From a virus, in IMG/VR virus record IMGVR_UViG_3300020169_000014, positions 1 through 64,000 of that record: DNA of 64,000 bases; one strand, 5' to 3'. Below, piece after piece: positions 1-64,000 of the stretch. The notes under the pieces are model-generated. The model was not told the origin of the DNA and made no database searches. It worked only from the letters and a program-made list of their open reading frames with translations. Position numbers and translations under genes: made by a program. The stretch's first letter is position 1, and each line of letters starts with the position of its first letter.

Positions 1-1162
1 TAGCACTCTTGAGGTCGCCGGTGGTTTCTGACTGTGAATCCATATCAGAACGAATACTATCATTCTGTTTGTATAACCTAGCAATCATCTGGTTATTGTT
101 ATTCACATTGTTCTGTAAAGTCTTGGTCTCTTCTAACCGACTATGGAGTTCTACAAGTTGTTCATCGTAAGTCCCCATCTGTTGAGTTGACTTAGACATT
201 GCAGAGTTCAGTTCCTTTGCACGTGACTTCGCAGATACCTTCTTAGACTCACGTAGGTCTTCGGCAATACCTTGGTCACAGGTAGGACAGTGTTCGTTCT
301 CGTCAAAGAACTTCGCTTCCTTAACCACAGTCTTAATCTGTGATTTGAAGGTCGATTGGTACTCGATCAGTTTGTTACGATTTGAGTTTATACCTTCGAT
401 TTTCTTCGACACGTCTTCTAGTTGTGTCGTCACAATCTCCATGTGTTCAGTATTGTACCCCTGAAGAAACTCAATCTCAGTCTGGTTAGCCTCAATCTCC
501 GACTCTTTCTCTTTACGATGTGCAGTATTGATTGCAGACAAATCACGTAGATACTTCTTCTGTGAGTTTATCTTGGTCTTACACATCTCTATGTTGTAAC
601 CATTCGTGGTTATCTGATCTCTCAACACAGACATCTTTTCTTTCAGAATACTATTCATCTTAGAGAAGATATTGATGTCGAGAAGATCCTCGATTACCTC
701 ACGTCTCGCACCACCAGTCAACTGCATAAACGGAACAAAGGAACTTGATCCGAGAACAACAATCTGGTGAAAAGATTTGTGGGTAAGTTTTAGTATATTC
801 TTCTCAAGCATAGACTGATATTCTTTTGCATGAGAGTCTTGGTTGATCATATTACCACCAACCCAGATTTCGAATATGTTAGGTTTTATCCCACGAACAA
901 TCTTATATTCCTGTGAACCCATAGAGAACTCAACTTCAACAACTGTTCCTTTACCATTAATGGTATTGACCAGTTGTCCTTTAGAGATCTTGCGGTGGGG
1001 TTTGCCAAACAAACCAAAGGATAATGCGTCCAACATAGTAGACTTACCCGCACCATTGTGACCCACGACCAATGTCGTAGAGGATGCTGCAAAGTCTATC
1101 TCTGTAAAGGCATTACCAGATGACAGGAAGTTTTTATATCGTAGTTTACTAAATTTTATCAT
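1..1162 (-). CDS. 46: Recombination endonuclease subunit gp46 (SbcC/Rad50-like ATPase), 3' end outside window
   Basis: ATPase partner of gp47 in the phage SbcCD/Mre11-Rad50-type complex, which resects DNA ends for recombination-dependent replication and host DNA breakdown. About 387 codons are present; the gene runs off the window edge, so the C-terminal ATPase half is missing. The N terminus shows Walker A GHNGAGKST at residues 34-42, followed by a typical segment (ALSFGLFGKPHRK). Long coiled coil follows, with a zinc-hook motif CPTC at residues 292-295. Start ATG at 1160-1162; an in-frame TAA lies a few codons upstream, so no longer start is possible. A perfect sigma70-type promoter ends only six bases before the ATG, so the mRNA may be leaderless. 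Family assignment is firm. Confidence 0.95.
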   Translation of the reverse strand, partial: MIKFSKLRYKNFLSSGNAFTEIDFAASSTTLVVGHNGAGKSTMLDALSFGLFGKPHRKISKGQLVNTINGKGTVVEVEFSMGSQEYKIVRGIKPNIFEIWVGGNMINQDSHAKEYQSMLEKNILKLTHKSFHQIVVLGSSSFVPFMQLTGGARREVIEDLLDINIFSKMNSILKEKMSVLRDQITTNGYNIEMCKTKINSQKKYLRDLSAINTAHRKEKESEIEANQTEIEFLQGYNTEHMEIVTTQLEDVSKKIEGINSNRNKLIEYQSTFKSQIKTVVKEAKFFDENEHCPTCDQGIAEDLRESKKVSAKSRAKELNSAMSKSTQQMGTYDEQLVELHSRLEETKTLQNNVNNNNQMIARLYKQNDSIRSDMDSQSETTGDLKSA

Positions 1163-1168
1163 ACAGGT

Positions 1169-1197
1169 ATTATACCATTAATAGTCAGTCTTGTCAA
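1169..1197 (-). promoter_or_regulatory. Early sigma70-type promoter for gp46
   Basis: On the minus strand, TTGACA (1192-1197), a 17-base spacer and TATAAT (1169-1174) match the sigma70 consensus at all 12 positions. It overlaps the 3' end of the Mom-like gene. Six bases (ACCTGT) separate the -10 box from the gp46 ATG, which places the predicted +1 on or next to the start codon. Confidence 0.85.
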
Positions 1198-1705
1198 ACT
1201 TTATTTTATCCCACACGCATTTAATAGAAGGGTCATATGACTTAGTGAATACATGAAACTCCACGTCCTCATAACCCCGAATGGCTCTGTCCCCGCCCTT
1301 CTGAAGTCCATAGTAGTCGAACCCAGTTGCCGCATAGATAGTACCATTGTGCATCCTACGGTCTGCCATTGTCAACACATACCTAGGTTTCAACATCTTC
1401 AATGCTCGCGATAGAAACCACGAGGTAATGTTATATTCGTTTTGGTGTTTGGCGGATACGACCAGTCTGGCCATGTCCCAGAGTCCGGTCGTGGGGGAGT
1501 CCACTCCAAAGTAGATTGGAACGAAAGACGGATGACAATGACCGTCACTGAACTGAACCACCCCCACGACATCCTCACCGTGGATCAAACCATAAAACTT
1601 ATTGGTCGGTGCATCCATGTATGGGGTACCAAGATAGTGGTACCTCTTAATACAATCTGATCCTTGACTCATGGTTATCTCTCGAACACCATATTCACTC
1701 TTCAA
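1178..1705 (-). CDS. Mom-like GNAT-fold protein (putative DNA adenine modification)
   Basis: 175 aa. The layout resembles phage Mu Mom and related phage acyltransferase-fold proteins, which in Mu modify adenine to protect DNA from restriction. Matching features: an N-terminal segment with H23-Y24 (KRYHYLG), a core strand (HGEDVVGVVQFS), WDMARLVV at 76-83, ITSWFLSRALKML at 93-105, and the family-like block D115 followed by NGTIYAATGFDYYG at 120-133. The start is TTG at 1705, directly after the gp47 stop. An ATG at residue 12 (1672) is possible but would trim the first conserved strand. It sits between gp47 and gp46, so it is probably expressed early with the nuclease. Fold similarity is visible; the modification chemistry is inferred, and a different acyl transfer is possible. 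Confidence 0.55.
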   Translation of the reverse strand: MKSEYGVREITMSQGSDCIKRYHYLGTPYMDAPTNKFYGLIHGEDVVGVVQFSDGHCHPSFVPIYFGVDSPTTGLWDMARLVVSAKHQNEYNITSWFLSRALKMLKPRYVLTMADRRMHNGTIYAATGFDYYGLQKGGDRAIRGYEDVEFHVFTKSYDPSIKCVWDKIKFDKTDY

Positions 1706-1706
1706 A

Positions 1707-2771
1707 TTAAATTACTTCCATACTTTGGGCTTCTTTCATAAGGTATGAAATCTCTGTTTTGATCCTGTCCTTATTCAGATCAGTATTAACATTGTCAATA
1801 TAATCGTTGACTAAGGTATGAGTATCGTCAACAGATATGTTTTCGTCACCCACATTCTCACCAAGGAAATCTTTGAAGTCTTCTGCAATCTTCAGTTCAT
1901 GAATCTTCTGTTGTTGTACACGATCCACAAAACGTTCGAACTGTAGAGCATCACCCTTATTGTTCACTATGATCTTGACAAACTTATTATCTAAGTAAGA
2001 CATATCCTTGAACTTCCACTCACCCATCTCTTCGTGGTCATAGTAAATCTTTTCGTAGATGGTGATTGGGTTACGGATCGCTTCCACTTCTCTTGTTTTG
2101 GTATCAAGGACATGGAAGTGTTTAGGGTCACCGCAATCATTCCAGAAGAATTCCATCTGTGCACCAAGGTAGTGGATATTACCCTGTGATGATTTGGCAT
2201 GGAAGTGTCCGGTCAGTACAGTTTCGAACCGATCAAACGCAGACTTATCCATACCATCCTTACAGACTTGACCACGAGCCATCTCGAATCCTGCAAGTTC
2301 AAGGTGTGCACCCACAACTTCTGCTTTAGTGTTCTTCAGAAACTCAAGTGTTTCTTTCTCGTTCTCGGGATTGATCCAAGGAACCATTGCAACCTTCAGT
2401 CCACCATACTCCATAGTAGTCGGTTCCATGATAAGGTTAACCTCATTCATGTAGTGACCTTGGAGTTCCTTCAGTGCGTTTAGTTCATTGGTGTTCTTGT
2501 AGTACACGTCATGATTGCCCGGAATGATATCCATAGTGATACCATACTCTCGTAACTTCTCTAGGAAGATCTTACGATTATGCGCAAGTGCTTTGAAGTT
2601 AATAGTCTTACGATTGTCGTAGTAATCTCCGAGATGGAGAATCTGTGTAATATTATTCTCTAACAGATACGGGAAGAACACTTCGGAATAGAAACGTTCT
2701 TGGTAACCCATAAAGATATCAGAAGAATTACGACACCCTGCATGAGTGTCGTTTAGGATTGCCAGCTTCAT
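1707..2771 (-). CDS. 47: Recombination endonuclease subunit gp47 (SbcD/Mre11-like)
   Basis: 354 aa; T4 gp47 is about 339. Metallophosphoesterase nuclease that works with gp46. All phosphoesterase motifs are present in order: NDTHAG at residues 7-12 (D-x-H), LGDYYDNR at 47-54, GNHD at 85-88, an AHLELAG block around 155, and GHFH at 188-191. These residues coordinate the two Mn ions in Mre11-type nucleases. The C-terminal third is helical and should contact the gp46 coiled-coil base. It has its own perfect sigma70-type promoter inside the 3' end of gene 55. The next gene starts two bases after its stop. Confidence 0.96.
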   Translation of the reverse strand: MKLAILNDTHAGCRNSSDIFMGYQERFYSEVFFPYLLENNITQILHLGDYYDNRKTINFKALAHNRKIFLEKLREYGITMDIIPGNHDVYYKNTNELNALKELQGHYMNEVNLIMEPTTMEYGGLKVAMVPWINPENEKETLEFLKNTKAEVVGAHLELAGFEMARGQVCKDGMDKSAFDRFETVLTGHFHAKSSQGNIHYLGAQMEFFWNDCGDPKHFHVLDTKTREVEAIRNPITIYEKIYYDHEEMGEWKFKDMSYLDNKFVKIIVNNKGDALQFERFVDRVQQQKIHELKIAEDFKDFLGENVGDENISVDDTHTLVNDYIDNVNTDLNKDRIKTEISYLMKEAQSMEVI

Positions 2772-2801
2772 ATAATACTCATTTTATTAATAGATGTTAC
2801 T

Positions 2802-2830
2802 ATTATACATGATAAAAATCAGTCTGTCAA
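2802..2830 (-). promoter_or_regulatory. Early sigma70-type promoter for gp47
   Basis: On the minus strand, TTGACA (2825-2830), a 17-base spacer and TATAAT (2802-2807) are full consensus matches. The -35 box overlaps the last codons of gene 55. The predicted leader before the gp47 ATG is about 25 bases. Confidence 0.88.
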
Positions 2831-3411
2831 GTAAGAAAATCACTAAGATCAGAATCGACATTAACTGCACGTCTCTTCCGCTGTTTCTTTTCTTCTTTAA
2901 CATACTCTTTGAACTGTTTATCCGCATCTTTAACAGTATCAATTCGATGCCGTAATCCTTCCACGACATGTTGTCCATAGGATTCGCCGTCACCAGATTC
3001 ATCAACAAACATACTCACGTCCGCTTCTGCGATATACTTCATCTTGATGTCTTGTTGTTTCTTCTCTTTCTGGATTCTTCGGAGGAATGCGTACCAAGAG
3101 ATCTGTGTAAAGTATGCGAAAGCATTGGGTGCGTTGGTGCGAGTAACTTTAGTGATGTCATAGTTCTCGATAGCCTTGAGACAGTTTTCTACTGCATCCA
3201 TGACCATCTCTTCACGGTAAGTGTAACGAACAAAGTTGGACTTGTGTGAAAGTCCTTCTGCAATCTTCAGAAAACACAATGCGATATAATCGTTAATCAT
3301 CGGACGTTCATTACCGTTTAAGGTGGCGTTCTGCACACTTTCACAGTAATCTACTACCGCTAAGGAGAACTCTTTGTTGTTTACGTAGTGCGGTCTATCT
3401 TTAGGTTTCAT
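2827..3411 (-). CDS. 55: Late-transcription sigma factor gp55
   Basis: 194 aa; T4 gp55 is about 185. A minimal sigma70-family factor that directs host RNA polymerase to the TATAAATA late promoters seen throughout this window. The N terminus (YVNNKE) matches the T4 family. A sigma region 2-like helical block spans residues 60-120 (YREEMVMDAVENCLKAIENY, then FAYFTQISWYAFLRRIQKE). The last residues, SDLSDFLT, resemble the C-terminal hydrophobic, acidic clamp-binding tail of T4 gp55 (SLDFLYE), so coupling to the sliding clamp is likely retained. No separate region 4 exists, as expected. Preceded by a consensus early promoter, consistent with expression before the late genes. Confidence 0.93.
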   Translation of the reverse strand: MKPKDRPHYVNNKEFSLAVVDYCESVQNATLNGNERPMINDYIALCFLKIAEGLSHKSNFVRYTYREEMVMDAVENCLKAIENYDITKVTRTNAPNAFAYFTQISWYAFLRRIQKEKKQQDIKMKYIAEADVSMFVDESGDGESYGQHVVEGLRHRIDTVKDADKQFKEYVKEEKKQRKRRAVNVDSDLSDFLT

Positions 3412-3438
3412 TTGGTACTCTCACTTTATATTTACCCT

Positions 3439-3467
3439 ATTATACTATCTTAGGGTATGAATGTCAA
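3439..3467 (-). promoter_or_regulatory. Early sigma70-type promoter for gp55
   Basis: On the minus strand, TTGACA (3462-3467), a 17-base spacer and TATAAT (3439-3444). It lies in the 59-base gap between the cytidylyltransferase stop and the gene 55 start. It has the same consensus and spacing as the promoters of gp46 and gp47. Confidence 0.88.
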
Positions 3468-3470
3468 GGG

Positions 3471-3959
3471 TTAACTGTTCTGTAGTTGTAACCAATCTTC
3501 TGCTTTCTTTCTTACCGCTTCTTCTTGGGTAACTTTCATACCCATCAGGGGGTCTTTCATGGATACTCGTTTGCGGAGGTCACTGGTCGAAAATCTGTGG
3601 TCTCTCTTATTAAAGTATATCTCTATACCACGGGCTGCACAAGTTGCACGTCCGGTGAAGGTCGTGTCTTTATATTCACTACCAATGATTCTCACATCGA
3701 TATCAACCATCTTTAGAATGTCCTCCAAGTCCTTTTCGGTCTGGTACGGGATTATCTCATCCACATACTTAACCGCAGATAGTTGGGTGTATCTTTCGAC
3801 CAACGTCTGGACAGGAGAGTTTTTTTCTGAACGATCAGTAGAAGGGTCTATCTGAAGTGCGCATATAAGGTAGTCACACTGTGTCTTCGATTCACGTAAC
3901 ATTGATATATGACCTGCATGTAACAAATCAAATGTAGAGGCGGTTAAACCAACTTTCAT
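3471..3959 (-). CDS. Cytidylyltransferase-family protein (TagD/RfaE-C-like)
   Basis: 162 aa. Nucleotidyltransferase of the HxGH superfamily, which joins a nucleotide to a phosphorylated alcohol or sugar (for example CDP-glycerol or ADP-heptose precursors). Visible motifs: H14-A-G-H17 after the TFDLLHAGH opening, and RFSTSDLRK at 122-130, the position of the R-(Y/I/F)-S-T-S-x-(I/L)-R signature. Length fits TagD-like enzymes (about 130) plus a 25-residue basic C-terminal extension. The substrate cannot be read from the sequence. It lies between early replication/transcription genes, not in a sugar cluster. The upstream gap holds no consensus promoter in its own direction. Confidence 0.8.
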   Translation of the reverse strand: MKVGLTASTFDLLHAGHISMLRESKTQCDYLICALQIDPSTDRSEKNSPVQTLVERYTQLSAVKYVDEIIPYQTEKDLEDILKMVDIDVRIIGSEYKDTTFTGRATCAARGIEIYFNKRDHRFSTSDLRKRVSMKDPLMGMKVTQEEAVRKKAEDWLQLQNS

Positions 3960-3989
3960 AAAATAATCCTAATATAATTAAAATATAAC

Positions 3990-4018
3990 TTGACATAATC
4001 TTTTTTATGTGATAAAAT
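3990..4018 (+). promoter_or_regulatory. Possible antisense sigma70-type promoter
   Basis: On the plus strand, TTGACA (3990-3995), a 17-base spacer and TAAAAT (4013-4018) match 11 of 12 consensus bases. No plausible plus-strand gene follows, only an 8-codon ORF beginning at 4024. A transcript from here would be antisense to the 129-aa gene and uvsW. It could be chance in AT-rich intergenic DNA. Confidence 0.4.
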
Positions 4019-4052
4019 AAGCATGTTGTCTGCCCCCCAGTCAATGTAACGT

Positions 4053-4442
4053 TTAGTGAATGGTTGTAGGGAACTTTAAAATGTTATTAGGTGAGTCACT
4101 ATCCATCGAAACAAACTCATCGTCATACTCTGGTTCAGTACCTTCATAATCCATTATAGAATCAACTGCTTGAACATACTGTTTCAAAATTTCGTCAACT
4201 GGATTAGCGATACTGACAATCTTATCCAACTTCAAAAGAATGAATCTATCCGGATCATCCTGATAACACATGAACAAACGGAACGACCACATTCTCTGGC
4301 CATCTTCGGCTTGCGCAAACTGGATGGTAAGAGGATTTCTAATAATAAGATCATAATCATCTTCCTCAAGGATCTCACACATGATCTCTTCACCAGTGGA
4401 TAACTTGAGTTGTTTCACTTGTTTTAAATCATATATCATCAT
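4053..4442 (-). CDS. Conserved-looking phage protein, possible Sm/LSm-like fold
   Basis: 129 aa, not identified. The N-terminal 70 residues alternate in a beta-rich pattern (LKLSTGEEIMCEILEED, then DLIIRNPLTIQF) resembling the strands of small Sm-like barrels; this is fold-level inference only. The C-terminal 45 residues are acidic and probably disordered, ending in a hydrophobic patch (NILKFPTTIH). The start overlaps the end of uvsW by 14 bases in an ATGATGA context, which points to translational coupling with the helicase. The ATG two codons in (4439) is an equally possible start. A role in RNA or nucleoprotein handling beside uvsW would fit but is unproven. Confidence 0.6.
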   Translation of the reverse strand: MMIYDLKQVKQLKLSTGEEIMCEILEEDDYDLIIRNPLTIQFAQAEDGQRMWSFRLFMCYQDDPDRFILLKLDKIVSIANPVDEILKQYVQAVDSIMDYEGTEPEYDDEFVSMDSDSPNNILKFPTTIH

Positions 4443-5940
4443 CGTTTCCTTTTAGGTCTATCTTATATATCTTATACTTAAAACCCTCTTTCGTGTACAT
4501 CTTAACACGTTCACCCGAATGGTTTAAAGTAAAGTTACGGTGTCCTTTTACAGAGAAGTCGTCAGCAATATCGAATAACTTTGTCACTGCTTCGTTGTCG
4601 GATTGTCTGAGTCCTCGTCCGATTGACTGAAGTACTTTGACTTGAGACTTTGATGGAGTCCCAAACACAATATTGTGAAGATTCCTAATGTTGATACCAG
4701 TACTAAAAGTCCCCAGACTAGCGACAATAATTGCATCATTTTCTTTCTCCACTATTCCCCTAATTTTCTCTCGGTCAGTTGCATCAACTTCTCCCGATAC
4801 ATAGAATACTTTTCGGTCGGTATCTGATACCGAATCCTTTATCATCTCATACAGAACTTTACCGTGTTTCTCAACGAACTGAAACATGACCAGACTATTA
4901 CCTTCCAAGTCCTTTGTAAGTTTAGTAATGAACTTATTCCTGCGTTCATTTGTAACTATGTAGTCAATCTCTTCCTGATAGGTTTTGTCCTTCATCCGTT
5001 GACAGATATCATTGTGATACCTCAGAAGAAGAATAGAGATCTCTAGGTCTGCAAGTGTCTTCTCTTCCTGCAACTTTGCAGTAGTAGTTACCTTATATAC
5101 AGGGCCAAACAAACCCTCAAGTACAAGTTTGTTCGTCTCGGTACCATCCAGTGTACCCGTAGTACCAAACCTATACTTCGCATTAACACATTTGTCCATC
5201 ATGGTAGACAGAGACTTTGCCTTGAATAAGTGAACTTCGTCACCAAACACTGCATCGAATTGTTCGAACCACTCCGGGCCAAACTTATAGATTGACTGCC
5301 AAGTAGAGATGATGACATCTTTATCAGTAACCTTCTCCTTACCGGAGTAGATCTTGTGACATTCGTTCTCTACGTCATAACCATAGTCAGCGAAGTCTTT
5401 ATACATCTGTTCAACTAGACTTGTTGTAGGAACAATAACTAAAGTTTTACCTACACCTTCTTTATCCTTGACAAACCGTAATAAATTGTATATAATAAAA
5501 CTCTTGCCGCTGCCGGTTGGAGATAGTAACAAACACCGCTTGTTTTCAATACCATGAGATATCGCTTCATACTGATAATCTCTTGTATCGAACGGACTAC
5601 CGAGGTTTCCTAGATACTTTACCAACTCAGGATGATTAACCTTCGTAGTTGCACTAGGTACACCATACTCTTCATGTTCTAATATCTGTAGGGGATAGAA
5701 TCTATCACCACAGAATTTACGCAAGTGATGATAAAGACCCACGTTCAAAGTCTTGGTCACGGTGTTGTAAAGTTTTACGCGGCCGTCCCAAACCTTACGT
5801 TTGTATGCCGGCATGTACTTATATCCAGGCACAAAAAATGCAAAGAACTCACGGAGTTCCATCTCTTGGGATGCGTTACTCTCTATCGCCAGATACGAGT
5901 GGTTTAACATCCTTATTCGTATCGTGTTGTCTTTGTTCAT
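4429..5940 (-). CDS. uvsW: UvsW-type DNA/RNA-DNA helicase
   Basis: 503 aa, about the length of T4 UvsW. Superfamily 2 helicase that unwinds R-loops and branch-migrates recombination intermediates, shifting the phage from origin-dependent to recombination-dependent replication. Motifs in order: Q-motif-like DYQYEAI near 121, Walker A SPTGSGKS at 140-147, DEVH at 234-237, TGT at 261-263, and motif VI QSIGRGLRQ at 438-446. The N-terminal 110 residues match the small UvsW N domain (AYKRKVWDGRVKLYN). Overlaps the small gene upstream by 65 bases and the 129-aa gene downstream by 14 bases. Confidence 0.96.
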   Translation of the reverse strand: MNKDNTIRIRMLNHSYLAIESNASQEMELREFFAFFVPGYKYMPAYKRKVWDGRVKLYNTVTKTLNVGLYHHLRKFCGDRFYPLQILEHEEYGVPSATTKVNHPELVKYLGNLGSPFDTRDYQYEAISHGIENKRCLLLSPTGSGKSFIIYNLLRFVKDKEGVGKTLVIVPTTSLVEQMYKDFADYGYDVENECHKIYSGKEKVTDKDVIISTWQSIYKFGPEWFEQFDAVFGDEVHLFKAKSLSTMMDKCVNAKYRFGTTGTLDGTETNKLVLEGLFGPVYKVTTTAKLQEEKTLADLEISILLLRYHNDICQRMKDKTYQEEIDYIVTNERRNKFITKLTKDLEGNSLVMFQFVEKHGKVLYEMIKDSVSDTDRKVFYVSGEVDATDREKIRGIVEKENDAIIVASLGTFSTGINIRNLHNIVFGTPSKSQVKVLQSIGRGLRQSDNEAVTKLFDIADDFSVKGHRNFTLNHSGERVKMYTKEGFKYKIYKIDLKGNDDDI

Positions 5941-6040
5941 ATAGTCTCTTTGCCAAGTCGATCATATTAAATTGTACACACATACCATGTTCGTGTAACC
6001 AATTCGCTTTGTCTAAGTCTTCGTCATCGTACTGTCGCAT
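5876..6040 (-). CDS. Small protein between uvsY and uvsW
   Basis: 54 codons from the ATG at 6038-6040 (MRQYDDEDL), just after the uvsY stop; a longer reading from 6058 would overlap uvsY. Charged and helical (DLDKANWLHEHG, IDLAKRLYEQRQHD). It shares its last 65 bases with the start of uvsW in another frame. T4 also has short genes between uvsW and uvsY, so the position supports a real gene, but I do not recognise the family. Coupling of uvsY, this gene and uvsW through overlapping frames is likely. Confidence 0.55.
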   Translation of the reverse strand: MRQYDDEDLDKANWLHEHGMCVQFNMIDLAKRLYEQRQHDTNKDVKPLVSGDRE

Positions 6041-6041
6041 C

Positions 6042-6488
6042 TTATGCACCCGCTTCAAACGCTCTATACCGAATCATATTTCCAATCGTTTGGTGTCTCC
6101 AGTTGAGACTTTGTACGATTTCTTTCAATGTATCTATAATTGTATTATAGTACTGTAACTTCTCTTCGGATTTCTGAATCTCAGGATCTGCATCATAATA
6201 CAAATCCATGTCACCCTTGAGTACTTTGAGTCCATCGAATGGATCTAAATCCCATCCAGTAGCAAGTAACTCTTTTTGATCCATCTTACCATTATAGTAC
6301 TTCCATTTTTGTAACAAGAGAGTCTTCTGAGAGTTCTCTGCACGTTTGAGTTGTAACTTTGTGAGAGATAGGTACTGTAAATATTTTGCATGTAGACTAG
6401 GTGTGTGTCGAGACGCCTCGTCCAGTTGGTGTTGTGGAATTTGGGAATCCTCTTTCCACTCTGATAATATACTTTCAAGGTCTAACAT
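6042..6488 (-). CDS. uvsY: Recombination mediator UvsY
   Basis: 148 aa from the ATG at 6488; a TTG at 6500 would add four residues, but GGAG sits correctly before the ATG. UvsY loads the UvsX recombinase onto ssDNA coated with gp32. Similar in length to T4 UvsY (137). It shares the pattern LxxILSEWKEDSQI at the N terminus, a central WKYYNGKMD segment like T4 LDYYSG, and the diagnostic C terminus MIRYRAFEAG (T4: DMRAFEAG). Mainly helical, consistent with the ring-forming family. A late-type TATAAATA lies 24 bases upstream within the end of the preceding gene. Confidence 0.9.
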   Translation of the reverse strand: MLDLESILSEWKEDSQIPQHQLDEASRHTPSLHAKYLQYLSLTKLQLKRAENSQKTLLLQKWKYYNGKMDQKELLATGWDLDPFDGLKVLKGDMDLYYDADPEIQKSEEKLQYYNTIIDTLKEIVQSLNWRHQTIGNMIRYRAFEAGA

Positions 6489-6503
6489 AATAATCTCCAA
6501 TAA

Positions 6504-7127
6504 TCAAACTGTATTTATATGATCAATAACGTCTTCCCAGAACTCTAGATTGAACCCGAGAGTATATGAGAGGGTAATTCTTTTACTGTCTGTTGATGCG
6601 CAATGGTATATAATTTTATCTGTCTCTTCGGAAGAACCAAAGTATCCAGCCTTACATGTCCACCCCTTCTTATCCTTCATGCGAATATGATCTTTTGTTA
6701 TGGGATCGACCCACTCAAAATAACCATCACCGGTCTCGCTCCATGTGAATATAAGATTGTATGAAGATGCGTTTTGATTTGTATGCCATCCAATATATCC
6801 ACCAACCGGATATAACTGACTAAGCGCAGAATTGCGCACTCCTAGTTCAGTCTTCAATCTTTCATCCAATGTTATATAGGATTTTCGGTAGTCCAGATTA
6901 GATGAATCGTCATGATCGGGCTTGAGACAATAAGACCTTGCTGATTCGGGTGATCCATCATGACCTACTTGTATAGATTGTAAGTATTCGTCACTAATCC
7001 AATGATCTCTATTCTCTCCATCAAGAAAGGTATTGGTCTTGGTAACATCGTATTTGTCAATAAACAACTCTCTAAAACCTTCTAGTATATCCAGAAGATT
7101 CTCATTCATAATATAGACGTGTCTCAT
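6504..7127 (-). CDS. 2OG-Fe(II) oxygenase-like protein (paralogue 1)
   Basis: 207 aa. Double-stranded beta-helix protein like the prolyl-4-hydroxylase-type oxygenases common in marine T4-like phages. Core: YPVGGYIGWHTN (metal site H115-x-N117), YNLIFTWSETGDG at 123-135, GWTCKAGYFG at 155-164, then H175 and R183 as likely distal Fe ligand and 2-oxoglutarate anchor. The usual HxD aspartate is replaced by Asn. About 45% alike by eye over the core to the protein at 27613-28308. The start directly abuts the upstream stop (TAAATG). An ATG at residue 7 is an alternative. The substrate is unknown. Confidence 0.72.
   Translation of the reverse strand: MRHVYIMNENLLDILEGFRELFIDKYDVTKTNTFLDGENRDHWISDEYLQSIQVGHDGSPESARSYCLKPDHDDSSNLDYRKSYITLDERLKTELGVRNSALSQLYPVGGYIGWHTNQNASSYNLIFTWSETGDGYFEWVDPITKDHIRMKDKKGWTCKAGYFGSSEETDKIIYHCASTDSKRITLSYTLGFNLEFWEDVIDHINTV
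6512..6519 (-). promoter_or_regulatory. Late promoter motif TATAAATA for uvsY
   Basis: Perfect T4 late -10 motif on the minus strand, 24 bases before the uvsY ATG and overlapping the last codons of the upstream oxygenase-like gene. Confidence 0.65.
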
Positions 7128-7628
7128 TTATAACAACTCGAAAGAACTAAACCTAAAGCTTACTGTGAATGTAGGGTATTGTATATCACTAACATTAGAT
7201 TGTAAAGTGATAGGACTCAAGTTTGTAGGAAGGGCATCAAAATACTTTATCTGCACATTCTTGTTGTTGTGACTAGACATGATAATCAATGTTATATCTG
7301 CATAACTACTTCGTGTAGTACCCTCTGCGCCTACACTATTGTCTTGTCCCTGATTCACGATACGTTCCAACCAGTTCTGCATCTCTTTGTATGCAACAAT
7401 ATCTTCATCAAGAATGATCTCTACGGTGAGTTCCCCATAGGTAATTTTATCACCCGCAAGAGGAACCGAAGTAATACGTGCAACTGGTAGTTCTGTTGGA
7501 TTAACTGAGGAGCCAGGATGTGTTACACTCTGCGCAAAATAACTCAGATTCTTATAACCATCACCGGATATAATAATCTTAAATCCCGTGGGTTGTAGAT
7601 AATTTTTATTTGATGTTAACTCTGCCAT
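7128..7628 (-). CDS. Tail-tube-fold structural protein
   Basis: 166 aa. Resembles the gp19/gp54 tail-tube fold by strand layout: an N-terminal strand (GFKIIISG), a loop (SVTHPGSS, PVARITSVPLAG), YGELTVEIILDED, a helix (YKEMQNWLERIV), YADITLIIMSS, and the final ITLQS and YPTFTVSFRFSSFEL strands. This is a separate gene from the main tube protein at 12995-13522. In exo-T4 phages a tail-completion gene usually lies between gene 23 and uvsY, so a terminator or tube-adaptor role is plausible. Preceded by a perfect late promoter. No close family is recognised with certainty. Confidence 0.65.
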   Translation of the reverse strand: MAELTSNKNYLQPTGFKIIISGDGYKNLSYFAQSVTHPGSSVNPTELPVARITSVPLAGDKITYGELTVEIILDEDIVAYKEMQNWLERIVNQGQDNSVGAEGTTRSSYADITLIIMSSHNNKNVQIKYFDALPTNLSPITLQSNVSDIQYPTFTVSFRFSSFELL

Positions 7629-7652
7629 TATAACTCTCGTTGATTTTACTTT

Positions 7653-7660
7653 TATTTATA
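7653..7660 (-). promoter_or_regulatory. Late promoter motif TATAAATA
   Basis: Perfect late motif on the minus strand, 25 bases before the ATG of the tube-fold gene (7628). It lies three bases from one arm of a 15-bp inverted repeat. Confidence 0.8.
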
Positions 7661-7663
7661 CAC

Positions 7664-7714
7664 ATTATAGTGGTCTATTAATGGACAATTATCTAAAATA
7701 TAGACCACTATAAT
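7664..7714. repeat. 15-bp perfect inverted repeat, 21-base loop
   Basis: ATTATAGTGGTCTAT at 7664-7678 pairs exactly with ATAGACCACTATAAT at 7700-7714. It lies between the terminator after gene 23 and the late promoter of the next gene, with no poly-U run. It could be an operator, an RNA processing hairpin or a cruciform; the sequence does not decide. Confidence 0.8.
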
Positions 7715-7720
7715 AGACAC

Positions 7721-7749
7721 AAAAAAAACCCCCATCCGAAGATGAGGGT
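7721..7749 (-). terminator. Intrinsic terminator after major capsid gene
   Basis: On the minus strand, a 9-bp stem (7741-7749 with 7728-7736, one G-U pair) with a TTCG tetraloop is followed by eight U residues (7721-7728). It lies 60 bases past the gene 23 stop and would end the transcript carrying the core, protease, scaffold and capsid genes. Confidence 0.93.
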
Positions 7750-7755
7750 CAAAAG

Positions 7756-7786
7756 GTGATTTAACCGGGCGTTCCCGATCTATCAC
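7756..7786 (-). other. Second hairpin upstream of the terminator
   Basis: Paired GTGAT/ATCAC outer arms (7756-7760 with 7782-7786) and a CGGG/CCCG inner stem (7766-7769 with 7774-7777) with a 4-base loop, between the gene 23 stop and the terminator. It may stabilise the 3' end of the capsid mRNA. The internal loop makes it a weak structure. Confidence 0.4.
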
Positions 7787-7808
7787 TCTTATTATTTTAT
7801 ACTACCAT

Positions 7809-9161
7809 CTACGCGAGAATATTGTCAACTCGGAAGATTCTGTAGTAAACATTGCTCTTAGCAGCGGCAAGACCGTTACTTGGAGTAGAACCGACAAACG
7901 GGTTAGACGCCATACCATAACGAGTCTTGAACCCGATACGTGGTTGGAAGTCATTCTCGCCAACGGCTTTAACCATTTGCAGTGGAACGTATGGGCAGTA
8001 GAATACACCTGCGTCATATGCGTTAGTACCTTTGTAACCTACAGTGATGTAGTCAGCAGAGGCATATGGGTCAATATAGACCTTAGTGCGACCGTTCAAA
8101 GTACCAGCAAAAGTATTACCAGTGTCATCAACCTGAAGGTTGGTAGACATTGCAGGAGTGTAGTCCAACATACCAGAAGCGGCAAGTGCAGTAGCAACGT
8201 CAGAAGAACAGATAACAACGTTACCCTTTCCACGGCGAGTTTCTTTTGCAATTACGTTTGCTTCGCGGTCGATCTGTACAACCAGACCCTTGAACTTCTC
8301 AGCAGACCAACGACCGTCAGCATCAGTTGACAAGTCAAAGATACCTTTAGTAGCAACGTTAGACTGGAGAGCACCAGTTTTTGCTTGACTGTTGATAGTA
8401 CGAACAACTTCACGGTTGATTTCCGCAAGGATCTCAGTAGAGAGGATGTTAGCAAGTTCAGTTTCTGCATCCAGACCATGGATTGCTTTCAGGTCTTGTG
8501 CAAGTTCTAAACTGTACTCAGCTTTCAACGCACGAGATACGGCAGTTACAGTTGCCTTCTCGATGGTGAAACCCATTTCTGCGAAAGGTGCACCAACACC
8601 ATCACCCAGTGCTTCAGCAGCAGCGGTAGTCATACCAGTTGCAGCAAGTGAAGTCAGACGAGAATCGTCTACACTTGAGTCAACAGTGCGAACACCAGTT
8701 GCAGAGTCATCAGAGATGCCGTTGAAACCAGAAGCGTTATCAGAATCGTGAGTACCGGTACGGTCACCAGAGAACTGAGTTTCTGCTTCTTGGAACAATG
8801 CTTCACGTGAAGAAGTTGAACCAGCACCATAACGTGCCTTCATCGCGAAGATGAGACCAGTTGGGCCAGACATTGGTTGAACGCCACATACGTCATATGC
8901 CATCAAGTTAGGCATTGCACGGCGAACGAGAGAGATCAATACTGGATCCCAGTTACCCGCAGAAGTGGTGTTGTTGCCCGGCGCAGCTTCGTTTAAAGAA
9001 CCGAAACCTGCGTGTTGAGCGCGTTCTTCCATCATTGCTTTCTCTTGGTTTTCCAAGATTGCAGCAGTAACAGCTCTACGTTGATGATCTTTAATCTCGC
9101 CAGCAGAACTTTCGTTCAGGACGGGAGCCCATTTTTCGATAAGAGTATCGTAAGAATTCAT
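7809..9161 (-). CDS. 23: Major capsid protein gp23
   Basis: 450 aa; shorter than T4 gp23 (521) and close to exo-T4 cyanophage versions. HK97-fold precursor that forms the head hexamers. The N-terminal 58 residues form the charged propeptide. The prohead protease should cut after Glu58 in the motif SLNE-AAPG, giving a mature start AAPGNNTT. Family landmarks: LISLVRRAMPNLMAYDVCGV and PTGLIFAMKARYG near residues 75-110, FTIEKATVTAVSRALKAEYS, and a C terminus rich in GFKTRYGM-type strands. AAGGA lies before the ATG. Transcribed with genes 22 and 21, ending at the strong terminator. Confidence 0.97.
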   Translation of the reverse strand: MNSYDTLIEKWAPVLNESSAGEIKDHQRRAVTAAILENQEKAMMEERAQHAGFGSLNEAAPGNNTTSAGNWDPVLISLVRRAMPNLMAYDVCGVQPMSGPTGLIFAMKARYGAGSTSSREALFQEAETQFSGDRTGTHDSDNASGFNGISDDSATGVRTVDSSVDDSRLTSLAATGMTTAAAEALGDGVGAPFAEMGFTIEKATVTAVSRALKAEYSLELAQDLKAIHGLDAETELANILSTEILAEINREVVRTINSQAKTGALQSNVATKGIFDLSTDADGRWSAEKFKGLVVQIDREANVIAKETRRGKGNVVICSSDVATALAASGMLDYTPAMSTNLQVDDTGNTFAGTLNGRTKVYIDPYASADYITVGYKGTNAYDAGVFYCPYVPLQMVKAVGENDFQPRIGFKTRYGMASNPFVGSTPSNGLAAAKSNVYYRIFRVDNILA

Positions 9162-9173
9162 ATTGGTTATTCC

Positions 9174-10211
9174 TTATTGAGTTCTAGAAGTTTTTCTAAT
9201 TGCAGTGAGGTAAGAGTCCATGCTTGAAGACACTTCAACTGTTGTTTCAGGTTCCTCATCTACGGCAGCAACTTCTTCACTAATTTTTTGAGAAAAGTAA
9301 GATTCGCGGATAGTAGCAACTTTAGATGCGAATACTTCCGCACTTTCGAAATCGATACTTTCAACGAGACCTTTCAGTTTCTCGACTTGGGTGTCTGCCA
9401 AACCACGAGCGGCTTCAGCAATGATAGAATCACGCTTCAACACTTCGAGTTCTTCTGACAGTTTAATGGCCTCACCAGTTTGAGAATTTAACTTCTCTTC
9501 AAGTTCTTCAACTTGACCTGCGAGTTCATCAACTAGGTCTACCTTGGACTCAGGTACTTCGATGTGAGATTCTACGAATAGATCCTTCATCTTGTCCATA
9601 AAGTTCTCTGCGATTTCAGTACGGAGACCGTTCTGAACAGCAACTTTATTATCTTCCATCCAAGTTTCAACTACGTAGTTTAAGTAAGAATCAACTTTCT
9701 CAACAAGATCACTCTTAATAGACGCGACTTCTTCAGATAGTTCTTCTTGGTATTGTTCCTCTAAACGAGAAACTTCTTCGGACAGTTTAGATTTAACAGC
9801 AGCTTCAAAGATAACTGAAGTTTTCTCTTTGAACTCATCAGACAAAGTTGCCTCTGACTCTACGAGTGCATCAAGTTCACTTACTGTATCAATTTTTTCT
9901 GCAACTACTTCAACATCAAACTCGACATCTTCGCCCATCATTTTACCGTATGCAGCCTGAAGATCCATTTTTTTCATGGAGTTCATCTTCTGGTACATAG
10001 AGTTAATCATGCCCGCTTTTGTCTTGGGTAATGTTGCTTTCTTAGTTGCATCGGCCGCCTTATCTACTGACGCTACAGACTCAGGTTCAGTTACACCATC
10101 AGTTGATGTTGCGCCTGCGCCTTTAGGTTCTGCTTTTTCTTCGAGAGTTTCCTCCACGATTTCGTTAATATCATCGTGAAGTTCTACTTCGACATTAGTT
10201 TCATCAGTCAT
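9174..10211 (-). CDS. 22: Prohead scaffolding core protein gp22
   Basis: 345 aa. Acidic, Glu/Lys/Ser-rich and largely coiled coil (for example LDALVESEATLSDEFKEKTS and DELAGQVEELEEKLNSQTGE), as expected for the major internal scaffold around which gp23 assembles. It is later degraded by the gp21 protease; several L-x-E type sites are visible (ETLEE, VELHD context). Its place between gp21 and gp23 is the classic T4 order. Low sequence conservation is normal for this family, so the call rests on composition and position. Confidence 0.9.
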   Translation of the reverse strand: MTDETNVEVELHDDINEIVEETLEEKAEPKGAGATSTDGVTEPESVASVDKAADATKKATLPKTKAGMINSMYQKMNSMKKMDLQAAYGKMMGEDVEFDVEVVAEKIDTVSELDALVESEATLSDEFKEKTSVIFEAAVKSKLSEEVSRLEEQYQEELSEEVASIKSDLVEKVDSYLNYVVETWMEDNKVAVQNGLRTEIAENFMDKMKDLFVESHIEVPESKVDLVDELAGQVEELEEKLNSQTGEAIKLSEELEVLKRDSIIAEAARGLADTQVEKLKGLVESIDFESAEVFASKVATIRESYFSQKISEEVAAVDEEPETTVEVSSSMDSYLTAIRKTSRTQ

Positions 10212-10221
10212 TATAGACTCC

Positions 10222-10881
10222 TTACATATTAGATTTGATTAACGAGAGGAAATTTTTAAACTCACGAATTTGAACAGCAGAACTGTACGCCTTCGGTGCA
10301 TTTTTGATTTCTGTCTCCATATCTTCAATTATCTGTTGTTCCAAAATACCGTTATTCCAGATCCAATCCACACCTTCCATAATACCATTAACAAAAGCAT
10401 CAGGTGCGGAGGGGTCTTGTACTATGTCGATAGTTGCAAGGTGAAAATCTTCACCAACATATGCGACACCATTTCGGTTCACTAGACTTCCCATACCACG
10501 AGTTGACACACCTAGTTGAACACCACCTTCTAGAAGACCTTGAACGATCTTACCCATCGGAGTATCCAATATTTGTGCCTTTCCGACCACATCATTTCCC
10601 TCAAATCTGAGGTCAGTGATGAGATGCGAAACTTTATCCAAGTTAACAGTTGGGCCTTCGGGGTGATTCAATTCACCGACCGCACGTTTCTTGCTAACTT
10701 GTTCGGTAACGTACTTATTTACAGCACGTTCCATAATTGCTTTGGGGTAAATTCGCCCATTGCGATTCTTTTGATCTGCTTGAGCGAATACGCCCTCGAT
10801 GACATATTTCTTGGCACCGTCTTCTTTCTTTTCTACGATACACTGAATGTCGTTTTCGTAGTATTCGCTAATCAGTTTCAT
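10222..10881 (-). CDS. 21: Prohead protease gp21
   Basis: 219 aa; close to T4 gp21 (212). Serine protease of the herpesvirus-assemblin-like fold that cleaves capsid, core and scaffold proteins during head maturation. Likely catalytic residues: His73 in VGELNHPEGP, Ser126 in GVSTRGMGS, and an Asp in IDIVQDPSAP (D152 or D156). The N-terminal block VIEGVFAQADQKNRNGRIYP is typical. Starts in a 4-base ATGA overlap with the small upstream gene. The C-terminal tail is helical and may be removed by self-cleavage. Confidence 0.96.
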   Translation of the reverse strand: MKLISEYYENDIQCIVEKKEDGAKKYVIEGVFAQADQKNRNGRIYPKAIMERAVNKYVTEQVSKKRAVGELNHPEGPTVNLDKVSHLITDLRFEGNDVVGKAQILDTPMGKIVQGLLEGGVQLGVSTRGMGSLVNRNGVAYVGEDFHLATIDIVQDPSAPDAFVNGIMEGVDWIWNNGILEQQIIEDMETEIKNAPKAYSSAVQIREFKNFLSLIKSNM

Positions 10882-11081
10882 TTTAATTCCTTTACGACTG
10901 TCTTTGCAGTCTTCTCAGCTTCTTTTTGATCCTTGAAGGTGTCTAACATATCACCGTCAATATACAAAACGAAACCCTTCGAGTCTTTCACGATCTTAAC
11001 AGGTACTTTATCGATCTTCTTATTGAAGACGACTTTACCTTTGGAAGCGACAGCTTCTCTTAATTGACCGAATGTTTTCAT
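10878..11081 (-). CDS. Small basic protein, probable prohead core component (gp68 position)
   Basis: 67 aa, Lys-rich (MKTFGQLREAV, FNKKIDKVPVKIVKDSKG), ending in a basic helix (KEAEKTAKTVVKELK). It lies exactly where T4 carries gp68, between gp67 and gp21, directly behind a perfect late promoter. Its stop overlaps the gp21 start by four bases. The sequence is too short and divergent to prove homology with gp68, but position and expression fit a minor scaffold or internal head protein. Confidence 0.6.
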   Translation of the reverse strand: MKTFGQLREAVASKGKVVFNKKIDKVPVKIVKDSKGFVLYIDGDMLDTFKDQKEAEKTAKTVVKELK

Positions 11082-11105
11082 TTTAAGTTTTTCCGTTTAT
11101 GGTAT

Positions 11106-11113
11106 TATTTATA
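11106..11113 (-). promoter_or_regulatory. Late promoter motif TATAAATA
   Basis: Perfect late motif on the minus strand, 25 bases before the small core gene. No other late motif is seen before gene 23, so this promoter may drive the core protein, 21, 22 and 23 transcript that ends at the terminator at 7721-7749. Confidence 0.8.
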
Positions 11114-11139
11114 CAAATTCCATCTTTAACAATAAACTT

Positions 11140-11403
11140 TTATTCGATATCGTCAGACTCGTATTCTGTTTCATCTTCTATTTCATCTTCGATGAGATCG
11201 TCATCTTCGAAGTCTATCTCCAGTTGATCTTCTTCTGCACCGTTAAAGATAGTGTCTGCAACAGAAATCTTTTCAACTTCCAATGCGTCATGCATCTTAT
11301 CAGCCAACACGGCATCTAAAGAACCCTGTGCTGAGTTAAAATCTTGTTGTTGGATCGCATCAATCAAATCATGGATGGGATTAGTTTCTACTTCTTCAGT
11401 CAT
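11140..11403 (-). CDS. 67: Prohead core protein gp67
   Basis: 87 aa. The N-terminal half, NPIHDLIDAIQQQDFNSAQ then LADKMHDALEVEKISVA, follows the T4 gp67 pattern (short helix, LIEAI, AA/SAQ, then KEEKIAIA). The last 35 residues are almost all Asp/Glu, as in T4 gp67. In T4 this internal core protein shapes the prohead and is cut to small acidic peptides. Starts three bases after the portal gene stop, as in T4. Confidence 0.85.
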   Translation of the reverse strand: MTEEVETNPIHDLIDAIQQQDFNSAQGSLDAVLADKMHDALEVEKISVADTIFNGAEEDQLEIDFEDDDLIEDEIEDETEYESDDIE

Positions 11404-11405
11404 AG

Positions 11406-12929
11406 TTATACTCCAAGGTCTTCTTCATTATCATCTCCGCCCTTTGCGTTCTCGGCTTCGACTTGGTTTTTCATTTCTTCAATATCATCATCAGACATCA
11501 TCATGACATTCTTCATTACCCACTCACGTGAGAAGTATTCACCTACGTACTGTGATACTTGGTCAAGGGTACTTAGTCTTTCTCTAAGTATCTCAGAATC
11601 CTTCAACTCGGTGAAATGATTATCACGAACAAAGTCTATCTGGATATCATTCTTCCAAATATCCCAATCCTGTTCTGTACAGATACCTTTGAGGATTAAT
11701 TGTTTCTTCAGGATACCAGTGAATAGGCCAGAAAAACGTTTACGTAATCTATCGATAAACTTCTGGAATTTAACTTCATCCCTAGAAATCTCGGTAGAAC
11801 GACCCAGACTAAACTGTGACTCTTGTTCTAAACGGTTGATAGGTACATTCAAAGAACGATACAATCTCTTCTGGAAGTATACAATATCGTCAATCTGCCC
11901 AAGGTTCTCACCGCCAGGTAGTGTACTAATCTCGGTACCACGACCACCTTCTCTACGAGGTAACCAGAAGTCCTCCAACATAGACATATGTTTACGGTCA
12001 TCTTTAAGGTTACCGGTACTCGCATCGTATACTAACTTATTACGATAACGACCCATGATATCCTTCATGTGTTGTTCTGCTTTGTTAGCAGGTAAGTTAC
12101 CAACATCAATATAAAAGATTCTACGTTCTGGTGCACGTGCGAGACGATAAATTACCAGACTATCTTCCATCATACGTAACTGGTTGATGGGTTTAATTGC
12201 TTTCTGTAAGTAAGATAAAATACGTTTCTTACTAGGATCTGTAAGACCCGAAGTCACATATGATACTGCATCCGGAGAAATCTTTACCGCACTCTGCGTA
12301 GAACTCTTCTCTTGGAACACGTAGAACTCTTCGGTTTTATCTACGATCTTTGCACCAGTCAGTGTATCTTTTTTATACTTTACTTCTTTTACTTTACGAA
12401 TCTTGGGGGTGTCTATAGGACGGATCTCTTGGATACCGGCCTTCGCATTAGATTCGTTTACTACTAAGTGATGGACAAGACGACCGTCAATATACCATGA
12501 ACGGAATATGTCGTGTCCCATCTCGGAAAAGTTTAACATGGAACATATCCCATCAAACTCTTCTACCATTAATTTTTTAATTTTATCTGACGTTTCGATA
12601 CCGTCTAGATTCAGTTCTACAGGAGAGGTTGTCTCCGAACCAGAAATACTTTCGTTTACAATATCTTCAATCGCTGCGTCAACTTCTGGATGGTTGGCCA
12701 CACCGCGATACTTCATGATGAGTTCTGCATTGTCCTTTGCGTTATCACCATTAATGTCAATGTACTGACCATAGTGAGAACCAGACGCAGTTACATAACC
12801 CGCACCATCGTCATCCGCTTTCGGAACGATAGAAGGTAATTTATCATTTTCTTTACCGGTTTCTTTTTTCGATGCTCTTTTGAGTTCGAAACCGAATAAT
12901 TTCATAATACTGTTATTGTCGTCTGCCAT
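11406..12929 (-). CDS. 20: Portal vertex protein gp20
   Basis: 507 aa; T4 gp20 is 524. Dodecameric portal at the unique capsid vertex, which initiates head assembly and is the channel for packaging. Typical segments: KYRGVANHPEVDAAIEDIVN near 75, RAPERRIFYIDVGNLP near 260-275, KAEQHMKDIMGRYRNKLVYD, LPRREGGRGTEISTLPGGEN near 325, and LNVPINRLEQESQFSLGRST near 360. These match the gp20 blocks commonly used as a marine myovirus marker. It follows a hairpin at 12943-12979 and has no perfect late promoter of its own. Confidence 0.97.
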   Translation of the reverse strand: MADDNNSIMKLFGFELKRASKKETGKENDKLPSIVPKADDDGAGYVTASGSHYGQYIDINGDNAKDNAELIMKYRGVANHPEVDAAIEDIVNESISGSETTSPVELNLDGIETSDKIKKLMVEEFDGICSMLNFSEMGHDIFRSWYIDGRLVHHLVVNESNAKAGIQEIRPIDTPKIRKVKEVKYKKDTLTGAKIVDKTEEFYVFQEKSSTQSAVKISPDAVSYVTSGLTDPSKKRILSYLQKAIKPINQLRMMEDSLVIYRLARAPERRIFYIDVGNLPANKAEQHMKDIMGRYRNKLVYDASTGNLKDDRKHMSMLEDFWLPRREGGRGTEISTLPGGENLGQIDDIVYFQKRLYRSLNVPINRLEQESQFSLGRSTEISRDEVKFQKFIDRLRKRFSGLFTGILKKQLILKGICTEQDWDIWKNDIQIDFVRDNHFTELKDSEILRERLSTLDQVSQYVGEYFSREWVMKNVMMMSDDDIEEMKNQVEAENAKGGDDNEEDLGV

Positions 12930-12942
12930 CTTTGCCTCAAAG

Positions 12943-12979
12943 TAAAAATAATACGCAGGGGGAAAATCCCCCTACGCAT
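12943..12979 (-). terminator. Hairpin between gp19 and gp20 (terminator-like)
   Basis: On the minus strand, a 12-bp stem (12968-12979 with 12951-12962, two G-U pairs, five consecutive G-C pairs) with a 5-base loop is followed by a U-rich stretch (TTATTTTTACT). It lies 14 bases before the gp20 ATG, so it either ends the gp18-gp19 transcript with readthrough or acts as a leader structure for gp20. Confidence 0.7.
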
Positions 12980-12994
12980 ATATTTAGTCACAAC

Positions 12995-13522
12995 TTAACT
13001 AGTTGTGCCTGACTCCCAATATTGTACTTGGAATGTTACGGTAAACTCTTCGATAGTGTCTACTGTATCATAGTTCAAGTCAATAGCAGAAATCACGGTT
13101 GGGAAACAAGAACGGAAGTTGTAAGTCTTAATTACAAGTCCATCTTTGTCCAACTGGTCTACTGACAGGTCAGTTTGGTAATCCGCAGGATCATTGAATC
13201 CGGTATTCGCATTGTGCGAATTGATACCGTTCATCCAACGTTCCATTGCATCACGTATTTCAAAACCTGTGTCGTTAATGACGGTTACTGTCCACTCTTC
13301 GAATGTACGGTCACCGGCAATCTTCAGTTGACGACCACGGAAAGGTACCGTGATCGGAGCAACGTTAGAAGAAGGTAACTGTGCACCCTTCACCATGAAA
13401 GAAGTCAGTTCTGCATCACCAAGGGCATATGCAGGAAAGTTCAACTTACAGTTGAAGAGGTTAGGACGAGCACCACCGCCTTTTAGTTTTGATTTAAAAT
13501 CATCTACACCTAAAATAGCCAT
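12995..13522 (-). CDS. 19: Tail tube protein gp19
   Basis: 175 aa; T4 gp19 is 163. Stacks as hexamers to form the inner tail tube. Characteristic blocks: RPNLFNCKLNFPAY at 19-32, the loop VKGAQLPSSNVAPITVPFRG at 44-63, LKIAGDRTFEEWTVTVINDT near 66-85, the helix IRDAMERWMNGINSHN, and the last strands FPTVISAIDLNYDTVDTIEE and FTVTFQVQYWE. Starts four bases after the sheath gene stop, so it is co-transcribed with gp18. Confidence 0.95.
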   Translation of the reverse strand: MAILGVDDFKSKLKGGGARPNLFNCKLNFPAYALGDAELTSFMVKGAQLPSSNVAPITVPFRGRQLKIAGDRTFEEWTVTVINDTGFEIRDAMERWMNGINSHNANTGFNDPADYQTDLSVDQLDKDGLVIKTYNFRSCFPTVISAIDLNYDTVDTIEEFTVTFQVQYWESGTTS

Positions 13523-13526
13523 TGTA

Positions 13527-15335
13527 TTATGCTCCTACCGTGCCGATAACTTCTTCAAAGTCCACACCACTTCTAACAGCAACAAAGTTCAATTGAACGA
13601 AGTTGATAGAACGTGCGGGTTTAACGAAGATACTTGCAACAAATTGGTTATTGTCCACAACTTCTTGATTGTTGTTTGTTTCATCACATACAACACGGAA
13701 GTCAGTTATACCTCTACGACCCTTAACTCTACGGAGGAAAGGTTCAACGATATTTACGAACTCTGCACGAGTAAACTCGTCATTGAATTCGAACATCACG
13801 TTTTTCGCAGCTTCACCAATAGACTTCTCAATCGCAATAAACAAACGTCTTACGTTGATACGGTCAAAGGCAGAAGGTCGGCTTTCCAACGTCTTATCAC
13901 CAAACAAGATCAGACCAGTGCCTGGAATGTTTGCGATAGGGTTGACACCTGCTTTATACAGAGAATCACGTTGGGTTTGATTAGGGTTAGTTAAGATATC
14001 GGTAACACCACGATAATTACCACGTCTCTGTCCGGCAGGTGAGTACCAAGGATCTGCGATAATGTCAGTAGCAGCCATCAGACCCGCAGTGCTTGAAGCA
14101 GCAGGGATGTTGATGTACTTGTCGTTGTACTTATCAAAGATCTTGATGAAGTTGTTATCGACAATTAAGTAAGAGGATTTAGTTAATCCGCCAACGAAGG
14201 AAACCGCATTGGTTGTTGCTTGTGCATCGGTCTTACCCACAAGATTGTCTCTGTCTACAGAAGTTATTACAACACAATCTTTACGTGCAGTTGCAATTGA
14301 CGTTAGGTCATTTGTAACAGTCGCGCCTTGTGCGGCAGTTGGGTGCATAGGAGCAATCAGGAAGTCAATCTCGGTAGTGAGTTTGTCTTCGAACAGATCG
14401 TAACCTTCTGAGATATCGCCAGTAGATAGAGTTGCAGACGCTTGTCCACCACCAAGATTTACTGTACGAACACCATCTACAAGAGCTGCACCGAGACCAT
14501 AGTTGGTCGCAGTATCTACATCAGGAGTAGTTCCCCAGTTTCCGCCAAGATCTAAGAAGTCAGAACCGAAGGCAGAGTCATCACCGAAGTAACCATTCCA
14601 GATATACTGAGAGTTTGCATTCAGTACGTCAGAGATATAGTTAGGTGAATTGTCAGGAGTTACTGCGCCTTTAGCAACAGAGAGATATTCAAACTTTTCA
14701 AGAACTGCACCAACAGTACCAGAGATTAGACCGGTACGGTCAATAATAGCAACGTGAACTTCGTCATTAGATGCACCATTGCTGGTTGCATAAGTAGAAG
14801 ATCCGGGCGCGCCATTGAACTGTGATGCGTATGACCAACCAGTAAAGTGATCAACACTTGCAGAGTCGCCAGCAGGACAGAAAGATACAGTCAAAGCGTT
14901 ACCAATGTCGCCTGGATATTTTGCAATCCAAGTACCACTAGAAGTTTTTGAAACACCTTCACCTACTGCGTCTTTGACAGTATTTTCCCAGTGAGAGCCA
15001 TTGTTGACAATCATAGAGTTAAGGTCAGAGTCACCTGCAAGTTTGGTCACTGCACCGTGTGCGTTTTGTCCACCATTGTTCTCGCGAACAACTTGAAGAG
15101 TTTGTGAGTATTTTAAGAAATACGCAGCGGAATGAAAATCCACTGAGTTCGTGTCGTTAGGTGCGGCAAATGCAGTAACTAAACCCGTCTCGTCAGAGAT
15201 AAGAGTTCGTTCATGCACAGGGCCCCAACGGAAGTTTCCTACGAAACCAGCACCAGAAGCACCGACAGCAGGCACGATTGCCGTTTTGTCGATCTCACTG
15301 ATATTGATCCGTGGAGATGCGGGTTTTACAGCCAT
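13527..15335 (-). CDS. 18: Contractile tail sheath protein gp18
   Basis: 602 aa; T4 gp18 is 659. Subunit of the contractile sheath. The N terminus (SPRINISEIDKTAIVPAVG, GFVGNFRWGPVHE) and the C-terminal half (VNPIANIPGTGLILFGDKTL, RPSAFDRINVRRLFIAIEKS, FEFNDEFTRAEFVNIVEPFL) are standard for the family. The last segment (FVQLNFVAVRSGVDFEEVIG) gives the handshake strands linking subunits. The variable middle (about 130-330) forms the outer domains. AAAGGAAAA precedes the ATG, and a late promoter lies 67 bases upstream. Confidence 0.97.
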   Translation of the reverse strand: MAVKPASPRINISEIDKTAIVPAVGASGAGFVGNFRWGPVHERTLISDETGLVTAFAAPNDTNSVDFHSAAYFLKYSQTLQVVRENNGGQNAHGAVTKLAGDSDLNSMIVNNGSHWENTVKDAVGEGVSKTSSGTWIAKYPGDIGNALTVSFCPAGDSASVDHFTGWSYASQFNGAPGSSTYATSNGASNDEVHVAIIDRTGLISGTVGAVLEKFEYLSVAKGAVTPDNSPNYISDVLNANSQYIWNGYFGDDSAFGSDFLDLGGNWGTTPDVDTATNYGLGAALVDGVRTVNLGGGQASATLSTGDISEGYDLFEDKLTTEIDFLIAPMHPTAAQGATVTNDLTSIATARKDCVVITSVDRDNLVGKTDAQATTNAVSFVGGLTKSSYLIVDNNFIKIFDKYNDKYINIPAASSTAGLMAATDIIADPWYSPAGQRRGNYRGVTDILTNPNQTQRDSLYKAGVNPIANIPGTGLILFGDKTLESRPSAFDRINVRRLFIAIEKSIGEAAKNVMFEFNDEFTRAEFVNIVEPFLRRVKGRRGITDFRVVCDETNNNQEVVDNNQFVASIFVKPARSINFVQLNFVAVRSGVDFEEVIGTVGA

Positions 15336-15351
15336 AGCATTTTCCTTTAGT

Positions 15352-15363
15352 TTCGTTAACGAA
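15352..15363. repeat. 12-bp palindrome in the gp18 leader
   Basis: TTCGTTAACGAA lies between the late promoter at 15402-15409 and the gp18 start. It would be part of the 5' leader of the sheath mRNA. Any function is unknown. Confidence 0.5.
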
Positions 15364-15401
15364 TGATAAGTAAATCATAATACGGTTATTTTCAATACTA
15401 G

Positions 15402-15409
15402 TATTTATA
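15402..15409 (-). promoter_or_regulatory. Late promoter motif TATAAATA for gp18
   Basis: Perfect late motif on the minus strand in the 87-base gap between genes 17 and 18. It partly overlaps the palindrome AATACTAGTATT (15394-15405). Confidence 0.8.
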
Positions 15410-15422
15410 AGAATACTATTCT

Positions 15423-17030
15423 CTACCAGTCTCGATCACCTATCGTGTCTATAGAGTGCCATCCTTGGTATGTGTTATCTTGTTCTTCGATATAATCCGA
15501 TCCATCATCAATGAAACCGAACGGTACTATATCATTTTCTATTGCGGACATCTTATCTCGGAACATCATGTCCTTTAGATTAATGTCTGTCATATCCGCA
15601 AAGAATTGGGTGGATACGAAATATCCAAACATCACTAGGTTCATCATAAGGTCATCGTGGTTACCACTAGAGGCTTCGTATGATTGTCCTTTACCTATGA
15701 ATGTTGATATCTCTAGGATGGTGTTCTCATCCACTATGTTTATTTTGTTTGTTTCTATAATGTCTTTGATTGAGGAACACCCAAGTCTCTTGACTTTTCG
15801 GTTCATTTCTATACCGAGTGCGTCTGCCTTGGTTGCACTGGAGGTGTGGAGGTTCTCATATTCTAAGTCATAATATAGTCCATTACAAACTACTGTACCC
15901 TGATCATTTGATTCAACGACTACCCACGATTGATTGTAGAGATTCGCATACTTATATATAATGTTAGGAAAGAGTAGTGGAGAAATAGTATTGCACCGAT
16001 ACACCGCGACTTGTTTGAAAGGTCGTGAGGTAATATCGATTACGTTAAACGTAGAATAATCCTGTCCTCTTCCCTTCGATACATCAACTGCCATGATGTA
16101 TTCGTAATCCTTAATTGGTTCGTCATATATAAGGCAGTCACCCCCTTCAAGAACACTTGAAGGATTTTGTGCTCTGAGACCCATCAGGGTTTCTGCACCT
16201 ATGAGTGTATCACCCGTACCAAAGAAAGTATTACCAAATTCTTGGTCGAACTGTAATTGAGAAGTGTTCGCAATTGTTTGCAACTTCCATTTCTCATCCC
16301 TGCCCGGCACATCCCACCAATCCACACGGAATGGTTGGTATGCATTCGTTCCTTGAACGGCACCAGTCCAAATCTTTTCGTACTGATTACCAATACCATT
16401 TGCGGTAGAGGTGATGATTACTTTGGTGTCTTTACCCGAAGATACAACAGGATACGTTGACGTATAGAACTCAGCCGCATTCTCAACGAAAGCAAACTCA
16501 TCGAGAAAAAGAAGATTAACAGACATACCACGAATAGAAGACCCACTAGTAGCAGCGGCAATGATTCTAGAATTATTACTAAACTCAATAGAACCTTTGT
16601 TGAGTGCCTTACAACCCGGCTGCAAAAAGAAAGGAAGGTTTTCCAACATGAGTGTAACACGTGCGAGCATCTCTCGTGCGGTTGCACCTTTGTTTGCAAG
16701 TACTGCGATAGTTTTCTCGGAATGGAAACAAGCATACCATAGAAGGTACCCAACCGAACTGATTGACTTACCGGATTGACGACATGCAAGTACGATAGAG
16801 AAACGATTCTTTTCGAAATGGTCAAACATCTTTTCTTGATATTCGTATAAATCAAAATTAACCAGACCACGGTCAAGATGCACCACCTTTACGTATGTAC
16901 GACAGAAGTGTACGGGGTCTCCCATACACTTTTGGTATTCTTTTATCTTCTCTTCTGTCCAATTCTCGGCAACCCCATCCCGCTTCACCATTGGGTTTCC
17001 GAGGTAGCTCTCTTTAGTCTGAGTCGTCAT
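15423..17030 (-). CDS. 17: Terminase large subunit gp17
   Basis: 535 aa; T4 gp17 is 610. Packaging motor and headful nuclease. ATPase: Walker A LACRQSGKS at 81-89, Walker B LLFLDEFA at 173-180, coupling motif ITSTANG at 206-212. RNase H-like nuclease: Asp316 in AVDVSKGRGQDYS, Glu373 in VVVESNDQGT, and the Asp pair at 459-460 (NHDD), corresponding to the T4 D401/E458/D542 triad. The shorter length comes mainly from the N terminus. Overlaps gene 16 by 17 bases, indicating coupled translation of the terminase subunits. Confidence 0.97.
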   Translation of the reverse strand: MTTQTKESYLGNPMVKRDGVAENWTEEKIKEYQKCMGDPVHFCRTYVKVVHLDRGLVNFDLYEYQEKMFDHFEKNRFSIVLACRQSGKSISSVGYLLWYACFHSEKTIAVLANKGATAREMLARVTLMLENLPFFLQPGCKALNKGSIEFSNNSRIIAAATSGSSIRGMSVNLLFLDEFAFVENAAEFYTSTYPVVSSGKDTKVIITSTANGIGNQYEKIWTGAVQGTNAYQPFRVDWWDVPGRDEKWKLQTIANTSQLQFDQEFGNTFFGTGDTLIGAETLMGLRAQNPSSVLEGGDCLIYDEPIKDYEYIMAVDVSKGRGQDYSTFNVIDITSRPFKQVAVYRCNTISPLLFPNIIYKYANLYNQSWVVVESNDQGTVVCNGLYYDLEYENLHTSSATKADALGIEMNRKVKRLGCSSIKDIIETNKINIVDENTILEISTFIGKGQSYEASSGNHDDLMMNLVMFGYFVSTQFFADMTDINLKDMMFRDKMSAIENDIVPFGFIDDGSDYIEEQDNTYQGWHSIDTIGDRDW

Positions 17031-17367
17031 GCGGGATCACTTGTTTCTCATTCTGTAAAAATCGTTGGAGTTCGGTTGTTGAACCCAGAAAAACATTGTT
17101 GGTGGTATTACCTCTATTCTCCAGAGCTGGAACATCAGACTTCTCGACATCCTTTTTCTTTTTCTGGAGATCCATTAACTTATCGTTAACATCAGCAATA
17201 CCTTTTATCATACCAGACAATACTTCGAATGCGCGAGGGTGTTCACTCTCACGTGCAACTTCAATCATGAGTTCCAGAGATTCACGTCCCTTTTCAATTA
17301 GGTCGTAGTAGGTCTCTCTAGAATAGTCATAATCACTTTTGATGTTATCATTACTATCATCTGACAT
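17014..17367 (-). CDS. 16: Terminase small subunit gp16
   Basis: 117 aa; T4 gp16 is 164, and exo-T4 versions are shorter. DNA-recognition regulator of gp17 that forms rings through a central coiled coil, here roughly residues 20-72 (YYDLIEKGRESLELMIEVAR, HPRAFEVLSGMIKGIADVND, KLMDLQKKKKD). The C-terminal region VFLGSTTELQRFLQ is a typical gp17-contact-like tail. The order 15-16-17 with stop/start overlaps on both sides supports the call. Confidence 0.88.
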   Translation of the reverse strand: MSDDSNDNIKSDYDYSRETYYDLIEKGRESLELMIEVARESEHPRAFEVLSGMIKGIADVNDKLMDLQKKKKDVEKSDVPALENRGNTTNNVFLGSTTELQRFLQNEKQVIPHDDSD

Positions 17368-18143
17368 TAAAATGCACTATCCAAATATAATTCTAAAAAT
17401 CCATAGTCGCTATCTGCACTAATTCCAACCGGAGTTGGTGTAGTTTGGATGCGTGTGTGAAACAGATCTCCGTCTGCTCCTATAGTATATAGATTATTAT
17501 TAACTTCGCGTATGACCGGTGATTGTGAGGTTGGGCCGTAGAAGTTTATTTTCATACCGAATGATAGTGTGTATATGATGGTTCTTCGATCACCAACAGA
17601 ACCTTCAAAGTCGTCCGAGAAAGATATTGCCTGTAATGTAATAGGTACGTCTTCTTTTATCTCGGGGAACTCTGAACTGAAAGGTTTTACACCAACCGTA
17701 TATGATGGGTTGAAATATGGTATAATCTGTTCGACCATTTGCAATGCGTCATCTTGACTCTTTGCATATACGTTGACATCAAATGTCATATCATATGGTA
17801 CGGACACATAGAAGTTATTACGTTTAGTCTCACTACCTTGCAGTGTTGTCGAGAACGTATTTGTCTTGGGTAGTTGTCTCTGAGGGTCATACGCCATAGA
17901 AGTAATCTCGAAAGACATCCGAGGCAACTTAATTGCAACTCTACGTTCCTGTTCTTCACCTTCTCTCATTTCCTGAAGACGTTGAATGAAACTTCTCTTG
18001 GGGGCATATGATAACGGAACTTTGACTTGAGAGATAGTCTCTCCTGCCGAGTTAGTTCTCAACACATATATGTTATTAAATAAAGAACCGAATACGGATA
18101 CCGCAGTTCTTACTCTCTTGTGATAAAAATGTGTTCCGAACAT
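17367..18143 (-). CDS. 15: Proximal tail sheath stabiliser gp15
   Basis: 258 aa; T4 gp15 is 272. Hexameric tail terminator that caps the sheath and tube and contacts the neck. Conserved features: the opening FGTHFYHKRVRTAVSVFGSL, VPLSYAPKRSFIQRLQEM near residue 43-60, LPRMSFEITSMAYDPQRQLP near 75-93, and YDMTFDVNVYAKSQDDALQM near 120-140. Its TAATG junctions (one- to four-base overlaps) with genes 14 and 16 show tight coupling. Confidence 0.94.
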   Translation of the reverse strand: MFGTHFYHKRVRTAVSVFGSLFNNIYVLRTNSAGETISQVKVPLSYAPKRSFIQRLQEMREGEEQERRVAIKLPRMSFEITSMAYDPQRQLPKTNTFSTTLQGSETKRNNFYVSVPYDMTFDVNVYAKSQDDALQMVEQIIPYFNPSYTVGVKPFSSEFPEIKEDVPITLQAISFSDDFEGSVGDRRTIIYTLSFGMKINFYGPTSQSPVIREVNNNLYTIGADGDLFHTRIQTTPTPVGISADSDYGFLELYLDSAF

Positions 18144-19894
18144 TATGACATATCTCCAAACGGATTTCCTTCAGAAAAATCTAAAAAATCACTTTCGAAA
18201 TCATCAAAGTAATCTCCCTGAGAAAGACCTGCGGCCACCTCTTCTATTTGTTGTAACTCTTCTACCAGATTCGGTGCATAGGTTGCACTAGGAGAAACTA
18301 CCGCTCTTGTTGTATTGAATGTATGATACTTACCGTCTGTCGCACCCACATGAGCCAGATACAAAGTATTGTCCGAGTCAGACCATTTTGCAACCTCGCC
18401 GGTCATGGAGTATCCACTACCAGACTGTGTTACTATCTCACCACGTTTGTAATCATTAACACTGTATGGAGCAGAAATCGTTACGGTCGGTGGTTCGTTG
18501 TAATATATACCCGAGTTTGTCAAGATAAATGAATCTATCACACCATCCGAATCGATTGTAGATGTAGCGGTTGCACTGATTGCATCGAAATGTAACAGTA
18601 CGGCATCTTTATCATCTGCACTATATGCGGCTTCAGTAGTTACTATTACGTTATCAACACCAACAACAGTATATCTTGGTTCTAGAAGTTCTGCCTTCGT
18701 GCCAACTTGAACACGGAATTCATCGATGAATCCATTCAATCCACTCCAGTCAACACCATCGACTGTACGTGCCGCAGTTCCGCCTACCGAGTAACCATTA
18801 TCAGACACCCAGTCGAAAGTAACACCTGCAAGATTATCATCAAACTTTTTCTCGAAATCAAAGTATATAACTAGATTATTTGTATCAAATGCACCGATAA
18901 GTATGTGATGCCAAGTATCTTCTTGGAATAAAACGTTATTACCAGTAAGTACTGTGACACCACCGCCAGAATTATCACCACGACTATATGTTAACTGACC
19001 ACTACTATTGACACCCCAGAAATATCGGGCAGGAAGATCGTCATCACTTCCACCTGTTTCGAAAAAGATTGACTGACCAGTAGAAGGTAAATCATCAATA
19101 TATATCCAAGCTTCAATTACACCATGCAATCCGGTTTGTGTGTAATTAGATTCTGAACCACGACCACGACCTACATCCAGAGACGCATTACCGAACTGCG
19201 AATTACTACCCAAGGCAGATTCTAGAGTTATTGTGGGTGCAGAAGTATATCCCTTACCTGCGAAACCAGTTTGAAACTGTGTCACTTGTCCATCGAGATT
19301 GATCAGTGTAGTTGCAGTTGCTCTCGCAACCTCCGGAGACTCCATGACCAGTTTATATTGGTATGCACTCTCAACCTCCACGTCATCAATACCTTCGATA
19401 TCAGTATCAAAGTCTTCGTCATTATATTCGAATAACTCACACTGAAGTCTGAACGTTGGTAATTGACTTAGTTGATAGAAAGGTGTTTCGGTTTCTACTT
19501 TGAAGATCTCAAACATAGACTGAGAGAATGGGATGTATATGATATCACCTTCTCTTGGACGGAAGTTATACGCATCTAGTTTATCACCGATGAGTCCTTT
19601 CCATCTTCTTCGTGCACAAACAAATGTTGCTTGATCACGTAACTCTACTCCGAACTTGGAGAATAAGTCAGCCTCTCCTCCAAACCCATCTACATTCTCT
19701 ACATACATTTCTATTTTGTATGCGTCACTGAAATGCGAAGGAACGTCATCAAGGAACACTTTATCTACATTGACAAGTTCACGGGGTAAATAATATACAT
19801 CTTGACCATAGAACTTCAAGGACTCGATTACCAAGTCCTCGTATAAGTTCTGTTCGCCACGTACTGCTTGGGAAACCCACGGATTCGTTGCCAT
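18143..19894 (-). CDS. 14: Neck protein gp14 with an inserted LamG-like domain
   Basis: 583 aa; more than twice T4 gp14 (256). Residues 1-190 are a recognisable gp14 core (EDLVIESLKFYGQDVYYLPR, WKGLIGDKLDAYNFRPREGD, LPTFRLQCELFEYNDEDFDT). Residues 228-405 read as a LamG/concanavalin-like sandwich (LHGVIEAWIYIDD, TWHHILIGAFDTNNLVIYF, LNGFIDEFRV). Two YTSAPT/YNEPPTVTI strands flank it, at 215-225 and 464-474. Residues 480-583 return to a gp14-type tail (YKRGEIVTQSGSGYSMTGEV, acidic end with NPFGDM). The insertion would sit on the outside of the neck and may bind glycans or whiskers; that is inference. The gp14 identity is supported by the 13-14-15 order. Confidence 0.85.
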   Translation of the reverse strand: MATNPWVSQAVRGEQNLYEDLVIESLKFYGQDVYYLPRELVNVDKVFLDDVPSHFSDAYKIEMYVENVDGFGGEADLFSKFGVELRDQATFVCARRRWKGLIGDKLDAYNFRPREGDIIYIPFSQSMFEIFKVETETPFYQLSQLPTFRLQCELFEYNDEDFDTDIEGIDDVEVESAYQYKLVMESPEVARATATTLINLDGQVTQFQTGFAGKGYTSAPTITLESALGSNSQFGNASLDVGRGRGSESNYTQTGLHGVIEAWIYIDDLPSTGQSIFFETGGSDDDLPARYFWGVNSSGQLTYSRGDNSGGGVTVLTGNNVLFQEDTWHHILIGAFDTNNLVIYFDFEKKFDDNLAGVTFDWVSDNGYSVGGTAARTVDGVDWSGLNGFIDEFRVQVGTKAELLEPRYTVVGVDNVIVTTEAAYSADDKDAVLLHFDAISATATSTIDSDGVIDSFILTNSGIYYNEPPTVTISAPYSVNDYKRGEIVTQSGSGYSMTGEVAKWSDSDNTLYLAHVGATDGKYHTFNTTRAVVSPSATYAPNLVEELQQIEEVAAGLSQGDYFDDFESDFLDFSEGNPFGDMS

Positions 19895-19897
19895 TTT

Positions 19898-20659
19898 TTA
19901 TCCTACAAAGAACATTGGGCCAATGTCTTCTTCTTCTCTGAATTTAATCATGATTTGTTCTATCTCTGCAACAGCATCATCATAGATCTGTCGTCCCGAA
20001 ATAGTAACACCGCCAGGTAATTGCATACCTTCGAACTTAGACATATTCTGTCCCCACTGTTTCTTGAGTAGTGCGATAGAATATTGTTTTAAAAACTTAT
20101 GGTTCCATAGTGAATTCAAATCCGAGTTTGTTCCCGCATTAGGATCAATATCACCATATACCTCAAAGACCACATAGTTACCTACTGTGAAATCTGCCTT
20201 ATCATGATAGAAATATACTCTGTCATTCTGTCGGTCAAATGTAATCTGTGGTTCCCCACTTAGTTTCATATCAAGTAATGATAGGTGTTGTTGCATTTGT
20301 TCATAGTATGCCATGTCACCACTATGTCTATTTAGATCACTAATATCATTCAATCTCATCTGATACTTAATATCAAAGAAGTTGGTTGATGCAGTCACAC
20401 TATCCACACGGAACATGCGTACAACAGTTAATAGATCTTCTTGTAGTTCGAAAAACCCTGCGTCAATTTCTGCCTGAACAAGTTGATGTGTAATGTAAAA
20501 TCGTCTTTTACCATCAGGGTGATATTCACGAAACCATTGTAAAGCTTCGTCAATACGATCTTCGATCTGTTCGTCCGCCACATTAATTTCGAGTACAGGA
20601 GATCCTAATGCCCGTAGACAGTAGTCAATATGTTCGTCTCTTGTATTTGGATTGGCCAT
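19898..20659 (-). CDS. 13: Neck protein gp13
   Basis: 253 aa; T4 gp13 is 309. Head-completion adaptor that binds the portal and forms the neck with gp14. Conserved blocks: DYCLRALGSPVLEINVADEQ at 12-31, IEDRIDEALQWFREYHPDG at 32-50, FFELQEDLLTVVRMFRVDS near 73-91, TFDRQNDRVYFYHDKADF, and the C-terminal KQWGQNMSKFEGMQLPGG. Starts 11 bases after the stop of the long fibre gene and is followed after three bases by gp14. Confidence 0.94.
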   Translation of the reverse strand: MANPNTRDEHIDYCLRALGSPVLEINVADEQIEDRIDEALQWFREYHPDGKRRFYITHQLVQAEIDAGFFELQEDLLTVVRMFRVDSVTASTNFFDIKYQMRLNDISDLNRHSGDMAYYEQMQQHLSLLDMKLSGEPQITFDRQNDRVYFYHDKADFTVGNYVVFEVYGDIDPNAGTNSDLNSLWNHKFLKQYSIALLKKQWGQNMSKFEGMQLPGGVTISGRQIYDDAVAEIEQIMIKFREEEDIGPMFFVG

Positions 20660-20670
20660 GTTATTACCTA

Positions 20671-23600
20671 TTAGTTAAGTAGCGTTCCCGCAGAGTTATA
20701 TACGTTGATTCGATAATGCGAACCTTGTTGACCATCAAGAACATCAGCATCCAGACCTGAACCCGATCCATCTACAGTCTTGACCGCAGTCAACAGTTCA
20801 TTTGCAGTAGAGTATGTTTCATCTACCGAGAACTGACCAGTCGCAGAGTCATATGCGATATCACCAGTAACACTGAATTGATCACGAATGTTTTGTGTCG
20901 TGACCTTGTTATAGGTAATTGTACCAGTTCCAGAGTTATAACTTAAAGAACCGAATCCAGTACCATTATTATTGATACCGATTGCACCACGTGCAAGAGT
21001 ATCAGTATACTGTGTAATGGTAGTTGAAATCGCCCCATCGGTGATTGAGATACCAGTACTTGCGGATATTGCAGAACGGATGTTTGCATCTGTTACCTTC
21101 GCAAAACTAAACTCTCCATTTGAATATGAGAGTGTACCATATCCGGTACCACTATTTGCAGCAGAGAACAATGCAAGAGTTGACGCAGAGTCTACGCCAG
21201 GATTTGCTAAACTAAACTGTCCGGTCGCACTATCATATCCAAGACCCGAATTATCTACACTGAATAAGTTACGGATAGTAGACGTATGGTTGGATAGACT
21301 CGATACAGTACCAGTTACGTCACCTGTTAGGTTTGCGGTGATTGCAGTTGCAGTAAAGTTACCCGAACCATCACGTTCAACAATTGTACTTGCGGTATTC
21401 GCAGAAGTCGCAGTAGTTGCAGAATTCTGTACCTTACCCGCAGTTGAGATTGTTCCGAGTTTAGTATCTGCAATCGCAGCATTTGTATTGATGTCAGCAT
21501 TGACAATAGTATTCGCAGTAATCCCAGTCGTAATAGTAATGTTACTAGTACCATCAAACGAAGTTGCGGTACCAGTCACATCACCAGAAATACCAATAGT
21601 TCTTGAAGTGAGAAGACTATTTGCGGTAGACGCATTACCCGTTACTGCACCAGTAACATTACCATATAATCTGTTGACTTGCAAGTCTGCGAGTTCAAAA
21701 GATGGGTCTGAAGTATTGATGTTTCCACCAACTTCTGGATCGTATTTGTTGAAGAACTTCCAACGACTATCTGTGGTATCACGGAAGACACCCGCATGGG
21801 TATATGGCGCATCAATCGTATTGTAGTTACCGACAATACCAAAATCTTGATTGATTGGTTGTGCGTCACCTTTCCAGTAGTTGTTTAAAGTGTGACCAGT
21901 AGGAGACGAGAAAGTTACCTTGACATTATATCTTAATGGTACAAGAGTATTATCTACACCCAAGTTCCAAGAGGTAGGGCCTGTACCACCGTCCGAATCA
22001 AACGATAACGGAGTAAACTCGCCAATACCTTCCGCAGAGTCGAAACCCCATTGGATAGTATCACCTGCACTATCGGTTCCGGTTATCTTGACAAAATACG
22101 TTCTGTCAGAATCACCTTCATAATATTCTTTGAAAGTCGCATCATTAAGTCCAGATATACCCGCACCGAATACTGTTTCGATGGTATCACCTGCACCAAC
22201 ATAGATGAACTGATCACCAACGTTTAGAGACTGTACAGTAGTTGTTGTTTCAGAACCAAGGATGTTCAGATTACCTGCGATAGTGACATCACCATCTACA
22301 CGTTGGTTACCTTGAACACGAATGTTCTCTGCAATCTCTGGAGCAAGACGGATCTGAATACAACCACCGACATTACCACCAGTTGCGGAATCCGAAACAA
22401 GTACCGTACCAACTTGATATGGCCAGTTAGGATAATCAGGAGAAAATGCTACCATTTCACCCGCACTATCAGGAGAAACGTGAAGGGTATCACCCACATT
22501 AAAGGATGCAGTATTCAACCCACCGTATAGACCACGTACTGTTACATAACCATATGCACCATTAGCGATAGTACTTGATGCAAGTCCAGATGTTGTGTAT
22601 GTTGTACTGAAGTTATCTGCCTTTGCAAGTGAGATTGTCGGGAAGTCATTTGCAGCACCAGTTACATATACAACTTTACCCTTGGGAATAGATGATCCCG
22701 AGTTGTTGAAAACTCGCATGATTTCATCTTGACCAACTTTGACATTGATTGATGAGTTCGAGTATACAAGTGCATCAGGGCCTTGCATATAAAACAAGTT
22801 ACCTTCACGGAAAGCAGGAAGGTTATTGGGAACATCGATATCCGAGTAGGATGATATGTCTACGTTAAGTAGTTTGAAGTCACCAGAATCCGCAGTGATT
22901 TTACCATCAACAATCATACGGTCTTCAACACGGATATATTCTGCGTGTTCTTTCTCAATGTTTACAAGTAGTGAACCCGAAGTAGAATCTACTGAGATTA
23001 CACGACCTACGTGTGTAGGATAACCTTGGTCGATTGATACTTCAGTTGTAGACCACTTACCCGCACTATCAGCAGAAAGGTATGCAAATGCACCTTCGAT
23101 CATATTCGAAGTGTTCAAACCATTTACTAAACCGAACTGAGTCACATAACCGTGGTTCCCGTTCGGGATATCCATAGTTGCAATACCAGTAACATTTGCT
23201 GTAGAAGAAGCATCTGCCTTTGCAAGAGATATTTGGGGGTGGATACCGTGTGCAGTACCGGATACGTATACTGCATCACCATTGTTAATCTGTCCACCGG
23301 TCAAGTTATGAACATATATTAAATGTTCTTGACCGAGGTTGATTGTTACATCTTGAACCAATTCATTGGTTGTTGGTATAAACGATATACCTTTCTGTGG
23401 GTTTGAATCATAGTAGAGTAAACCCGCAAGACTATTAGGTGCAGTTTCTTGTTTAGTTAAGTGTAGACATCCAATCTCTGCGGAGTCAACAGTTACCTTA
23501 CCGAATACAATATCATCGGTAGTTCCGACAGACTGTGCAATCGCAATAGACCCGTCAGTGATTGTGACACCAGTTCCACCAGAGAAATGTGCACGAGTCT

Positions 23601-24900
23601 CGGATGCACTAGGGCCTGTGTATGTAATTACACCAGTACCGTTATTATAAGATAGAGAACCATCTCCACCTGCATCTGTTACTGAGACCAGACCACGTAC
23701 TTCTGAGTCTGTTCTTTGTGTGAAAGAGTATCTACCAGTCGCAGAGTCATATGATAAATCACCACCGGCAGATAAATGCGCACGGACTTCACTCGCATTT
23801 GGGCCAGTGTATGTAAAGATACCTGTGGATGAATCATATGAAAGAGACCCATCACCCCCAGCATCGTTTACTGATACTGTGCCACGTGCGTCTGCATCTG
23901 TATATTGTGTAATACTTGTCGAGATTTGACCATTGGTGATACCAATACCTGTACCTGCACTAAAATGTGCACGGACTTCGGCCGCAGAAGGGCCGGTAAA
24001 GGAGAACGTACCTGTAGAACTATCATACGAGAATGAACCATCTCCGCCATTGTCAGTCGCAGATACCGCAGCACGTGCTCTGGCATTGTTGAAATAGAGA
24101 TTGGTAGAACCACCTTCACTTAAATCATTGGTAGTTTTTAACGCAAAGTCAGAATCAAATCCTGCATATGATACTTCGGTATAACCTAGTGTACCAGTTG
24201 CAGCGTTATATGTCAACGGTAAACCACTTACACCAATCGCATTTCGTGCGGTAGTTGTGGTGGTTGCGGAATCGTAATAGAGGTTAGTCGAGCCTTGTGT
24301 TAGGTCGTCTGTTGTTTTGGTTGCAAGATCTGTATTGAATAGAGATGTTGCATAATATTTGTTTGTGCTACCTTGGGTAAGATCGTCTGTTGTTTTAAGA
24401 GCAAGACGATCATCGAATGCGGAGTCTGCACGTGCAGTTGTGTAGTAAAGGTTAGTCCCTTCACTTAAATCCGAAGTCGAGAAATGTTGCAGACCAATTC
24501 GTGCATTGAATGAACCACCATCTGCGGTGGCCAGTGTAAGAGTTGCATTAGAGGAATCGAAGGATAACCCCGAAACACCTGCAACAGTAACAGTTCCCGC
24601 ACTATCAATTTGACCTTGCGCATTGATAGTCAATACTGGAATGGTTGTGGTAGAACCATAGGTACCTGCACCGACACCAGTGTTGGTGATACTTAACTCA
24701 CCGTTGGTCTCGGTAATGCCGGTTCCACCAGATACTTGTCTGAGTGTTACGATAGAACTAGAGGATGCAGAATCCGTTGTCTTGAAGAAAAGACGACCAT
24801 CATTTGTGTTGATCGCTAATTCGCCAAGTTCTATATTTGATGTAGTCGGGCTCTTGCCCTTAACTGCACTTCTCTTTAATCTAAAAAGTGTATTCGACAT
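20671..24900 (-). CDS. Long repetitive tail-fibre-like structural protein (1409 aa)
   Basis: The N-terminal anchor block (LFRLKRSAVKGKSP, then ELAINTNDGRLFFKTT) is shared in form with the neighbouring 663-aa protein. Internal repeats follow: DDLTQGSTN-x-YY units around residues 165-215; VxDAGGDGSLSYDSSTG units alternating with xSExRAHxSAG between about 280 and 440; a duplicated region with VYVSGTAH/VYVTGAAN and SLAKADASST/SLAKADNFST near 540-800; then TGNASTANSL and ITANLTGDVTG strands typical of phage fibre shafts. Ends in VYNSAGTLLN, like the GTLLN end of the 1013-aa protein. No enzyme domain is seen. Probably a fibre or neck/tail appendage; exact position in the virion is unknown. Confidence 0.75.
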   Translation of the reverse strand: MSNTLFRLKRSAVKGKSPTTSNIELGELAINTNDGRLFFKTTDSASSSSIVTLRQVSGGTGITETNGELSITNTGVGAGTYGSTTTIPVLTINAQGQIDSAGTVTVAGVSGLSFDSSNATLTLATADGGSFNARIGLQHFSTSDLSEGTNLYYTTARADSAFDDRLALKTTDDLTQGSTNKYYATSLFNTDLATKTTDDLTQGSTNLYYDSATTTTTARNAIGVSGLPLTYNAATGTLGYTEVSYAGFDSDFALKTTNDLSEGGSTNLYFNNARARAAVSATDNGGDGSFSYDSSTGTFSFTGPSAAEVRAHFSAGTGIGITNGQISTSITQYTDADARGTVSVNDAGGDGSLSYDSSTGIFTYTGPNASEVRAHLSAGGDLSYDSATGRYSFTQRTDSEVRGLVSVTDAGGDGSLSYNNGTGVITYTGPSASETRAHFSGGTGVTITDGSIAIAQSVGTTDDIVFGKVTVDSAEIGCLHLTKQETAPNSLAGLLYYDSNPQKGISFIPTTNELVQDVTINLGQEHLIYVHNLTGGQINNGDAVYVSGTAHGIHPQISLAKADASSTANVTGIATMDIPNGNHGYVTQFGLVNGLNTSNMIEGAFAYLSADSAGKWSTTEVSIDQGYPTHVGRVISVDSTSGSLLVNIEKEHAEYIRVEDRMIVDGKITADSGDFKLLNVDISSYSDIDVPNNLPAFREGNLFYMQGPDALVYSNSSINVKVGQDEIMRVFNNSGSSIPKGKVVYVTGAANDFPTISLAKADNFSTTYTTSGLASSTIANGAYGYVTVRGLYGGLNTASFNVGDTLHVSPDSAGEMVAFSPDYPNWPYQVGTVLVSDSATGGNVGGCIQIRLAPEIAENIRVQGNQRVDGDVTIAGNLNILGSETTTTVQSLNVGDQFIYVGAGDTIETVFGAGISGLNDATFKEYYEGDSDRTYFVKITGTDSAGDTIQWGFDSAEGIGEFTPLSFDSDGGTGPTSWNLGVDNTLVPLRYNVKVTFSSPTGHTLNNYWKGDAQPINQDFGIVGNYNTIDAPYTHAGVFRDTTDSRWKFFNKYDPEVGGNINTSDPSFELADLQVNRLYGNVTGAVTGNASTANSLLTSRTIGISGDVTGTATSFDGTSNITITTGITANTIVNADINTNAAIADTKLGTISTAGKVQNSATTATSANTASTIVERDGSGNFTATAITANLTGDVTGTVSSLSNHTSTIRNLFSVDNSGLGYDSATGQFSLANPGVDSASTLALFSAANSGTGYGTLSYSNGEFSFAKVTDANIRSAISASTGISITDGAISTTITQYTDTLARGAIGINNNGTGFGSLSYNSGTGTITYNKVTTQNIRDQFSVTGDIAYDSATGQFSVDETYSTANELLTAVKTVDGSGSGLDADVLDGQQGSHYRINVYNSAGTLLN

Positions 24901-24927
24901 TTGTCAACCTTTTCCAATATTGGATAA

Positions 24928-24947
24928 ACCCCCTTATAGAAGGGGGT
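24928..24947 (-). other. Strong intergenic hairpin
   Basis: Perfect 8-bp stem ACCCCCTT/AAGGGGGT with a 4-base loop between two fibre genes. It is followed on the minus strand by TTATCC rather than a U run, so it is at best a weak terminator. It may stabilise the 3' end of the upstream message or reduce expression of the 1409-aa gene. The 10-bp palindrome CCAATATTGG follows at 24914-24923. Confidence 0.55.
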
Positions 24948-24960
24948 GATATTCTATTAT

Positions 24961-26952
24961 TTAGTATGTTCCACCATCGAGTGTTGCGATAGTCACAAAA
25001 CCAGATGTAATGGTGAATTGGTCTGAGTCAAAAGACGCAACACCTTTGTTAGTATAACTTGCAATCTCTGCCGCGAATGTGATAGTATTATCACTGTCTT
25101 GTGCAGCACCATAGGTAATGTCCATACCTTCACCGGCAGCGAAGAATGTGTTACCTAGATGGTCTTCGATATATTCACGAAGAACCGTACCATTGCGATA
25201 GATCTCACCACCAACATCTAGATCTTTGTTGGTGTTCCACTTGTCTCCTGCAACAGAGTAAGTGATTGTTGCATTTGCACCATTGACCGTAATACCTGCA
25301 CCATTTGCAGCGGTCGCATCTGCGGCACTATCTGCAAGAACAAGGTTAAGGTCATTGATCGACATAGTAGTCGAGTTAATGATTGTCTGCGTACCCTGTA
25401 CAACAAGGTCACCCAGTACAAGAACTTGACCACCGTTAGAGTCTCCACCTTTAGGGTCAAGTACAAGAACCTCGGTAGAACTGTTAGTAGAGATCTTGTT
25501 ACCATCGATACGAATTGTATCGGTAGTAATACCGGTTAGACCGGTGAGATCTGTAATAGTCGCACCAAGTGCAACCGTAGTATCACCTATTGTGATGTCA
25601 TCATTTACTAAATCTGCATTTGCAATAGACGCAGCCTTCAGACTTACGTGACCATTCGATATATCAAAGTCAGTATCTTCGAAAGATGCAATACCTTTGT
25701 TGGCACCATTCGCATCTTCACCTTCGATAGAGATGTTAGTACCTGCATGACCTACATTGATACCTTCTCCACCAAGGATAGATACCATGTGACCAGTAAT
25801 AGGAACAATACCATCATCAGTTGTGATTTGTTTCACTACCGAAGAATCGAGACTTACGTCACCAGAGTTGAGTGTGAAGTCACTCGAATTAAATTTAGCG
25901 GTACCCAGTTGTGAATACGATGCGGTTCTTGGTGTAATAGTTACTGTTGCACCTGCACCAGTTACATCCAGACCCTGTACGCCATTACCGAGGATATTGA
26001 AATCATGTCCGATAGGAGTTACAGATCCAGAGTCTGTAGTGATGAGTTTTACTACATCATCCACCAAAGATACTGAACCGGAAGTTACATCAAAGTCATC
26101 AGAGAGGAACTGAGCAACACCCTTCGAAGAAGTAGTCGCATCATCAATTGCATAGTCTACAGTATTTGTAGTTGCGGTATATGTAAGAGTGAGACCATTA
26201 CCGGTTGCGGTAAATGTCAAGTCCGAGTCAAGTAGACTGATAGGATCTGAGTTGACAGTCAAGTTTGTTGCAACGTTCGCAACAGAAGCCGCAGTCAAAC
26301 GACCTTGTGCATCAACTGTGAAAGTTGGAATCTGTGTGGTAGAACCATATGACCCAGGCGTTACCGCAGTACTGTCTAAGTCAAAAGTAATTGCATCATC
26401 AGTAACAGTAGATGTCAGACCTGTACCACCACCGAATGTCAATATACCGGTAGAAGTATTGAACGTGTCATTAGTACCGTTATCTGCACCGATAGTAAAA
26501 GTGTTGGTAGCAATTTGATCATCTACATATCCTTTGTTCGCAGCATCCGAGTCATGGGTAGGAGTCGCAACACCGTGAAGTTGTACGTTTAGAAAATCGA
26601 CTTCATTACCTTGAGTGTCAATTGTAAGTCCACCAGTTACACTGATAGAACTCCCATCAATAATAATGTCATCGACTTTTAAAATATCAAGTTTGCTATC
26701 CGCATCAACAATGAGTGCACTATTCGGGGTAACTGTGCCTTTGTCATGGTCGAGCATTTGAGTGAAGAATTTACCACCAATAACTTCGTGGTTGACTGCA
26801 TTACCTGCGATTTCAGTACCAGTACCGATATATAAACGGTCACCACCATTGGAACCATTATCGGGCAAGTATGAATATGCTAATTCACCTTGGCCAAGTG
26901 TGGACGGATCTCCCGAAGTCCCCGACCGTTTTATTCTTAATAATGATGCCAT
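24961..26952 (-). CDS. Fibre-type structural protein (663 aa)
   Basis: N-terminal block SLLRIKRSGTSGDPSTLGQG then GELAYSYLPD and RLYIGTG is the same type of virion-anchor as in the 1409-aa gene. A DSDAANKGYVDDQIA motif near residue 135 is typical of phage fibres (trimeric shaft start). The rest is Thr/Ser/Asp/Gly-rich beta repeats, including four copies of a unit like KGVAQFLSDDFDVTSGSVSL (near 285, 350, 415 and 640), each with GxAxFxSxxFxxxxGxVxL. Start codon overlaps the stop of the 74-aa gene (TAATG). Probably a fibre subunit; receptor role unproven. Confidence 0.75.
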   Translation of the reverse strand: MASLLRIKRSGTSGDPSTLGQGELAYSYLPDNGSNGGDRLYIGTGTEIAGNAVNHEVIGGKFFTQMLDHDKGTVTPNSALIVDADSKLDILKVDDIIIDGSSISVTGGLTIDTQGNEVDFLNVQLHGVATPTHDSDAANKGYVDDQIATNTFTIGADNGTNDTFNTSTGILTFGGGTGLTSTVTDDAITFDLDSTAVTPGSYGSTTQIPTFTVDAQGRLTAASVANVATNLTVNSDPISLLDSDLTFTATGNGLTLTYTATTNTVDYAIDDATTSSKGVAQFLSDDFDVTSGSVSLVDDVVKLITTDSGSVTPIGHDFNILGNGVQGLDVTGAGATVTITPRTASYSQLGTAKFNSSDFTLNSGDVSLDSSVVKQITTDDGIVPITGHMVSILGGEGINVGHAGTNISIEGEDANGANKGIASFEDTDFDISNGHVSLKAASIANADLVNDDITIGDTTVALGATITDLTGLTGITTDTIRIDGNKISTNSSTEVLVLDPKGGDSNGGQVLVLGDLVVQGTQTIINSTTMSINDLNLVLADSAADATAANGAGITVNGANATITYSVAGDKWNTNKDLDVGGEIYRNGTVLREYIEDHLGNTFFAAGEGMDITYGAAQDSDNTITFAAEIASYTNKGVASFDSDQFTITSGFVTIATLDGGTY

Positions 26953-27176
26953 TAGTATTGGCCTCCGTTAACTTCTTGATTGTTTAATTCAGTTTTTGCC
27001 TCAAAATTGCCTGTGGATTCACTGAATACTAGAACTGCACCATCCGTAACATTACTGGTATCTACACCACCGATATTATTGATATTGCCTGTAGTTGATG
27101 TGATACGTCTGATTGGTTTCCCAACAACGACCCTTTTAACTTTAGTTTTTCCTCTAAGGGATACCGTGACAGCCAT
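26952..27176 (-). CDS. Small structural protein preceding fibre genes
   Basis: 74 aa. A basic N terminus (VSLRGKTKVKRVVVGKPIRR) is followed by a strand-rich segment (VDTSNVTDGAVLVFSESTGN) similar in style to phage fibre N-terminal units (TDGAxLVxxxxTxxF), ending in Gly/Asn/Gln. It is four bases after the 124-aa gene and overlaps the next gene by one base. Likely a connector or fibre-attachment peptide; the family is not recognised. Confidence 0.6.
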   Translation of the reverse strand: MAVTVSLRGKTKVKRVVVGKPIRRITSTTGNINNIGGVDTSNVTDGAVLVFSESTGNFEAKTELNNQEVNGGQY

Positions 27177-27180
27177 ATAT

Positions 27181-27540
27181 TTACCTTGTTACCGAAGGTG
27201 AGACTTTGATCTTACCCTCTAAAATTCGTTCAATGAGAATATTACCGTCACTATCATTGACCGCTAATTCAACGTCATAGACGTAACGTGTTCTGGTATT
27301 GAGGGTGTCAGTTTGAGTATTTGTGAGGGATAAAACTGCAATACCATCTGTTGCGGGTTCGCTAACGATAGTGGTGAAATCTAGGATCTCATCACTGTCA
27401 ACAGAAGTGTAACTACGTTTCATTTTTGCGTTAACGGTATGTCCAGTCAAGTTTTTCTTGGAACCGTCAGTTTCCTGAAGGTGCAACTCGATTGCAACGT
27501 CTGCGCCTTGATCAATTGTAAAGTCTTCGTAATCTGCCAT
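27181..27540 (-). CDS. Beta-rich structural protein (Ig-like domain candidate)
   Basis: 119 codons from ATG at 27540 (MADYEDFTIDQGADVAIELH); in-frame starts at 27552 (ATG) and 27555 (TTG) are alternatives. The strand pattern TVNAKMKRSYTS, DGIAVLSLTNTQTDTL, YVYDVELAVND, ILIERILEGKIKVSP resembles the N-terminal domain of phage baseplate upper (BppU-like) and fibre-adaptor proteins. It opens the transcript of a late promoter 38 bases upstream and leads into three fibre genes, so a docking role is reasonable. Confidence 0.6.
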   Translation of the reverse strand: MADYEDFTIDQGADVAIELHLQETDGSKKNLTGHTVNAKMKRSYTSVDSDEILDFTTIVSEPATDGIAVLSLTNTQTDTLNTRTRYVYDVELAVNDSDGNILIERILEGKIKVSPSVTR

Positions 27541-27577
27541 TCCAGTTCCCATCAAACCAAAGTTGTGTCTATGGTTT

Positions 27578-27585
27578 TATTTATA
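27578..27585 (-). promoter_or_regulatory. Late promoter motif TATAAATA
   Basis: Perfect late motif on the minus strand in the gap between the second oxygenase-like gene and the 119-aa structural gene. It is well placed to drive the fibre genes and the neck genes behind them. Confidence 0.8.
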
Positions 27586-27612
27586 TGTTTTGGAAACTGG
27601 AAAACGAGATAT

Positions 27613-28308
27613 TTATTCGTCTGAACTAATTTCTTCGAGTAAATCTTCGCGAAGTTCAGCGGATAGTTGGGAAGTATCGAAAGTGAAAGATACTGTACAT
27701 CTCCAACAGTCAGTCTTCGCGGCATGATAGAACAATCTTTCGGGTTCACCGTAATGACCAAAGTATGCTGCCTTGCACTGCCACCCTGGCTTATCTTCCA
27801 TCACCACAACTTCTTTTGATATAGGATCTACATATTCGAATTGACCTTCTCCAGTTTCCGACCACGTGAAGATCAAATTATACGCTGCTGCATTTGCATT
27901 ATTGTGCCAAGAGATAAAACCACCGGGCGGATACCATGCGGTTAGTGCATTATTTTTCACACCCAACCAATTCATAAGTCCTTGATTCATGTGCGCGAGT
28001 TCTGCGGTTCTATCTTTTCTTACCGAGGGATGAACCCCGTTATTGAAAAATTCATGTCCCTTGCGACCAACACTCATTTCATAACCATACATCTGATCGG
28101 GAAATCCTTCGTGTCGGGTTCCTTGATCTAATATTTCTTCCAGATGACCTTTACCCGCCCAGAAATGTCTATTCCGTGATTCGTGAGAACAACTCTTATG
28201 AAATGTTTCCTCGAAGTCAGGGATATCTCTGGTCAAGAAATCTCGATAGGCATTTAATTTCACCAATAAGTCTTGGTTCATCACCGGAATGTCTTGCATA
28301 TAACTCAT
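27613..28308 (-). CDS. 2OG-Fe(II) oxygenase-like protein (paralogue 2)
   Basis: 231 aa. The same core as the protein at 6504-7127: YPPGGFISWHNN (H135-N136-N137), YNLIFTWSETGEGQFEYVDP at 143-162, GWQCKAAYFG at 175-184, H195 in LFYHAAKTD and R203. The HxD Asp is again Asn. The N-terminal 110 residues differ from paralogue 1 and may set substrate choice (HFWAGKGHLEEIL). It is joined to the glycosyltransferase gene by an ATGA overlap and follows the Y-T-R repeat fibres, so a role in modifying fibre residues is possible but unproven. Confidence 0.75.
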   Translation of the reverse strand: MSYMQDIPVMNQDLLVKLNAYRDFLTRDIPDFEETFHKSCSHESRNRHFWAGKGHLEEILDQGTRHEGFPDQMYGYEMSVGRKGHEFFNNGVHPSVRKDRTAELAHMNQGLMNWLGVKNNALTAWYPPGGFISWHNNANAAAYNLIFTWSETGEGQFEYVDPISKEVVVMEDKPGWQCKAAYFGHYGEPERLFYHAAKTDCWRCTVSFTFDTSQLSAELREDLLEEISSDE

Positions 28309-29039
28309 ATAATATATCCGTCCTTATCTAATCCACAGGAATAATGTCTGACAATAACTTCACCTTCTGGTCTAGTCCTTGCCCAGTTGAATGCGTTATA
28401 ATAGTTCCAACGCAAATCATCTTCCAAGATACCATACTTCAGGTCTTTGTATTTAGGTTCTTTCTCGGTCAACCACCAAAGACTGAACTGATCCCATGAC
28501 CGAAGACTTTCTATATATCCTTCAGGCCACCAGTCACGATCCATTTGTCTGCGTGTGAGATCCCACCAATCATCCATGAACTCACGTACAATAGGTTTGG
28601 TCATATCGTAAAGTGCAACACCACCACATAGAGTGAACTTGGATGGGCCATCGGGAGTATCAAAACTTCTTTCGGCATAGACATATTCACGATCATCGGT
28701 CAATTCAGAGAATAAGATGTCTTCGTCACGTCTTTCCAATTCATCAAAACAAATGCGGATATCTTCGTGTTCCACTTCCATATCAACATCGAGGTACATG
28801 GTTAGGTCATATGGAGAACGAGCCATACCATCTAGTTTTGCACGGTAGTGGGATGAACACCATTCAACATTATCAAATAAATCTCGGTGTATTTCTTCGA
28901 ACATCCACTCTTCGCAGAATAGTGTAATCTTCGCATCTTCGTAATAATCCAGAATAGATTCTGCTAGATTGATCGCATACCGATAGAAGTTAATCTTATT
29001 CGATGCAACCAACACATAACCTTTAGACTTCTCAGACAT
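28305..29039 (-). CDS. Glycosyltransferase (GT-A, GT8-like)
   Basis: 244 aa from ATG at 29039; an ATG five codons earlier (29054) is possible. Nucleotide-sugar-dependent transferase. Visible: the N-terminal strand GYVLVASNKINFYRYAINLA, the acceptor helix RAKLDGMARSPYD at 66-78, and the metal-binding DVD at 84-86 in MYLDVDMEV, as in GT8-type enzymes. Later: FTLCGGVALYD, SWDQFSLWWL and a final VIVRHYSCGLDKDG whose His can complete the metal site. No membrane segment, so a cytoplasmic enzyme. Overlaps the coiled-coil gene by 8 bases. The acceptor is unknown; the preceding repeat fibres are the obvious candidates by position. Confidence 0.82.
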   Translation of the reverse strand: MSEKSKGYVLVASNKINFYRYAINLAESILDYYEDAKITLFCEEWMFEEIHRDLFDNVEWCSSHYRAKLDGMARSPYDLTMYLDVDMEVEHEDIRICFDELERRDEDILFSELTDDREYVYAERSFDTPDGPSKFTLCGGVALYDMTKPIVREFMDDWWDLTRRQMDRDWWPEGYIESLRSWDQFSLWWLTEKEPKYKDLKYGILEDDLRWNYYNAFNWARTRPEGEVIVRHYSCGLDKDGYII

Positions 29040-29487
29040 CTTCCTCAACTCCAAGTTCTTCTTTTAAAAGCAACATAGCAAAAAGATTCGCTTCTACCTT
29101 GGACTTTGCTCGTCTAAGTTTAGACTTGAGTTTTCTGTTCTTAGAGTTTTTAATTTCTTCGGTTTCGAAGATTTCTAATTTATAGTTAAAGAGTTCTTCT
29201 AACTTACGTGCACGTGCGTGTTCCACATCACGTTGTTTATCTTCTTCTTTTTCGGCAGCTTTACGAATCTTACGGTCTTCGGTATTTCTATCTACAGACT
29301 CTTCACCTAAAGCATCAATGACTTCATTGAACAATTCATTTTCACTACCATCCTTATTCTTGCGACTCAACATCATTACTTGTCGGGTCTCGCGATCCAG
29401 ATCATCTTTCATTTCTAGGATACAGTTGAGTTTTTCTTTCTCCTCTGTTTCCCAGAACGCATTATCCATCCATCTTTTATAACTCAT
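29032..29487 (-). CDS. Charged coiled-coil protein of unknown function
   Basis: 151 aa. Over half of the residues are charged; long heptad-like helices run through residues 15-60 (EEKEKLNCILEMKDDLDRET) and 70-140 (DRKIRKAAEKEEDKQRDVEH, KNRKLKSKLRRAKSKVEANL). No membrane or signal segment. The gene lies between the 1786-aa fibre and the glycosyltransferase. A fibre chaperone or assembly factor comparable in role (not sequence) to T4 gp57A/gp38 is one reading. The family is not recognised. Confidence 0.6.
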   Translation of the reverse strand: MSYKRWMDNAFWETEEKEKLNCILEMKDDLDRETRQVMMLSRKNKDGSENELFNEVIDALGEESVDRNTEDRKIRKAAEKEEDKQRDVEHARARKLEELFNYKLEIFETEEIKNSKNRKLKSKLRRAKSKVEANLFAMLLLKEELGVEEDV

Positions 29488-29508
29488 TTCAGTTCTCCAA
29501 TTGTATAT

Positions 29509-29516
29509 TATTTACA
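29509..29516 (-). promoter_or_regulatory. Late promoter variant TGTAAATA
   Basis: One mismatch from TATAAATA on the minus strand, 22 bases before the coiled-coil gene; GGAG follows at normal ribosome-binding distance. Candidate promoter for the coiled-coil, glycosyltransferase and oxygenase-like genes. Confidence 0.5.
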
Positions 29517-29536
29517 TTATACTATATATCAAAAGA

Positions 29537-32500
29537 TTAAGCAACCCTTACGTACAAGGTATATGTCTCAATCACTCCTGTTCCGGAATCAACAGTTGTT
29601 CCGGTATAATTACCAGTAAAGTTTCTGGCATAATTTCCTGCGAATGTTCTACTATAGTTACCCGCAAAACCTCTACTATAATTACCAGTAAAGTCACCTA
29701 AGTATGACGAGGTTCTAGTTCTAGTAGAATCTATGGTATATGCTGAATTTCGACTTCTACTAAAAGTGGATACTCTAGTTCGTGCAGAGGTTCTGACCGA
29801 AGTTCTTGAGTAGTCCCCAACAAAAGTTCTACTATAGTTACCAGTAAAGTCTCCGACATAATTAGAAGATCGGGTTCTTGCATATTCACCAACAAAGGTT
29901 CTATTGTAGTTACCCACAAAGTTACCCGCAAAGTCTGAAGTAGAATCCCGAGTATATTCTCCTACAAAGTTTCTGTTGTAGTTACCAACAAAATCTCCTA
30001 CGAAAGTCCGGCCATAATTACCACCAAATATTCTTGAGAAGTTACCAGTGTATTCTCCTACAAAATCAGTCGCACGAGTTCTTGCATATTCTCCCACAAA
30101 GTTTCTGTTGTAGTTGCCGACATAGTTACCCGCAAAACCTCTTGCATAGTTACCAACAAATCCTCTATTGTAGTTACCGACAAAATTACCCGCGAATGTA
30201 CTGATACTATTTCTTGTGTATTCCCCAACAAAAGTTCTATTGAAATTGCCGGTATAATTACCCCCAAATCCACGATTGTAATTACCTGCGAATGCACGAG
30301 CATAGTCACCAATAAAGTTTCCAATAGAGTCGGTTACCCGAGTCCTAGAATAGTTACCTGCGAATGCACGAGCATAGTTACCTTCAAATGCACGAGTCGA
30401 AGTGCGGAGAGATATACGGGTATAGTTACCAACGAATCCTCTATTATAGTTACCGACAAAATTACCTGCGAATGTACTGATACTATTTCTGGTATAGTTT
30501 CCGGTAAAGGTTCTACCATAGTCACCAACAAAGTTTCCAATAGAGTCGGTTATACGAGTTCTTGCGTAGGCAGATACACGATTACGAATATAAGACGATG
30601 CACGAGTACGTATATATGTGGATATTCTACTACGGGTCGATATACGAGTATATTCACCAGTATAGTTGCCGGTGTAGTTGCCTGCAAATCCACGAGTATA
30701 ATCACCAGTGAAATTACCTGCGAACGTGCGAGTATAGTTCGATGACAATGTGAGCATATCAGTGATACTAGGACTTGCTGCGTTTGTAGTATCATCTACA
30801 CGAGGTTCCCAGAACTGTTGATTGGTCGCGGTATCTGTTGAGTAATACAAGTATGTTCTGTGGTATGCAGTAGTGTTACCACTCCAGACAAAATCATTCT
30901 GAGCGGATACAACTTTCTCACCCGCCATATTATAGATACCAGAGTCAGCATGAGCCGCACCGGTACCAGAACCTTCGGGGAAAACGTGACCGACTACCAA
31001 AAACCATTCGTTTTGAGATTCGGTACCATACCACCAACCTCTCGCTTGGAAGTACGGATTACTGTTAGATGCACCATTACTTCTGTTCAATACTGTTCCG
31101 CCAACACCAAGATAGAATGAACCATTACCAATAACTTTACGTCTTACCCATGTAGAGAATCTGTATAGTTTGGTTTTATCAACTGAGAAAGCTGAAGTAT
31201 TCCAACCACCATCTGCATTAGATGTCGCATCTTGATTTGACACATCCCAAACGATATCAGTACCCTTCGGAGAAGTGTCGGAAATACGTGAGTTACCGTC
31301 CCCGTTCTGATTATAGTTAGTTGCAGAACCAGTACCAACTGTCCAAGCAGGAAAGTTCTGCCACAACAAGTTAGATTGATCTGAGTAACGTGTACCAGTT
31401 GTACCTACGAACTGAACGATACTATCACGAGTTGATGTACGAGTATACGTAGAACTTCTGTTTTGAATACGAGTTCTTGTGTAATTACTAGGTCTACTGC
31501 GTGTAGATATTCTAATGTATGCGGATGATCTACTACGTGCCGATATACGAGTATATGTGGAGAGACGGCCGCGGGTCGATGGGTTTATTGAAGTGCGAAT
31601 ATATGAAGAATTTCTACTACGGGTCGATATTCTAGTATACGCAGAGATGCGAGTTCGCGAATAGTCACCTATAAAGTTTCGCGAATAGTTTCCTATGTAG
31701 TCTCCGGTATAATATCCAATGCGAGTGTAGTCGCCTATGTAGTCACCTGCATAAGATCCAATGCGAGTATAGTCACCCGTAAAGTCACCTGCGTAATATC
31801 CAATGCGAGTAAAGTATAATGGAGTTATTCTATTACGAATAGATATGCGAGTATAGTCTCCGGTATAGTACAATGTGCGAGTATAGTTACCGATGTAATA
31901 TAGAGTTCGAGTATAGTCGCCTGTATAATACAATGTACGAGTATAGTTACCGGTGTAATATAGAGTTCGAGTATAGTCGCCCGTAAAGTTACCTATATAA
32001 TATCCGGTTCGGATATAGGTATCGATTCGATTCGAAGTACGGGTACTTGTTCTAATGTACGTACCGGTTCCAATTCTAGTACGTATAGATGTTCTGATAT
32101 AATATCCGGTCGCAGTTCTGGTTCTCGAAGAATATCTCAGGTAATTCGCAACCCCCAAATAATCACCGGTATAATACACTGTCTGTTTAACTATTCGAGT
32201 ATAGTCACCTACATAGTTAACTATTCTATTATAGTTACCTACAAAATTACCAACATAATACAATGTACGAGTGTAGTTACCTGTGAAATTACCAATGTAA
32301 TACAATGTACGAGTGTAGTTACCTGTGAAATCACCTGCATAATATGATGTACGTTGGTAGTATAATGTAGCAATTCTGTCTCTTATTGATATACGTTGGT
32401 AGTTACCAGTCGCAATTCTGGTACGAATATATGTTCCGGTGGCAGTTCTGGTACGAATATATGTTCCGGTGGCAGTTCTGGTTCTGATATAGTCACCAGT

Positions 32501-34897
32501 TGCAATTCTTATACGAGTATAATTTCCGGTATAGTTACCAGTATAGGTCGAATCACGAGTATATGTTAAAATTCGACTACTAGTTCGAAGACTCGTTCGG
32601 ATATAGTTGAGTGTGCGAACTGAAGTTCGAAGACTCGTTCGGATATAGTTGAGTGTGCGAACTGAAATACGTGTGCTGTTTCTGGTATATGCAGAAGGAC
32701 GAGTACGGCCATATTCTCCTACGAACCCTCTATTATAATTGCCAGTATAATTGCCAGCAAACGCACGAGTATAATTTCCGGTATAGTTACCAATGTAGTT
32801 TCCGGCAAATGTTCTTTGGTAGTTACCAGTATAGTCGCCAGCAAACGCACGGTTATAATTTCCGGTATAGTTACCAGCAAATGATCTACCATAGTCGCCG
32901 ACATAATTACCGACAAATGTTCTTGCGTAATTACCACCAAAGTTACCGACATATCCTTGGAATCTGTCGCGAGTATATGTTACCAATGAATTCCGTGAAG
33001 AAATACGAGTGTAGTTGGAACCTCTTGTTCTTGCACTAATACGTGTTGATATACGAGAATAGTTGCCGGTATAGTCACCCGCAAACCCACGTGAATAGTT
33101 ACCTATAAATGTTCTATTATAATTACCAACAAATGTTCTATTATAGTTACCAACATAGTCACCGGTAAAAGTTACAAGTCTATCCCGAACATAATTGGAA
33201 ACTCGGCCACGAGTGTAGTTACCAATAAAGTCACCGGTAAAGTCTGTTACTCGATCACGTGTATATGCGGATATTCTCGTGCGTGTATAATTGCCTGTAT
33301 AATTACCTGCATAATTAGAAACACGAATTCTTGCGTATGCAGAGATACGAGTACGGCCGTAGTTACCAACATAGTTACCGGTAAAAGTCGTTAGTTGATC
33401 TCTGGTGTATGTGGAGCTTCTAGTTCGGGTATATGCGGAGATACGAGTACGGGTACTTATTCTAGAGTATGATGATACTCTGTTACGTGCATAGTTGCCA
33501 ACAAAGTCGCCAATAAAGGATGTTACTCGATCACGAATATATGCACTGGTACGTGTTCGCGAATATGTTGATATGCGATTACGTGAGTATGTTCCTGCGT
33601 ATGCGGATACTCTAGTACGGGAATAATCCCCAACAAAATTACCAATATAGTTTCCCGAAAACACGGTTGTGTATGTAGATGTTCTGTTACGAGTATATGT
33701 ACTCAACCTGTTGCGAATACTATTTCTACTGTATGCAGATACTCTTGTTCTAGAATAATTGCCTACAAAGTTACCTGTGAAAGTATTGATACTATCTCTG
33801 GTATATGCAGAAGATCTATTGCGAACATACTCGCCCACAAAGATTCTAGAGAAAGTATCAGTACTGTTTCTAGTGAAAGTTGAAGCACGGTTTCTTGTGT
33901 ACTCACCTACGTAATTACCGACATACTCACCCACATAATCTCTGATATATTGTCCCGAAAAGTTTCGAGTGTAGTTGCCAATATAATTTCCACCAAAATC
34001 TCGGGTGAACGTATTTGTGCTATTACGAGTGTATAGTGAAGTTCTTGTTCTTGCGTATGCGGATGAACGATCACGAGTATAAGAAGATGCACGAGTACGA
34101 ACATATGCAAGTTCTGAAGTTGTTCTTTTAGTATTGGTCGCAGTACCTTTTGCGGCCCAAGTTCCTGCACTTACCGGAGTTCCCTGAGTCGCAGATCTTA
34201 ATTGGTAAGAACCAATATTACCCACCTTTCCCCTAAGAGTTTTACAGTGTTGTCCATAAGTGTAAGTAATCTGGTTAACAGATTGTTCTTGTAATCCACC
34301 AAAACTGGCGGCAGAACCTGACCCAATCATACCAATCGGAGACGTGGCTGTCGGTGCAGTCATTGCATCACGTTGGTAGATATTGTATACTGTAGAAGTT
34401 CCGTTACCTAATGTATCTGTGTATACAGCGGGGATAAATGTACCATAGTCCGCACTAGGTGCAGAAGAACCGAGGTAAAAGGTGCCTGGATAATCAGATA
34501 TTGCAATACGTGCATTCAGACGAGTACATAAGGTATCCATATCTACATCAGTAAATTCATGAATACCTACATCACCCGAAGTGTTCCAACCAACCGGTCT
34601 GTTATAAAAACTACCAGTATAGTTCGCATCATTAGATAGTTGTCTTAGATTAGTCGTAGTTGTGCCGGAAGTGATAGATGATGCGGGATGGGTACCATCA
34701 GGTTCATTGTAGAAAGTATCAACGAAAGAACCAATGATAGTACCACTAGAGAGATGCAAGTCTCCCGCAGAAGAACCCGAAGAATTCTTTAGTTGAATAC
34801 CTGCAAGATAGGCGAGATAGTTCTCTTCCGTAGGAGTCATCTCCTTCAGATCACCATTCGTACCTTCTAACTTTAGTGGGATATCAGATGCGGCCAC
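29537..34897 (-). CDS. Giant Tyr/Thr/Arg-repeat fibre-like protein A (1786 aa)
   Basis: Residues 1-262 form a non-repetitive N domain homologous to that of protein B at 34946-38032 (PLKLEG-NGDLKE, EENYLAYLAG, ISDYPGTF, APSADY, AMTAPT, GSYQLRS-TQGTPV). From about 263 to 1160 the chain is a degenerate short repeat of the type Y-T-G-N / Y-T-R-x-R with aromatic residues roughly every fourth position and frequent Arg. Near 1160-1385 lies a globular insert with jelly-roll-like strands (LYRFSTWVRRKVIGNGSFYL, WFLVVGHVFPEGSG, YHRTYLYYSTDT). Repeats resume to about 1762. The end ETYTLYVRVA matches protein B. GTG start at 34897. Probably a surface fibre; function unknown. Confidence 0.75.
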   Translation of the reverse strand: MAASDIPLKLEGTNGDLKEMTPTEENYLAYLAGIQLKNSSGSSAGDLHLSSGTIIGSFVDTFYNEPDGTHPASSITSGTTTTNLRQLSNDANYTGSFYNRPVGWNTSGDVGIHEFTDVDMDTLCTRLNARIAISDYPGTFYLGSSAPSADYGTFIPAVYTDTLGNGTSTVYNIYQRDAMTAPTATSPIGMIGSGSAASFGGLQEQSVNQITYTYGQHCKTLRGKVGNIGSYQLRSATQGTPVSAGTWAAKGTATNTKRTTSELAYVRTRASSYTRDRSSAYARTRTSLYTRNSTNTFTRDFGGNYIGNYTRNFSGQYIRDYVGEYVGNYVGEYTRNRASTFTRNSTDTFSRIFVGEYVRNRSSAYTRDSINTFTGNFVGNYSRTRVSAYSRNSIRNRLSTYTRNRTSTYTTVFSGNYIGNFVGDYSRTRVSAYAGTYSRNRISTYSRTRTSAYIRDRVTSFIGDFVGNYARNRVSSYSRISTRTRISAYTRTRSSTYTRDQLTTFTGNYVGNYGRTRISAYARIRVSNYAGNYTGNYTRTRISAYTRDRVTDFTGDFIGNYTRGRVSNYVRDRLVTFTGDYVGNYNRTFVGNYNRTFIGNYSRGFAGDYTGNYSRISTRISARTRGSNYTRISSRNSLVTYTRDRFQGYVGNFGGNYARTFVGNYVGDYGRSFAGNYTGNYNRAFAGDYTGNYQRTFAGNYIGNYTGNYTRAFAGNYTGNYNRGFVGEYGRTRPSAYTRNSTRISVRTLNYIRTSLRTSVRTLNYIRTSLRTSSRILTYTRDSTYTGNYTGNYTRIRIATGDYIRTRTATGTYIRTRTATGTYIRTRIATGNYQRISIRDRIATLYYQRTSYYAGDFTGNYTRTLYYIGNFTGNYTRTLYYVGNFVGNYNRIVNYVGDYTRIVKQTVYYTGDYLGVANYLRYSSRTRTATGYYIRTSIRTRIGTGTYIRTSTRTSNRIDTYIRTGYYIGNFTGDYTRTLYYTGNYTRTLYYTGDYTRTLYYIGNYTRTLYYTGDYTRISIRNRITPLYFTRIGYYAGDFTGDYTRIGSYAGDYIGDYTRIGYYTGDYIGNYSRNFIGDYSRTRISAYTRISTRSRNSSYIRTSINPSTRGRLSTYTRISARSRSSAYIRISTRSRPSNYTRTRIQNRSSTYTRTSTRDSIVQFVGTTGTRYSDQSNLLWQNFPAWTVGTGSATNYNQNGDGNSRISDTSPKGTDIVWDVSNQDATSNADGGWNTSAFSVDKTKLYRFSTWVRRKVIGNGSFYLGVGGTVLNRSNGASNSNPYFQARGWWYGTESQNEWFLVVGHVFPEGSGTGAAHADSGIYNMAGEKVVSAQNDFVWSGNTTAYHRTYLYYSTDTATNQQFWEPRVDDTTNAASPSITDMLTLSSNYTRTFAGNFTGDYTRGFAGNYTGNYTGEYTRISTRSRISTYIRTRASSYIRNRVSAYARTRITDSIGNFVGDYGRTFTGNYTRNSISTFAGNFVGNYNRGFVGNYTRISLRTSTRAFEGNYARAFAGNYSRTRVTDSIGNFIGDYARAFAGNYNRGFGGNYTGNFNRTFVGEYTRNSISTFAGNFVGNYNRGFVGNYARGFAGNYVGNYNRNFVGEYARTRATDFVGEYTGNFSRIFGGNYGRTFVGDFVGNYNRNFVGEYTRDSTSDFAGNFVGNYNRTFVGEYARTRSSNYVGDFTGNYSRTFVGDYSRTSVRTSARTRVSTFSRSRNSAYTIDSTRTRTSSYLGDFTGNYSRGFAGNYSRTFAGNYARNFTGNYTGTTVDSGTGVIETYTLYVRVA
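32421..32666 (-). repeat. Exact tandem repeats inside fibre A
   Basis: Two identical 30-bp units at 32421-32450 and 32451-32480 (10 aa each) and two identical 42-bp units at 32583-32624 and 32625-32666 (14 aa each, RTSLRTSVRTLNYI register). Exact DNA identity shows recent duplication within an otherwise diverged repeat protein. Confidence 0.9.
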
Positions 34898-34930
34898 AAA
34901 TTCACTTCTCTAATTTATTAAACTTATTTC

Positions 34931-34938
34931 TATTTATA
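34931..34938 (-). promoter_or_regulatory. Late promoter motif TATAAATA for fibre A
   Basis: Perfect late motif on the minus strand, 34 bases before the GTG start of the 1786-aa gene. An overlapping variant CATAAATA lies at 34943-34950, across the end of gene B. Confidence 0.8.
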
Positions 34939-34945
34939 AGTTTAT

Positions 34946-37900
34946 TTATGCGGTTCTTACATACAGAGTATATGTTTCAACTGAGAATGTAGTATCCCTA
35001 ATAGTCTGACCCACGTAGTCTCCTACAAAGTCTCTGGAATAATTACCGGCAAAGTTTCTACTATAATTACCGGTATAGTTGCCGCCAAAATCTCTAGTAC
35101 TTGTTCGAGTAGACTCTCTAGTATATGAAGATCCTCTAGTTCTGGTGTATGTAGACCCACGATTTCTTATAAAGTTTGTATTACTTACACGGGTATAGTT
35201 GGAGTTTCTATTTCTGGTAAACTCACCAGTATAATCACCGACATAATCCGCAGCATAAACTCCAACGTATGTAGATGCTCTTAAAGTTATGTATGACGAA
35301 ACCCGAGATCTACTGAAAGAATCGAACCTTGTTCTGGCTGATATTCGTGTGAAATCTCCGGTATAGTTGCCGCCAAAATCTCTTGTGTAATTACCTGCAA
35401 AGTTTCTTGAGTAAGACGATACCCGAGTTCTGATATATGTCGAATAACGATCATTTAAACTAACTCTGGTAAATAGACCTGCATAATTACCGGTATAGTT
35501 ACCGGCAAAGTCTCTCGTATATTCACCGGTATAGTTACCAGTATAGAGTGAAACCCTAGTCCGTATATAATTACTGTTTCTTTCTCGGGTAAAGTCTCTT
35601 GCATACTGTCCCGAGAAAGTAGAAGACCTAGTCAGTATATAATTACTGTTTCTTTCTCGGGTAAAGTCTCTTGAATATTGTCCCGAGAAAGTAGAAGATC
35701 TAGATCTTATGTAACTAGAATCTCTATTTCTGGTAAAGTCCCTCGCATATTCTCCCGCAAAAGTAGAAGATCTAACTCTTATGTAATTCGAATTTCTAGT
35801 TCTTTCATAGTTTCTTGAGTATTCGCCAACAAACAATCTATTATAACTTGATACTCTGGCTCTTTCGAAGTTTCTTGAGTATTCCCCAGCAAACTCTCTA
35901 GAATAAGTAGATACCCGAGTCCTAGTAAATTCGCGAGTGAATCCCTGCAAATATGAACTGACTCTTGTGAAATCACCAATGTATGAAGGAACCGTCCTAG
36001 TAGCTATAAAGTCACCGGTATACGTAGCGGGGCCAGCAAAGTAAAGACCACCACCCGATTTGTCGTATCTGACAGAATTCACAAATCCCGCAAAAGTAGA
36101 TGTACTGTTACGAGTATATTCTCCTCCCGGCAATCCCAAATAACCAGCACCCACAAAGTCTCTTGTGTAATCACCAGTATAGTATAAAGTACCTTTTAGG
36201 TATTCTGCACGAGCTCGTGTATAATTACTTACTCTAACACCACCATATGTGGATGTCGAAGTGCGTGTAAAGTTTAATGTTCGAGTGAAGTTGCCAATAT
36301 ATGTTGAGAAACGAGTTCTGCTGAAGTTTCTATTATATGTAGAAATTCTATCTCTTGTATAGTCACGTGCATATTCACCAACAAAGGCTCTATTATATGC
36401 TGAACTTCTATCTCTAGTGAAGTCACGTGCATAGTTACCAATATATGTGGCAGTATAATTGCCAGTGTAAGTTGATGACCTAATTCTAGTGAAGTCACGT
36501 GAATATTGTCCAGAGAAAAATCTGGAGTAATTGCCAGTGTAAGTTGATGACCTAATTCTAGTGAAGTTACGTGCATATTGTCCAGAGAAAAGTCTGGTAT
36601 AATCGCCAGTGTAATTAGAATTTCTAATTCTAGTGTAGTCACGTGCATATTGTCCAGAGAAAAATCTGGTGTAATCGCCAGTGTAATTAGAATTTCTACT
36701 TACTATTCTTGTTCTGGTATAGGTAGATGTTCTAGCACGTGTCGAGATTCGTGTATATTCACCTACATAGTTACCAGCATAGTTGCCAAGAAACATTCTA
36801 GTATAGTTGCCGGTAAAGTCTCTGGAATAATTAGATGTACGAGTTCTACCATAAGCCGATTCCCGAGTCCGTGTGAAGTCTCTGGTATAATTGCCTGTAA
36901 ATTCACCGGCATATGAACTGATACGTGTCGCTATGAAATCTCTAAAAAAGGTACGTGAAAAGTTGCGACTGAAGTTACCTGTGTAATTTCCAATATAGTT
37001 GCCTGTAAAGTCTCTAGAATAGTCTCCGACAAAAGTTCTACCATAGTCGCCAGTAAAATCACCGGTATAATTGCCCGTAAATTCTCTGGTATAGTTTCCT
37101 ATAAATTCTCTGGTGTAATTGCCTGTGAATTCACCGGCATATGAAGTTGTCCCTGTGCGAGTGTAATCATCAGCGTAAGCCGAAGGTCTAGTTCTCGTGT
37201 ATAAAGATGCTCGTGTGCGAGTATAGTTCTGTTCACTGACAACACGAATGGTGTTTGCAGCACTACCTACATTCTTCCAAGTACCACCGACAGGTATACC
37301 CTGCGAAGAAGTTCTAAGTTCATATGATCCGACCGCACCATCAATTGCACGTCTGGTTTTCGCACGTTGACCAATAGTCACTTGAACTTGACGATCTGTT
37401 AATGCTTGTAATCCTTCATAAGTACCAGAGGCGCCACTACTTCTCTTCAGTCCCGCGAGAGTGACCGAAGTTGGAGCAGTCATTGCAGTTCTACGCCATA
37501 TACTATAGTCATTTACAGTATATGGGTTCCCCGAAGAGTCAGCACGTTGATCATGCAAAACACTAGGGACTAGAATGTCATAGTCTGCACTAGGTCTGGT
37601 CGAAGACAACTTGAGAGAGCCTGGATAGTCAGATAGTGCGATACGACCATTGATATCATCGATGAAAGTGTTCAGATCATTATCCGACATTTCATATACA
37701 TTACTTTCATAATGTCCGACTGGTTTTCTCCAATCACTATCATTCTCTAGTGCGGTACCATTGATCTGATATAAATTTGTTGTGGTGGTAATAACCGATT
37801 GGGCATTATATGGATGAGTTCCAACGGGTTCTGGATAATAGGTATCCGTCAGAGATCCAAGAGACCTATTTCCACTTGCACTGAGCGTAAGAAGCCCTAC

Positions 37901-38032
37901 ATCGCTACTGTCCGCAATTGCGTTCTGTAGTCCTGCGAGGTAGGCAACATAATTTTTCTCGGTTGCATTTATCTGTTGGAGATTACCATTAATGTCTTTT
38001 AATTTTAACGGTAATGTCTTATTATCTGACAT
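34946..38032 (-). CDS. Tyr/Thr/Arg-repeat fibre-like protein B (1028 aa)
   Basis: Paralogue of protein A. N domain at 1-270 (LPLKLKDINGNLQQ, EKNYVAYLAGLQ, LSDYPGSLKL, RPSADYD, AMTAPT, GSYELRTSSQG), then Y/F-T-R/G repeats to about 1005, then VETYTLYVRTA. The repeat here often has a 24-residue period (FSGQYARDYTRIRNSNYTGD...). A Gly-rich interruption lies near residue 635-690 (GAGYLGLPGGEY, YDKSGGGLYFAG). No cysteine-rich, enzymatic or transmembrane part is visible. Separated from protein A by 48 bases containing a late promoter. Likely a fibre or decoration protein; how it attaches is unknown. Confidence 0.75.
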   Translation of the reverse strand: MSDNKTLPLKLKDINGNLQQINATEKNYVAYLAGLQNAIADSSDVGLLTLSASGNRSLGSLTDTYYPEPVGTHPYNAQSVITTTTNLYQINGTALENDSDWRKPVGHYESNVYEMSDNDLNTFIDDINGRIALSDYPGSLKLSSTRPSADYDILVPSVLHDQRADSSGNPYTVNDYSIWRRTAMTAPTSVTLAGLKRSSGASGTYEGLQALTDRQVQVTIGQRAKTRRAIDGAVGSYELRTSSQGIPVGGTWKNVGSAANTIRVVSEQNYTRTRASLYTRTRPSAYADDYTRTGTTSYAGEFTGNYTREFIGNYTREFTGNYTGDFTGDYGRTFVGDYSRDFTGNYIGNYTGNFSRNFSRTFFRDFIATRISSYAGEFTGNYTRDFTRTRESAYGRTRTSNYSRDFTGNYTRMFLGNYAGNYVGEYTRISTRARTSTYTRTRIVSRNSNYTGDYTRFFSGQYARDYTRIRNSNYTGDYTRLFSGQYARNFTRIRSSTYTGNYSRFFSGQYSRDFTRIRSSTYTGNYTATYIGNYARDFTRDRSSAYNRAFVGEYARDYTRDRISTYNRNFSRTRFSTYIGNFTRTLNFTRTSTSTYGGVRVSNYTRARAEYLKGTLYYTGDYTRDFVGAGYLGLPGGEYTRNSTSTFAGFVNSVRYDKSGGGLYFAGPATYTGDFIATRTVPSYIGDFTRVSSYLQGFTREFTRTRVSTYSREFAGEYSRNFERARVSSYNRLFVGEYSRNYERTRNSNYIRVRSSTFAGEYARDFTRNRDSSYIRSRSSTFSGQYSRDFTRERNSNYILTRSSTFSGQYARDFTRERNSNYIRTRVSLYTGNYTGEYTRDFAGNYTGNYAGLFTRVSLNDRYSTYIRTRVSSYSRNFAGNYTRDFGGNYTGDFTRISARTRFDSFSRSRVSSYITLRASTYVGVYAADYVGDYTGEFTRNRNSNYTRVSNTNFIRNRGSTYTRTRGSSYTRESTRTSTRDFGGNYTGNYSRNFAGNYSRDFVGDYVGQTIRDTTFSVETYTLYVRTA
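35571..35714 (-). repeat. 72-bp tandem repeat in fibre B
   Basis: Two near-identical 72-bp units (starting at 35571 and 35643) encode the 24-aa unit with TFSGQY, RDFTRERNSNYI. Only a few bases differ between copies. Confidence 0.85.
36504..36719 (-). repeat. Three 72-bp tandem repeats in fibre B
   Basis: The sequence TATTGTCCAGAGAAA recurs at 36504, 36576 and 36648, exactly 72 bases apart, within longer similar units. Each encodes a 24-aa block with FSGQYARD and IRNSNYTGDY-like strands. Confidence 0.85.
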
Positions 38033-38046
38033 TCTCTTTCCTACTA

Positions 38047-41000
38047 TTAGTTTAGAAGAGTACCGTTTTCGTCATAGATTAAGACAGTTCTAGATGCCAG
38101 TTCATTTAACGCTTTAACAATACTATCATTATTTATACCTTCAAAGAAGTTGCCTGGCGCAGAACTGTCAAGTGTATTCAACTGACCAACTCGATTACTC
38201 AAGTTTAGAATGTCTGTGTCATTACTTGTGACTCTACCCTTTACGACTTCAATTTCACCAACCGCACTATCCAGTTGGGTGTGGATCTCATTGATAGCCG
38301 GAACAATAAACTTACTTGTTGTATCCAGTGTGGAGATACCTGTTCCTGACATGTTCGCAGTTGTACCACCGGACTGTATAATGTCCAGATGCGCACGGGT
38401 TATAAGTTTCTCGGACTCTATCTCGGTAACTGCACTATCTAGTTGCAAATGAAGTTCATTGATACCACCCGCAACATCTTGTGCGGTAGTGTCTAGATCT
38501 TCGTCAGTGTGGAATGCACGACCATGTATCTCTACCTTAGTTGCATCCATTTCGATTGCAAGACCAGTACCAGAATAAATGTCCAGATGATTGCCAGAGT
38601 TTCGGAATTCACCAAACTGAACGGTTGCATCTTTAAGGAATACATTACCACCGTCTGCATCAAGTGTAATATCACCGGAGACATCATACGTCAGATTTCC
38701 TACAACATCAACTTCTTGGTTTGTACCAAGGTTATAGGTGAACTTAGTTACACCGCCATCCTTGAAGAAGATGTCCGCGCCATTCGCGTCAAGTGTAATA
38801 TCACCTTCTGCATCAAGAAGAATATTTGTTCCTGCATTGATGGTTGCAGTTGTTCCTGCGGTAGTAGATGTAGATCCACCGGCAGTCTGTACAATACTAC
38901 CTGTAGTAGTCAGACCATACGAGTCCGCACTATCATTTAATGCACCGATGATAGCATTTACTAATGTGCCACCAACAGTAGTAGTTTTGTTTACAGTAAT
39001 ATTCTCTTTTACCGAACCACCAATAGTTAGACTATAACCATTTGTAGTAGTCAAAGATGCAGAATCACTTACCGATATATTATAATCTCCGGTAACAGTG
39101 ATGTTGTTTGTTGCACCTAATTGATGACGGATGCGTGTGGATGCACCGTCTTTGAAGTAAATGTCGTTTCCATCTGCGTCAAGTGTAATATCACCAGAAG
39201 CATCGATCAAGTAATTACCATCTGCTGTATGGGTTTGTCCCAATGATGTTGTGGTCAATGTACCCAAAGTAGTATGAGACATTGCACCACTAGAAGTAAC
39301 TGAGTAAGTACCACCAGCACTATCAGATTGGTTACCTGATACAGTTTGTGTAAGATTACCGTTAACATCTAAAGTGTTTGACGCACCCATTCCATATGAG
39401 AAACGAGAAGTACCTGCATCTTTGAAGTCGATGTCTCCACCGTCTGCATCCAGTACTATATCACCTGCCACATCGACAGTTAAGTTGCCGGTGGGTACGT
39501 CAATCTCTTGATTCGCACCCATAACGAAGTCGAATCTGATCGCCCCATTATCTTTAAGTGTAACATTACCGCCATTTGCATCAAGGTTAATATCACCCTC
39601 AACATCTGCGGTTAGGTTACCACCAGCGGTAAGACCCATGTTTGATTCAGTAACAAGATTGAACGCACCACCCGCAGTATTCGTCATCGGGCCACGAGTG
39701 TCGATATTAATACCGTTAGTCGAAGAGATGTCACGAGTACCAGAAGCACTGTCAGAGTGATCTCCTGCCACTGTAAGGGTGTTGTTACCCGAAGTAGTAG
39801 TAGTGAGTGTACCTGTAACATCTAAAGTATTTGCTGAACCCAGTCCGTAAGCAAAACGAGTCGTTCCAGCTTGTTTGAGGTCAATGTCACCACCACCGGC
39901 ATCCAATACAATATCATTGACAACATCAAAGATCAACGAACCGACAACATCAATCTCTTGATTCGTACCGAAATTATATGTTACCTTATTGGCACCACCA
40001 TCTGTTAGATATAGTTGTCCACCATCAGCATCGAGAGTAATATCTCCAGATGCATCAACAGTGAAGTTTCCCGCCACATTATGGGTTTGTCCCAATGATG
40101 TTGTGGTGAGAGTACCAAGAGTGGTATGAGACATCGCACCAGTTGAGGTGATGTCACGAGTACCATTTGCACTGTCTGAGAAGTTGCCTGAGACGGTTTG
40201 AGTTAGATTACCTGTAATGTCTAAGGTATTAGATGCACCAAGTCCGTATTCAAATCTAGATACTCCACCGTCTTTTAGGTCGATGTTTGCGCCATCTGCG
40301 TCTAATATAATATTACCAGACACATCAAGAGTATAATTGCCAGTTACGGCTTCGGTGTTAGTGGTACCCATCGTATATGCAATACGAGTAACACCACCAT
40401 CTTTGTATGTAATGTTTGCCCCATCTGCATCGAAGATTATATCACCCGAGATGTCAAATGTCAAGTTTCCGGTACGAGAAACTGTACCGTCAGTAGCAAA
40501 GTCGTACTCTGTGACACCAGCATCTTTGAATGTGACATTACCACCATCAGCATCAAGGATAATATCTCCGGACGCATCGACAGTGTATGTGGTCGTTTCT
40601 ATTCTAGTTGCACCGGTAGAGGTAAGAGTTGTATCACCAGATACATCGATATCTAAGTTAGAAGAAATATCAAGATCAAGGATACCAGTCACACCAACTG
40701 TGTTAGTGGTACCTAATGTGAATGCAATACGACTGACCGAATCATCAAGGAAGTTGATGTTAGATCCACCGGCATCTAAATTAATATCACCTACCGCATC
40801 AACGTTGAAGTTTGCACCGACATTGAATTGTACATCAGTACCACTTGCTTGATTAGTACTGATTAGTAAACGAGTTTGAGTTTCCCCTTGGAGGGCATTT
40901 CCCGTAGGATAAATGATTTCACCGGAAGATGCGTCAAACACTCTTTCGATTTCGTTGATGGCCATGACCACATCACTATCACCGTGAGTGAGAAGATCCA

Positions 41001-41088
41001 CCGGATCGCCAACATTATAAGAGACAGTGTTGAGGTTGTCTCGCATTATCTTGAACGAGTCACTTAGTTTCGTAAATGGTCTTGACAT
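38047..41088 (-). CDS. Repetitive beta-structured virion protein (1013 aa)
   Basis: The N-terminal 70 residues are non-repetitive (FTKLSDSFKIMRDNLNTVSY, DSDVVMAINEIERVF). From about 95 to 800, a 40-45-residue unit recurs around ten times, each containing a form of SGDIILDADGGNVxxKDGGVTRFxYxLGTTNxxDVTGNLT-type strands. A longer duplicated block contains AMSHTTLGTLTTTSLGQTHT at two places about 850 bp apart. The C-terminal region has two copies of AxNEIHxQLDSAVxEIE and ends in GTLLN. This looks like a stacked beta-solenoid shaft. Probably a fibre; it adjoins the repeat proteins A and B. No enzymatic motif. Confidence 0.72.
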   Translation of the reverse strand: MSRPFTKLSDSFKIMRDNLNTVSYNVGDPVDLLTHGDSDVVMAINEIERVFDASSGEIIYPTGNALQGETQTRLLISTNQASGTDVQFNVGANFNVDAVGDINLDAGGSNINFLDDSVSRIAFTLGTTNTVGVTGILDLDISSNLDIDVSGDTTLTSTGATRIETTTYTVDASGDIILDADGGNVTFKDAGVTEYDFATDGTVSRTGNLTFDISGDIIFDADGANITYKDGGVTRIAYTMGTTNTEAVTGNYTLDVSGNIILDADGANIDLKDGGVSRFEYGLGASNTLDITGNLTQTVSGNFSDSANGTRDITSTGAMSHTTLGTLTTTSLGQTHNVAGNFTVDASGDITLDADGGQLYLTDGGANKVTYNFGTNQEIDVVGSLIFDVVNDIVLDAGGGDIDLKQAGTTRFAYGLGSANTLDVTGTLTTTTSGNNTLTVAGDHSDSASGTRDISSTNGINIDTRGPMTNTAGGAFNLVTESNMGLTAGGNLTADVEGDINLDANGGNVTLKDNGAIRFDFVMGANQEIDVPTGNLTVDVAGDIVLDADGGDIDFKDAGTSRFSYGMGASNTLDVNGNLTQTVSGNQSDSAGGTYSVTSSGAMSHTTLGTLTTTSLGQTHTADGNYLIDASGDITLDADGNDIYFKDGASTRIRHQLGATNNITVTGDYNISVSDSASLTTTNGYSLTIGGSVKENITVNKTTTVGGTLVNAIIGALNDSADSYGLTTTGSIVQTAGGSTSTTAGTTATINAGTNILLDAEGDITLDANGADIFFKDGGVTKFTYNLGTNQEVDVVGNLTYDVSGDITLDADGGNVFLKDATVQFGEFRNSGNHLDIYSGTGLAIEMDATKVEIHGRAFHTDEDLDTTAQDVAGGINELHLQLDSAVTEIESEKLITRAHLDIIQSGGTTANMSGTGISTLDTTSKFIVPAINEIHTQLDSAVGEIEVVKGRVTSNDTDILNLSNRVGQLNTLDSSAPGNFFEGINNDSIVKALNELASRTVLIYDENGTLLN

Positions 41089-41325
41089 CTATAGTTTCTC
41101 TACTAGTTGTGAAAGTAAGGATTTGATATCATGGATATCTGACTCTAGTCTATCAACCTTTACTTTAAGATTCTTTTCATCTTGCATCTTTTGTTTACGG
41201 AGTTTCTTCTGTTCCCGTGCAAGTTGTATTTCACTTCTATTTATATTAATAATGGCACCCGACTCTGCATCTCTTGCAAAATCGGGTTCATCTTTTACGT
41301 GTACCAACTGTCTCTGTTTTCTCAT
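41089..41325 (-). CDS. Small coiled-coil protein
   Basis: 78 aa. A basic N terminus (MRKQRQLVHVKDEPD) and a segment GAIININRSEIQLAREQKKL lead into a clear heptad coiled coil from about 45 to 78 (LKVKVDRLESDIHDIKSLLS). It sits with one- to two-base spacing between the 1960-aa and 1013-aa genes. Possibly a trimerising connector or adaptor in the baseplate/fibre region; no family assigned with certainty. Confidence 0.65.
   Translation of the reverse strand: MRKQRQLVHVKDEPDFARDAESGAIININRSEIQLAREQKKLRKQKMQDEKNLKVKVDRLESDIHDIKSLLSQLVEKL
41238..41245 (-). promoter_or_regulatory. Late-type motif TATAAATA inside the 78-aa gene
   Basis: Perfect late motif on the minus strand, but inside coding sequence for IININ, 150 bases before the 1013-aa gene. 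It may be a real internal promoter for the 1013-aa gene or a coincidence of Ile/Asn codons. Confidence 0.35.
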
Positions 41326-41326
41326 A

Positions 41327-44300
41327 TTATACTGCCAGTGATATAATTCTCAAGTCACGGAATGAAGGTACTTTCGCACTGTTGGTCGATCTCATAACAA
41401 TCTTAACTTGGAACTGTGTGAATGGTGACATAGTACCACCATCACCACCTACAAGATAACGGTATTCACGGAACACGTTCTTGTTAGTATCAACTGGTAG
41501 AACGGTTTCAGAATTAACCAGAGTCCATGCAGATCTCTTAATGTCATCACCCGCACTTGCGACTTTCCAATAAACTTGGAAGTCTGACTCAGGAGGTCTA
41601 TTCGCAGCAAGTAAGATCTTCAGTCCAACAGCCTGTTCGGTAAGAGTTGTTATTTTAGTAACATGTTTTGCAGACTCAGTACCATATAGAGGGTTAGTTT
41701 CACCGACATAAGATAATGGTACATTGAAACCATCCGTAGACGAAGAATCTTGTCTAGAGATCATGTTGTGAATAGTGTTCAACTTACAACGTTGTAAATC
41801 AATGACTGGAGACAAGTATGGATTGGTTGTCTTCAATGTTAACTGTACAGTAGCAGATCTCTCGCCATTGAGTTTACCTGCGGTTGACAGATTCTCGGTG
41901 CGTCTGTTAAATAGTGCACGAGGATTTGTGAACTCATTATTCTTCTTGTTCTCAATGATGTTATATGAACCATCTTTAACAAATCGAACTTGACTTCCTG
42001 CCAATGCGGACTGACTAGTAGTCTTAATCGACATAGTGTAGTTAGTCTCGCCTGGTTGTTTGATATCAATCTCGGGTCTCAATACTTCGAAGTTCATGTT
42101 TCTCTGAGAAGTTACAGAAGAACCACCGAACCACTTACGAGAGGTCGCAGATGAAGTTGCAGCATAGGTGTAACCAGAGTTATCAAAATCGATAACAGTA
42201 CGTACCCCATTAACATCTGCACCGGTCAAACCGTTACCAAAGTCAGTTGCAGAGTCGATACCTCGAATCCAAGTCTTATCACCATCTCTAAGGCCATGAC
42301 CTTTGAACATAACACGTACTGTGTTAGATCCAGAATCCACTACCAAAGGATCTTTAGACAAAGATACTGGAGGTATGTTTGCATTCTCAAGGATAGCATT
42401 ACCAGAGGTTTCAAACTTAGCAACATTGATTCTGTATGAAAGATCTTGACCACTAGAAGGTTCCCACAATTTAGCATTCTGAGATTTAAAGAATCCACCC
42501 AGAGTTGTTTGTTGTGAGATGAACGCTTCGTTAGAGTTCAATTGGTGTTCACCGACAGTTGCAACATATACGTTATAGTCCGGATCATTGTTGCCCGGTC
42601 TTAGTACGAGTGCATACTCTCCACCCGCAACAAATACCGGATGATCAAATGTAAACGTAGTAGCATTCTGCAACATTTGTTTGTTGGTAGATCCTTCTGG
42701 AACAAGAGATACTTGACTTGCAGATAATTTCTTAGTTGCAATAATCTTACTTGAAGACGGAACGCCATTCACAGTAGGTCTCAACTCACAGAATACAGGA
42801 GCAGAAGAAGACTTACTTGCAAAGTAAACATCAACAGATGTAATGAATACACCGGCAATTTGTTTAACCAAGAAGGTCTGCGCGATTGGATCGTTATATT
42901 CTAGTCTATTATTGGTATGTCTGTAATTGATACCACCTTTACCCTGTCGAGTAGTTCTTTCTACTGGAGTTAGGTCGGCATCAGTCACCGCACCGCCCGG
43001 AGGAACTGTAGTGTCTGTTACATGATCTACCGGAGTGATTTGGTTGAGATAATTTACCTCAGAAGTTTCACCAACATGTTCTGTAGATGATGTGGTATCA
43101 CCGACCAGAGTAGAATATGTTTCGGTAGATACTACATCTGTAGCAATTTCTGTCGAGATAACAGATTCAGTCCATACAGTTGAACTTGAAGCAATTGTTC
43201 TATCAACATCACTGGTACTGTTACCTACGATTTTAAGTACGCGAGTTACTTCGACTTCATCTTCATACTCTTCGAGAACACCTTTAGAGTGGAACATTGC
43301 TCTACCATAAGACATTGCAGCACTGAAGTCATTGACATTTACGTCAAGTAATGCAAACTCACGAGGCCCTGTGTAGAAACGCATTGCTTGGTTGTTAGGT
43401 ACTTCGAACGAACCAATAATACTACCTTCTGCGTCAGATATAAGGTTGGTCTTACCAGAACTATGTTCTTGGGTAGTACGTTGAACACCTTCACCATCTT
43501 CAGTACTTTTAGATGCAAGGTAATTGCGTTGAGCCCAAGTACTGAACGTAGTCTGTTCCCTACAGAAAGAAGATACGTTAGAACCATCAAAGAATGGGAA
43601 GTACTGTGTATTAGGACGCAGACCTTCAGCTTTGAATTGAATATCAATCGAACGCATGAAAGGAATGACCGATACATCGATAACCTTTTTACCAACTACG
43701 TCACGAATAGTAGACTCACTCGCAATACGGTTTACTGTATTGGAAGTTGTTGTTGTTGTTGTGGTATCCGTAGTAGACTCATACGCATTTTCAGTTTCGA
43801 TTGTGCGTGTGGTTTCATAAGTAGATGTGTTAACAGTCTTAACTTTATCTCTAGTTTCGGTAGTAACAACATCCCACATATCAGTGGTAATTTGTTCGGC
43901 AGTCCAAGGGTTGTAATAACCATATGAATAAGAACCTGTTCCACCTAAGCCAAAGTAAGAACCAGACCAGTTACCAGTCCAACCACCCCAATAGTTATGG
44001 TTCCACCAAGAATCTATTACTGTACGTGAGATTTCTTCTTCACGTTCACGTGATACTTCTACAGTTTCGGTATAAAGAGTTTCAACATCAGTCACATGAC
44101 CGACTTCAACCCACTCACCGAGAGTTTCGGTTGTCTCGGTACCAATAAGAACAGGATCTGAACTATTGTGTGTTATCGAAGTTGCGGTACCACTTACAAA
44201 TGAAGTTGCAGCATCACCAGCTTCTAGGTCAGAAGGATCTACACCAAACCATTCGTTCTCGGAGTTGTTCCAGTTCAATGCGTGTTTGAGGTCAAATTCA

Positions 44301-47209
44301 CTTGAACGACCCACAACAGTTTCACCAATCTTCTGAGTCTCTTTCCAAGAATCAGTTTCCGGAGAAAGTTCTACACTACCGACAATGGTAGGAACATAGA
44401 AAGGTGCGAGGTTTTCTGTACCAGAAGCGAGTTCTTGCGCTTCATATGCAATTTCGGTATGGTTCAACATAACGAAGTCACCGAATACACCGGTACGTAG
44501 TTGACCGACATGATCACTGTCATAGAAAAGATCTGCACAGTCTTCTACAAAAGTAGGACGTAACAGTTTACCTCTCTTGTCAATCGCAGCACGATATTCA
44601 GGAGACTTAGTTTGAGAATGAGAATGTGACTTGAAGTTGTCTACAAAGAATCCAGACTTAGCACGATCATTACCCGCAGAATCCAAAACATTCATCATTT
44701 TAGTATTCAATTCGAGAAGTGACAATGTAGTCATTTCTTCAAGACGATCAACTTTCTCTTCTAGTTTGTTGATGTCCTGCATCGTATAACCCTTACGTGG
44801 AATAAGAGTTGTTCTCAAATCCTGAGTGTGCATGGTATTAGCATTCAGTCTCAGTTTATAAAGATCAATACAATCCACAGGAACATCAGGGTATTTCGGA
44901 CTTAACGAAGAAGAACCGGTGATATAACGAAGTTCACCTTGTTTAGATATTACCAGACGGTCTGCACGAGGTAAGTAGTATTCGGCATCTGTAGTGATAG
45001 TATCAGTAGGTACCGGAAGAGGACAAATTGAACCAGCAGAAAATGAACCAGAACCATCAGTTGAAGGACGGAAGTCGATTGCATCACGTAGTGACAGAAG
45101 ACCACCATCAGGCAATTTCTGGCCAGGAACTTTAAGATAATCCAATTGACCATCATAAGAGTTCACAGCATAGAACTGCCCACTTACCGAAGGTTCGAAA
45201 TACTTATATCGTACAAATACGGATTGATCTGCACTATCAAAACCACCACCAGAATAGATTAATCTACTGTCATCTTGGTGAGTAGTACGGTTACCCGCAT
45301 CGAATAAGAAACTGGTGAATACATCTTCACCATCAGAATCATTAAGAGATACACGTTGAATACTATAGACATCAGATTTACCGAGAGGAAGGAAATATAC
45401 ACCTGCGCCATCAGAGTCTAATGAAGCAGTTACCACGGTTTCTGTCAGTGTCTTTGTTTTAACACTTGCGTTAGTTTTTCTTATGAATACAATTGCTTCA
45501 TATGCAACACCATTCGACAACCCACTGAACAAAATGTCTGTGTTTCCGGATTGGATATTTGATGCAACACTTGAAGGTGCAAACTCAGTTGCAGAAGCAA
45601 CAAGGATATCACTTTCATTAACAAAACGTTCACCAGCATCGGTCAGTGTGATTGTGTGACTAGTACCAGAAGCCGTAAAGTTGTACTTCTTCATAAATGT
45701 CATAGTGACATCAGTGAAAGACTTGGGTCGTCTTAATGGAGTATCAAACAGTAAAGCATTTTTCTTAGGTTCATGTACAATACTTCCGCCATTACCTGTT
45801 ACTTGAACAAGGTTTATGTAGTGAGTATTGGTCGAAGATTTAATAGATTTGACATCACGTAAACTATAATTATAGTTATCTCGTTGGATGTCGAATAAAT
45901 GTGCCTTGTATAAAGGTGGTCTCACATAGGTGTATCCACCAGTACGAAGTCCGGTGGAACCTTCGGTCAATGCACGAATGTGTGCAGTACCGATTGCACT
46001 ATCTGCACCATCAAAACCCGCATATAATGTCACCTCTTCGCAAGTATCAATATCCAACATACCAACACCACTATCGAAATAGTAGTAGTTCCCGTAGTCG
46101 ATACCAATCTGTTCTTCTTCTCTTGCAATAGTGTCTCTTGCTTTAGGAATCGGTATATTGCGAGTAGAAGTAGTTGCAGCTCTATATCCATCGATATATG
46201 CTGTGCCTGGATCTACCTTCAACATCAATGTAGATGATGCGTTTGTACCATTAGGTTCTACGCGAAGTTTCCAATACTTCTGGATGAAGTCTCCATTAAT
46301 CTCTCGGACACGTGTAGCAACGTGATTCCGGACTCTATTGAAACCTTCATCATCAGATTGTTGATCGACTAATCTACCACCTTCGATACGACCGAAATAC
46401 ACGAAGGTATCTCCGGTCACCATCTGGTCTCGTCTAATCAGTTCTAATCGAATACGGTATCTGTCTGCGCCAGGCGAAGCACGGTTAGGAGTTACATTTT
46501 GATTGTCATACAGTGCATCAGTATCGGATACTGTTATAATGTCTTGAATAACTTTAAAACCAATATCTGCTGTCTGGAAATTCTTATACTTATCAAGGAA
46601 TAGACTCTGTTTAGGACAGAATACAAAGTGTCCTTGAACATAAAATTCTGATTGTCCAACTTCAACCTGAGAACCATATCCGACTGCCGGATTGGTAGAT
46701 GTGTTGATTGTTTGAACTGTTAAGTTAATGTTAGACCCGTTGGAGAGTACTTCGCCAGGCGTAACAAAGGTACTAGTAGTAAGTGGTAGACTAGGACTCT
46801 GTGTATTTGGATTGTCCAAGTACTGGACAAAAAGAGTATCAGGGTCACTGTTCACAGAAGCAACTGCTTCATAGATCTTGACTTTGATACTCGAATCCGC
46901 ACCAGTTAACACGACACCCTTCAATGCACTTACAGTATCAAAAGAGTTATTTTGATCGTTCTCTATTTTGATGAACGCATAATGGTTGTTAGGTGCAACA
47001 CCACCAGCTTTAGTAGGAACACCATCCTTTTGGAATATGTTATCAGCAAACCTTTTAATTTCTTTTTGGATGATGGTCTGCATCTGTGTAAGTTCACGTG
47101 CTTGCAATGCACGACCGGCATTGAACAAGATACGTGAGTAATTATCACTATCCGCGTGATCATCCTTGTAGGTTGATCTGAATGTTTGTTCTGTAAATGT
47201 GTTTGGCAT
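41327..47209 (-). CDS. Very large virion structural protein with DUF4815-type N terminus (1960 aa)
   Basis: The N terminus (FTEQTFRSTYKDDHADSDNY, ILFNAGRALQARELTQMQTI, IQKEIKRFADNIFQKDGVP) matches the start of large structural proteins of marine T4-like phages that carry DUF4815; they are linked to baseplate or fibre attachment. Residues 1-870 are beta-rich with few repeats. A Trp/Tyr/Gly-rich loop lies near 1065-1100 (WWNHNYWGGWTGNWSGSYFG) and a Thr-rich stretch near 1140-1160 (ESTTDTTTTTTTSN). The last 550 residues contain further beta domains (QKWFG, VNGVPSSSKIIATKKL). No enzymatic motif seen. It is next to gp8, supporting a baseplate-periphery role. Confidence 0.78.
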   Translation of the reverse strand: MPNTFTEQTFRSTYKDDHADSDNYSRILFNAGRALQARELTQMQTIIQKEIKRFADNIFQKDGVPTKAGGVAPNNHYAFIKIENDQNNSFDTVSALKGVVLTGADSSIKVKIYEAVASVNSDPDTLFVQYLDNPNTQSPSLPLTTSTFVTPGEVLSNGSNINLTVQTINTSTNPAVGYGSQVEVGQSEFYVQGHFVFCPKQSLFLDKYKNFQTADIGFKVIQDIITVSDTDALYDNQNVTPNRASPGADRYRIRLELIRRDQMVTGDTFVYFGRIEGGRLVDQQSDDEGFNRVRNHVATRVREINGDFIQKYWKLRVEPNGTNASSTLMLKVDPGTAYIDGYRAATTSTRNIPIPKARDTIAREEEQIGIDYGNYYYFDSGVGMLDIDTCEEVTLYAGFDGADSAIGTAHIRALTEGSTGLRTGGYTYVRPPLYKAHLFDIQRDNYNYSLRDVKSIKSSTNTHYINLVQVTGNGGSIVHEPKKNALLFDTPLRRPKSFTDVTMTFMKKYNFTASGTSHTITLTDAGERFVNESDILVASATEFAPSSVASNIQSGNTDILFSGLSNGVAYEAIVFIRKTNASVKTKTLTETVVTASLDSDGAGVYFLPLGKSDVYSIQRVSLNDSDGEDVFTSFLFDAGNRTTHQDDSRLIYSGGGFDSADQSVFVRYKYFEPSVSGQFYAVNSYDGQLDYLKVPGQKLPDGGLLSLRDAIDFRPSTDGSGSFSAGSICPLPVPTDTITTDAEYYLPRADRLVISKQGELRYITGSSSLSPKYPDVPVDCIDLYKLRLNANTMHTQDLRTTLIPRKGYTMQDINKLEEKVDRLEEMTTLSLLELNTKMMNVLDSAGNDRAKSGFFVDNFKSHSHSQTKSPEYRAAIDKRGKLLRPTFVEDCADLFYDSDHVGQLRTGVFGDFVMLNHTEIAYEAQELASGTENLAPFYVPTIVGSVELSPETDSWKETQKIGETVVGRSSEFDLKHALNWNNSENEWFGVDPSDLEAGDAATSFVSGTATSITHNSSDPVLIGTETTETLGEWVEVGHVTDVETLYTETVEVSREREEEISRTVIDSWWNHNYWGGWTGNWSGSYFGLGGTGSYSYGYYNPWTAEQITTDMWDVVTTETRDKVKTVNTSTYETTRTIETENAYESTTDTTTTTTTSNTVNRIASESTIRDVVGKKVIDVSVIPFMRSIDIQFKAEGLRPNTQYFPFFDGSNVSSFCREQTTFSTWAQRNYLASKSTEDGEGVQRTTQEHSSGKTNLISDAEGSIIGSFEVPNNQAMRFYTGPREFALLDVNVNDFSAAMSYGRAMFHSKGVLEEYEDEVEVTRVLKIVGNSTSDVDRTIASSSTVWTESVISTEIATDVVSTETYSTLVGDTTSSTEHVGETSEVNYLNQITPVDHVTDTTVPPGGAVTDADLTPVERTTRQGKGGINYRHTNNRLEYNDPIAQTFLVKQIAGVFITSVDVYFASKSSSAPVFCELRPTVNGVPSSSKIIATKKLSASQVSLVPEGSTNKQMLQNATTFTFDHPVFVAGGEYALVLRPGNNDPDYNVYVATVGEHQLNSNEAFISQQTTLGGFFKSQNAKLWEPSSGQDLSYRINVAKFETSGNAILENANIPPVSLSKDPLVVDSGSNTVRVMFKGHGLRDGDKTWIRGIDSATDFGNGLTGADVNGVRTVIDFDNSGYTYAATSSATSRKWFGGSSVTSQRNMNFEVLRPEIDIKQPGETNYTMSIKTTSQSALAGSQVRFVKDGSYNIIENKKNNEFTNPRALFNRRTENLSTAGKLNGERSATVQLTLKTTNPYLSPVIDLQRCKLNTIHNMISRQDSSSTDGFNVPLSYVGETNPLYGTESAKHVTKITTLTEQAVGLKILLAANRPPESDFQVYWKVASAGDDIKRSAWTLVNSETVLPVDTNKNVFREYRYLVGGDGGTMSPFTQFQVKIVMRSTNSAKVPSFRDLRIISLAV

Positions 47210-47218
47210 TTCTTAATC

Positions 47219-48589
47219 CTAGATAGTAATTACGATTTTCAGGTCTTCGGTTTGATCGGTGGATCGCGTTACAGCTGAACGGTTATCAATATATAGTAGA
47301 TCCCCAGTGTACGGATTAAACTCACCGTCTACTTTACTGGTTATCGAACCGTTAATATTTGTGTTACCTACCACCTGAATTTCTTCTGCAACTTGGAAGG
47401 AAGTGAATCCAGTTGTTTCGTTTTGATGATACCAGATTGTATCCGAATCATTAGTGTTGTCGATGATTGCAACTGCGCCAGAAGTAACACCTTGAATCTG
47501 AGATTTTTGCACAATAGACTTGACAAATCCTGATCCATCGTGTATAATACTATTAAGTGCCAGAGCGGAAGTAGATGTAAGTAAAACACCTTCTGCACTA
47601 TCAACTCTTGGATTGCGTACCAATAACACTTGACGGAATATCTCGTCACCAGTAATAAAGTCACCGTTTTCAATACCATCTGGTTTGGAGTTAAACATAA
47701 CACCATTTGCCTTCAGGTCAATAACAGGATTAGATCCAACACCAGATGCTTGTCCCAATACAGGACGAACAATACAAGAGTCACCACCACCACCAGAAAT
47801 TAATACGTTTGCATAGTCGTAACCACTACCAAAGTAAGAGTTGCCCGAGTTACCCGCAGAGTCGGCCTTGACCTTGATGTCTACGATAGTCTCACCCGCA
47901 CGTACCGCATAAGCAATCGCACCAGTACCATTACCTACGATACTTACCGAAGGTGCAGATGTATAACCAGATCCACCATTAGTTACTTTATAACCAACGA
48001 TTTGTCCTTTTACCGCAGCGTTCTGGACTAGTTGTTGTTGTAGATCTTCGGCAGGAGAATCCGAGTCGGTTGAACCAACAAATCTTACAGGCATATATGC
48101 AGATGACAAAAACTTATCTGCACGTAATGCACCGATAGAGTAAAGGAACTTCCACGTGTAACCATCCGCAGTACGGAATGGTGTACCGGTAGTGTTACCA
48201 GTAGGTTGGTTGGTAGATAACTGCGAAGAACCATCCTGTTTCTTACCCTGTTCCAAACAGATGTAAATCTCGTTATTCGAGTTGATTACATAGAAAGGAT
48301 TCTCGGGGAAACCTACATCGTTATCATCATATGCAGAGTAGATAAGGTTAGCAACCCATATTCTACGTGGAATTACATATGAGGCATCTTCGATGAGTTT
48401 TGCAGATTGCAAAGAATTTCTTGCCTGTCTGACAGAACGTGAATCATTAGTAGGAACAGTCGCAAGATCAGAAGCATTCCAATCTTCGGATCTACCAATG
48501 GCCGCATAGTATCTTACAGAAGAAGAGTCCAAGTCCGTAAGAAGATCATCTAAGACCTGTTTTTTAAATTGATCGGTAATTACTGGCAT
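47219..48589 (-). CDS. 8: Baseplate wedge protein gp8
   Basis: 456 aa; T4 gp8 is 334. Wedge protein that stabilises the dome-shaped baseplate. N-terminal blocks fit exo-T4 gp8: VRYYAAIGRSEDW, VIPRRIWVANLIYSAYDDND, NPFYVINSNNEIYICLEQG, TADGYTWKFLYSIGAL, compared with T4 FYNSIGDSPDKN and VPRRDWG. Beyond residue 195 the protein has beta repeats of the GSGYTSAPSVSIVGNGTGA kind, also seen flanking the LamG insert of gp14. Gene position between the gp10-like gene and the large structural protein agrees with a wedge function. Confidence 0.85.
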   Translation of the reverse strand: MPVITDQFKKQVLDDLLTDLDSSSVRYYAAIGRSEDWNASDLATVPTNDSRSVRQARNSLQSAKLIEDASYVIPRRIWVANLIYSAYDDNDVGFPENPFYVINSNNEIYICLEQGKKQDGSSQLSTNQPTGNTTGTPFRTADGYTWKFLYSIGALRADKFLSSAYMPVRFVGSTDSDSPAEDLQQQLVQNAAVKGQIVGYKVTNGGSGYTSAPSVSIVGNGTGAIAYAVRAGETIVDIKVKADSAGNSGNSYFGSGYDYANVLISGGGGDSCIVRPVLGQASGVGSNPVIDLKANGVMFNSKPDGIENGDFITGDEIFRQVLLVRNPRVDSAEGVLLTSTSALALNSIIHDGSGFVKSIVQKSQIQGVTSGAVAIIDNTNDSDTIWYHQNETTGFTSFQVAEEIQVVGNTNINGSITSKVDGEFNPYTGDLLYIDNRSAVTRSTDQTEDLKIVITI

Positions 48590-48602
48590 TTTTTATATAT
48601 TC

Positions 48603-49604
48603 CTACGAAGTTGTTACGTTATCAGTTTTATTTATCACAATCCACTGAGTCCCAAACCACATCAAAGTAACAGATTCGTTCTGTGGTAGTATAAGACTTG
48701 CATACGCAGCAAGATTACTTGAAGTTTCGTTAATAGTTTGTGTACCCGCACCTTTATTAACAAGATATTTAACTTCACCATTTAGTCCAGATGTACCACT
48801 CGCTAAACTGTGTGCACCGGTAGTACTATTGGTGAATAATGTTATTGGTGAATTTGCACTTACAGTACCACCACCTGTCGAAATACCCTGTGTTTTTAAT
48901 ACAAGTTTAGAGTCAACTTTAACTCCACCATTACCCGAACCCTTGAGTGATAGTGCGGAGTTTGGTTCACCCGCAGCTTGCACTATTGCAGGTACGCTAG
49001 TGGGGGAGTTACCAATTCGAATAAAGTTTGTTGCAGAACCGGAGTCTTGGAATTGTATTAATTCGTTACCCGCACTATCAAGAATCTCTTTACCGATAAC
49101 CGGAGAGTTAAGAGTAGGATTCTGAAGTGTCTTGTTCTTTAATATTGCGGTGTGGTCATTAAATACAAAAGTATCTGCCGCACCCAACAGTGGTAATGTA
49201 ATTGTTCTATTCGCAGCCAACTCATTCACTGCAACCACATATCTGTGATTCGATGAAGTGTCATTAATCTGTGGGGTAGTCAAAATAGGACTTAGTAAAG
49301 TCTTGTTAGACAATGTTTGTGTTGCAGAGTCCATAACCAATGCACCAGAATAGTTCGGTATTGTAACCGTGTTATCTGCTGTTGGGTTAGCGACTTGCAA
49401 ACGAGTCTCAAAATTGTTCTCGACAGATCCTTCGAATATAATACCCGAAGAGTCAAAGTCGATCAACGCCATCAGAGATGCACCATCTCCAAGTTTGCTG
49501 TAGATCTCTTGGAAGTTTTGTTCAATCTTCAACGATGCAGTACGAAGTGTATCACCCGTACCATCGTTCGCGATTGTGCCTCTGTTTAATACTTGTCTAG
49601 TCAT
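48603..49604 (-). CDS. gp9/gp10-like baseplate-fibre protein
   Basis: 333 aa. The N terminus NRGTIANDGTGDTLRTASLK and IEQNFQEIYSKLGDG is the motif at the start of T4 gp10 (NVVDDGTGDYLRKGGIKINENFDELY) and gp9, which anchors these proteins to the wedge. The remainder is fibre-like: SNKTLLSPILTTPQI and KNKTLQNPTLNSPVIG repeats, then a C-terminal strand domain (NESVTLMWFGTQWIVINK) typical of phage tail proteins. Much shorter than T4 gp10 (602), so only the anchor is clearly conserved. Preceded by a perfect late promoter. Confidence 0.72.
   Translation of the reverse strand: MTRQVLNRGTIANDGTGDTLRTASLKIEQNFQEIYSKLGDGASLMALIDFDSSGIIFEGSVENNFETRLQVANPTADNTVTIPNYSGALVMDSATQTLSNKTLLSPILTTPQINDTSSNHRYVVAVNELAANRTITLPLLGAADTFVFNDHTAILKNKTLQNPTLNSPVIGKEILDSAGNELIQFQDSGSATNFIRIGNSPTSVPAIVQAAGEPNSALSLKGSGNGGVKVDSKLVLKTQGISTGGGTVSANSPITLFTNSTTGAHSLASGTSGLNGEVKYLVNKGAGTQTINETSSNLAAYASLILPQNESVTLMWFGTQWIVINKTDNVTTS
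48629..48636 (-). promoter_or_regulatory. Late promoter variant GATAAATA
   Basis: One mismatch from the late consensus on the minus strand, 40 bases before the gp8 start and inside the last codons of the preceding gene. Confidence 0.4.
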
Positions 49605-49632
49605 TCTCTTTTTACCTAAAGATTATATGTTC

Positions 49633-49640
49633 TATTTATA
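49633..49640 (-). promoter_or_regulatory. Late promoter motif TATAAATA
   Basis: Perfect late motif on the minus strand, 29 bases before the gp9/gp10-like gene and directly after the gp7-like gene stop. Confidence 0.8.
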
Positions 49641-50750
49641 CTAATAATTGTTATCTATTACTTCACGGAGAGAAATTTCTCCATCAGAATCTCCGACCGG
49701 AGTCTGGAATAGATTATTATCAGAATCTATACGAGAAACCTGTGGGTTCCACGTGAAGGTTTCTTGATCTATACTTTCTGTAGATGATAAATCGAATCCA
49801 GAGTAAGTAGTTGAACCGTCACTATCATCATCCAACGTTGGGGAATCAGGCGTGAGGTATTCACCAAGACTTGAATACAGTCTATCGAGGTTATCGATTG
49901 TAAGATCTTGCACGTCATTCAGGTCATTACCCATAGGTATACCCAGATACAATTCACTTGAGTCTCTGGCCAGGCCTGCACTACTACCCATATTTGTTCG
50001 GAACTTCAAAGTTCCTCCTTCATCGGTCGCACCAAAGTCGAATAGTGCGGTATGTTGTTGGAAACCAAGTGGTGATAATCCACCAATACCTTCCAATACA
50101 ATCGGTGGTTTGATTGCTTCGCCCGGATCATACTGTAACTGATCTATTGATGCAGTACCTACGATTTGAGTGAGACCACCAAGGTACATACCGGCAGGAT
50201 GCACCATGAGTTTATATGCATCACGCCATTGCGCAAGAGAAAGTTCTGATCTAATCTGTATTGCGTAGGTTTGATATAGTTTATTGTCAGTAAGGTACCT
50301 TGCACTCTCTGCACCAACCTTAGACTCATTCAACTTGAATATGTATTGTTTTGTGTAAACAACATCTGGTTCAATGTCAAAGAAAGTTTTAAAGAATTGT
50401 CGAATACTGTATCTAGTACCTTTGGCACGATACAGATAACTTGAGTATTTTACTGCGGTTCTTTTATCAACAAACCCTTGAAAGTAATTCTGACCTAACA
50501 GATACTCATCTTCAAAATAAGTAAGAAGATCCAAATCTGTTTGTGACACATCTCGCGTCTCGAACATGTTGTTCAAAAAACGAGTCAACGAATCTTCTTG
50601 ATTCTCAAAGTCAAAGTAGGCCTTGATGAAACTTACAAACTTAGGATACTCTGCAAGGATATGCGAAGGTAAGACGGACTCGATCTGATCCGCTCTCAGA
50701 TTGATGTCACGTCTTGTAGTATCTTTATGTGTTTTATCGAATATTGACAT
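49641..50750 (-). CDS. 7: Baseplate wedge protein, reduced gp7-like
   Basis: 369 aa against 1032 in T4 gp7. The recognisable part resembles a C-terminal region of T4 gp7: VSFIKAYFDF (T4 FCEAYIQYL), VDKRTAVKYSSYLYRAKGTR (T4 ADKRDAVARFFESRSYDFYS), YSIRQFFKTFFDIEPDVVY (T4 GIEASYKFLFKVLYNEEVEI) and AYKLMVHPAGMYLGGL (T4 VIRFVHPVGFGFIAI). The large N-terminal beta domains of T4 gp7 are absent; a 170-residue acidic tail follows. Order 25-6-this gene matches T4. It overlaps the gp6 stop by one base. Confidence 0.72.
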   Translation of the reverse strand: MSIFDKTHKDTTRRDINLRADQIESVLPSHILAEYPKFVSFIKAYFDFENQEDSLTRFLNNMFETRDVSQTDLDLLTYFEDEYLLGQNYFQGFVDKRTAVKYSSYLYRAKGTRYSIRQFFKTFFDIEPDVVYTKQYIFKLNESKVGAESARYLTDNKLYQTYAIQIRSELSLAQWRDAYKLMVHPAGMYLGGLTQIVGTASIDQLQYDPGEAIKPPIVLEGIGGLSPLGFQQHTALFDFGATDEGGTLKFRTNMGSSAGLARDSSELYLGIPMGNDLNDVQDLTIDNLDRLYSSLGEYLTPDSPTLDDDSDGSTTYSGFDLSSTESIDQETFTWNPQVSRIDSDNNLFQTPVGDSDGEISLREVIDNNY

Positions 50751-52597
50751 TAGTTACTCGCTGTGGTACGTAAACCTTTCGCACTTAATCTCGTATTATC
50801 ATAATCTAGAATGTATTCTCTCTGTGGTACTATAGCACTTGCGTTAGCAGGAGTACATGAAAGTTTGATCAACTTCGATTCGTCCGACTTAAATCCTACA
50901 AGATTGATGATACCAGAACCGGATTCGTAGAAACCGATGTTGTCGGACTTCACGTCACCTGTACCAACATCAATGATCTGGAGTTTGTTTGTGGTCAGAA
51001 GATTTCTAATCTTACAGTTTAATGATTGTCCACCAAAGGTACGTTTGAACGTAGAAGATTCTATAATGAAGTTCACATCATCCGGATTGGCGATAGGAGA
51101 AGGAAAACTAAATTTGAAATCCTGTTCTACACCAGCCGAAGGCGTGAAACGTTGTTGCATCTTCACATCTGCGCGAGATGATAGAATAGCAGGACTCACG
51201 TCATCCACCAAAGTCAATAAGTTAGACCTACGGAATGCCTGTCCAAACTTACCGGTATTGGTCGAGAAGTAATCTAGCATTACACCTTTAACTTGTTCTT
51301 GAAGTGCATTGATCGACAAGTTAGTATAGTCCGGATTGTATTGGAAGAAGACATTGGTTTCGACAAAAGTCTCTACCGGATCAGTAAATTGTAATCCAAA
51401 CGAAGCAATAGAAAGTTGATCGACCAACACTCTGATATCGTCTTTAGTGATATCTTCTAGGGATTGTGTAACATCCCCTTTGAATTTTATTGACAGGAAA
51501 GTCTGACCATATTCTGGTTGAAGATTGTCTTCTCCACCCCATGCGATAATGTCTTCGATCAATGCACCATATGAACGTAACACCAAGTTAGCATAGTCAA
51601 CGTGTGTTACCATTCTATTCTGTGTTGCATATCGGAATGGCGCATTTCGTCTAATAGAATCCAATGTTTCTTTATTAGTACCACCAACAGATCTATTGAC
51701 TGTTGATACTACAGGTAATCTTTGTAGACCACTACCACTAGTCGGTTCGGTCACTTCTACCGTATTAAGGGGTTCGAATAATCGTCCACCATTTGCATTC
51801 GCACCATCTACCGAGAGATACTCAACTGTGATCTTTGCACCAGCTTTAGGTACCGCACCAAGTGTGGAACCATTACCAAAGGTTAACTCATAGTAACCAT
51901 TTGGTGCTTCCTTTAGAATGTATGCAGGAGTGGTTGCAGTTATATTAGTTGCGGTTTCTAGATTGACATAAGTGGTAAAGTCATCCGAAGTCGAACTCTC
52001 GTATATCTTAACTACCGCAGTCGCACGGTCAAGGTTAAGATCGGGAATGATGTACATAGTTTCTTCTGCATCTTCCCCTGCAAAGAAAGTTTTAGTCTTT
52101 GCAACACCTTCGTAAATAGGGATACTGGTAGAACCCGACAGTGTTGTGAACTGGAAGAAGTTGTTACCATCATTAGTAGCCTGAATCAATTCCTGAGTCT
52201 GGAATGTATAAGACGCATCATCAATAGCTGCGGTAAACTTATATCCAGATGCAATCTGTAGAGTTTCGGGTACATCTGATTGATCGATACCAATGTTGAA
52301 AGACATGTTGATATTTGCTTGTGCCGCAGTTTTTGACTGTGGTACATAACCCAGTGTCTCTGCGTGTGATACGACCGAAGATCTCAACTGTGCAGTATTC
52401 AAGAATGATTCATTCAATGCCATATTTGCAGTGAGACCATTCAAATGCGTATTGTAAGCCAATACATCCAATAGATTAGATATACCAGACGCTTCGAAGT
52501 CATAGTCCGAAAACTCCGACTGTTGTTTTAAATATGTCTTTAGATTGTTTTTGATTGCATCAAAATCTAAAGATGAGGAGTTAATAGTCGTTGCCAT
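50750..52597 (-). CDS. 6: Baseplate wedge protein gp6
   Basis: 615 aa; T4 gp6 is 660. Core wedge subunit, with the baseplate J-like fold, which forms the inner ring with gp25 and gp53. N-terminal block FDAIKNNLKTYLKQQSEFSD, ISNLLDVLAYNTHLNGLTAN, MALNESFLNTAQLRSSVVSH and AETLGYVPQSKTAAQA is typical. Later NRSVGGTNKETLDSIRRNAP, YATQNRMVTHVDYANLVLRS and IEDIIAWGGEDNLQPEYGQT are J-family segments. Overlaps the gp25 stop by one base and the gp7-like gene by one base. Confidence 0.96.
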   Translation of the reverse strand: MATTINSSSLDFDAIKNNLKTYLKQQSEFSDYDFEASGISNLLDVLAYNTHLNGLTANMALNESFLNTAQLRSSVVSHAETLGYVPQSKTAAQANINMSFNIGIDQSDVPETLQIASGYKFTAAIDDASYTFQTQELIQATNDGNNFFQFTTLSGSTSIPIYEGVAKTKTFFAGEDAEETMYIIPDLNLDRATAVVKIYESSTSDDFTTYVNLETATNITATTPAYILKEAPNGYYELTFGNGSTLGAVPKAGAKITVEYLSVDGANANGGRLFEPLNTVEVTEPTSGSGLQRLPVVSTVNRSVGGTNKETLDSIRRNAPFRYATQNRMVTHVDYANLVLRSYGALIEDIIAWGGEDNLQPEYGQTFLSIKFKGDVTQSLEDITKDDIRVLVDQLSIASFGLQFTDPVETFVETNVFFQYNPDYTNLSINALQEQVKGVMLDYFSTNTGKFGQAFRRSNLLTLVDDVSPAILSSRADVKMQQRFTPSAGVEQDFKFSFPSPIANPDDVNFIIESSTFKRTFGGQSLNCKIRNLLTTNKLQIIDVGTGDVKSDNIGFYESGSGIINLVGFKSDESKLIKLSCTPANASAIVPQREYILDYDNTRLSAKGLRTTASN

Positions 52598-53046
52598 TAT
52601 CGTAACCTATTCAGTCTGGTTGTAAATTCTACGGATTGACTAGAATTTACGATGTTAAAAATTATCGTAAGTGTAACACTGTTTCCGTTCTCATCTACTT
52701 CGGGAATTACTTGTAGAGTTTCGGAATTTATTCTTGGTTCGAAAACACGAATATTCTGTATAATCGCATTCTGCATTTGATTGATTGTGCCTTGATCCAT
52801 CAACTCAAAAAGATAACTATTGAGGTTCGCACCAAAGTATGGAGAAAAAGGTTTCTCGGTGCGGTTGGTCATCAATAAGTTTTTCAAAGATTGTGTGACA
52901 GATGATACCGCAGTTTTCTTATACACGTCACCGGCACCCTTCGCTGCAAACGAAAGGTCAATGTCGATATACTCATTGTTCGATGTCGATTTGACAGTTG
53001 AAAAGTTTCCTAATCCCCCGTCTTCTATAGAAAATGCTCTAGCCAT
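52597..53046 (-). CDS. 25: Baseplate wedge protein gp25
   Basis: 149 aa; T4 gp25 is 132. Conserved sheath-initiator/wedge protein shared by contractile injection systems. Family marks: IDLSFAAKGAGDVYKKT, VTQSLKNLLMTNRTEKPFSP near 48-67, YFGANLNSYLFELMDQ near 70-85, IIQNIRVFEPRINSETLQV near 92-110, and the LTIIFNIVNSSQSVEFTTRL end strands. The EPR motif (FEPRI), which gives the gp25-like family its contact with the sheath and gp6, is present. Preceded by a perfect late promoter. Confidence 0.96.
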   Translation of the reverse strand: MARAFSIEDGGLGNFSTVKSTSNNEYIDIDLSFAAKGAGDVYKKTAVSSVTQSLKNLLMTNRTEKPFSPYFGANLNSYLFELMDQGTINQMQNAIIQNIRVFEPRINSETLQVIPEVDENGNSVTLTIIFNIVNSSQSVEFTTRLNRLR

Positions 53047-53072
53047 TTGTCTTTCCTAAAATATTATAGTTC

Positions 53073-53080
53073 TATTTATA
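53073..53080 (-). promoter_or_regulatory. Late promoter motif TATAAATA for gp25
   Basis: Perfect late motif on the minus strand, 27 bases before gp25. It overlaps the stop codon of the preceding 205-aa gene. Confidence 0.8.
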
Positions 53081-53693
53081 CATCTTCGAGAACTTCTACC
53101 AACTCATTCTTTGCAAAAAGTATTCCGTTGTATCTTGTTTCCAATTCATTTTTATAGTATAACTTCCAAGTAATTCCATCTACCTTTGGCATTACGACTG
53201 TTACTTGTGCATTGAGTTTTCCTGTTGGATCCCACTTATCATATTCTAGAATAAGTTTATCGTATCCAACATAGTCCTTGATATACTCAGCAAGATCGAA
53301 TGTTCTTTCATAATCGATCTCACCCTTCTCATCAACTACTTTGTAACTTACCATTTGACCGTCTTGTTTTAGAAGATTTTCTCCTGCAACTGTTTCTAGA
53401 GGGCCACCACGATAAACCCCTTCCGATACAATAAGACGCACATCTTTGAACATGTCAATGTTTCCATTGATTCTACGGAACAACTCTGCGTGTAGATAGA
53501 GATTGTATGCAAGTTGTTGTCTATCATTAGGACTGTTTTGATATTTGTCTATGGTCGATAAACTACATGGGTTTCCTTTACTGCCAAGAAACTTAGAGAC
53601 TGATACTCCAGGCGCAAGTTTAGTGAACGAAGTAATATCCTTCGCATCAACTAAAGCTGGATTGTATTTCTGATCTGGTACAATTGTTATCAT
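53076..53693 (-). CDS. Baseplate-operon protein of unknown function
   Basis: 205 aa. Mixed alpha/beta: a helix QQLAYNLYLHAELFRRINGN at 59-78, strands DVRLIVSEGVYRG and DGQMVSYKVVDEKGEIDY, and the region FDLAEYIKDYVGYDKLILEY followed by AQVTVVMPKVDGITWKLYY. The pattern (helix, strand, conserved loop, AEYIKD) faintly recalls cell-wall peptidases of the M15/D-Ala-D-Ala type, but the metal-site His/Asp residues are not visible, so I do not assign that activity. ATGA overlap with the beta-helix gene places it in the hub operon. Probably a hub-associated structural or degenerate enzyme domain. Confidence 0.55.
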   Translation of the reverse strand: MITIVPDQKYNPALVDAKDITSFTKLAPGVSVSKFLGSKGNPCSLSTIDKYQNSPNDRQQLAYNLYLHAELFRRINGNIDMFKDVRLIVSEGVYRGGPLETVAGENLLKQDGQMVSYKVVDEKGEIDYERTFDLAEYIKDYVGYDKLILEYDKWDPTGKLNAQVTVVMPKVDGITWKLYYKNELETRYNGILFAKNELVEVLEDV

Positions 53694-55126
53694 TTGAATC
53701 TTTTACCTCTATTCTTCACGGAGTTACCAAGTGGAGTATAACCAAATCTTGGAGATGTTTCTTTCTTGGCAATACGTCCTACCTTCGGAGGTAAAGGATT
53801 TTCCCAGTCGGATGCAATCATACCATTCTTTATCAGTGCATCGGGGAATGAGATACCTTTCTCGTTCACGATTGTTCTGTTCGCTTCGTCTCGCATGGTA
53901 GATCGAATTTCATTTATAGTGGGTTCTTTTTCAAACAGTCCCGCATAGTCATCACGTAACAGTATATGATTGCGTATTGCATCTTTACTATCAATTGATA
54001 TTGCACGTATAGACAAATGTCCATCTGACAGAAGACCTGCAACTGCATCTGTCTTAGGTATTGGTTTCAGTGGAGATAAAGATTCCATATTCTTAGGCAC
54101 ATCAGGCGCCCCTCCGGAGGGTTGTCCACCTTTCTCCTTGGATGCAAGTTGCGCAGTCTTCGCATTCTCTGCTTTATGCGCATACTTGGATTTGATTGCT
54201 TCGAGTGCCTGTCCATGGAAAGAACCATAGAATGATGCACCCGAAGTAAATGGTACCGCACCTTGTGGCCCCATGTAAACAGGGCCAGTGAACTCGACTT
54301 GTTCCCCTCCAATCGCACCTTTCATACCAAGTACTGATATTTCAGTTGCAGAGATATTACCCTGCAATGCAGTCATCACAAATTCTTCTTCGGCAGATAC
54401 ATGGAAACGATTACCGGTGAACATTTCAATCTCAGCACCTACGTTATTTTTCCAATGACCTTTGATGGTACCATAACAGTTACCCAAAACAATATCTGAT
54501 TTGTGTTCGACTGTCTTGTTTACCGCAGTACCTTTAGTTGTATAATTGGTGTTCAGTCCTACCGTTGTGGTGTTGTTCTTACGTATCTCGGTGTTGGTAT
54601 TGCCATCAACGTTGACATTGTAATCACCCCCAACATTGACATTATAGTCACCTGTCACTTCAAGGTTGAGGTTTCCATTATACACCAACTTACCGTTACC
54701 TTCAACAATGACAGTTTGGTCACCACCAGTAACCTCGACCTTGTTATTGACCGCAGAGATGACCACAGACCCGTCTGCGCGGACTTCTACACCCGCACCC
54801 TTACGGTGTTTGATAAGAATACGTTCACCGCCAGGCGTGTCATCATACGAGATGATATGACCCGATGCGGTTTCTTTTACTTGGTTGAACGGGAAACGAG
54901 AAGGTTCTTGGTCTTCGAGATCCAAGTCTGTTCCTTCGGTACCACCACCAAGATAAAGATTCTCTACTTTGAGACCACGTGCAGATCTATTTAATGAAGA
55001 CCCATAATGATATTCCCTTTTGGGAAATTCTCCAGTAGGATCTTGGAAACCATCAATTGGAACACCTTCGGTATTTTCAATTGCAGGATTGTCACCTATC
55101 GTTTTTTTATTTGTTGTAGTTGTCAT
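53690..55126 (-). CDS. Baseplate hub spike/needle protein (gp5 C-terminal beta-helix-like)
   Basis: 478 aa. The middle part (about 95-290) is a row of short strands with an 8-10-residue rhythm (VRADGSVVISAVNNKVEVTG, NLNLEVTGDYNVNVGGDYNV, NVDGNTNTEIRKNNTTTVGL), as in the trimeric beta-helix of T4 gp5C and VgrG-type spikes. The N-terminal 90 residues (TGEFPKREYHYGSSLNRSAR, RFPFNQVKETASGHIISYDD, GGERILIKHRKG) are the usual pre-helix block. No PAAR tip is fused. The C-terminal 190 residues are loop- and helix-rich. It is a separate ORF from the OB-fold protein at 57087-57956. Confidence 0.8.
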   Translation of the reverse strand: MTTTTNKKTIGDNPAIENTEGVPIDGFQDPTGEFPKREYHYGSSLNRSARGLKVENLYLGGGTEGTDLDLEDQEPSRFPFNQVKETASGHIISYDDTPGGERILIKHRKGAGVEVRADGSVVISAVNNKVEVTGGDQTVIVEGNGKLVYNGNLNLEVTGDYNVNVGGDYNVNVDGNTNTEIRKNNTTTVGLNTNYTTKGTAVNKTVEHKSDIVLGNCYGTIKGHWKNNVGAEIEMFTGNRFHVSAEEEFVMTALQGNISATEISVLGMKGAIGGEQVEFTGPVYMGPQGAVPFTSGASFYGSFHGQALEAIKSKYAHKAENAKTAQLASKEKGGQPSGGAPDVPKNMESLSPLKPIPKTDAVAGLLSDGHLSIRAISIDSKDAIRNHILLRDDYAGLFEKEPTINEIRSTMRDEANRTIVNEKGISFPDALIKNGMIASDWENPLPPKVGRIAKKETSPRFGYTPLGNSVKNRGKRFK

Positions 55127-57084
55127 ACGGCCTTCTTCAGTTTCAGACCATTTCGGTCTAATGATGTTTCTGTCAATGGATCTGCGTAAACAGTCTTCTT
55201 ACCAAACTTGTTCTCAACAAAAGATATAACATCAAAGTACGGATCTTGAGATGAGATGTCAATGTCATTGTGACCGAGAACTTGACCGCCCGGAACTATC
55301 TGGTAGAATATTTCTAGAATATTTTCTAGTGTCTTCATCTGAGATATAGTGAATGAACTCGCGGACAAATTCAATAAAGGATTGTCAGCTTCGGTCGCGA
55401 CATTCACACCACCTACCAAACACACATCAATACAGTTAAACTTGTGGCGGTTGATGTCACTTGCATCCGCAACATTATCTAAGGGTAGTCCACGTTGAAG
55501 TGTTCCGTCACGTCTAATGACCAGATGGTATTGGATACCAACATGTCCTGCTTCGTTGTGTCTTAGTTGAATCTCTTCTGCACCAATGTTTGCATTCGTG
55601 TAGGTTTCACTTGCATGAATTACAACCTCGGATATCTGTCGAGTCATTTTAACAAACTCTAATCCAAGTTCTTCTTTAGAGTCTATGTAAGAAAATTCTC
55701 TAATATACCCTGCGGAATATCTTTTAGAGAGTTCCAATAGATCCAAATCTTCGGTGAAGAATTCACCCGCTTCGGAGACAACACTTCCTGCTATTGTAGT
55801 ATCTACTTGACTAAGTGCATTCTCAATCTTAACAGACTGATTTTTAAAGTTTTGTAATTCGGTCTCGGATATTCCGGCAGCTCTTGCTTTACTCTGAACC
55901 TTGAGATTAAATTCTTCAACATTATTAGCATCTGTGCCTCTAATTATTGTTTTTAATTCTGGAGATAATGTTTTATCTTTCAGTGTCAGTGCTTTGGTTG
56001 CTTTGGTGAGATTGATATCCCCGCCAGTCATGACATCGTTCATGATACCAGAGAGGAAATCTTTATCGAGTTCTTCACCTGCACCGAACAGTCCCGTAAG
56101 AATACCGCCGACCGAACCAGTCAAATCTTCGAATAGATCTTGTGCAGTACCAAATCCTAAGTTTATATCAGAAGAAACATTGTTAACAAGATCTGTTACC
56201 GCACTTCCGATACTACTTGTAATAGCACTGAACCCATCCGAGATTATACCTTTTGCTTCATTGAGTCCAGTCTCTAATGCGGAAGTCAGTGATCCTGTCG
56301 CTGTCGCAGATGCGTTGGCAATAGTATTACCGACACCTTCGACTGCGGATACCGCACTTGCAACTTCATCTAGTAAACCACCACTCTTTGACTTATTGGC
56401 AACTTCATCCAATTTACTCTGTACGTTCCCTATACCTTCGGTTATAGAAGCACCCAATTCATCACCACCGGCTTTGGCTTCGGATGCTGTTGTCTTGATC
56501 GAACTCAATAACGTACCTTTTCTTTCGGACGCATCTTCGATTGCACCGGCAAGTTCATCAAGTGCAGAACCACCCAATGAAACGATAGTGATACTTTCTA
56601 CAGGCGGAATGATTCCTGTCAATGATTTTGTAATCTCGGGAACAGTACTCGGTGAGTTTTCTCCGGTCTGTACTACGGTAGGTACTAATTCACCATCAAC
56701 CAATTGTGTTATTGGATTACCTGCGGAATCTTCGGTAGGGAGTCCGCTCCCATCTAAGACGAATTCTTCTACCTGAGTGGCTACATTTGTCACCGTGACA
56801 ATAGGAACGCCCACATCAGTTATCATATCAGATGGATCTGTATTAGGGTATACTCCCGCAGTAGGAAGTACTTGGGACAATGAACCTGTGGTATCAGTTT
56901 TTGAATTGTTGTCTAAACTTTTGAATCCGTTCACATCAACTTCTACATTCTTACCGAGTATAGTTGATGAATTCAGTATATTCGCATCCTGAGACTTTAC
57001 GACCTGTTGATTAAGGACATTTAAGTTTGCGGTTGATGTGACCTTTGCTTTGAGACCGTCATTAAGTGTTTGGAGACTAGACAT
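55123..57084 (-). CDS. Baseplate hub protein with C-terminal N-acetylmuramoyl-L-alanine amidase domain
   Basis: 653 aa. Residues 1-430 are low-complexity and helical (ALETGLNEAKGIISDGFSAI, GSVGGILTGLFGAGEELDKD) and look like a tape- or hub-type linker. Residues about 480-630 form an Amidase_2/T7-lysozyme-like domain: Zn ligand His490 in VVIHASET, catalytic Tyr519 in IQYHLVIRRDGTLQRG, FNCIDVCLVGG, then His605 in VLGHNDI and Asp614 in SSQDPYFDV. All expected ligands (H, H, D as in AmpD-type enzymes) are present, so it should cleave peptidoglycan stem peptides. It lies between the OB-fold hub gene and the needle gene, with 2-base and ATGA junctions. Likely the virion's cell-wall-opening enzyme. 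Confidence 0.85.
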   Translation of the reverse strand: MSSLQTLNDGLKAKVTSTANLNVLNQQVVKSQDANILNSSTILGKNVEVDVNGFKSLDNNSKTDTTGSLSQVLPTAGVYPNTDPSDMITDVGVPIVTVTNVATQVEEFVLDGSGLPTEDSAGNPITQLVDGELVPTVVQTGENSPSTVPEITKSLTGIIPPVESITIVSLGGSALDELAGAIEDASERKGTLLSSIKTTASEAKAGGDELGASITEGIGNVQSKLDEVANKSKSGGLLDEVASAVSAVEGVGNTIANASATATGSLTSALETGLNEAKGIISDGFSAITSSIGSAVTDLVNNVSSDINLGFGTAQDLFEDLTGSVGGILTGLFGAGEELDKDFLSGIMNDVMTGGDINLTKATKALTLKDKTLSPELKTIIRGTDANNVEEFNLKVQSKARAAGISETELQNFKNQSVKIENALSQVDTTIAGSVVSEAGEFFTEDLDLLELSKRYSAGYIREFSYIDSKEELGLEFVKMTRQISEVVIHASETYTNANIGAEEIQLRHNEAGHVGIQYHLVIRRDGTLQRGLPLDNVADASDINRHKFNCIDVCLVGGVNVATEADNPLLNLSASSFTISQMKTLENILEIFYQIVPGGQVLGHNDIDISSQDPYFDVISFVENKFGKKTVYADPLTETSLDRNGLKLKKAV

Positions 57085-57086
57085 TT

Positions 57087-57956
57087 CTATACCTTCTTAT
57101 TCGCATATATTTCATATACTCTTTTTACTTCGCTGTTGTAATCATCTTGAATAGGAGCATAATGACGACCTATAATATTACCCAAAGATCTTGGTTTGGA
57201 TTTATCAATAACATCAGAATTCAAAATGCGAATGTTTGCATCTACGTGAGTAGTATTTAGTTCATATGATATGAATGCCAATTGTGTACTGAAATGCCAC
57301 CATTCATTACTGAATGCCTTCAGGCGAGTGAATCTAACACCACTCCAACCCATCAGTCCGGTACCGCCGATATTTGTATATGTGGTATCAAAAGAACTGT
57401 TAATACGTGAGATCGCACCCACAATCGCACAAGCTTGTTTGATACTGTATCCGGTAGAAAGAAAGAATTTGACAGCAATGTCTCTACGCAACTTCGAAGT
57501 AAACTCATCAGGAGTTTCATCTCTAAGTTCATTCTTCAATGCTTCCGAAGACTCATCAATAGAACCTGTTGATTGATTATAGAACTCTTGGTCTGGACTT
57601 ATTCTCTCAATCAAACTGTCGTATGCAACTTGTTTTTGAATCGAGGTAGGATATTCTGTACGGGGTAGTGAACCGATCACGATAGGAACTTGTGACTCGG
57701 TACCATCCATAAACATACCAAAGACAAAAGAACCCGCCTCAAGTCTTGGAGTAGAACCCAATCCAGACACACCACCCTCAGTGGTAGGTAATACTACCTG
57801 CGCCCATGGGAGATCATTCTGTCTCACTTCACGGGTAGATGGGTTGTGAATACCATGGATACGTACACGCACACGACCCTCCAACCCATAAGGTGGAGTG
57901 GTATCGATCACGTCAGCAACAAACCAACGAACCTTATCACCGTAGTAATTAATCAA
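57087..57956 (-). CDS. 5: gp5-type hub protein: OB fold plus degenerate tail-lysozyme domain
   Basis: 289 aa against 575 in T4 gp5. Residues 5-98 form the gp5/VgrG OB domain (LEGRVRVRIHGIHNP, QNDLPWAQVVLPT, EAGSFVFGMFMDGT, PIVIGSLPRTEYP). Residues 160-240 follow the phage tail lysozyme pattern: FFLSTGYSIKQACAIVGAIS, GGTGLMGWSGVRFTRLKAFS, WWHFSTQLAFISYEL. Where active members have an E-S-G-F motif, this protein has N186-S-S-F, so the catalytic Glu appears missing. The gp5 beta-helix is encoded separately at 53690-55126. Overlaps the gp27-like gene by 8 bases. It would bind the gp27-like ring and carry the spike. Confidence 0.85.
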   Translation of the reverse strand: MINYYGDKVRWFVADVIDTTPPYGLEGRVRVRIHGIHNPSTREVRQNDLPWAQVVLPTTEGGVSGLGSTPRLEAGSFVFGMFMDGTESQVPIVIGSLPRTEYPTSIQKQVAYDSLIERISPDQEFYNQSTGSIDESSEALKNELRDETPDEFTSKLRRDIAVKFFLSTGYSIKQACAIVGAISRINSSFDTTYTNIGGTGLMGWSGVRFTRLKAFSNEWWHFSTQLAFISYELNTTHVDANIRILNSDVIDKSKPRSLGNIIGRHYAPIQDDYNSEVKRVYEIYANKKV

Positions 57957-59307
57957 TGTTCGGCCCCTTCTCTAGTTTGAATACCGTCATTGCAACATCA
58001 TGTCGAGTATCTCTAAAGGTATGTCTTGTATTGTAAATAAGAAAGTCACCACTCTTCAATTGATCGAGTTGATCAGGACTCTCTGGATTATTGTCATCGT
58101 TCAAAACATTGATACGAATCTTATCACCTACCGAACCACCCGATGCAATGAATCCTGGCCCAGGCACCGTAACATCCATCATATTTTTGAATATAACGTT
58201 TCGGAATGCGAGGTTCTCAATCTTCTTGAGAAACATACTAGGACTCACTTCGTCATGGATACTTTTCTTATCGTTATAAACACCCCGAGATACTACACTA
58301 TGGAATATCTTTGCATTGGTATTATGTAGGTGATCTCCTTCGATGTTCACATCTGCAATATCAGGTGTTTTGTATGATGCGTCATAGACATTCTGTTTCG
58401 CATAATTTATAAGTCCTTTCTCACTAGATTTCAATAATAGAGATTCTAGACTAAAGTGTTGCGCAGTTGTTCGACCATTGCTAATATCTGTCACGGTATA
58501 CAATGAACCTATACCACCCGACATAAGTTGATTGAGTGTGTTTTGTAACTTACTGGTTTTCATCGTCTGTACTTGGAAGTATTGCATAGTAGTATCACCA
58601 CCTTCTTCTTGTGCCTGTGTGTTAGCAGGAGAGAAGATGAAAGGAATCTTTTTATTCCATGCGGGTTGTTGCAACATAACATCCAGACTTGCAAGTCTTA
58701 GGTTTTGATCGTGGATAGACGCATATAAAAAGAATGGCATACCCAAATCTGTAGTTGCTTTATTAGTCAACCAAGTTGCAGCCTCAAGGGGGTGCATGTA
58801 TGGGATGATGCCTTTAAAGTTACTCTGGACAGTTTCTCCCGAATAAGAAAGATCGACACTCTTACCACATTCGTTCTGACACAGTTTTACTATTTCAGTA
58901 CCCAAGTTATCTCGTATTGCACGTGAAATGTTTTTGGTCTTACTCACGAATGCATGTTCATCCATAAAACTGAACACGTATAACGAGGAGTTGCCTGAGT
59001 TAGAAGACTTGATAATGTTGTCGATACCGGTCAATAAGAAAGAACGATCCATAACAACTTCTTCGGATTCGGTCTTACTCATTTCACTCAACATTTTGAT
59101 ATGGAGTCTGTCTGTTCCACTAAAACCCAAACTATCAAATACCCCTTGGTCATCAGATATTACGACTTGACCACTGATATATGGTTTGTCTAGATTCTCA
59201 AAGAACACCAACTCCACGATCAGAGAACGAACATCGACAATGAAATCCGATAACCTGTCCGAAGTTATCTCGGCAACTTGATATTTAAATTGGGATTGTC
59301 TTTGCAT
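57949..59307 (-). CDS. 27: Baseplate hub protein gp27-like
   Basis: 452 aa; T4 gp27 is 391. Trimeric ring linking the tail tube to the gp5 spike, with the late-control-D-like tube domains. Blocks seen: VRSLIVELVFFENLDKPYIS, GQVVISDDQGVFDSLGFSG, GNSSLYVFSFMDEHAFVSKT, IIPYMHPLEAATWLTNKAT, and KSGDFLIYNTRHTFRD. These fit the gp27 family more by pattern and position (just before the OB-fold gp5) than by strict identity. The gp27-gp5 gene overlap of 8 bases suggests coupled expression in equal amounts. Confidence 0.82.
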   Translation of the reverse strand: MQRQSQFKYQVAEITSDRLSDFIVDVRSLIVELVFFENLDKPYISGQVVISDDQGVFDSLGFSGTDRLHIKMLSEMSKTESEEVVMDRSFLLTGIDNIIKSSNSGNSSLYVFSFMDEHAFVSKTKNISRAIRDNLGTEIVKLCQNECGKSVDLSYSGETVQSNFKGIIPYMHPLEAATWLTNKATTDLGMPFFLYASIHDQNLRLASLDVMLQQPAWNKKIPFIFSPANTQAQEEGGDTTMQYFQVQTMKTSKLQNTLNQLMSGGIGSLYTVTDISNGRTTAQHFSLESLLLKSSEKGLINYAKQNVYDASYKTPDIADVNIEGDHLHNTNAKIFHSVVSRGVYNDKKSIHDEVSPSMFLKKIENLAFRNVIFKNMMDVTVPGPGFIASGGSVGDKIRINVLNDDNNPESPDQLDQLKSGDFLIYNTRHTFRDTRHDVAMTVFKLEKGPNID

Positions 59308-60371
59308 TATTGACCCATGAGTTCAGAAAACTCATTAACAATACCCTTTATAGAATCGGGTTTGATGAGTTTGATTTGACGGAGACTTTCATTAACATTC
59401 GTTAGATAGTCTTTCATGGTAACTTCGACAGCACCCACCGGTTTGGATTGTGTGAGGGGATCGATATCAATCCAGTTACCATCAACATCTTCGTAGTGAT
59501 GCGTCCCCAAATACTGAGGTTGTTCACCATATACCAACATTGATGTCGAAGTGCCCGCAGGATTGGTATATGACAACTCTTCTCCGGTTTGAAAAGATCC
59601 ATCAGTCAAGTTCTTGGTATTAATATAATACGTCAACTTATATTCTGAAGTAGGATCGAATGCGACATTGGTGATGGTTGCTTTTCTCTCGAAAGGATCT
59701 AATGTTATTTCATACGAAGATAATTGTAAACCATCTTTCAATAACACCCATGTAAGGGGTTGAGTAAAGGTTTCTGCCCCTAATGCATCTGTCCTCTCTA
59801 GGTTTATAATACCATTAGAGTCCGGAGTCACAACCTCTTCACGTACTTCCGAAGTCAATACAACATTGATAGTATCGATAATAAACGTTCCGAGTGATAG
59901 ATCTCGTTTGATGATCTGTCCTCTGGTACCGGATACGTTACCCGTTACGATAGCACCAACTTCAAATTGATCCGGTGCGGTACCTATAATTTTAGTACGA
60001 TAGATTGGTTGGTTGTCATCATCATAGTAATCAATAACATCTTCTTGTTGCAACTGTACCGTCACCATTCGGTGTGGGTATCTTTTCTGTGCAGCACTAT
60101 GGACTTCAGATAATGTCAATGGCCAACCGCCTTCTCGGATATGATCATTCACGAGAAAGAATGTCCAGTAATAATCCGTAGTGCCATATAAACGAAAGGA
60201 TGTTTGATCTGGTCTTTCGTTGACAGGTATGGTATAATCAGAAAGAAATAGATCGCGTGACTTTATCTGATCAATCATATCAACATATTGTGTTAGATTG
60301 GTCGCGACAGAAAGAGAAGTCTCGTCACCAAACCGATAAAGTGTTGGTCTGAAGTTATAGAAATATGACAT
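59307..60371 (-). CDS. 53: Baseplate wedge protein gp53
   Basis: 354 aa against 196 in T4. The N terminus matches gp53, including YGTTDYYWTFFLVNDHIREG (T4 YGNPQLYWVLLMCNDNYDPY) and WPLTLSEVHSAAQKRYP. The C terminus SLRQIKLIKPDSIKGIVNEF has the T4 LRQIKIIAKSDINSFMNDL signature. Between them is an extra 170-residue beta-rich region (IIGTAPDQFEVGAIVTGNVS, YEITLDPFERKATITNVAFD), so this gp53 is enlarged. It lies directly behind gp48, with one-base junctions on both sides. Confidence 0.9.
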   Translation of the reverse strand: MSYFYNFRPTLYRFGDETSLSVATNLTQYVDMIDQIKSRDLFLSDYTIPVNERPDQTSFRLYGTTDYYWTFFLVNDHIREGGWPLTLSEVHSAAQKRYPHRMVTVQLQQEDVIDYYDDDNQPIYRTKIIGTAPDQFEVGAIVTGNVSGTRGQIIKRDLSLGTFIIDTINVVLTSEVREEVVTPDSNGIINLERTDALGAETFTQPLTWVLLKDGLQLSSYEITLDPFERKATITNVAFDPTSEYKLTYYINTKNLTDGSFQTGEELSYTNPAGTSTSMLVYGEQPQYLGTHHYEDVDGNWIDIDPLTQSKPVGAVEVTMKDYLTNVNESLRQIKLIKPDSIKGIVNEFSELMGQ

Positions 60372-61513
60372 TAGAAACCTCCTTCAGATACGTCTTTGCG
60401 TACTAGTGCTTTCGTCTCTTGGAAACTCAAGGTCATGTCAACTTCCATGAAGTTACCATCCTCGTGCATTGCCATTTGAGATGAGTTGAACGTTGTAGAT
60501 ACATCACGGAGATAACAGGGTTTGATCTTAGCAAGGCCTGGAATCTTTCTTCCGTCATATTCGAATTCTATATTAAACTTGTTGGGGAATTTATAACCCA
60601 GTGATATTGGATTAGGTGCGCCAATATCAGCGGTGATCTCATCAGGATATAATTCAGTTCGCAACAGTCTTATAATTTCATTGATCTCTCTTGCTTCACT
60701 TGCGGATCTTGCGATCATCTTAAACGCAAATGCAAACTCACGAATGTTTGGTTGTTTGAACAAAACCCGTGAATTGGGGTTGAGTGTAACACCACCTGCG
60801 AGTTTTGAAACTGCTTGTGCCTCTGCACCAAAAGAACCAAACTTAGATGCGAGTTGTACACCTGCAAGTTTCGCAAGATCTGTATTGTCGCCCGAAGTGA
60901 GATTACTTACAAATGAACCCAAACCTTTAACCATAGATGATGCGAACCCAAGACCCGCTTCCATAGTTGCGCCAGTAGCACCAAGATCGAAGTTCTCGTA
61001 TGTTACATTGTCACGGAACGATAGTCCCATGGGGAGATATAAACTAATAGAACTAGTAGTTATGGGAATACTCTCTTTGGTAGAATTGGATTGTTTCTCA
61101 AGTCCTTCATATGATCTTATCTGTTCTATCAGTTCTTTTTCTTTCTGTAGAAGTTGTTGCTTTTCTAACTCTTCAGAACCAGTAAAGAAACTACCTTCAA
61201 TTTCTTCATTCAATTCTTTAACTCTACCTTTAAGAGCTTCAAGATCACCTTTCAACTTCTTTGTCTGTGCAGAAAATACATTGACATTACTTGTGCCGGT
61301 GGATTTGTCTTCATTCACACTGAAAATGACCCGTGCCTTGTAATCGGTATCGTCTATTGGGTACCTGAGTTGTCTAACACTCCCTTCACCGCCCACAGTT
61401 TCTCCGACTGGTACTGCCGGTGGTTGTTGTTTTGCACCACCACCAGCGGCAAGTCTAATCTGTTCCGGAGTGAGTTTGTCTCCGACCTTTACGTCATATA
61501 TATTATCAGGCAT
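60371..61513 (-). CDS. 48: Baseplate tail-tube cap gp48
   Basis: 380 aa; T4 gp48 is 364. Together with gp54 it caps the hub and starts tail tube polymerisation. An N-terminal Ala/Pro/Gly stretch is followed by a coiled coil at about 83-145 (KKLKGDLEALKGRVKELNEE, EKQQLLQKEKELIEQIRSYE). From 150 on, a tail-tube-like domain appears: ISLYLPMGLSFRDNVTYEN, NPNSRVLFKQPNIREFAFAF, KMIARSASEAREINEIIRLL, and YLRDVSTTFNSSQMAMHEDG then FMEVDMTLSFQETKAL. These are standard gp48 blocks. It is the first gene of the leftward operon, after a perfect late promoter. Confidence 0.9.
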   Translation of the reverse strand: MPDNIYDVKVGDKLTPEQIRLAAGGGAKQQPPAVPVGETVGGEGSVRQLRYPIDDTDYKARVIFSVNEDKSTGTSNVNVFSAQTKKLKGDLEALKGRVKELNEEIEGSFFTGSEELEKQQLLQKEKELIEQIRSYEGLEKQSNSTKESIPITTSSISLYLPMGLSFRDNVTYENFDLGATGATMEAGLGFASSMVKGLGSFVSNLTSGDNTDLAKLAGVQLASKFGSFGAEAQAVSKLAGGVTLNPNSRVLFKQPNIREFAFAFKMIARSASEAREINEIIRLLRTELYPDEITADIGAPNPISLGYKFPNKFNIEFEYDGRKIPGLAKIKPCYLRDVSTTFNSSQMAMHEDGNFMEVDMTLSFQETKALVRKDVSEGGF

Positions 61514-61523
61514 TTATCCGATC

Positions 61524-61531
61524 CATAAATA
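61524..61531 (+). promoter_or_regulatory. Late promoter variant CATAAATA for gp4
   Basis: One mismatch from the late consensus on the plus strand, 33 bases before the gp4 ATG. It faces the minus-strand late promoter at 61558-61565. Confidence 0.5.
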
Positions 61532-61557
61532 GGTTAAAATCTTTAAAACTTTAAAAC

Positions 61558-61565
61558 TATTTATA
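61558..61565 (-). promoter_or_regulatory. Late promoter motif TATAAATA for the gp48 operon
   Basis: Perfect late motif on the minus strand, 45 bases before gp48. Its last base overlaps the first base of the gp4 start codon on the other strand. Confidence 0.75.
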
Positions 61566-62071
61566 TGAAAACTTACAAAGGAAAATACAAAATCCGGAAT
61601 GAATCCAAGTATCTTGGTGATCCCAAGAATGTGGTGTATCGTTCGGGATGGGAAAAGGCTGTCATGATATGGTGTGACGACAATCCCAATGTGGTTGGTT
61701 GGGTAAGTGAAGAAGTTATTATACCATATATTTGCGAGACTGACAAGCGTCCCCATCGTTATTTCATGGACTTTATGGTCAAGTACAAGGATGGACGCAC
61801 TGTACTGATCGAAGTCAAACCGCATAAAGAGACAATCAAACCCAAGACCGGACAAGGAAGACCTCGAAGACAAGTACTTAGTGAAACATTGACATATATT
61901 AAAAACATAAGTAAGTGGACAGCGACCGAGAAGTATGTTGCGGATAGAGGTTGGCACTTTGAAATATGGGACGAACATAAACTAAGGGCCATGGGAATTT
62001 TACCCAAACCATTAGGAAAGAAACCAATTAAACCATTGAAGAAAATGAAACCGTATAAGAGAAAGAAGTGA
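61565..62071 (+). CDS. 4: Head completion nuclease-like protein gp4
   Basis: 168 aa; T4 gp4 is 150. Head-completion protein needed before tail joining, with a restriction-endonuclease (TnsA-like) fold. Family block: KYLGDPKNVVYRSGWEKAVM at 15-34, WVSEEVIIPY at 46-55, KRPHRYFMDFMVKYKDGRTV at 61-80, LIEVKPHKET at 81-90. Candidate metal residues are Glu30, Asp69, Glu83 and Lys85 (E...D...ExK). The tail is very basic (KPLGKKPIKPLKKMKPYKRK), fitting DNA contact. First gene of the rightward operon; its stop overlaps the next start (GTGA). Confidence 0.92.
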   Translation: MKTYKGKYKIRNESKYLGDPKNVVYRSGWEKAVMIWCDDNPNVVGWVSEEVIIPYICETDKRPHRYFMDFMVKYKDGRTVLIEVKPHKETIKPKTGQGRPRRQVLSETLTYIKNISKWTATEKYVADRGWHFEIWDEHKLRAMGILPKPLGKKPIKPLKKMKPYKRKK

Positions 62072-62670
62072 TTAACAAGAAAGTATATTTTATAGGAATG
62101 AACAAGATTGCAACCACGTCATTCCACGAGTTATTTAAAGCATCAGGATACCGGTCATGGCATTATTCCTGCATGGACGAATTTACTGGGGAACCGTTGG
62201 TACTCGCACAACAGATGGGACAGAATGTTGATGAAAATAAATATGTGATGAAAAGTATTGATCATGCACAGGTCTATAGTGATTTGTTTTTCCATCGTGA
62301 TTATGCGTGGGTAGATGGCGTCAAGTGGTTCGACAAACTCTACAATAATAATCCAAATGCTTATTTTATATTGCAGACTCGTGATATGGAAGACTGGTTG
62401 GACAGTAAACGTAGACACAAGGACGGTGATTATATGAGACGTTGTTGTGAATATCATGACCTAGAGCCAGATGAGATGTTAGAATGGTTCCGCAATGATC
62501 GAGAAGAACATGAAGATAATGTTCGTTCTTTTTTTACAAACAAGAAGTATGCAAATTTCCTTGAATGGAACCTCAATACCGACCACATATCGAAGTTGAT
62601 CAATTTCGTCAAACCAGACTTTATACTCAAAGAAAAAGATTGGGGGCGTCATGGCAAACTATATAAATAA
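62068..62670 (+). CDS. Sulfotransferase-like protein
   Basis: 200 aa, GTG start at 62068 overlapping the gp4 stop; the next ATG (62098) would cut off the first strand. PAPS-dependent sulfotransferase pattern: 5'-phosphosulfate loop in VYFIGMNKIATTSFHELFKA at 6-25, and the 3'-phosphate region FILQTRDMEDWLDSKRRH with Arg/Ser spaced as in the family. The C terminus is short and charged. Phage sulfotransferase-like genes occur in marine T4-like phages, but their acceptors are unknown. Here it sits between a head gene and tail genes in a late operon, so a virion or lipid/sugar substrate is possible. Confidence 0.78.
   Translation: MINKKVYFIGMNKIATTSFHELFKASGYRSWHYSCMDEFTGEPLVLAQQMGQNVDENKYVMKSIDHAQVYSDLFFHRDYAWVDGVKWFDKLYNNNPNAYFILQTRDMEDWLDSKRRHKDGDYMRRCCEYHDLEPDEMLEWFRNDREEHEDNVRSFFTNKKYANFLEWNLNTDHISKLINFVKPDFILKEKDWGRHGKLYK
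62662..62669 (+). promoter_or_regulatory. Late promoter motif TATAAATA
   Basis: Perfect late motif on the plus strand, overlapping the last codons and stop of the sulfotransferase gene, 28 bases before the next start. Confidence 0.75.
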
Positions 62671-62696
62671 AGACATGGATTTTAACAGGAAGACAC

Positions 62697-63281
62697 ATGT
62701 CTGACATATTCAATAGATTAGAACGACAGGCATTCCGTGCGGGTATTACACCTCGGACGAAGGAAAGTCGTGCGTGGTTTCTGAAGAAAGCACAGAATAT
62801 GCGGGGTATCAATCGAGAGTCTTTGATGAAGGAAGAACCCATCAAGGCAAGATCTAAACAGATCATTGGTGGTATGTTCATGTTTACCTATGATCCTAAA
62901 CATAAAGACAAACTACCATACTATGATGCATTTCCATTGGTGATTGTTCTTGGGCCTGCGAAGGGTGGATTCTTAGGATTGAATCTACACTATCTACCAC
63001 CCAAGTTGAGGATGCAGTTCTTTGCGAACATCATGGATATCCAAGGTAGTAAGTTGAGTGAAGATGATAAGTTTTCTTTGACATATAGAATGTTAAAGAA
63101 ATCTTCGAATCTGAGATACTTCAAACCATGTGTTAAACATTATTTGAATTCTCAGGTCACCAGTCGTTTTGCGGAAGTACCTGCACCAGAATGGGAGATT
63201 GCAATCTTTCTGCCAACCGCACAGTTCCGCAAACGAAACAGTTATAAGGTTCATTACGATAGTAGGCAGATGATACGATGA
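62697..63281 (+). CDS. Phage protein of unknown function between gp4 and gp54-like genes
   Basis: 194 aa. The sequence looks like a conserved T4-like phage family by its strong blocks: MSDIFNRLERQAFRAGITPR, TKESRAWFLKKAQNM, IIGGMFMFTYDPKHKDKLPY, YDAFPLVIVLGPAKGGFLGL, NLHYLPPKLRMQFF, CVKHYLNSQVTSRF and VPAPEWEIAIFLPTAQFRK. It could be the DNA end-protector gp2, which neighbours gp4 in T4, but it is shorter than T4 gp2 (274) and I cannot confirm it. It has its own late promoter, and its stop overlaps the next start (ATGA). Confidence 0.65.
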   Translation: MSDIFNRLERQAFRAGITPRTKESRAWFLKKAQNMRGINRESLMKEEPIKARSKQIIGGMFMFTYDPKHKDKLPYYDAFPLVIVLGPAKGGFLGLNLHYLPPKLRMQFFANIMDIQGSKLSEDDKFSLTYRMLKKSSNLRYFKPCVKHYLNSQVTSRFAEVPAPEWEIAIFLPTAQFRKRNSYKVHYDSRQMIR

Positions 63282-64000
63282 GTGCAGGATTTTCAATCGA
63301 AGACCTAAAGGGTCAAATAGGTGGTTCAGGTGGACTTGCGAAAGCAAACCAGTTCATGGTTCAACTACCCCAACTAGAGAATTTCAGAGTAGATGCGAGA
63401 GAGTTGAATTTATTCTGTACGGTCGCTGCATTACCTGGCCGACAGATCATGAGTTTAGATCATGCGATTGGTACAACCAACCGAAAGATTGCGAATGGAT
63501 ATGCAACAACAGATCTGACATTGACTTTTCTGGTTGCGAACAATCACATCATTCGTCAGTACTTCGAAGCGTGGCAGAATGAAGCACACGATCAGGTAAA
63601 TCGAACTGTAGGTTATTTCGAAGACTACACTAAAACAGTTCAGATTTCTACTATGGAAAGAGGTCTTAGATTAAGTATTGTTAAGAAACAATTAGGATTT
63701 GTAGATAAGGTACCGAGTTTCTTAAAGAATCGATTACCAAAGATAGGCCCTTTTGATCTTTCTCAAGGAGAACTTGATCTTGGTGGTTCCTTTTCTATGA
63801 AGACTACATATACATGTAACCTGTTGGAATGTTATCCAACATCATTGACTGATCAAACATTGGGTAATGGTGAAGAAGGTGTTATGGAATTGAGTGTACA
63901 ATTGTCGTATACTGATTGGGAAAGTGTGGTCGGTGACTACACTAAAGAAGGTGAAGATATTGCACGTGGTGCGGTAAGCGGAGTCTTTGCAAAATTATTT
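63278..64000 (+). CDS. 54: gp54-like tail tube initiator, 3' end outside window
   Basis: 241 codons are present without a stop. Tail-tube-fold protein: KANQFMVQLPQLENFRVD at 23-40, FCTVAALPGRQIMSLDHAIG at 47-66, the strand YATTDLTLTFLVANNHIIRQ then YFEAWQNEAHD near 76-105, and a late segment FSMKTTYTCNLLECYPTSLT, VMELSVQLSYTDWESVVGDY. This layout agrees with T4 gp54, which sits on gp48 and starts tube growth, though identity is low. The N-terminal IEDLKGQIGGSGGLAKA is a helix plus Gly linker. A second tube-fold baseplate protein is the main alternative. Confidence 0.75.
   Translation, partial: MSAGFSIEDLKGQIGGSGGLAKANQFMVQLPQLENFRVDARELNLFCTVAALPGRQIMSLDHAIGTTNRKIANGYATTDLTLTFLVANNHIIRQYFEAWQNEAHDQVNRTVGYFEDYTKTVQISTMERGLRLSIVKKQLGFVDKVPSFLKNRLPKIGPFDLSQGELDLGGSFSMKTTYTCNLLECYPTSLTDQTLGNGEEGVMELSVQLSYTDWESVVGDYTKEGEDIARGAVSGVFAKLF

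Follow-up and report, generated by a model that had tools for sequence, protein, structure and literature searches.

A predicted zinc amidase encoded between the halves of a split gp5-type tail spike, beside a lysozyme domain that lacks its catalytic glutamate

In the 64,000-nucleotide stretch of viral DNA analyzed here (positions 1 to 64,000 of IMG/VR record IMGVR_UViG_3300020169_000014; the window), the wall enzyme in the tail spike of an uncultured T4-like phage has probably been replaced by an amidase, with the old lysozyme domain kept as a pseudoenzyme. In such a spike gp5 would be made as separate chains, one carrying the OB domain and a lysozyme-fold domain and another forming the needle, and a 653-aa protein with a zinc amidase at its C-terminus would be encoded between them. 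The less conserved N-terminal part of this protein (N part, residues 1–460) would hold the amidase at the spike, where, by cleaving the MurNAc-L-Ala bond, it would most likely open the peptidoglycan as the DNA enters, and the lysozyme domain without its catalytic Glu would probably serve around the spike as a spacer or as a docking or peptidoglycan-binding module.

The genes of the gp5 block and the hub partner next to it lie on the minus strand. The 289-aa ORF begins with the gp5 N-terminal OB domain (residues 1–107; 57636..57956), which is recognized by Pfam Gp5_OB (1.4e-6) and by T4 gp5 in the PDB (1k28), and the model of which superposes on 1k28 with a VIA Z of 9.5 over 89 residues (rmsd 3.0). 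The C-terminal needle, a beta-helix, has a gene of its own (53690..55126) that starts in the linker between lysozyme domain and needle; it matches a PHROG hub family at 4.5e-32 and Gp5_trimer_C at 1.3e-5, the latter below the cut-off, and aligns from the linker onward with the one-piece gp5 of Ochrobactrum phage OC, Cr30, and T4. Between the two stands the 653-aa gene (55123..57084), the stop of which overlaps the needle start (ATGA), and this order was conserved at every sampled OB plus Phage_lysozyme2 locus of the group of relatives that had enough flanking sequence. A 452-aa hub partner occupies the gp27 position (57949..59307; tail protein phrog_350, 1.7e-32). In Ochrobactrum phage OC, the gene that directly precedes gp5 is annotated 'HHpred 1WTH_D'; by its structure title 1WTH is a gp5-gp27 complex, and its chain D is presumably gp27. 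As in T4 gp5, the tail lysozyme that is cleaved to gp5* and gp5C, OB domain, enzyme, and needle follow one another in a baseplate operon with the break in the same linker, but they are separate ORFs here instead of one cleaved chain, the lysozyme domain belongs to another Pfam family and lacks its catalytic Glu, and the amidase gene lies in between. Judged by sequence, gp5 is split into two genes, and the amidase gene sits between the two, at the linker where T4 gp5 is cleaved on maturation; the reported T4 cleavage site, Ser351/Ala352, falls in that linker (PMC7650644). The preliminary description of this DNA had regarded the amidase as fused to a low-complexity hub protein, which has to be revised, as the 653-aa protein is not gp5 and is encoded by a gene of its own that separates the two gp5 parts.

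By sequence and predicted fold, residues ~460–653 (55126..55707) are a genuine T7-lysozyme-type amidase domain. The C-terminal part of the ORF scores 28.1 bits with Pfam Amidase_2 (cut-off 26) and matches a PHROG amidase family at 4.6e-26, phmmer aligns it with T7 lysozyme 1aro (E 3e-13), and its AlphaFold model fits 1lba at a Z of 18.6 over 137 residues (rmsd 2.3). In the phmmer alignment His490 (55615..55617), Tyr519 (55528..55530), His605 (55270..55272), and Asp614 (55243..55245) fall on T7 His17, Tyr46, His122, and Cys130, the last of which is placed one column earlier by MAFFT; profile, fold, two His plus Cys/Asp ligands, and Tyr of the Amidase_2 zinc amidases are all present. Across 107 unique relatives, a set that includes truncated proteins and of which 106 are readable at the later sites, the Zn ligand positions are invariant (His490 107/107, His605 and Asp614 106/106 each), as they are in a wider amidase set (n = 117), and Tyr519 is Tyr in 102 and Phe in five. 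Both alignment and relatives bear out the placement of these four residues in the preliminary description, and the structural superposition it had proposed agrees. A MurNAc-L-Ala amidase activity of residues 460–653 may be expected on these grounds.

The domain had also been called intact, which holds for the fold, the Zn ligands, and the Tyr, and needs a caveat because the T7/AmpD-type Lys, two residues before the Cys/Asp ligand, is Ser612 here (55249..55251; opposite T7 Lys128 in the phmmer alignment). The site is mostly Glu in the relatives and Lys in 0 of the 106 readable ones. An acidic residue of the window clade stands at Glu493 (55606..55608), with Glu in 97 and Asp in 10 of the 107 group members. 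The two sites combine as acidic without Lys (93 of 117), non-acidic with Lys (19), neither (4), or both (1), such that of the 20 amidases having Lys at 612 all but one carry a non-acidic residue at 493; amidases adjoining a Glu-bearing lysozyme have Lys at this site in 19 of 28 cases. These alignments suggest that in the clade with Glu-less lysozymes the amidase lost the Lys and gained an acidic residue.

The uniform absence of the Lys and the five Phe at Tyr519 count against replacement of the wall enzyme by an amidase; in T7 lysozyme, K128T is reported to cause a considerable drop (PMC4573324) and Y46F the loss of amidase activity (PMC8124813). Both enzymes could be dead, the one by loss of Glu and the other by loss of Lys, and the hub could only bind peptidoglycan like non-catalytic PGRPs, a reading that we regard as unlikely, although it survives better than the other alternatives. 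The missing Lys speaks for it, as do the hubs of HTVC008M and Mosig, which are short OB plus needle proteins in which our custom lysozyme and amidase profiles match nothing. Against it, the three Zn ligands never vary, while among PGRPs zinc is reported to be held only by the amidases (PMC8124813); dN/dS of the amidase domain is about as low as that of the needle; an acidic residue at 493 accompanies the absence of the Lys; and PGRPs and the Ts2631 endolysin are described as having Thr at the Lys128 site (PMC4573324).

A glycosidase-type domain persists upstream of the amidase, a Phage_lysozyme2 domain without its catalytic Glu that the preliminary description had missed. It comprises residues 148–289 of the 289-aa ORF (57090..57515; Pfam PF18013, 2.7e-10), and its profile is matched by eight of eight A3 members. 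Since a profile of the domain matched nothing among the PDB sequences, a fold comparison was needed, in which the model superposed on the N-terminal lysozyme of phi29 gp13 (3csr) with a VIA Z of 13.4 over 138 residues (rmsd 2.7). Profile and fold are thus those of the family, but gp13 Glu45 has no acidic counterpart, and because of this the ORF is not classed as an active lysozyme. Glu45 is given as the suggested catalytic residue of gp13, and its counterpart in GH184 as essential by mutation (PMC10394673). The alignments place Ile185-Asn186 (57399..57404) at this position, with Ile in the Glu45 column, and owing to a one-residue insertion near the column in the window's sub-clade either of them may be the counterpart. 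Among 92 unique proteins of the group Glu occurs in 5, vs. all eight domains sampled from named phages outside it, and the column ranks 20th in variability among 172, with 13 different residues in the 92 proteins. In three pairs dN/dS was 0.08–0.09 for this domain vs. 0.04–0.06 for the amidase. The domain without Glu is probably a pseudoenzyme that is kept under purifying selection. That it is still active through a displaced acid such as Asp190, the phage using two enzymes, would fit the retained fold, the low dN/dS, and the relatives having both Glu and amidase, but seems improbable given the 13 residues accepted in the Glu column, a stretch 172–204 without any Glu in the window's protein, and the constancy of Glu in the eight sampled named phages.

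Loss of Glu was found only beside an amidase in our sample. The 143 unique proteins with OB and Phage_lysozyme2 domains comprise 87 without Glu and with an adjoining amidase, none without Glu and without amidase, 29 with Glu and amidase, and 13 with Glu and no amidase, next to 12 with too short a flank and two unreadable ones (L084, in which separate ORFs encode OB domain and lysozyme, and L152, which is cut off); every one of the 87 Glu-less lysozymes whose flank is long enough therefore adjoins an amidase. Restricted to the loci fetched by the OB plus Phage_lysozyme2 query (n = 111), the counts are 59, 0, 29, and 11, with 12 flanks too short. The group members with Glu beside the amidase (L037, L038, L040, L041, L137) are nested in the Glu-less clade and may represent late losses or regains. 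Parsimony gives three changes of Glu and two of the amidase on 95 rows, so that the association rests on few transitions. The number of Glu changes is unsettled, with four on 69 rows and, if regain is disallowed, seven losses on a tree rooted with L051 and 11–21, depending on the root, on an OB-only tree; the trees are of a quick kind, with long branches flagged. The samples were the best 80 of 150 matches for one query and 80 of at least 586 and 80 of at least 512 for two others, so that rarer architectures may be missed. The relatives can be arranged as a series of apparent intermediates, in which a one-piece spike with Glu would have been split, the amidase added, and the Glu lost thereafter.

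Delivery of the amidase on the tail, as the preliminary description had it, is supported indirectly: its position in the gp5 block, the ATGA overlap, and its being the sole Amidase_2 found in each of eight long records suggest that the protein is part of the virion. A separate small GH24 lysozyme (ORF of 155–176 aa) that could do the final lysis is present in five of these records; no GH24 was found in the other three, including the window's own 72-kb record, which says little because the records may be fragments. We give small credence to the 653-aa protein being a late-lysis endolysin merely sited in the tail operon, for although its best annotated matches are amidases and endolysins of ~40-kb phages and its PHROG class is lysis, it is no free-standing lysis gene apart from the tail genes: it is fused to 460 aa, stands in the hub block with a spike gene on either side in every group locus that has flank, overlaps the needle start, and in five of eight long records coexists with GH24.

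The N part had been described as an Ala/Ser/Gly-rich helical chain, which needs correcting: A+S+G make up 29.1% of residues 1–460 vs. 19.2% of the amidase part, a mild bias, and the model shows beta strands in the range 54–172, a helical region at 341–430 (block pLDDT 76–93), and stretches with pLDDT <50 at 252–317 and 433–448, so that it is not one flexible helix. No fold could be assigned by VIA structure comparison, since the amidase filled the match list, and none is claimed. The N part may act as a tether, with which its weaker constraint (dN/dS 0.13–0.17 vs. 0.04–0.06 for the amidase) is consistent, yet the region is partly predicted to be folded. PHROG tape-measure matches (2e-9 and 6e-6) were taken as compositional. 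A tape-measure-like protein in the tail tube with the amidase as its tip, to which those matches and the long helices in the model would point, is the least probable reading, as the amidase gene varies from 583 to 912 aa among complete group ORFs, and a 726-aa ORF (64918–67098) without family match lies next to the genes for tail tube and hub, where a tape measure is usually encoded.

If the amidase has replaced the lysozyme, one may speculate, with little confidence, that the switch changed the chemistry of entry and freed these phages from lysozyme inhibitors, either of the host or of superinfection exclusion like T4 Spackle, that the dead domain is a peptidoglycan-binding guide or an inhibitor decoy, and that in a rewired active site of the amidase Glu493 compensates for the missing Lys. 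In this locus one can read how a molecular machine may exchange its tool, with an enzyme added, the old catalytic residue lost, and the domain kept. With Glu-bearing hubs with and without amidase and Glu-less hubs with amidase available, one can test in which order the events took place, what the dead domain does, and why the switch occurred. In T4-like phages from the environment, a gene bearing the name 'tail lysozyme' may not encode a lysozyme.

Among known systems, the split of gp5 into two genes is reported for the rhizobial T4-like phages phiM9, P10VF, and Atu_ph04 (PMC6630229). RHph_I1_18 also has a split gp5 with OB and Phage_lysozyme2 domains, but keeps Glu and has no amidase between the parts. 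Gp5 of Caulobacter phage Cr30 and Ochrobactrum phage OC shares OB domain, Phage_lysozyme2, and needle, but is one chain with Glu kept, to which OC adds an M15 peptidase. The hub gp15 of Anabaena phage A-1(L) likewise joins a lysozyme-like domain with other wall hydrolases, but these are an endoglucanase and a peptidase in one chain, and the word 'amidase' is absent from the text (PMC10966104). T7 lysozyme and PGRP-type zinc amidases share fold and Zn ligands with our domain, which differs by Ser at the Lys128 site, the acidic residue 493, and the fused 460-aa N part. Neither an amidase placed between the parts of gp5 nor a tail lysozyme lacking its Glu was described in the open-licence PMC titles and abstract openings listed, a coverage under which an earlier description may exist. 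In a tblastn search of annotated phages with the whole 653-aa protein, none of 1354 records covered 80%, and there is no isolate with this architecture among the matches listed, because these best 40 cover query residues 453–647 only. The OB protein of Phage C48C1 showed no lysozyme domain; this phage was the best isolate match for gp6, at 41%.

The DNA belongs to a T4-like phage, since its source record of 72,225 bases, of which the window covers 64 kb, encodes T4-type baseplate wedge and tail proteins, a major head protein, portal, sheath and terminase (profile matches). A called ORF of 653 amino acids on the minus strand (55123-57084), with an Amidase_2 profile match in its C-terminal part, lies downstream of a 289-aa ORF with the gp5 OB and Phage_lysozyme2 domains (57087-57956; Pfam) and upstream of a 478-aa gp5 needle ORF (53690-55126; Pfam, PHROG), so that gp5 is split with the amidase gene between its parts. 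The amidase stop and the needle start overlap as ATGA, and the needle gene begins in the lysozyme/needle linker, alignable from there with gp5 of Ochrobactrum phage OC, Cr30 and T4, each a single chain; T4 gp5 is cleaved in the same linker at Ser351/Ala352 (excerpts of PMC7650644). This gene order is common to all loci sampled from the window's own group that have an OB-lysozyme protein and enough flank; one locus, L046, has no lysozyme domain, and its OB and needle are in one piece.

The preliminary description had read the C-terminal domain as an intact amidase of the AmpD/T7 type. Its nearest PDB sequence is T7 lysozyme (E 3e-13), and the AlphaFold model of the 653-aa protein (63-row alignment; block pLDDT 85-96 across residues 461-653) can be superposed on 1lba (Z 18.6, 137 residues). 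The cited Zn and catalytic positions are borne out among unique relatives, with His490 conserved in 107/107, His605 and Asp614 each in 106/106 (one row truncated), and the Tyr519 position being Tyr in 102 and Phe in 5 of 107. These four residues stand, but "intact" does not, as the T7 Lys128 site is Ser612 and is occupied in relatives by Glu (68), Ser (21), Val (7), Ala (5), His (3) or Asn (2), never by Lys; the site was counted from the Asp ligand, matching the K-x-D of Lys-bearing relatives, and MAFFT places both Lys128 and Cys130 a column earlier. In PGRPs and the Ts2631 endolysin this site is Thr, and K128T considerably lowers T7 lysozyme activity (both from excerpts of PMC4573324). The missing Lys counts against the amidase having replaced the lysozyme and favours the alternative that the domain only binds, which we consider improbable. 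Position 493, three residues after the first ligand, is Glu in 97 and Asp in 10 of 107 unique relatives; in a wider set (n=117), 93 domains are acidic there without the Lys, 19 non-acidic with it, 4 have neither and 1 has both. With both columns masked, a tree of 108 domains plus T7 contains one clade of 83 (SH-aLRT 100), all acidic and non-Lys, 80 of them without the lysozyme Glu.

The C-terminal domain of the 289-aa model (68-row alignment) matches phi29 gp13 in fold (Z 13.4 and rmsd 2.7 over 138 residues). Glu45 of gp13 is its suggested catalytic residue and the matching Glu is essential in GH184 (excerpts of PMC10394673). On a gp13-anchored alignment, 5/92 unique proteins of the group have it. 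In the remaining ones this column, the 20th most variable among 172, is Val, Ser, Ala, Thr, Lys, Ile, Asn, Gln, Arg, His, Cys or Leu; the window has Ile185-Asn186 there and no Glu within residues 172-204 of the 289-aa protein. Outside the group, all eight sampled domains of named phages keep it (gp13, RHph_I1_18, Bobb, Cellulophaga phi4:1, Goe8, PMS2, Cr30 and OC). The Glu-less domain is still under constraint, with dN/dS of 0.08-0.09. For comparison, the values are 0.01-0.04 (OB), 0.03-0.05 (needle), 0.04-0.06 (amidase) and 0.13-0.17 (N part, residues 1-460 of the amidase protein). All come from three pairwise comparisons among three sequences, and dS is close to 1 in some of them.

A wider scan including Glu-bearing members (best 80 of at least 512 matches, plus isolates) found hubs in four states. 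Cr30 and OC have a single chain that keeps Glu. RHph_I1_18 and several contigs have a split gp5 that keeps Glu, with no amidase. In the third state gp5 is split and Glu is accompanied by an amidase that in most cases bears Lys. The fourth, that of the window clade, combines a split gp5 lacking Glu with an amidase lacking Lys. Among 143 unique OB-lysozyme proteins (2 unreadable), 87 lack Glu and adjoin an amidase, none lacks both, 29 have both, 13 have Glu only and 12 have too short a flank; for the 111 that an OB-lysozyme query fetched, the counts are 59, 0, 29, 11 and 12. On a 95-row tree rooted with Cr30, the amidase changes twice and Glu three times, and the window clade comprises 58 rows (SH-aLRT 99). 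Glu-bearing rows nested inside it (L038, L041, L137) imply repeated loss or regain. Outside it, locus L244 has Gln at the Glu site and an adjoining amidase, possibly a separate loss by the tree, on a long branch; in its hub (L244:4995-9660) the amidase gene is short (426 aa) and there are two ORFs for the needle. With so few events, the link between Glu loss and amidase describes a pattern and is not a statistical result. Needles of the window clade (478 aa in the window) are shorter than those of many relatives keeping both enzymes, where long ORFs reach 664-781 aa (L226, L230, L237); in a Pfam scan of some of these, the segment absent from the window clade matched no family.

Most likely, the amidase took over from the lysozyme as the enzyme with which the spike opens the wall: the lysozyme domain would be retained as structure or peptidoglycan-binding part, and the N part would anchor the amidase to the spike. 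We infer that the amidase protein is spike-borne in the virion from where its gene lies in the operon, from eight long records each having a single Amidase_2, and from five of these also encoding a small GH24 lysozyme as a separate ORF. Split gp5 (PMC6630229), divergent gp5 in pelagimyophages (PMC7029224) and a multi-enzyme hub in A-1(L) (PMC10966104) are described in excerpts of these papers; the combination of a Glu-less lysozyme with an amidase gene between the two parts of gp5 was not found among the titles and abstract openings listed from open-licence PMC. The OC hub has an M15-like peptidase well above the Pfam cut-off; below it are a VanY match in the Melnitz OB protein (L049:3625-4665; E 1e-4) and M15 at the end of the RHph_I1_18 needle (L051:9245-11152; E 0.001). 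The spike resembles a socket into which different wall enzymes can be plugged.

Outside the hub block, a 1013-aa protein (38047-41088), which matches DUF2345 above cut-off (1e-7) and Gp5_trimer_C weakly, may be a second spike-like beta-helix. A 1960-aa protein (41327-47209; DUF4815 1.4e-51) occupies, by gene order, the position of VrlC in HTVC008M. A 726-aa ORF adjoining tail tube and hub genes (record 64918-67098; L205:4919-7096), with neither Pfam nor PHROG match, is a candidate tape measure.
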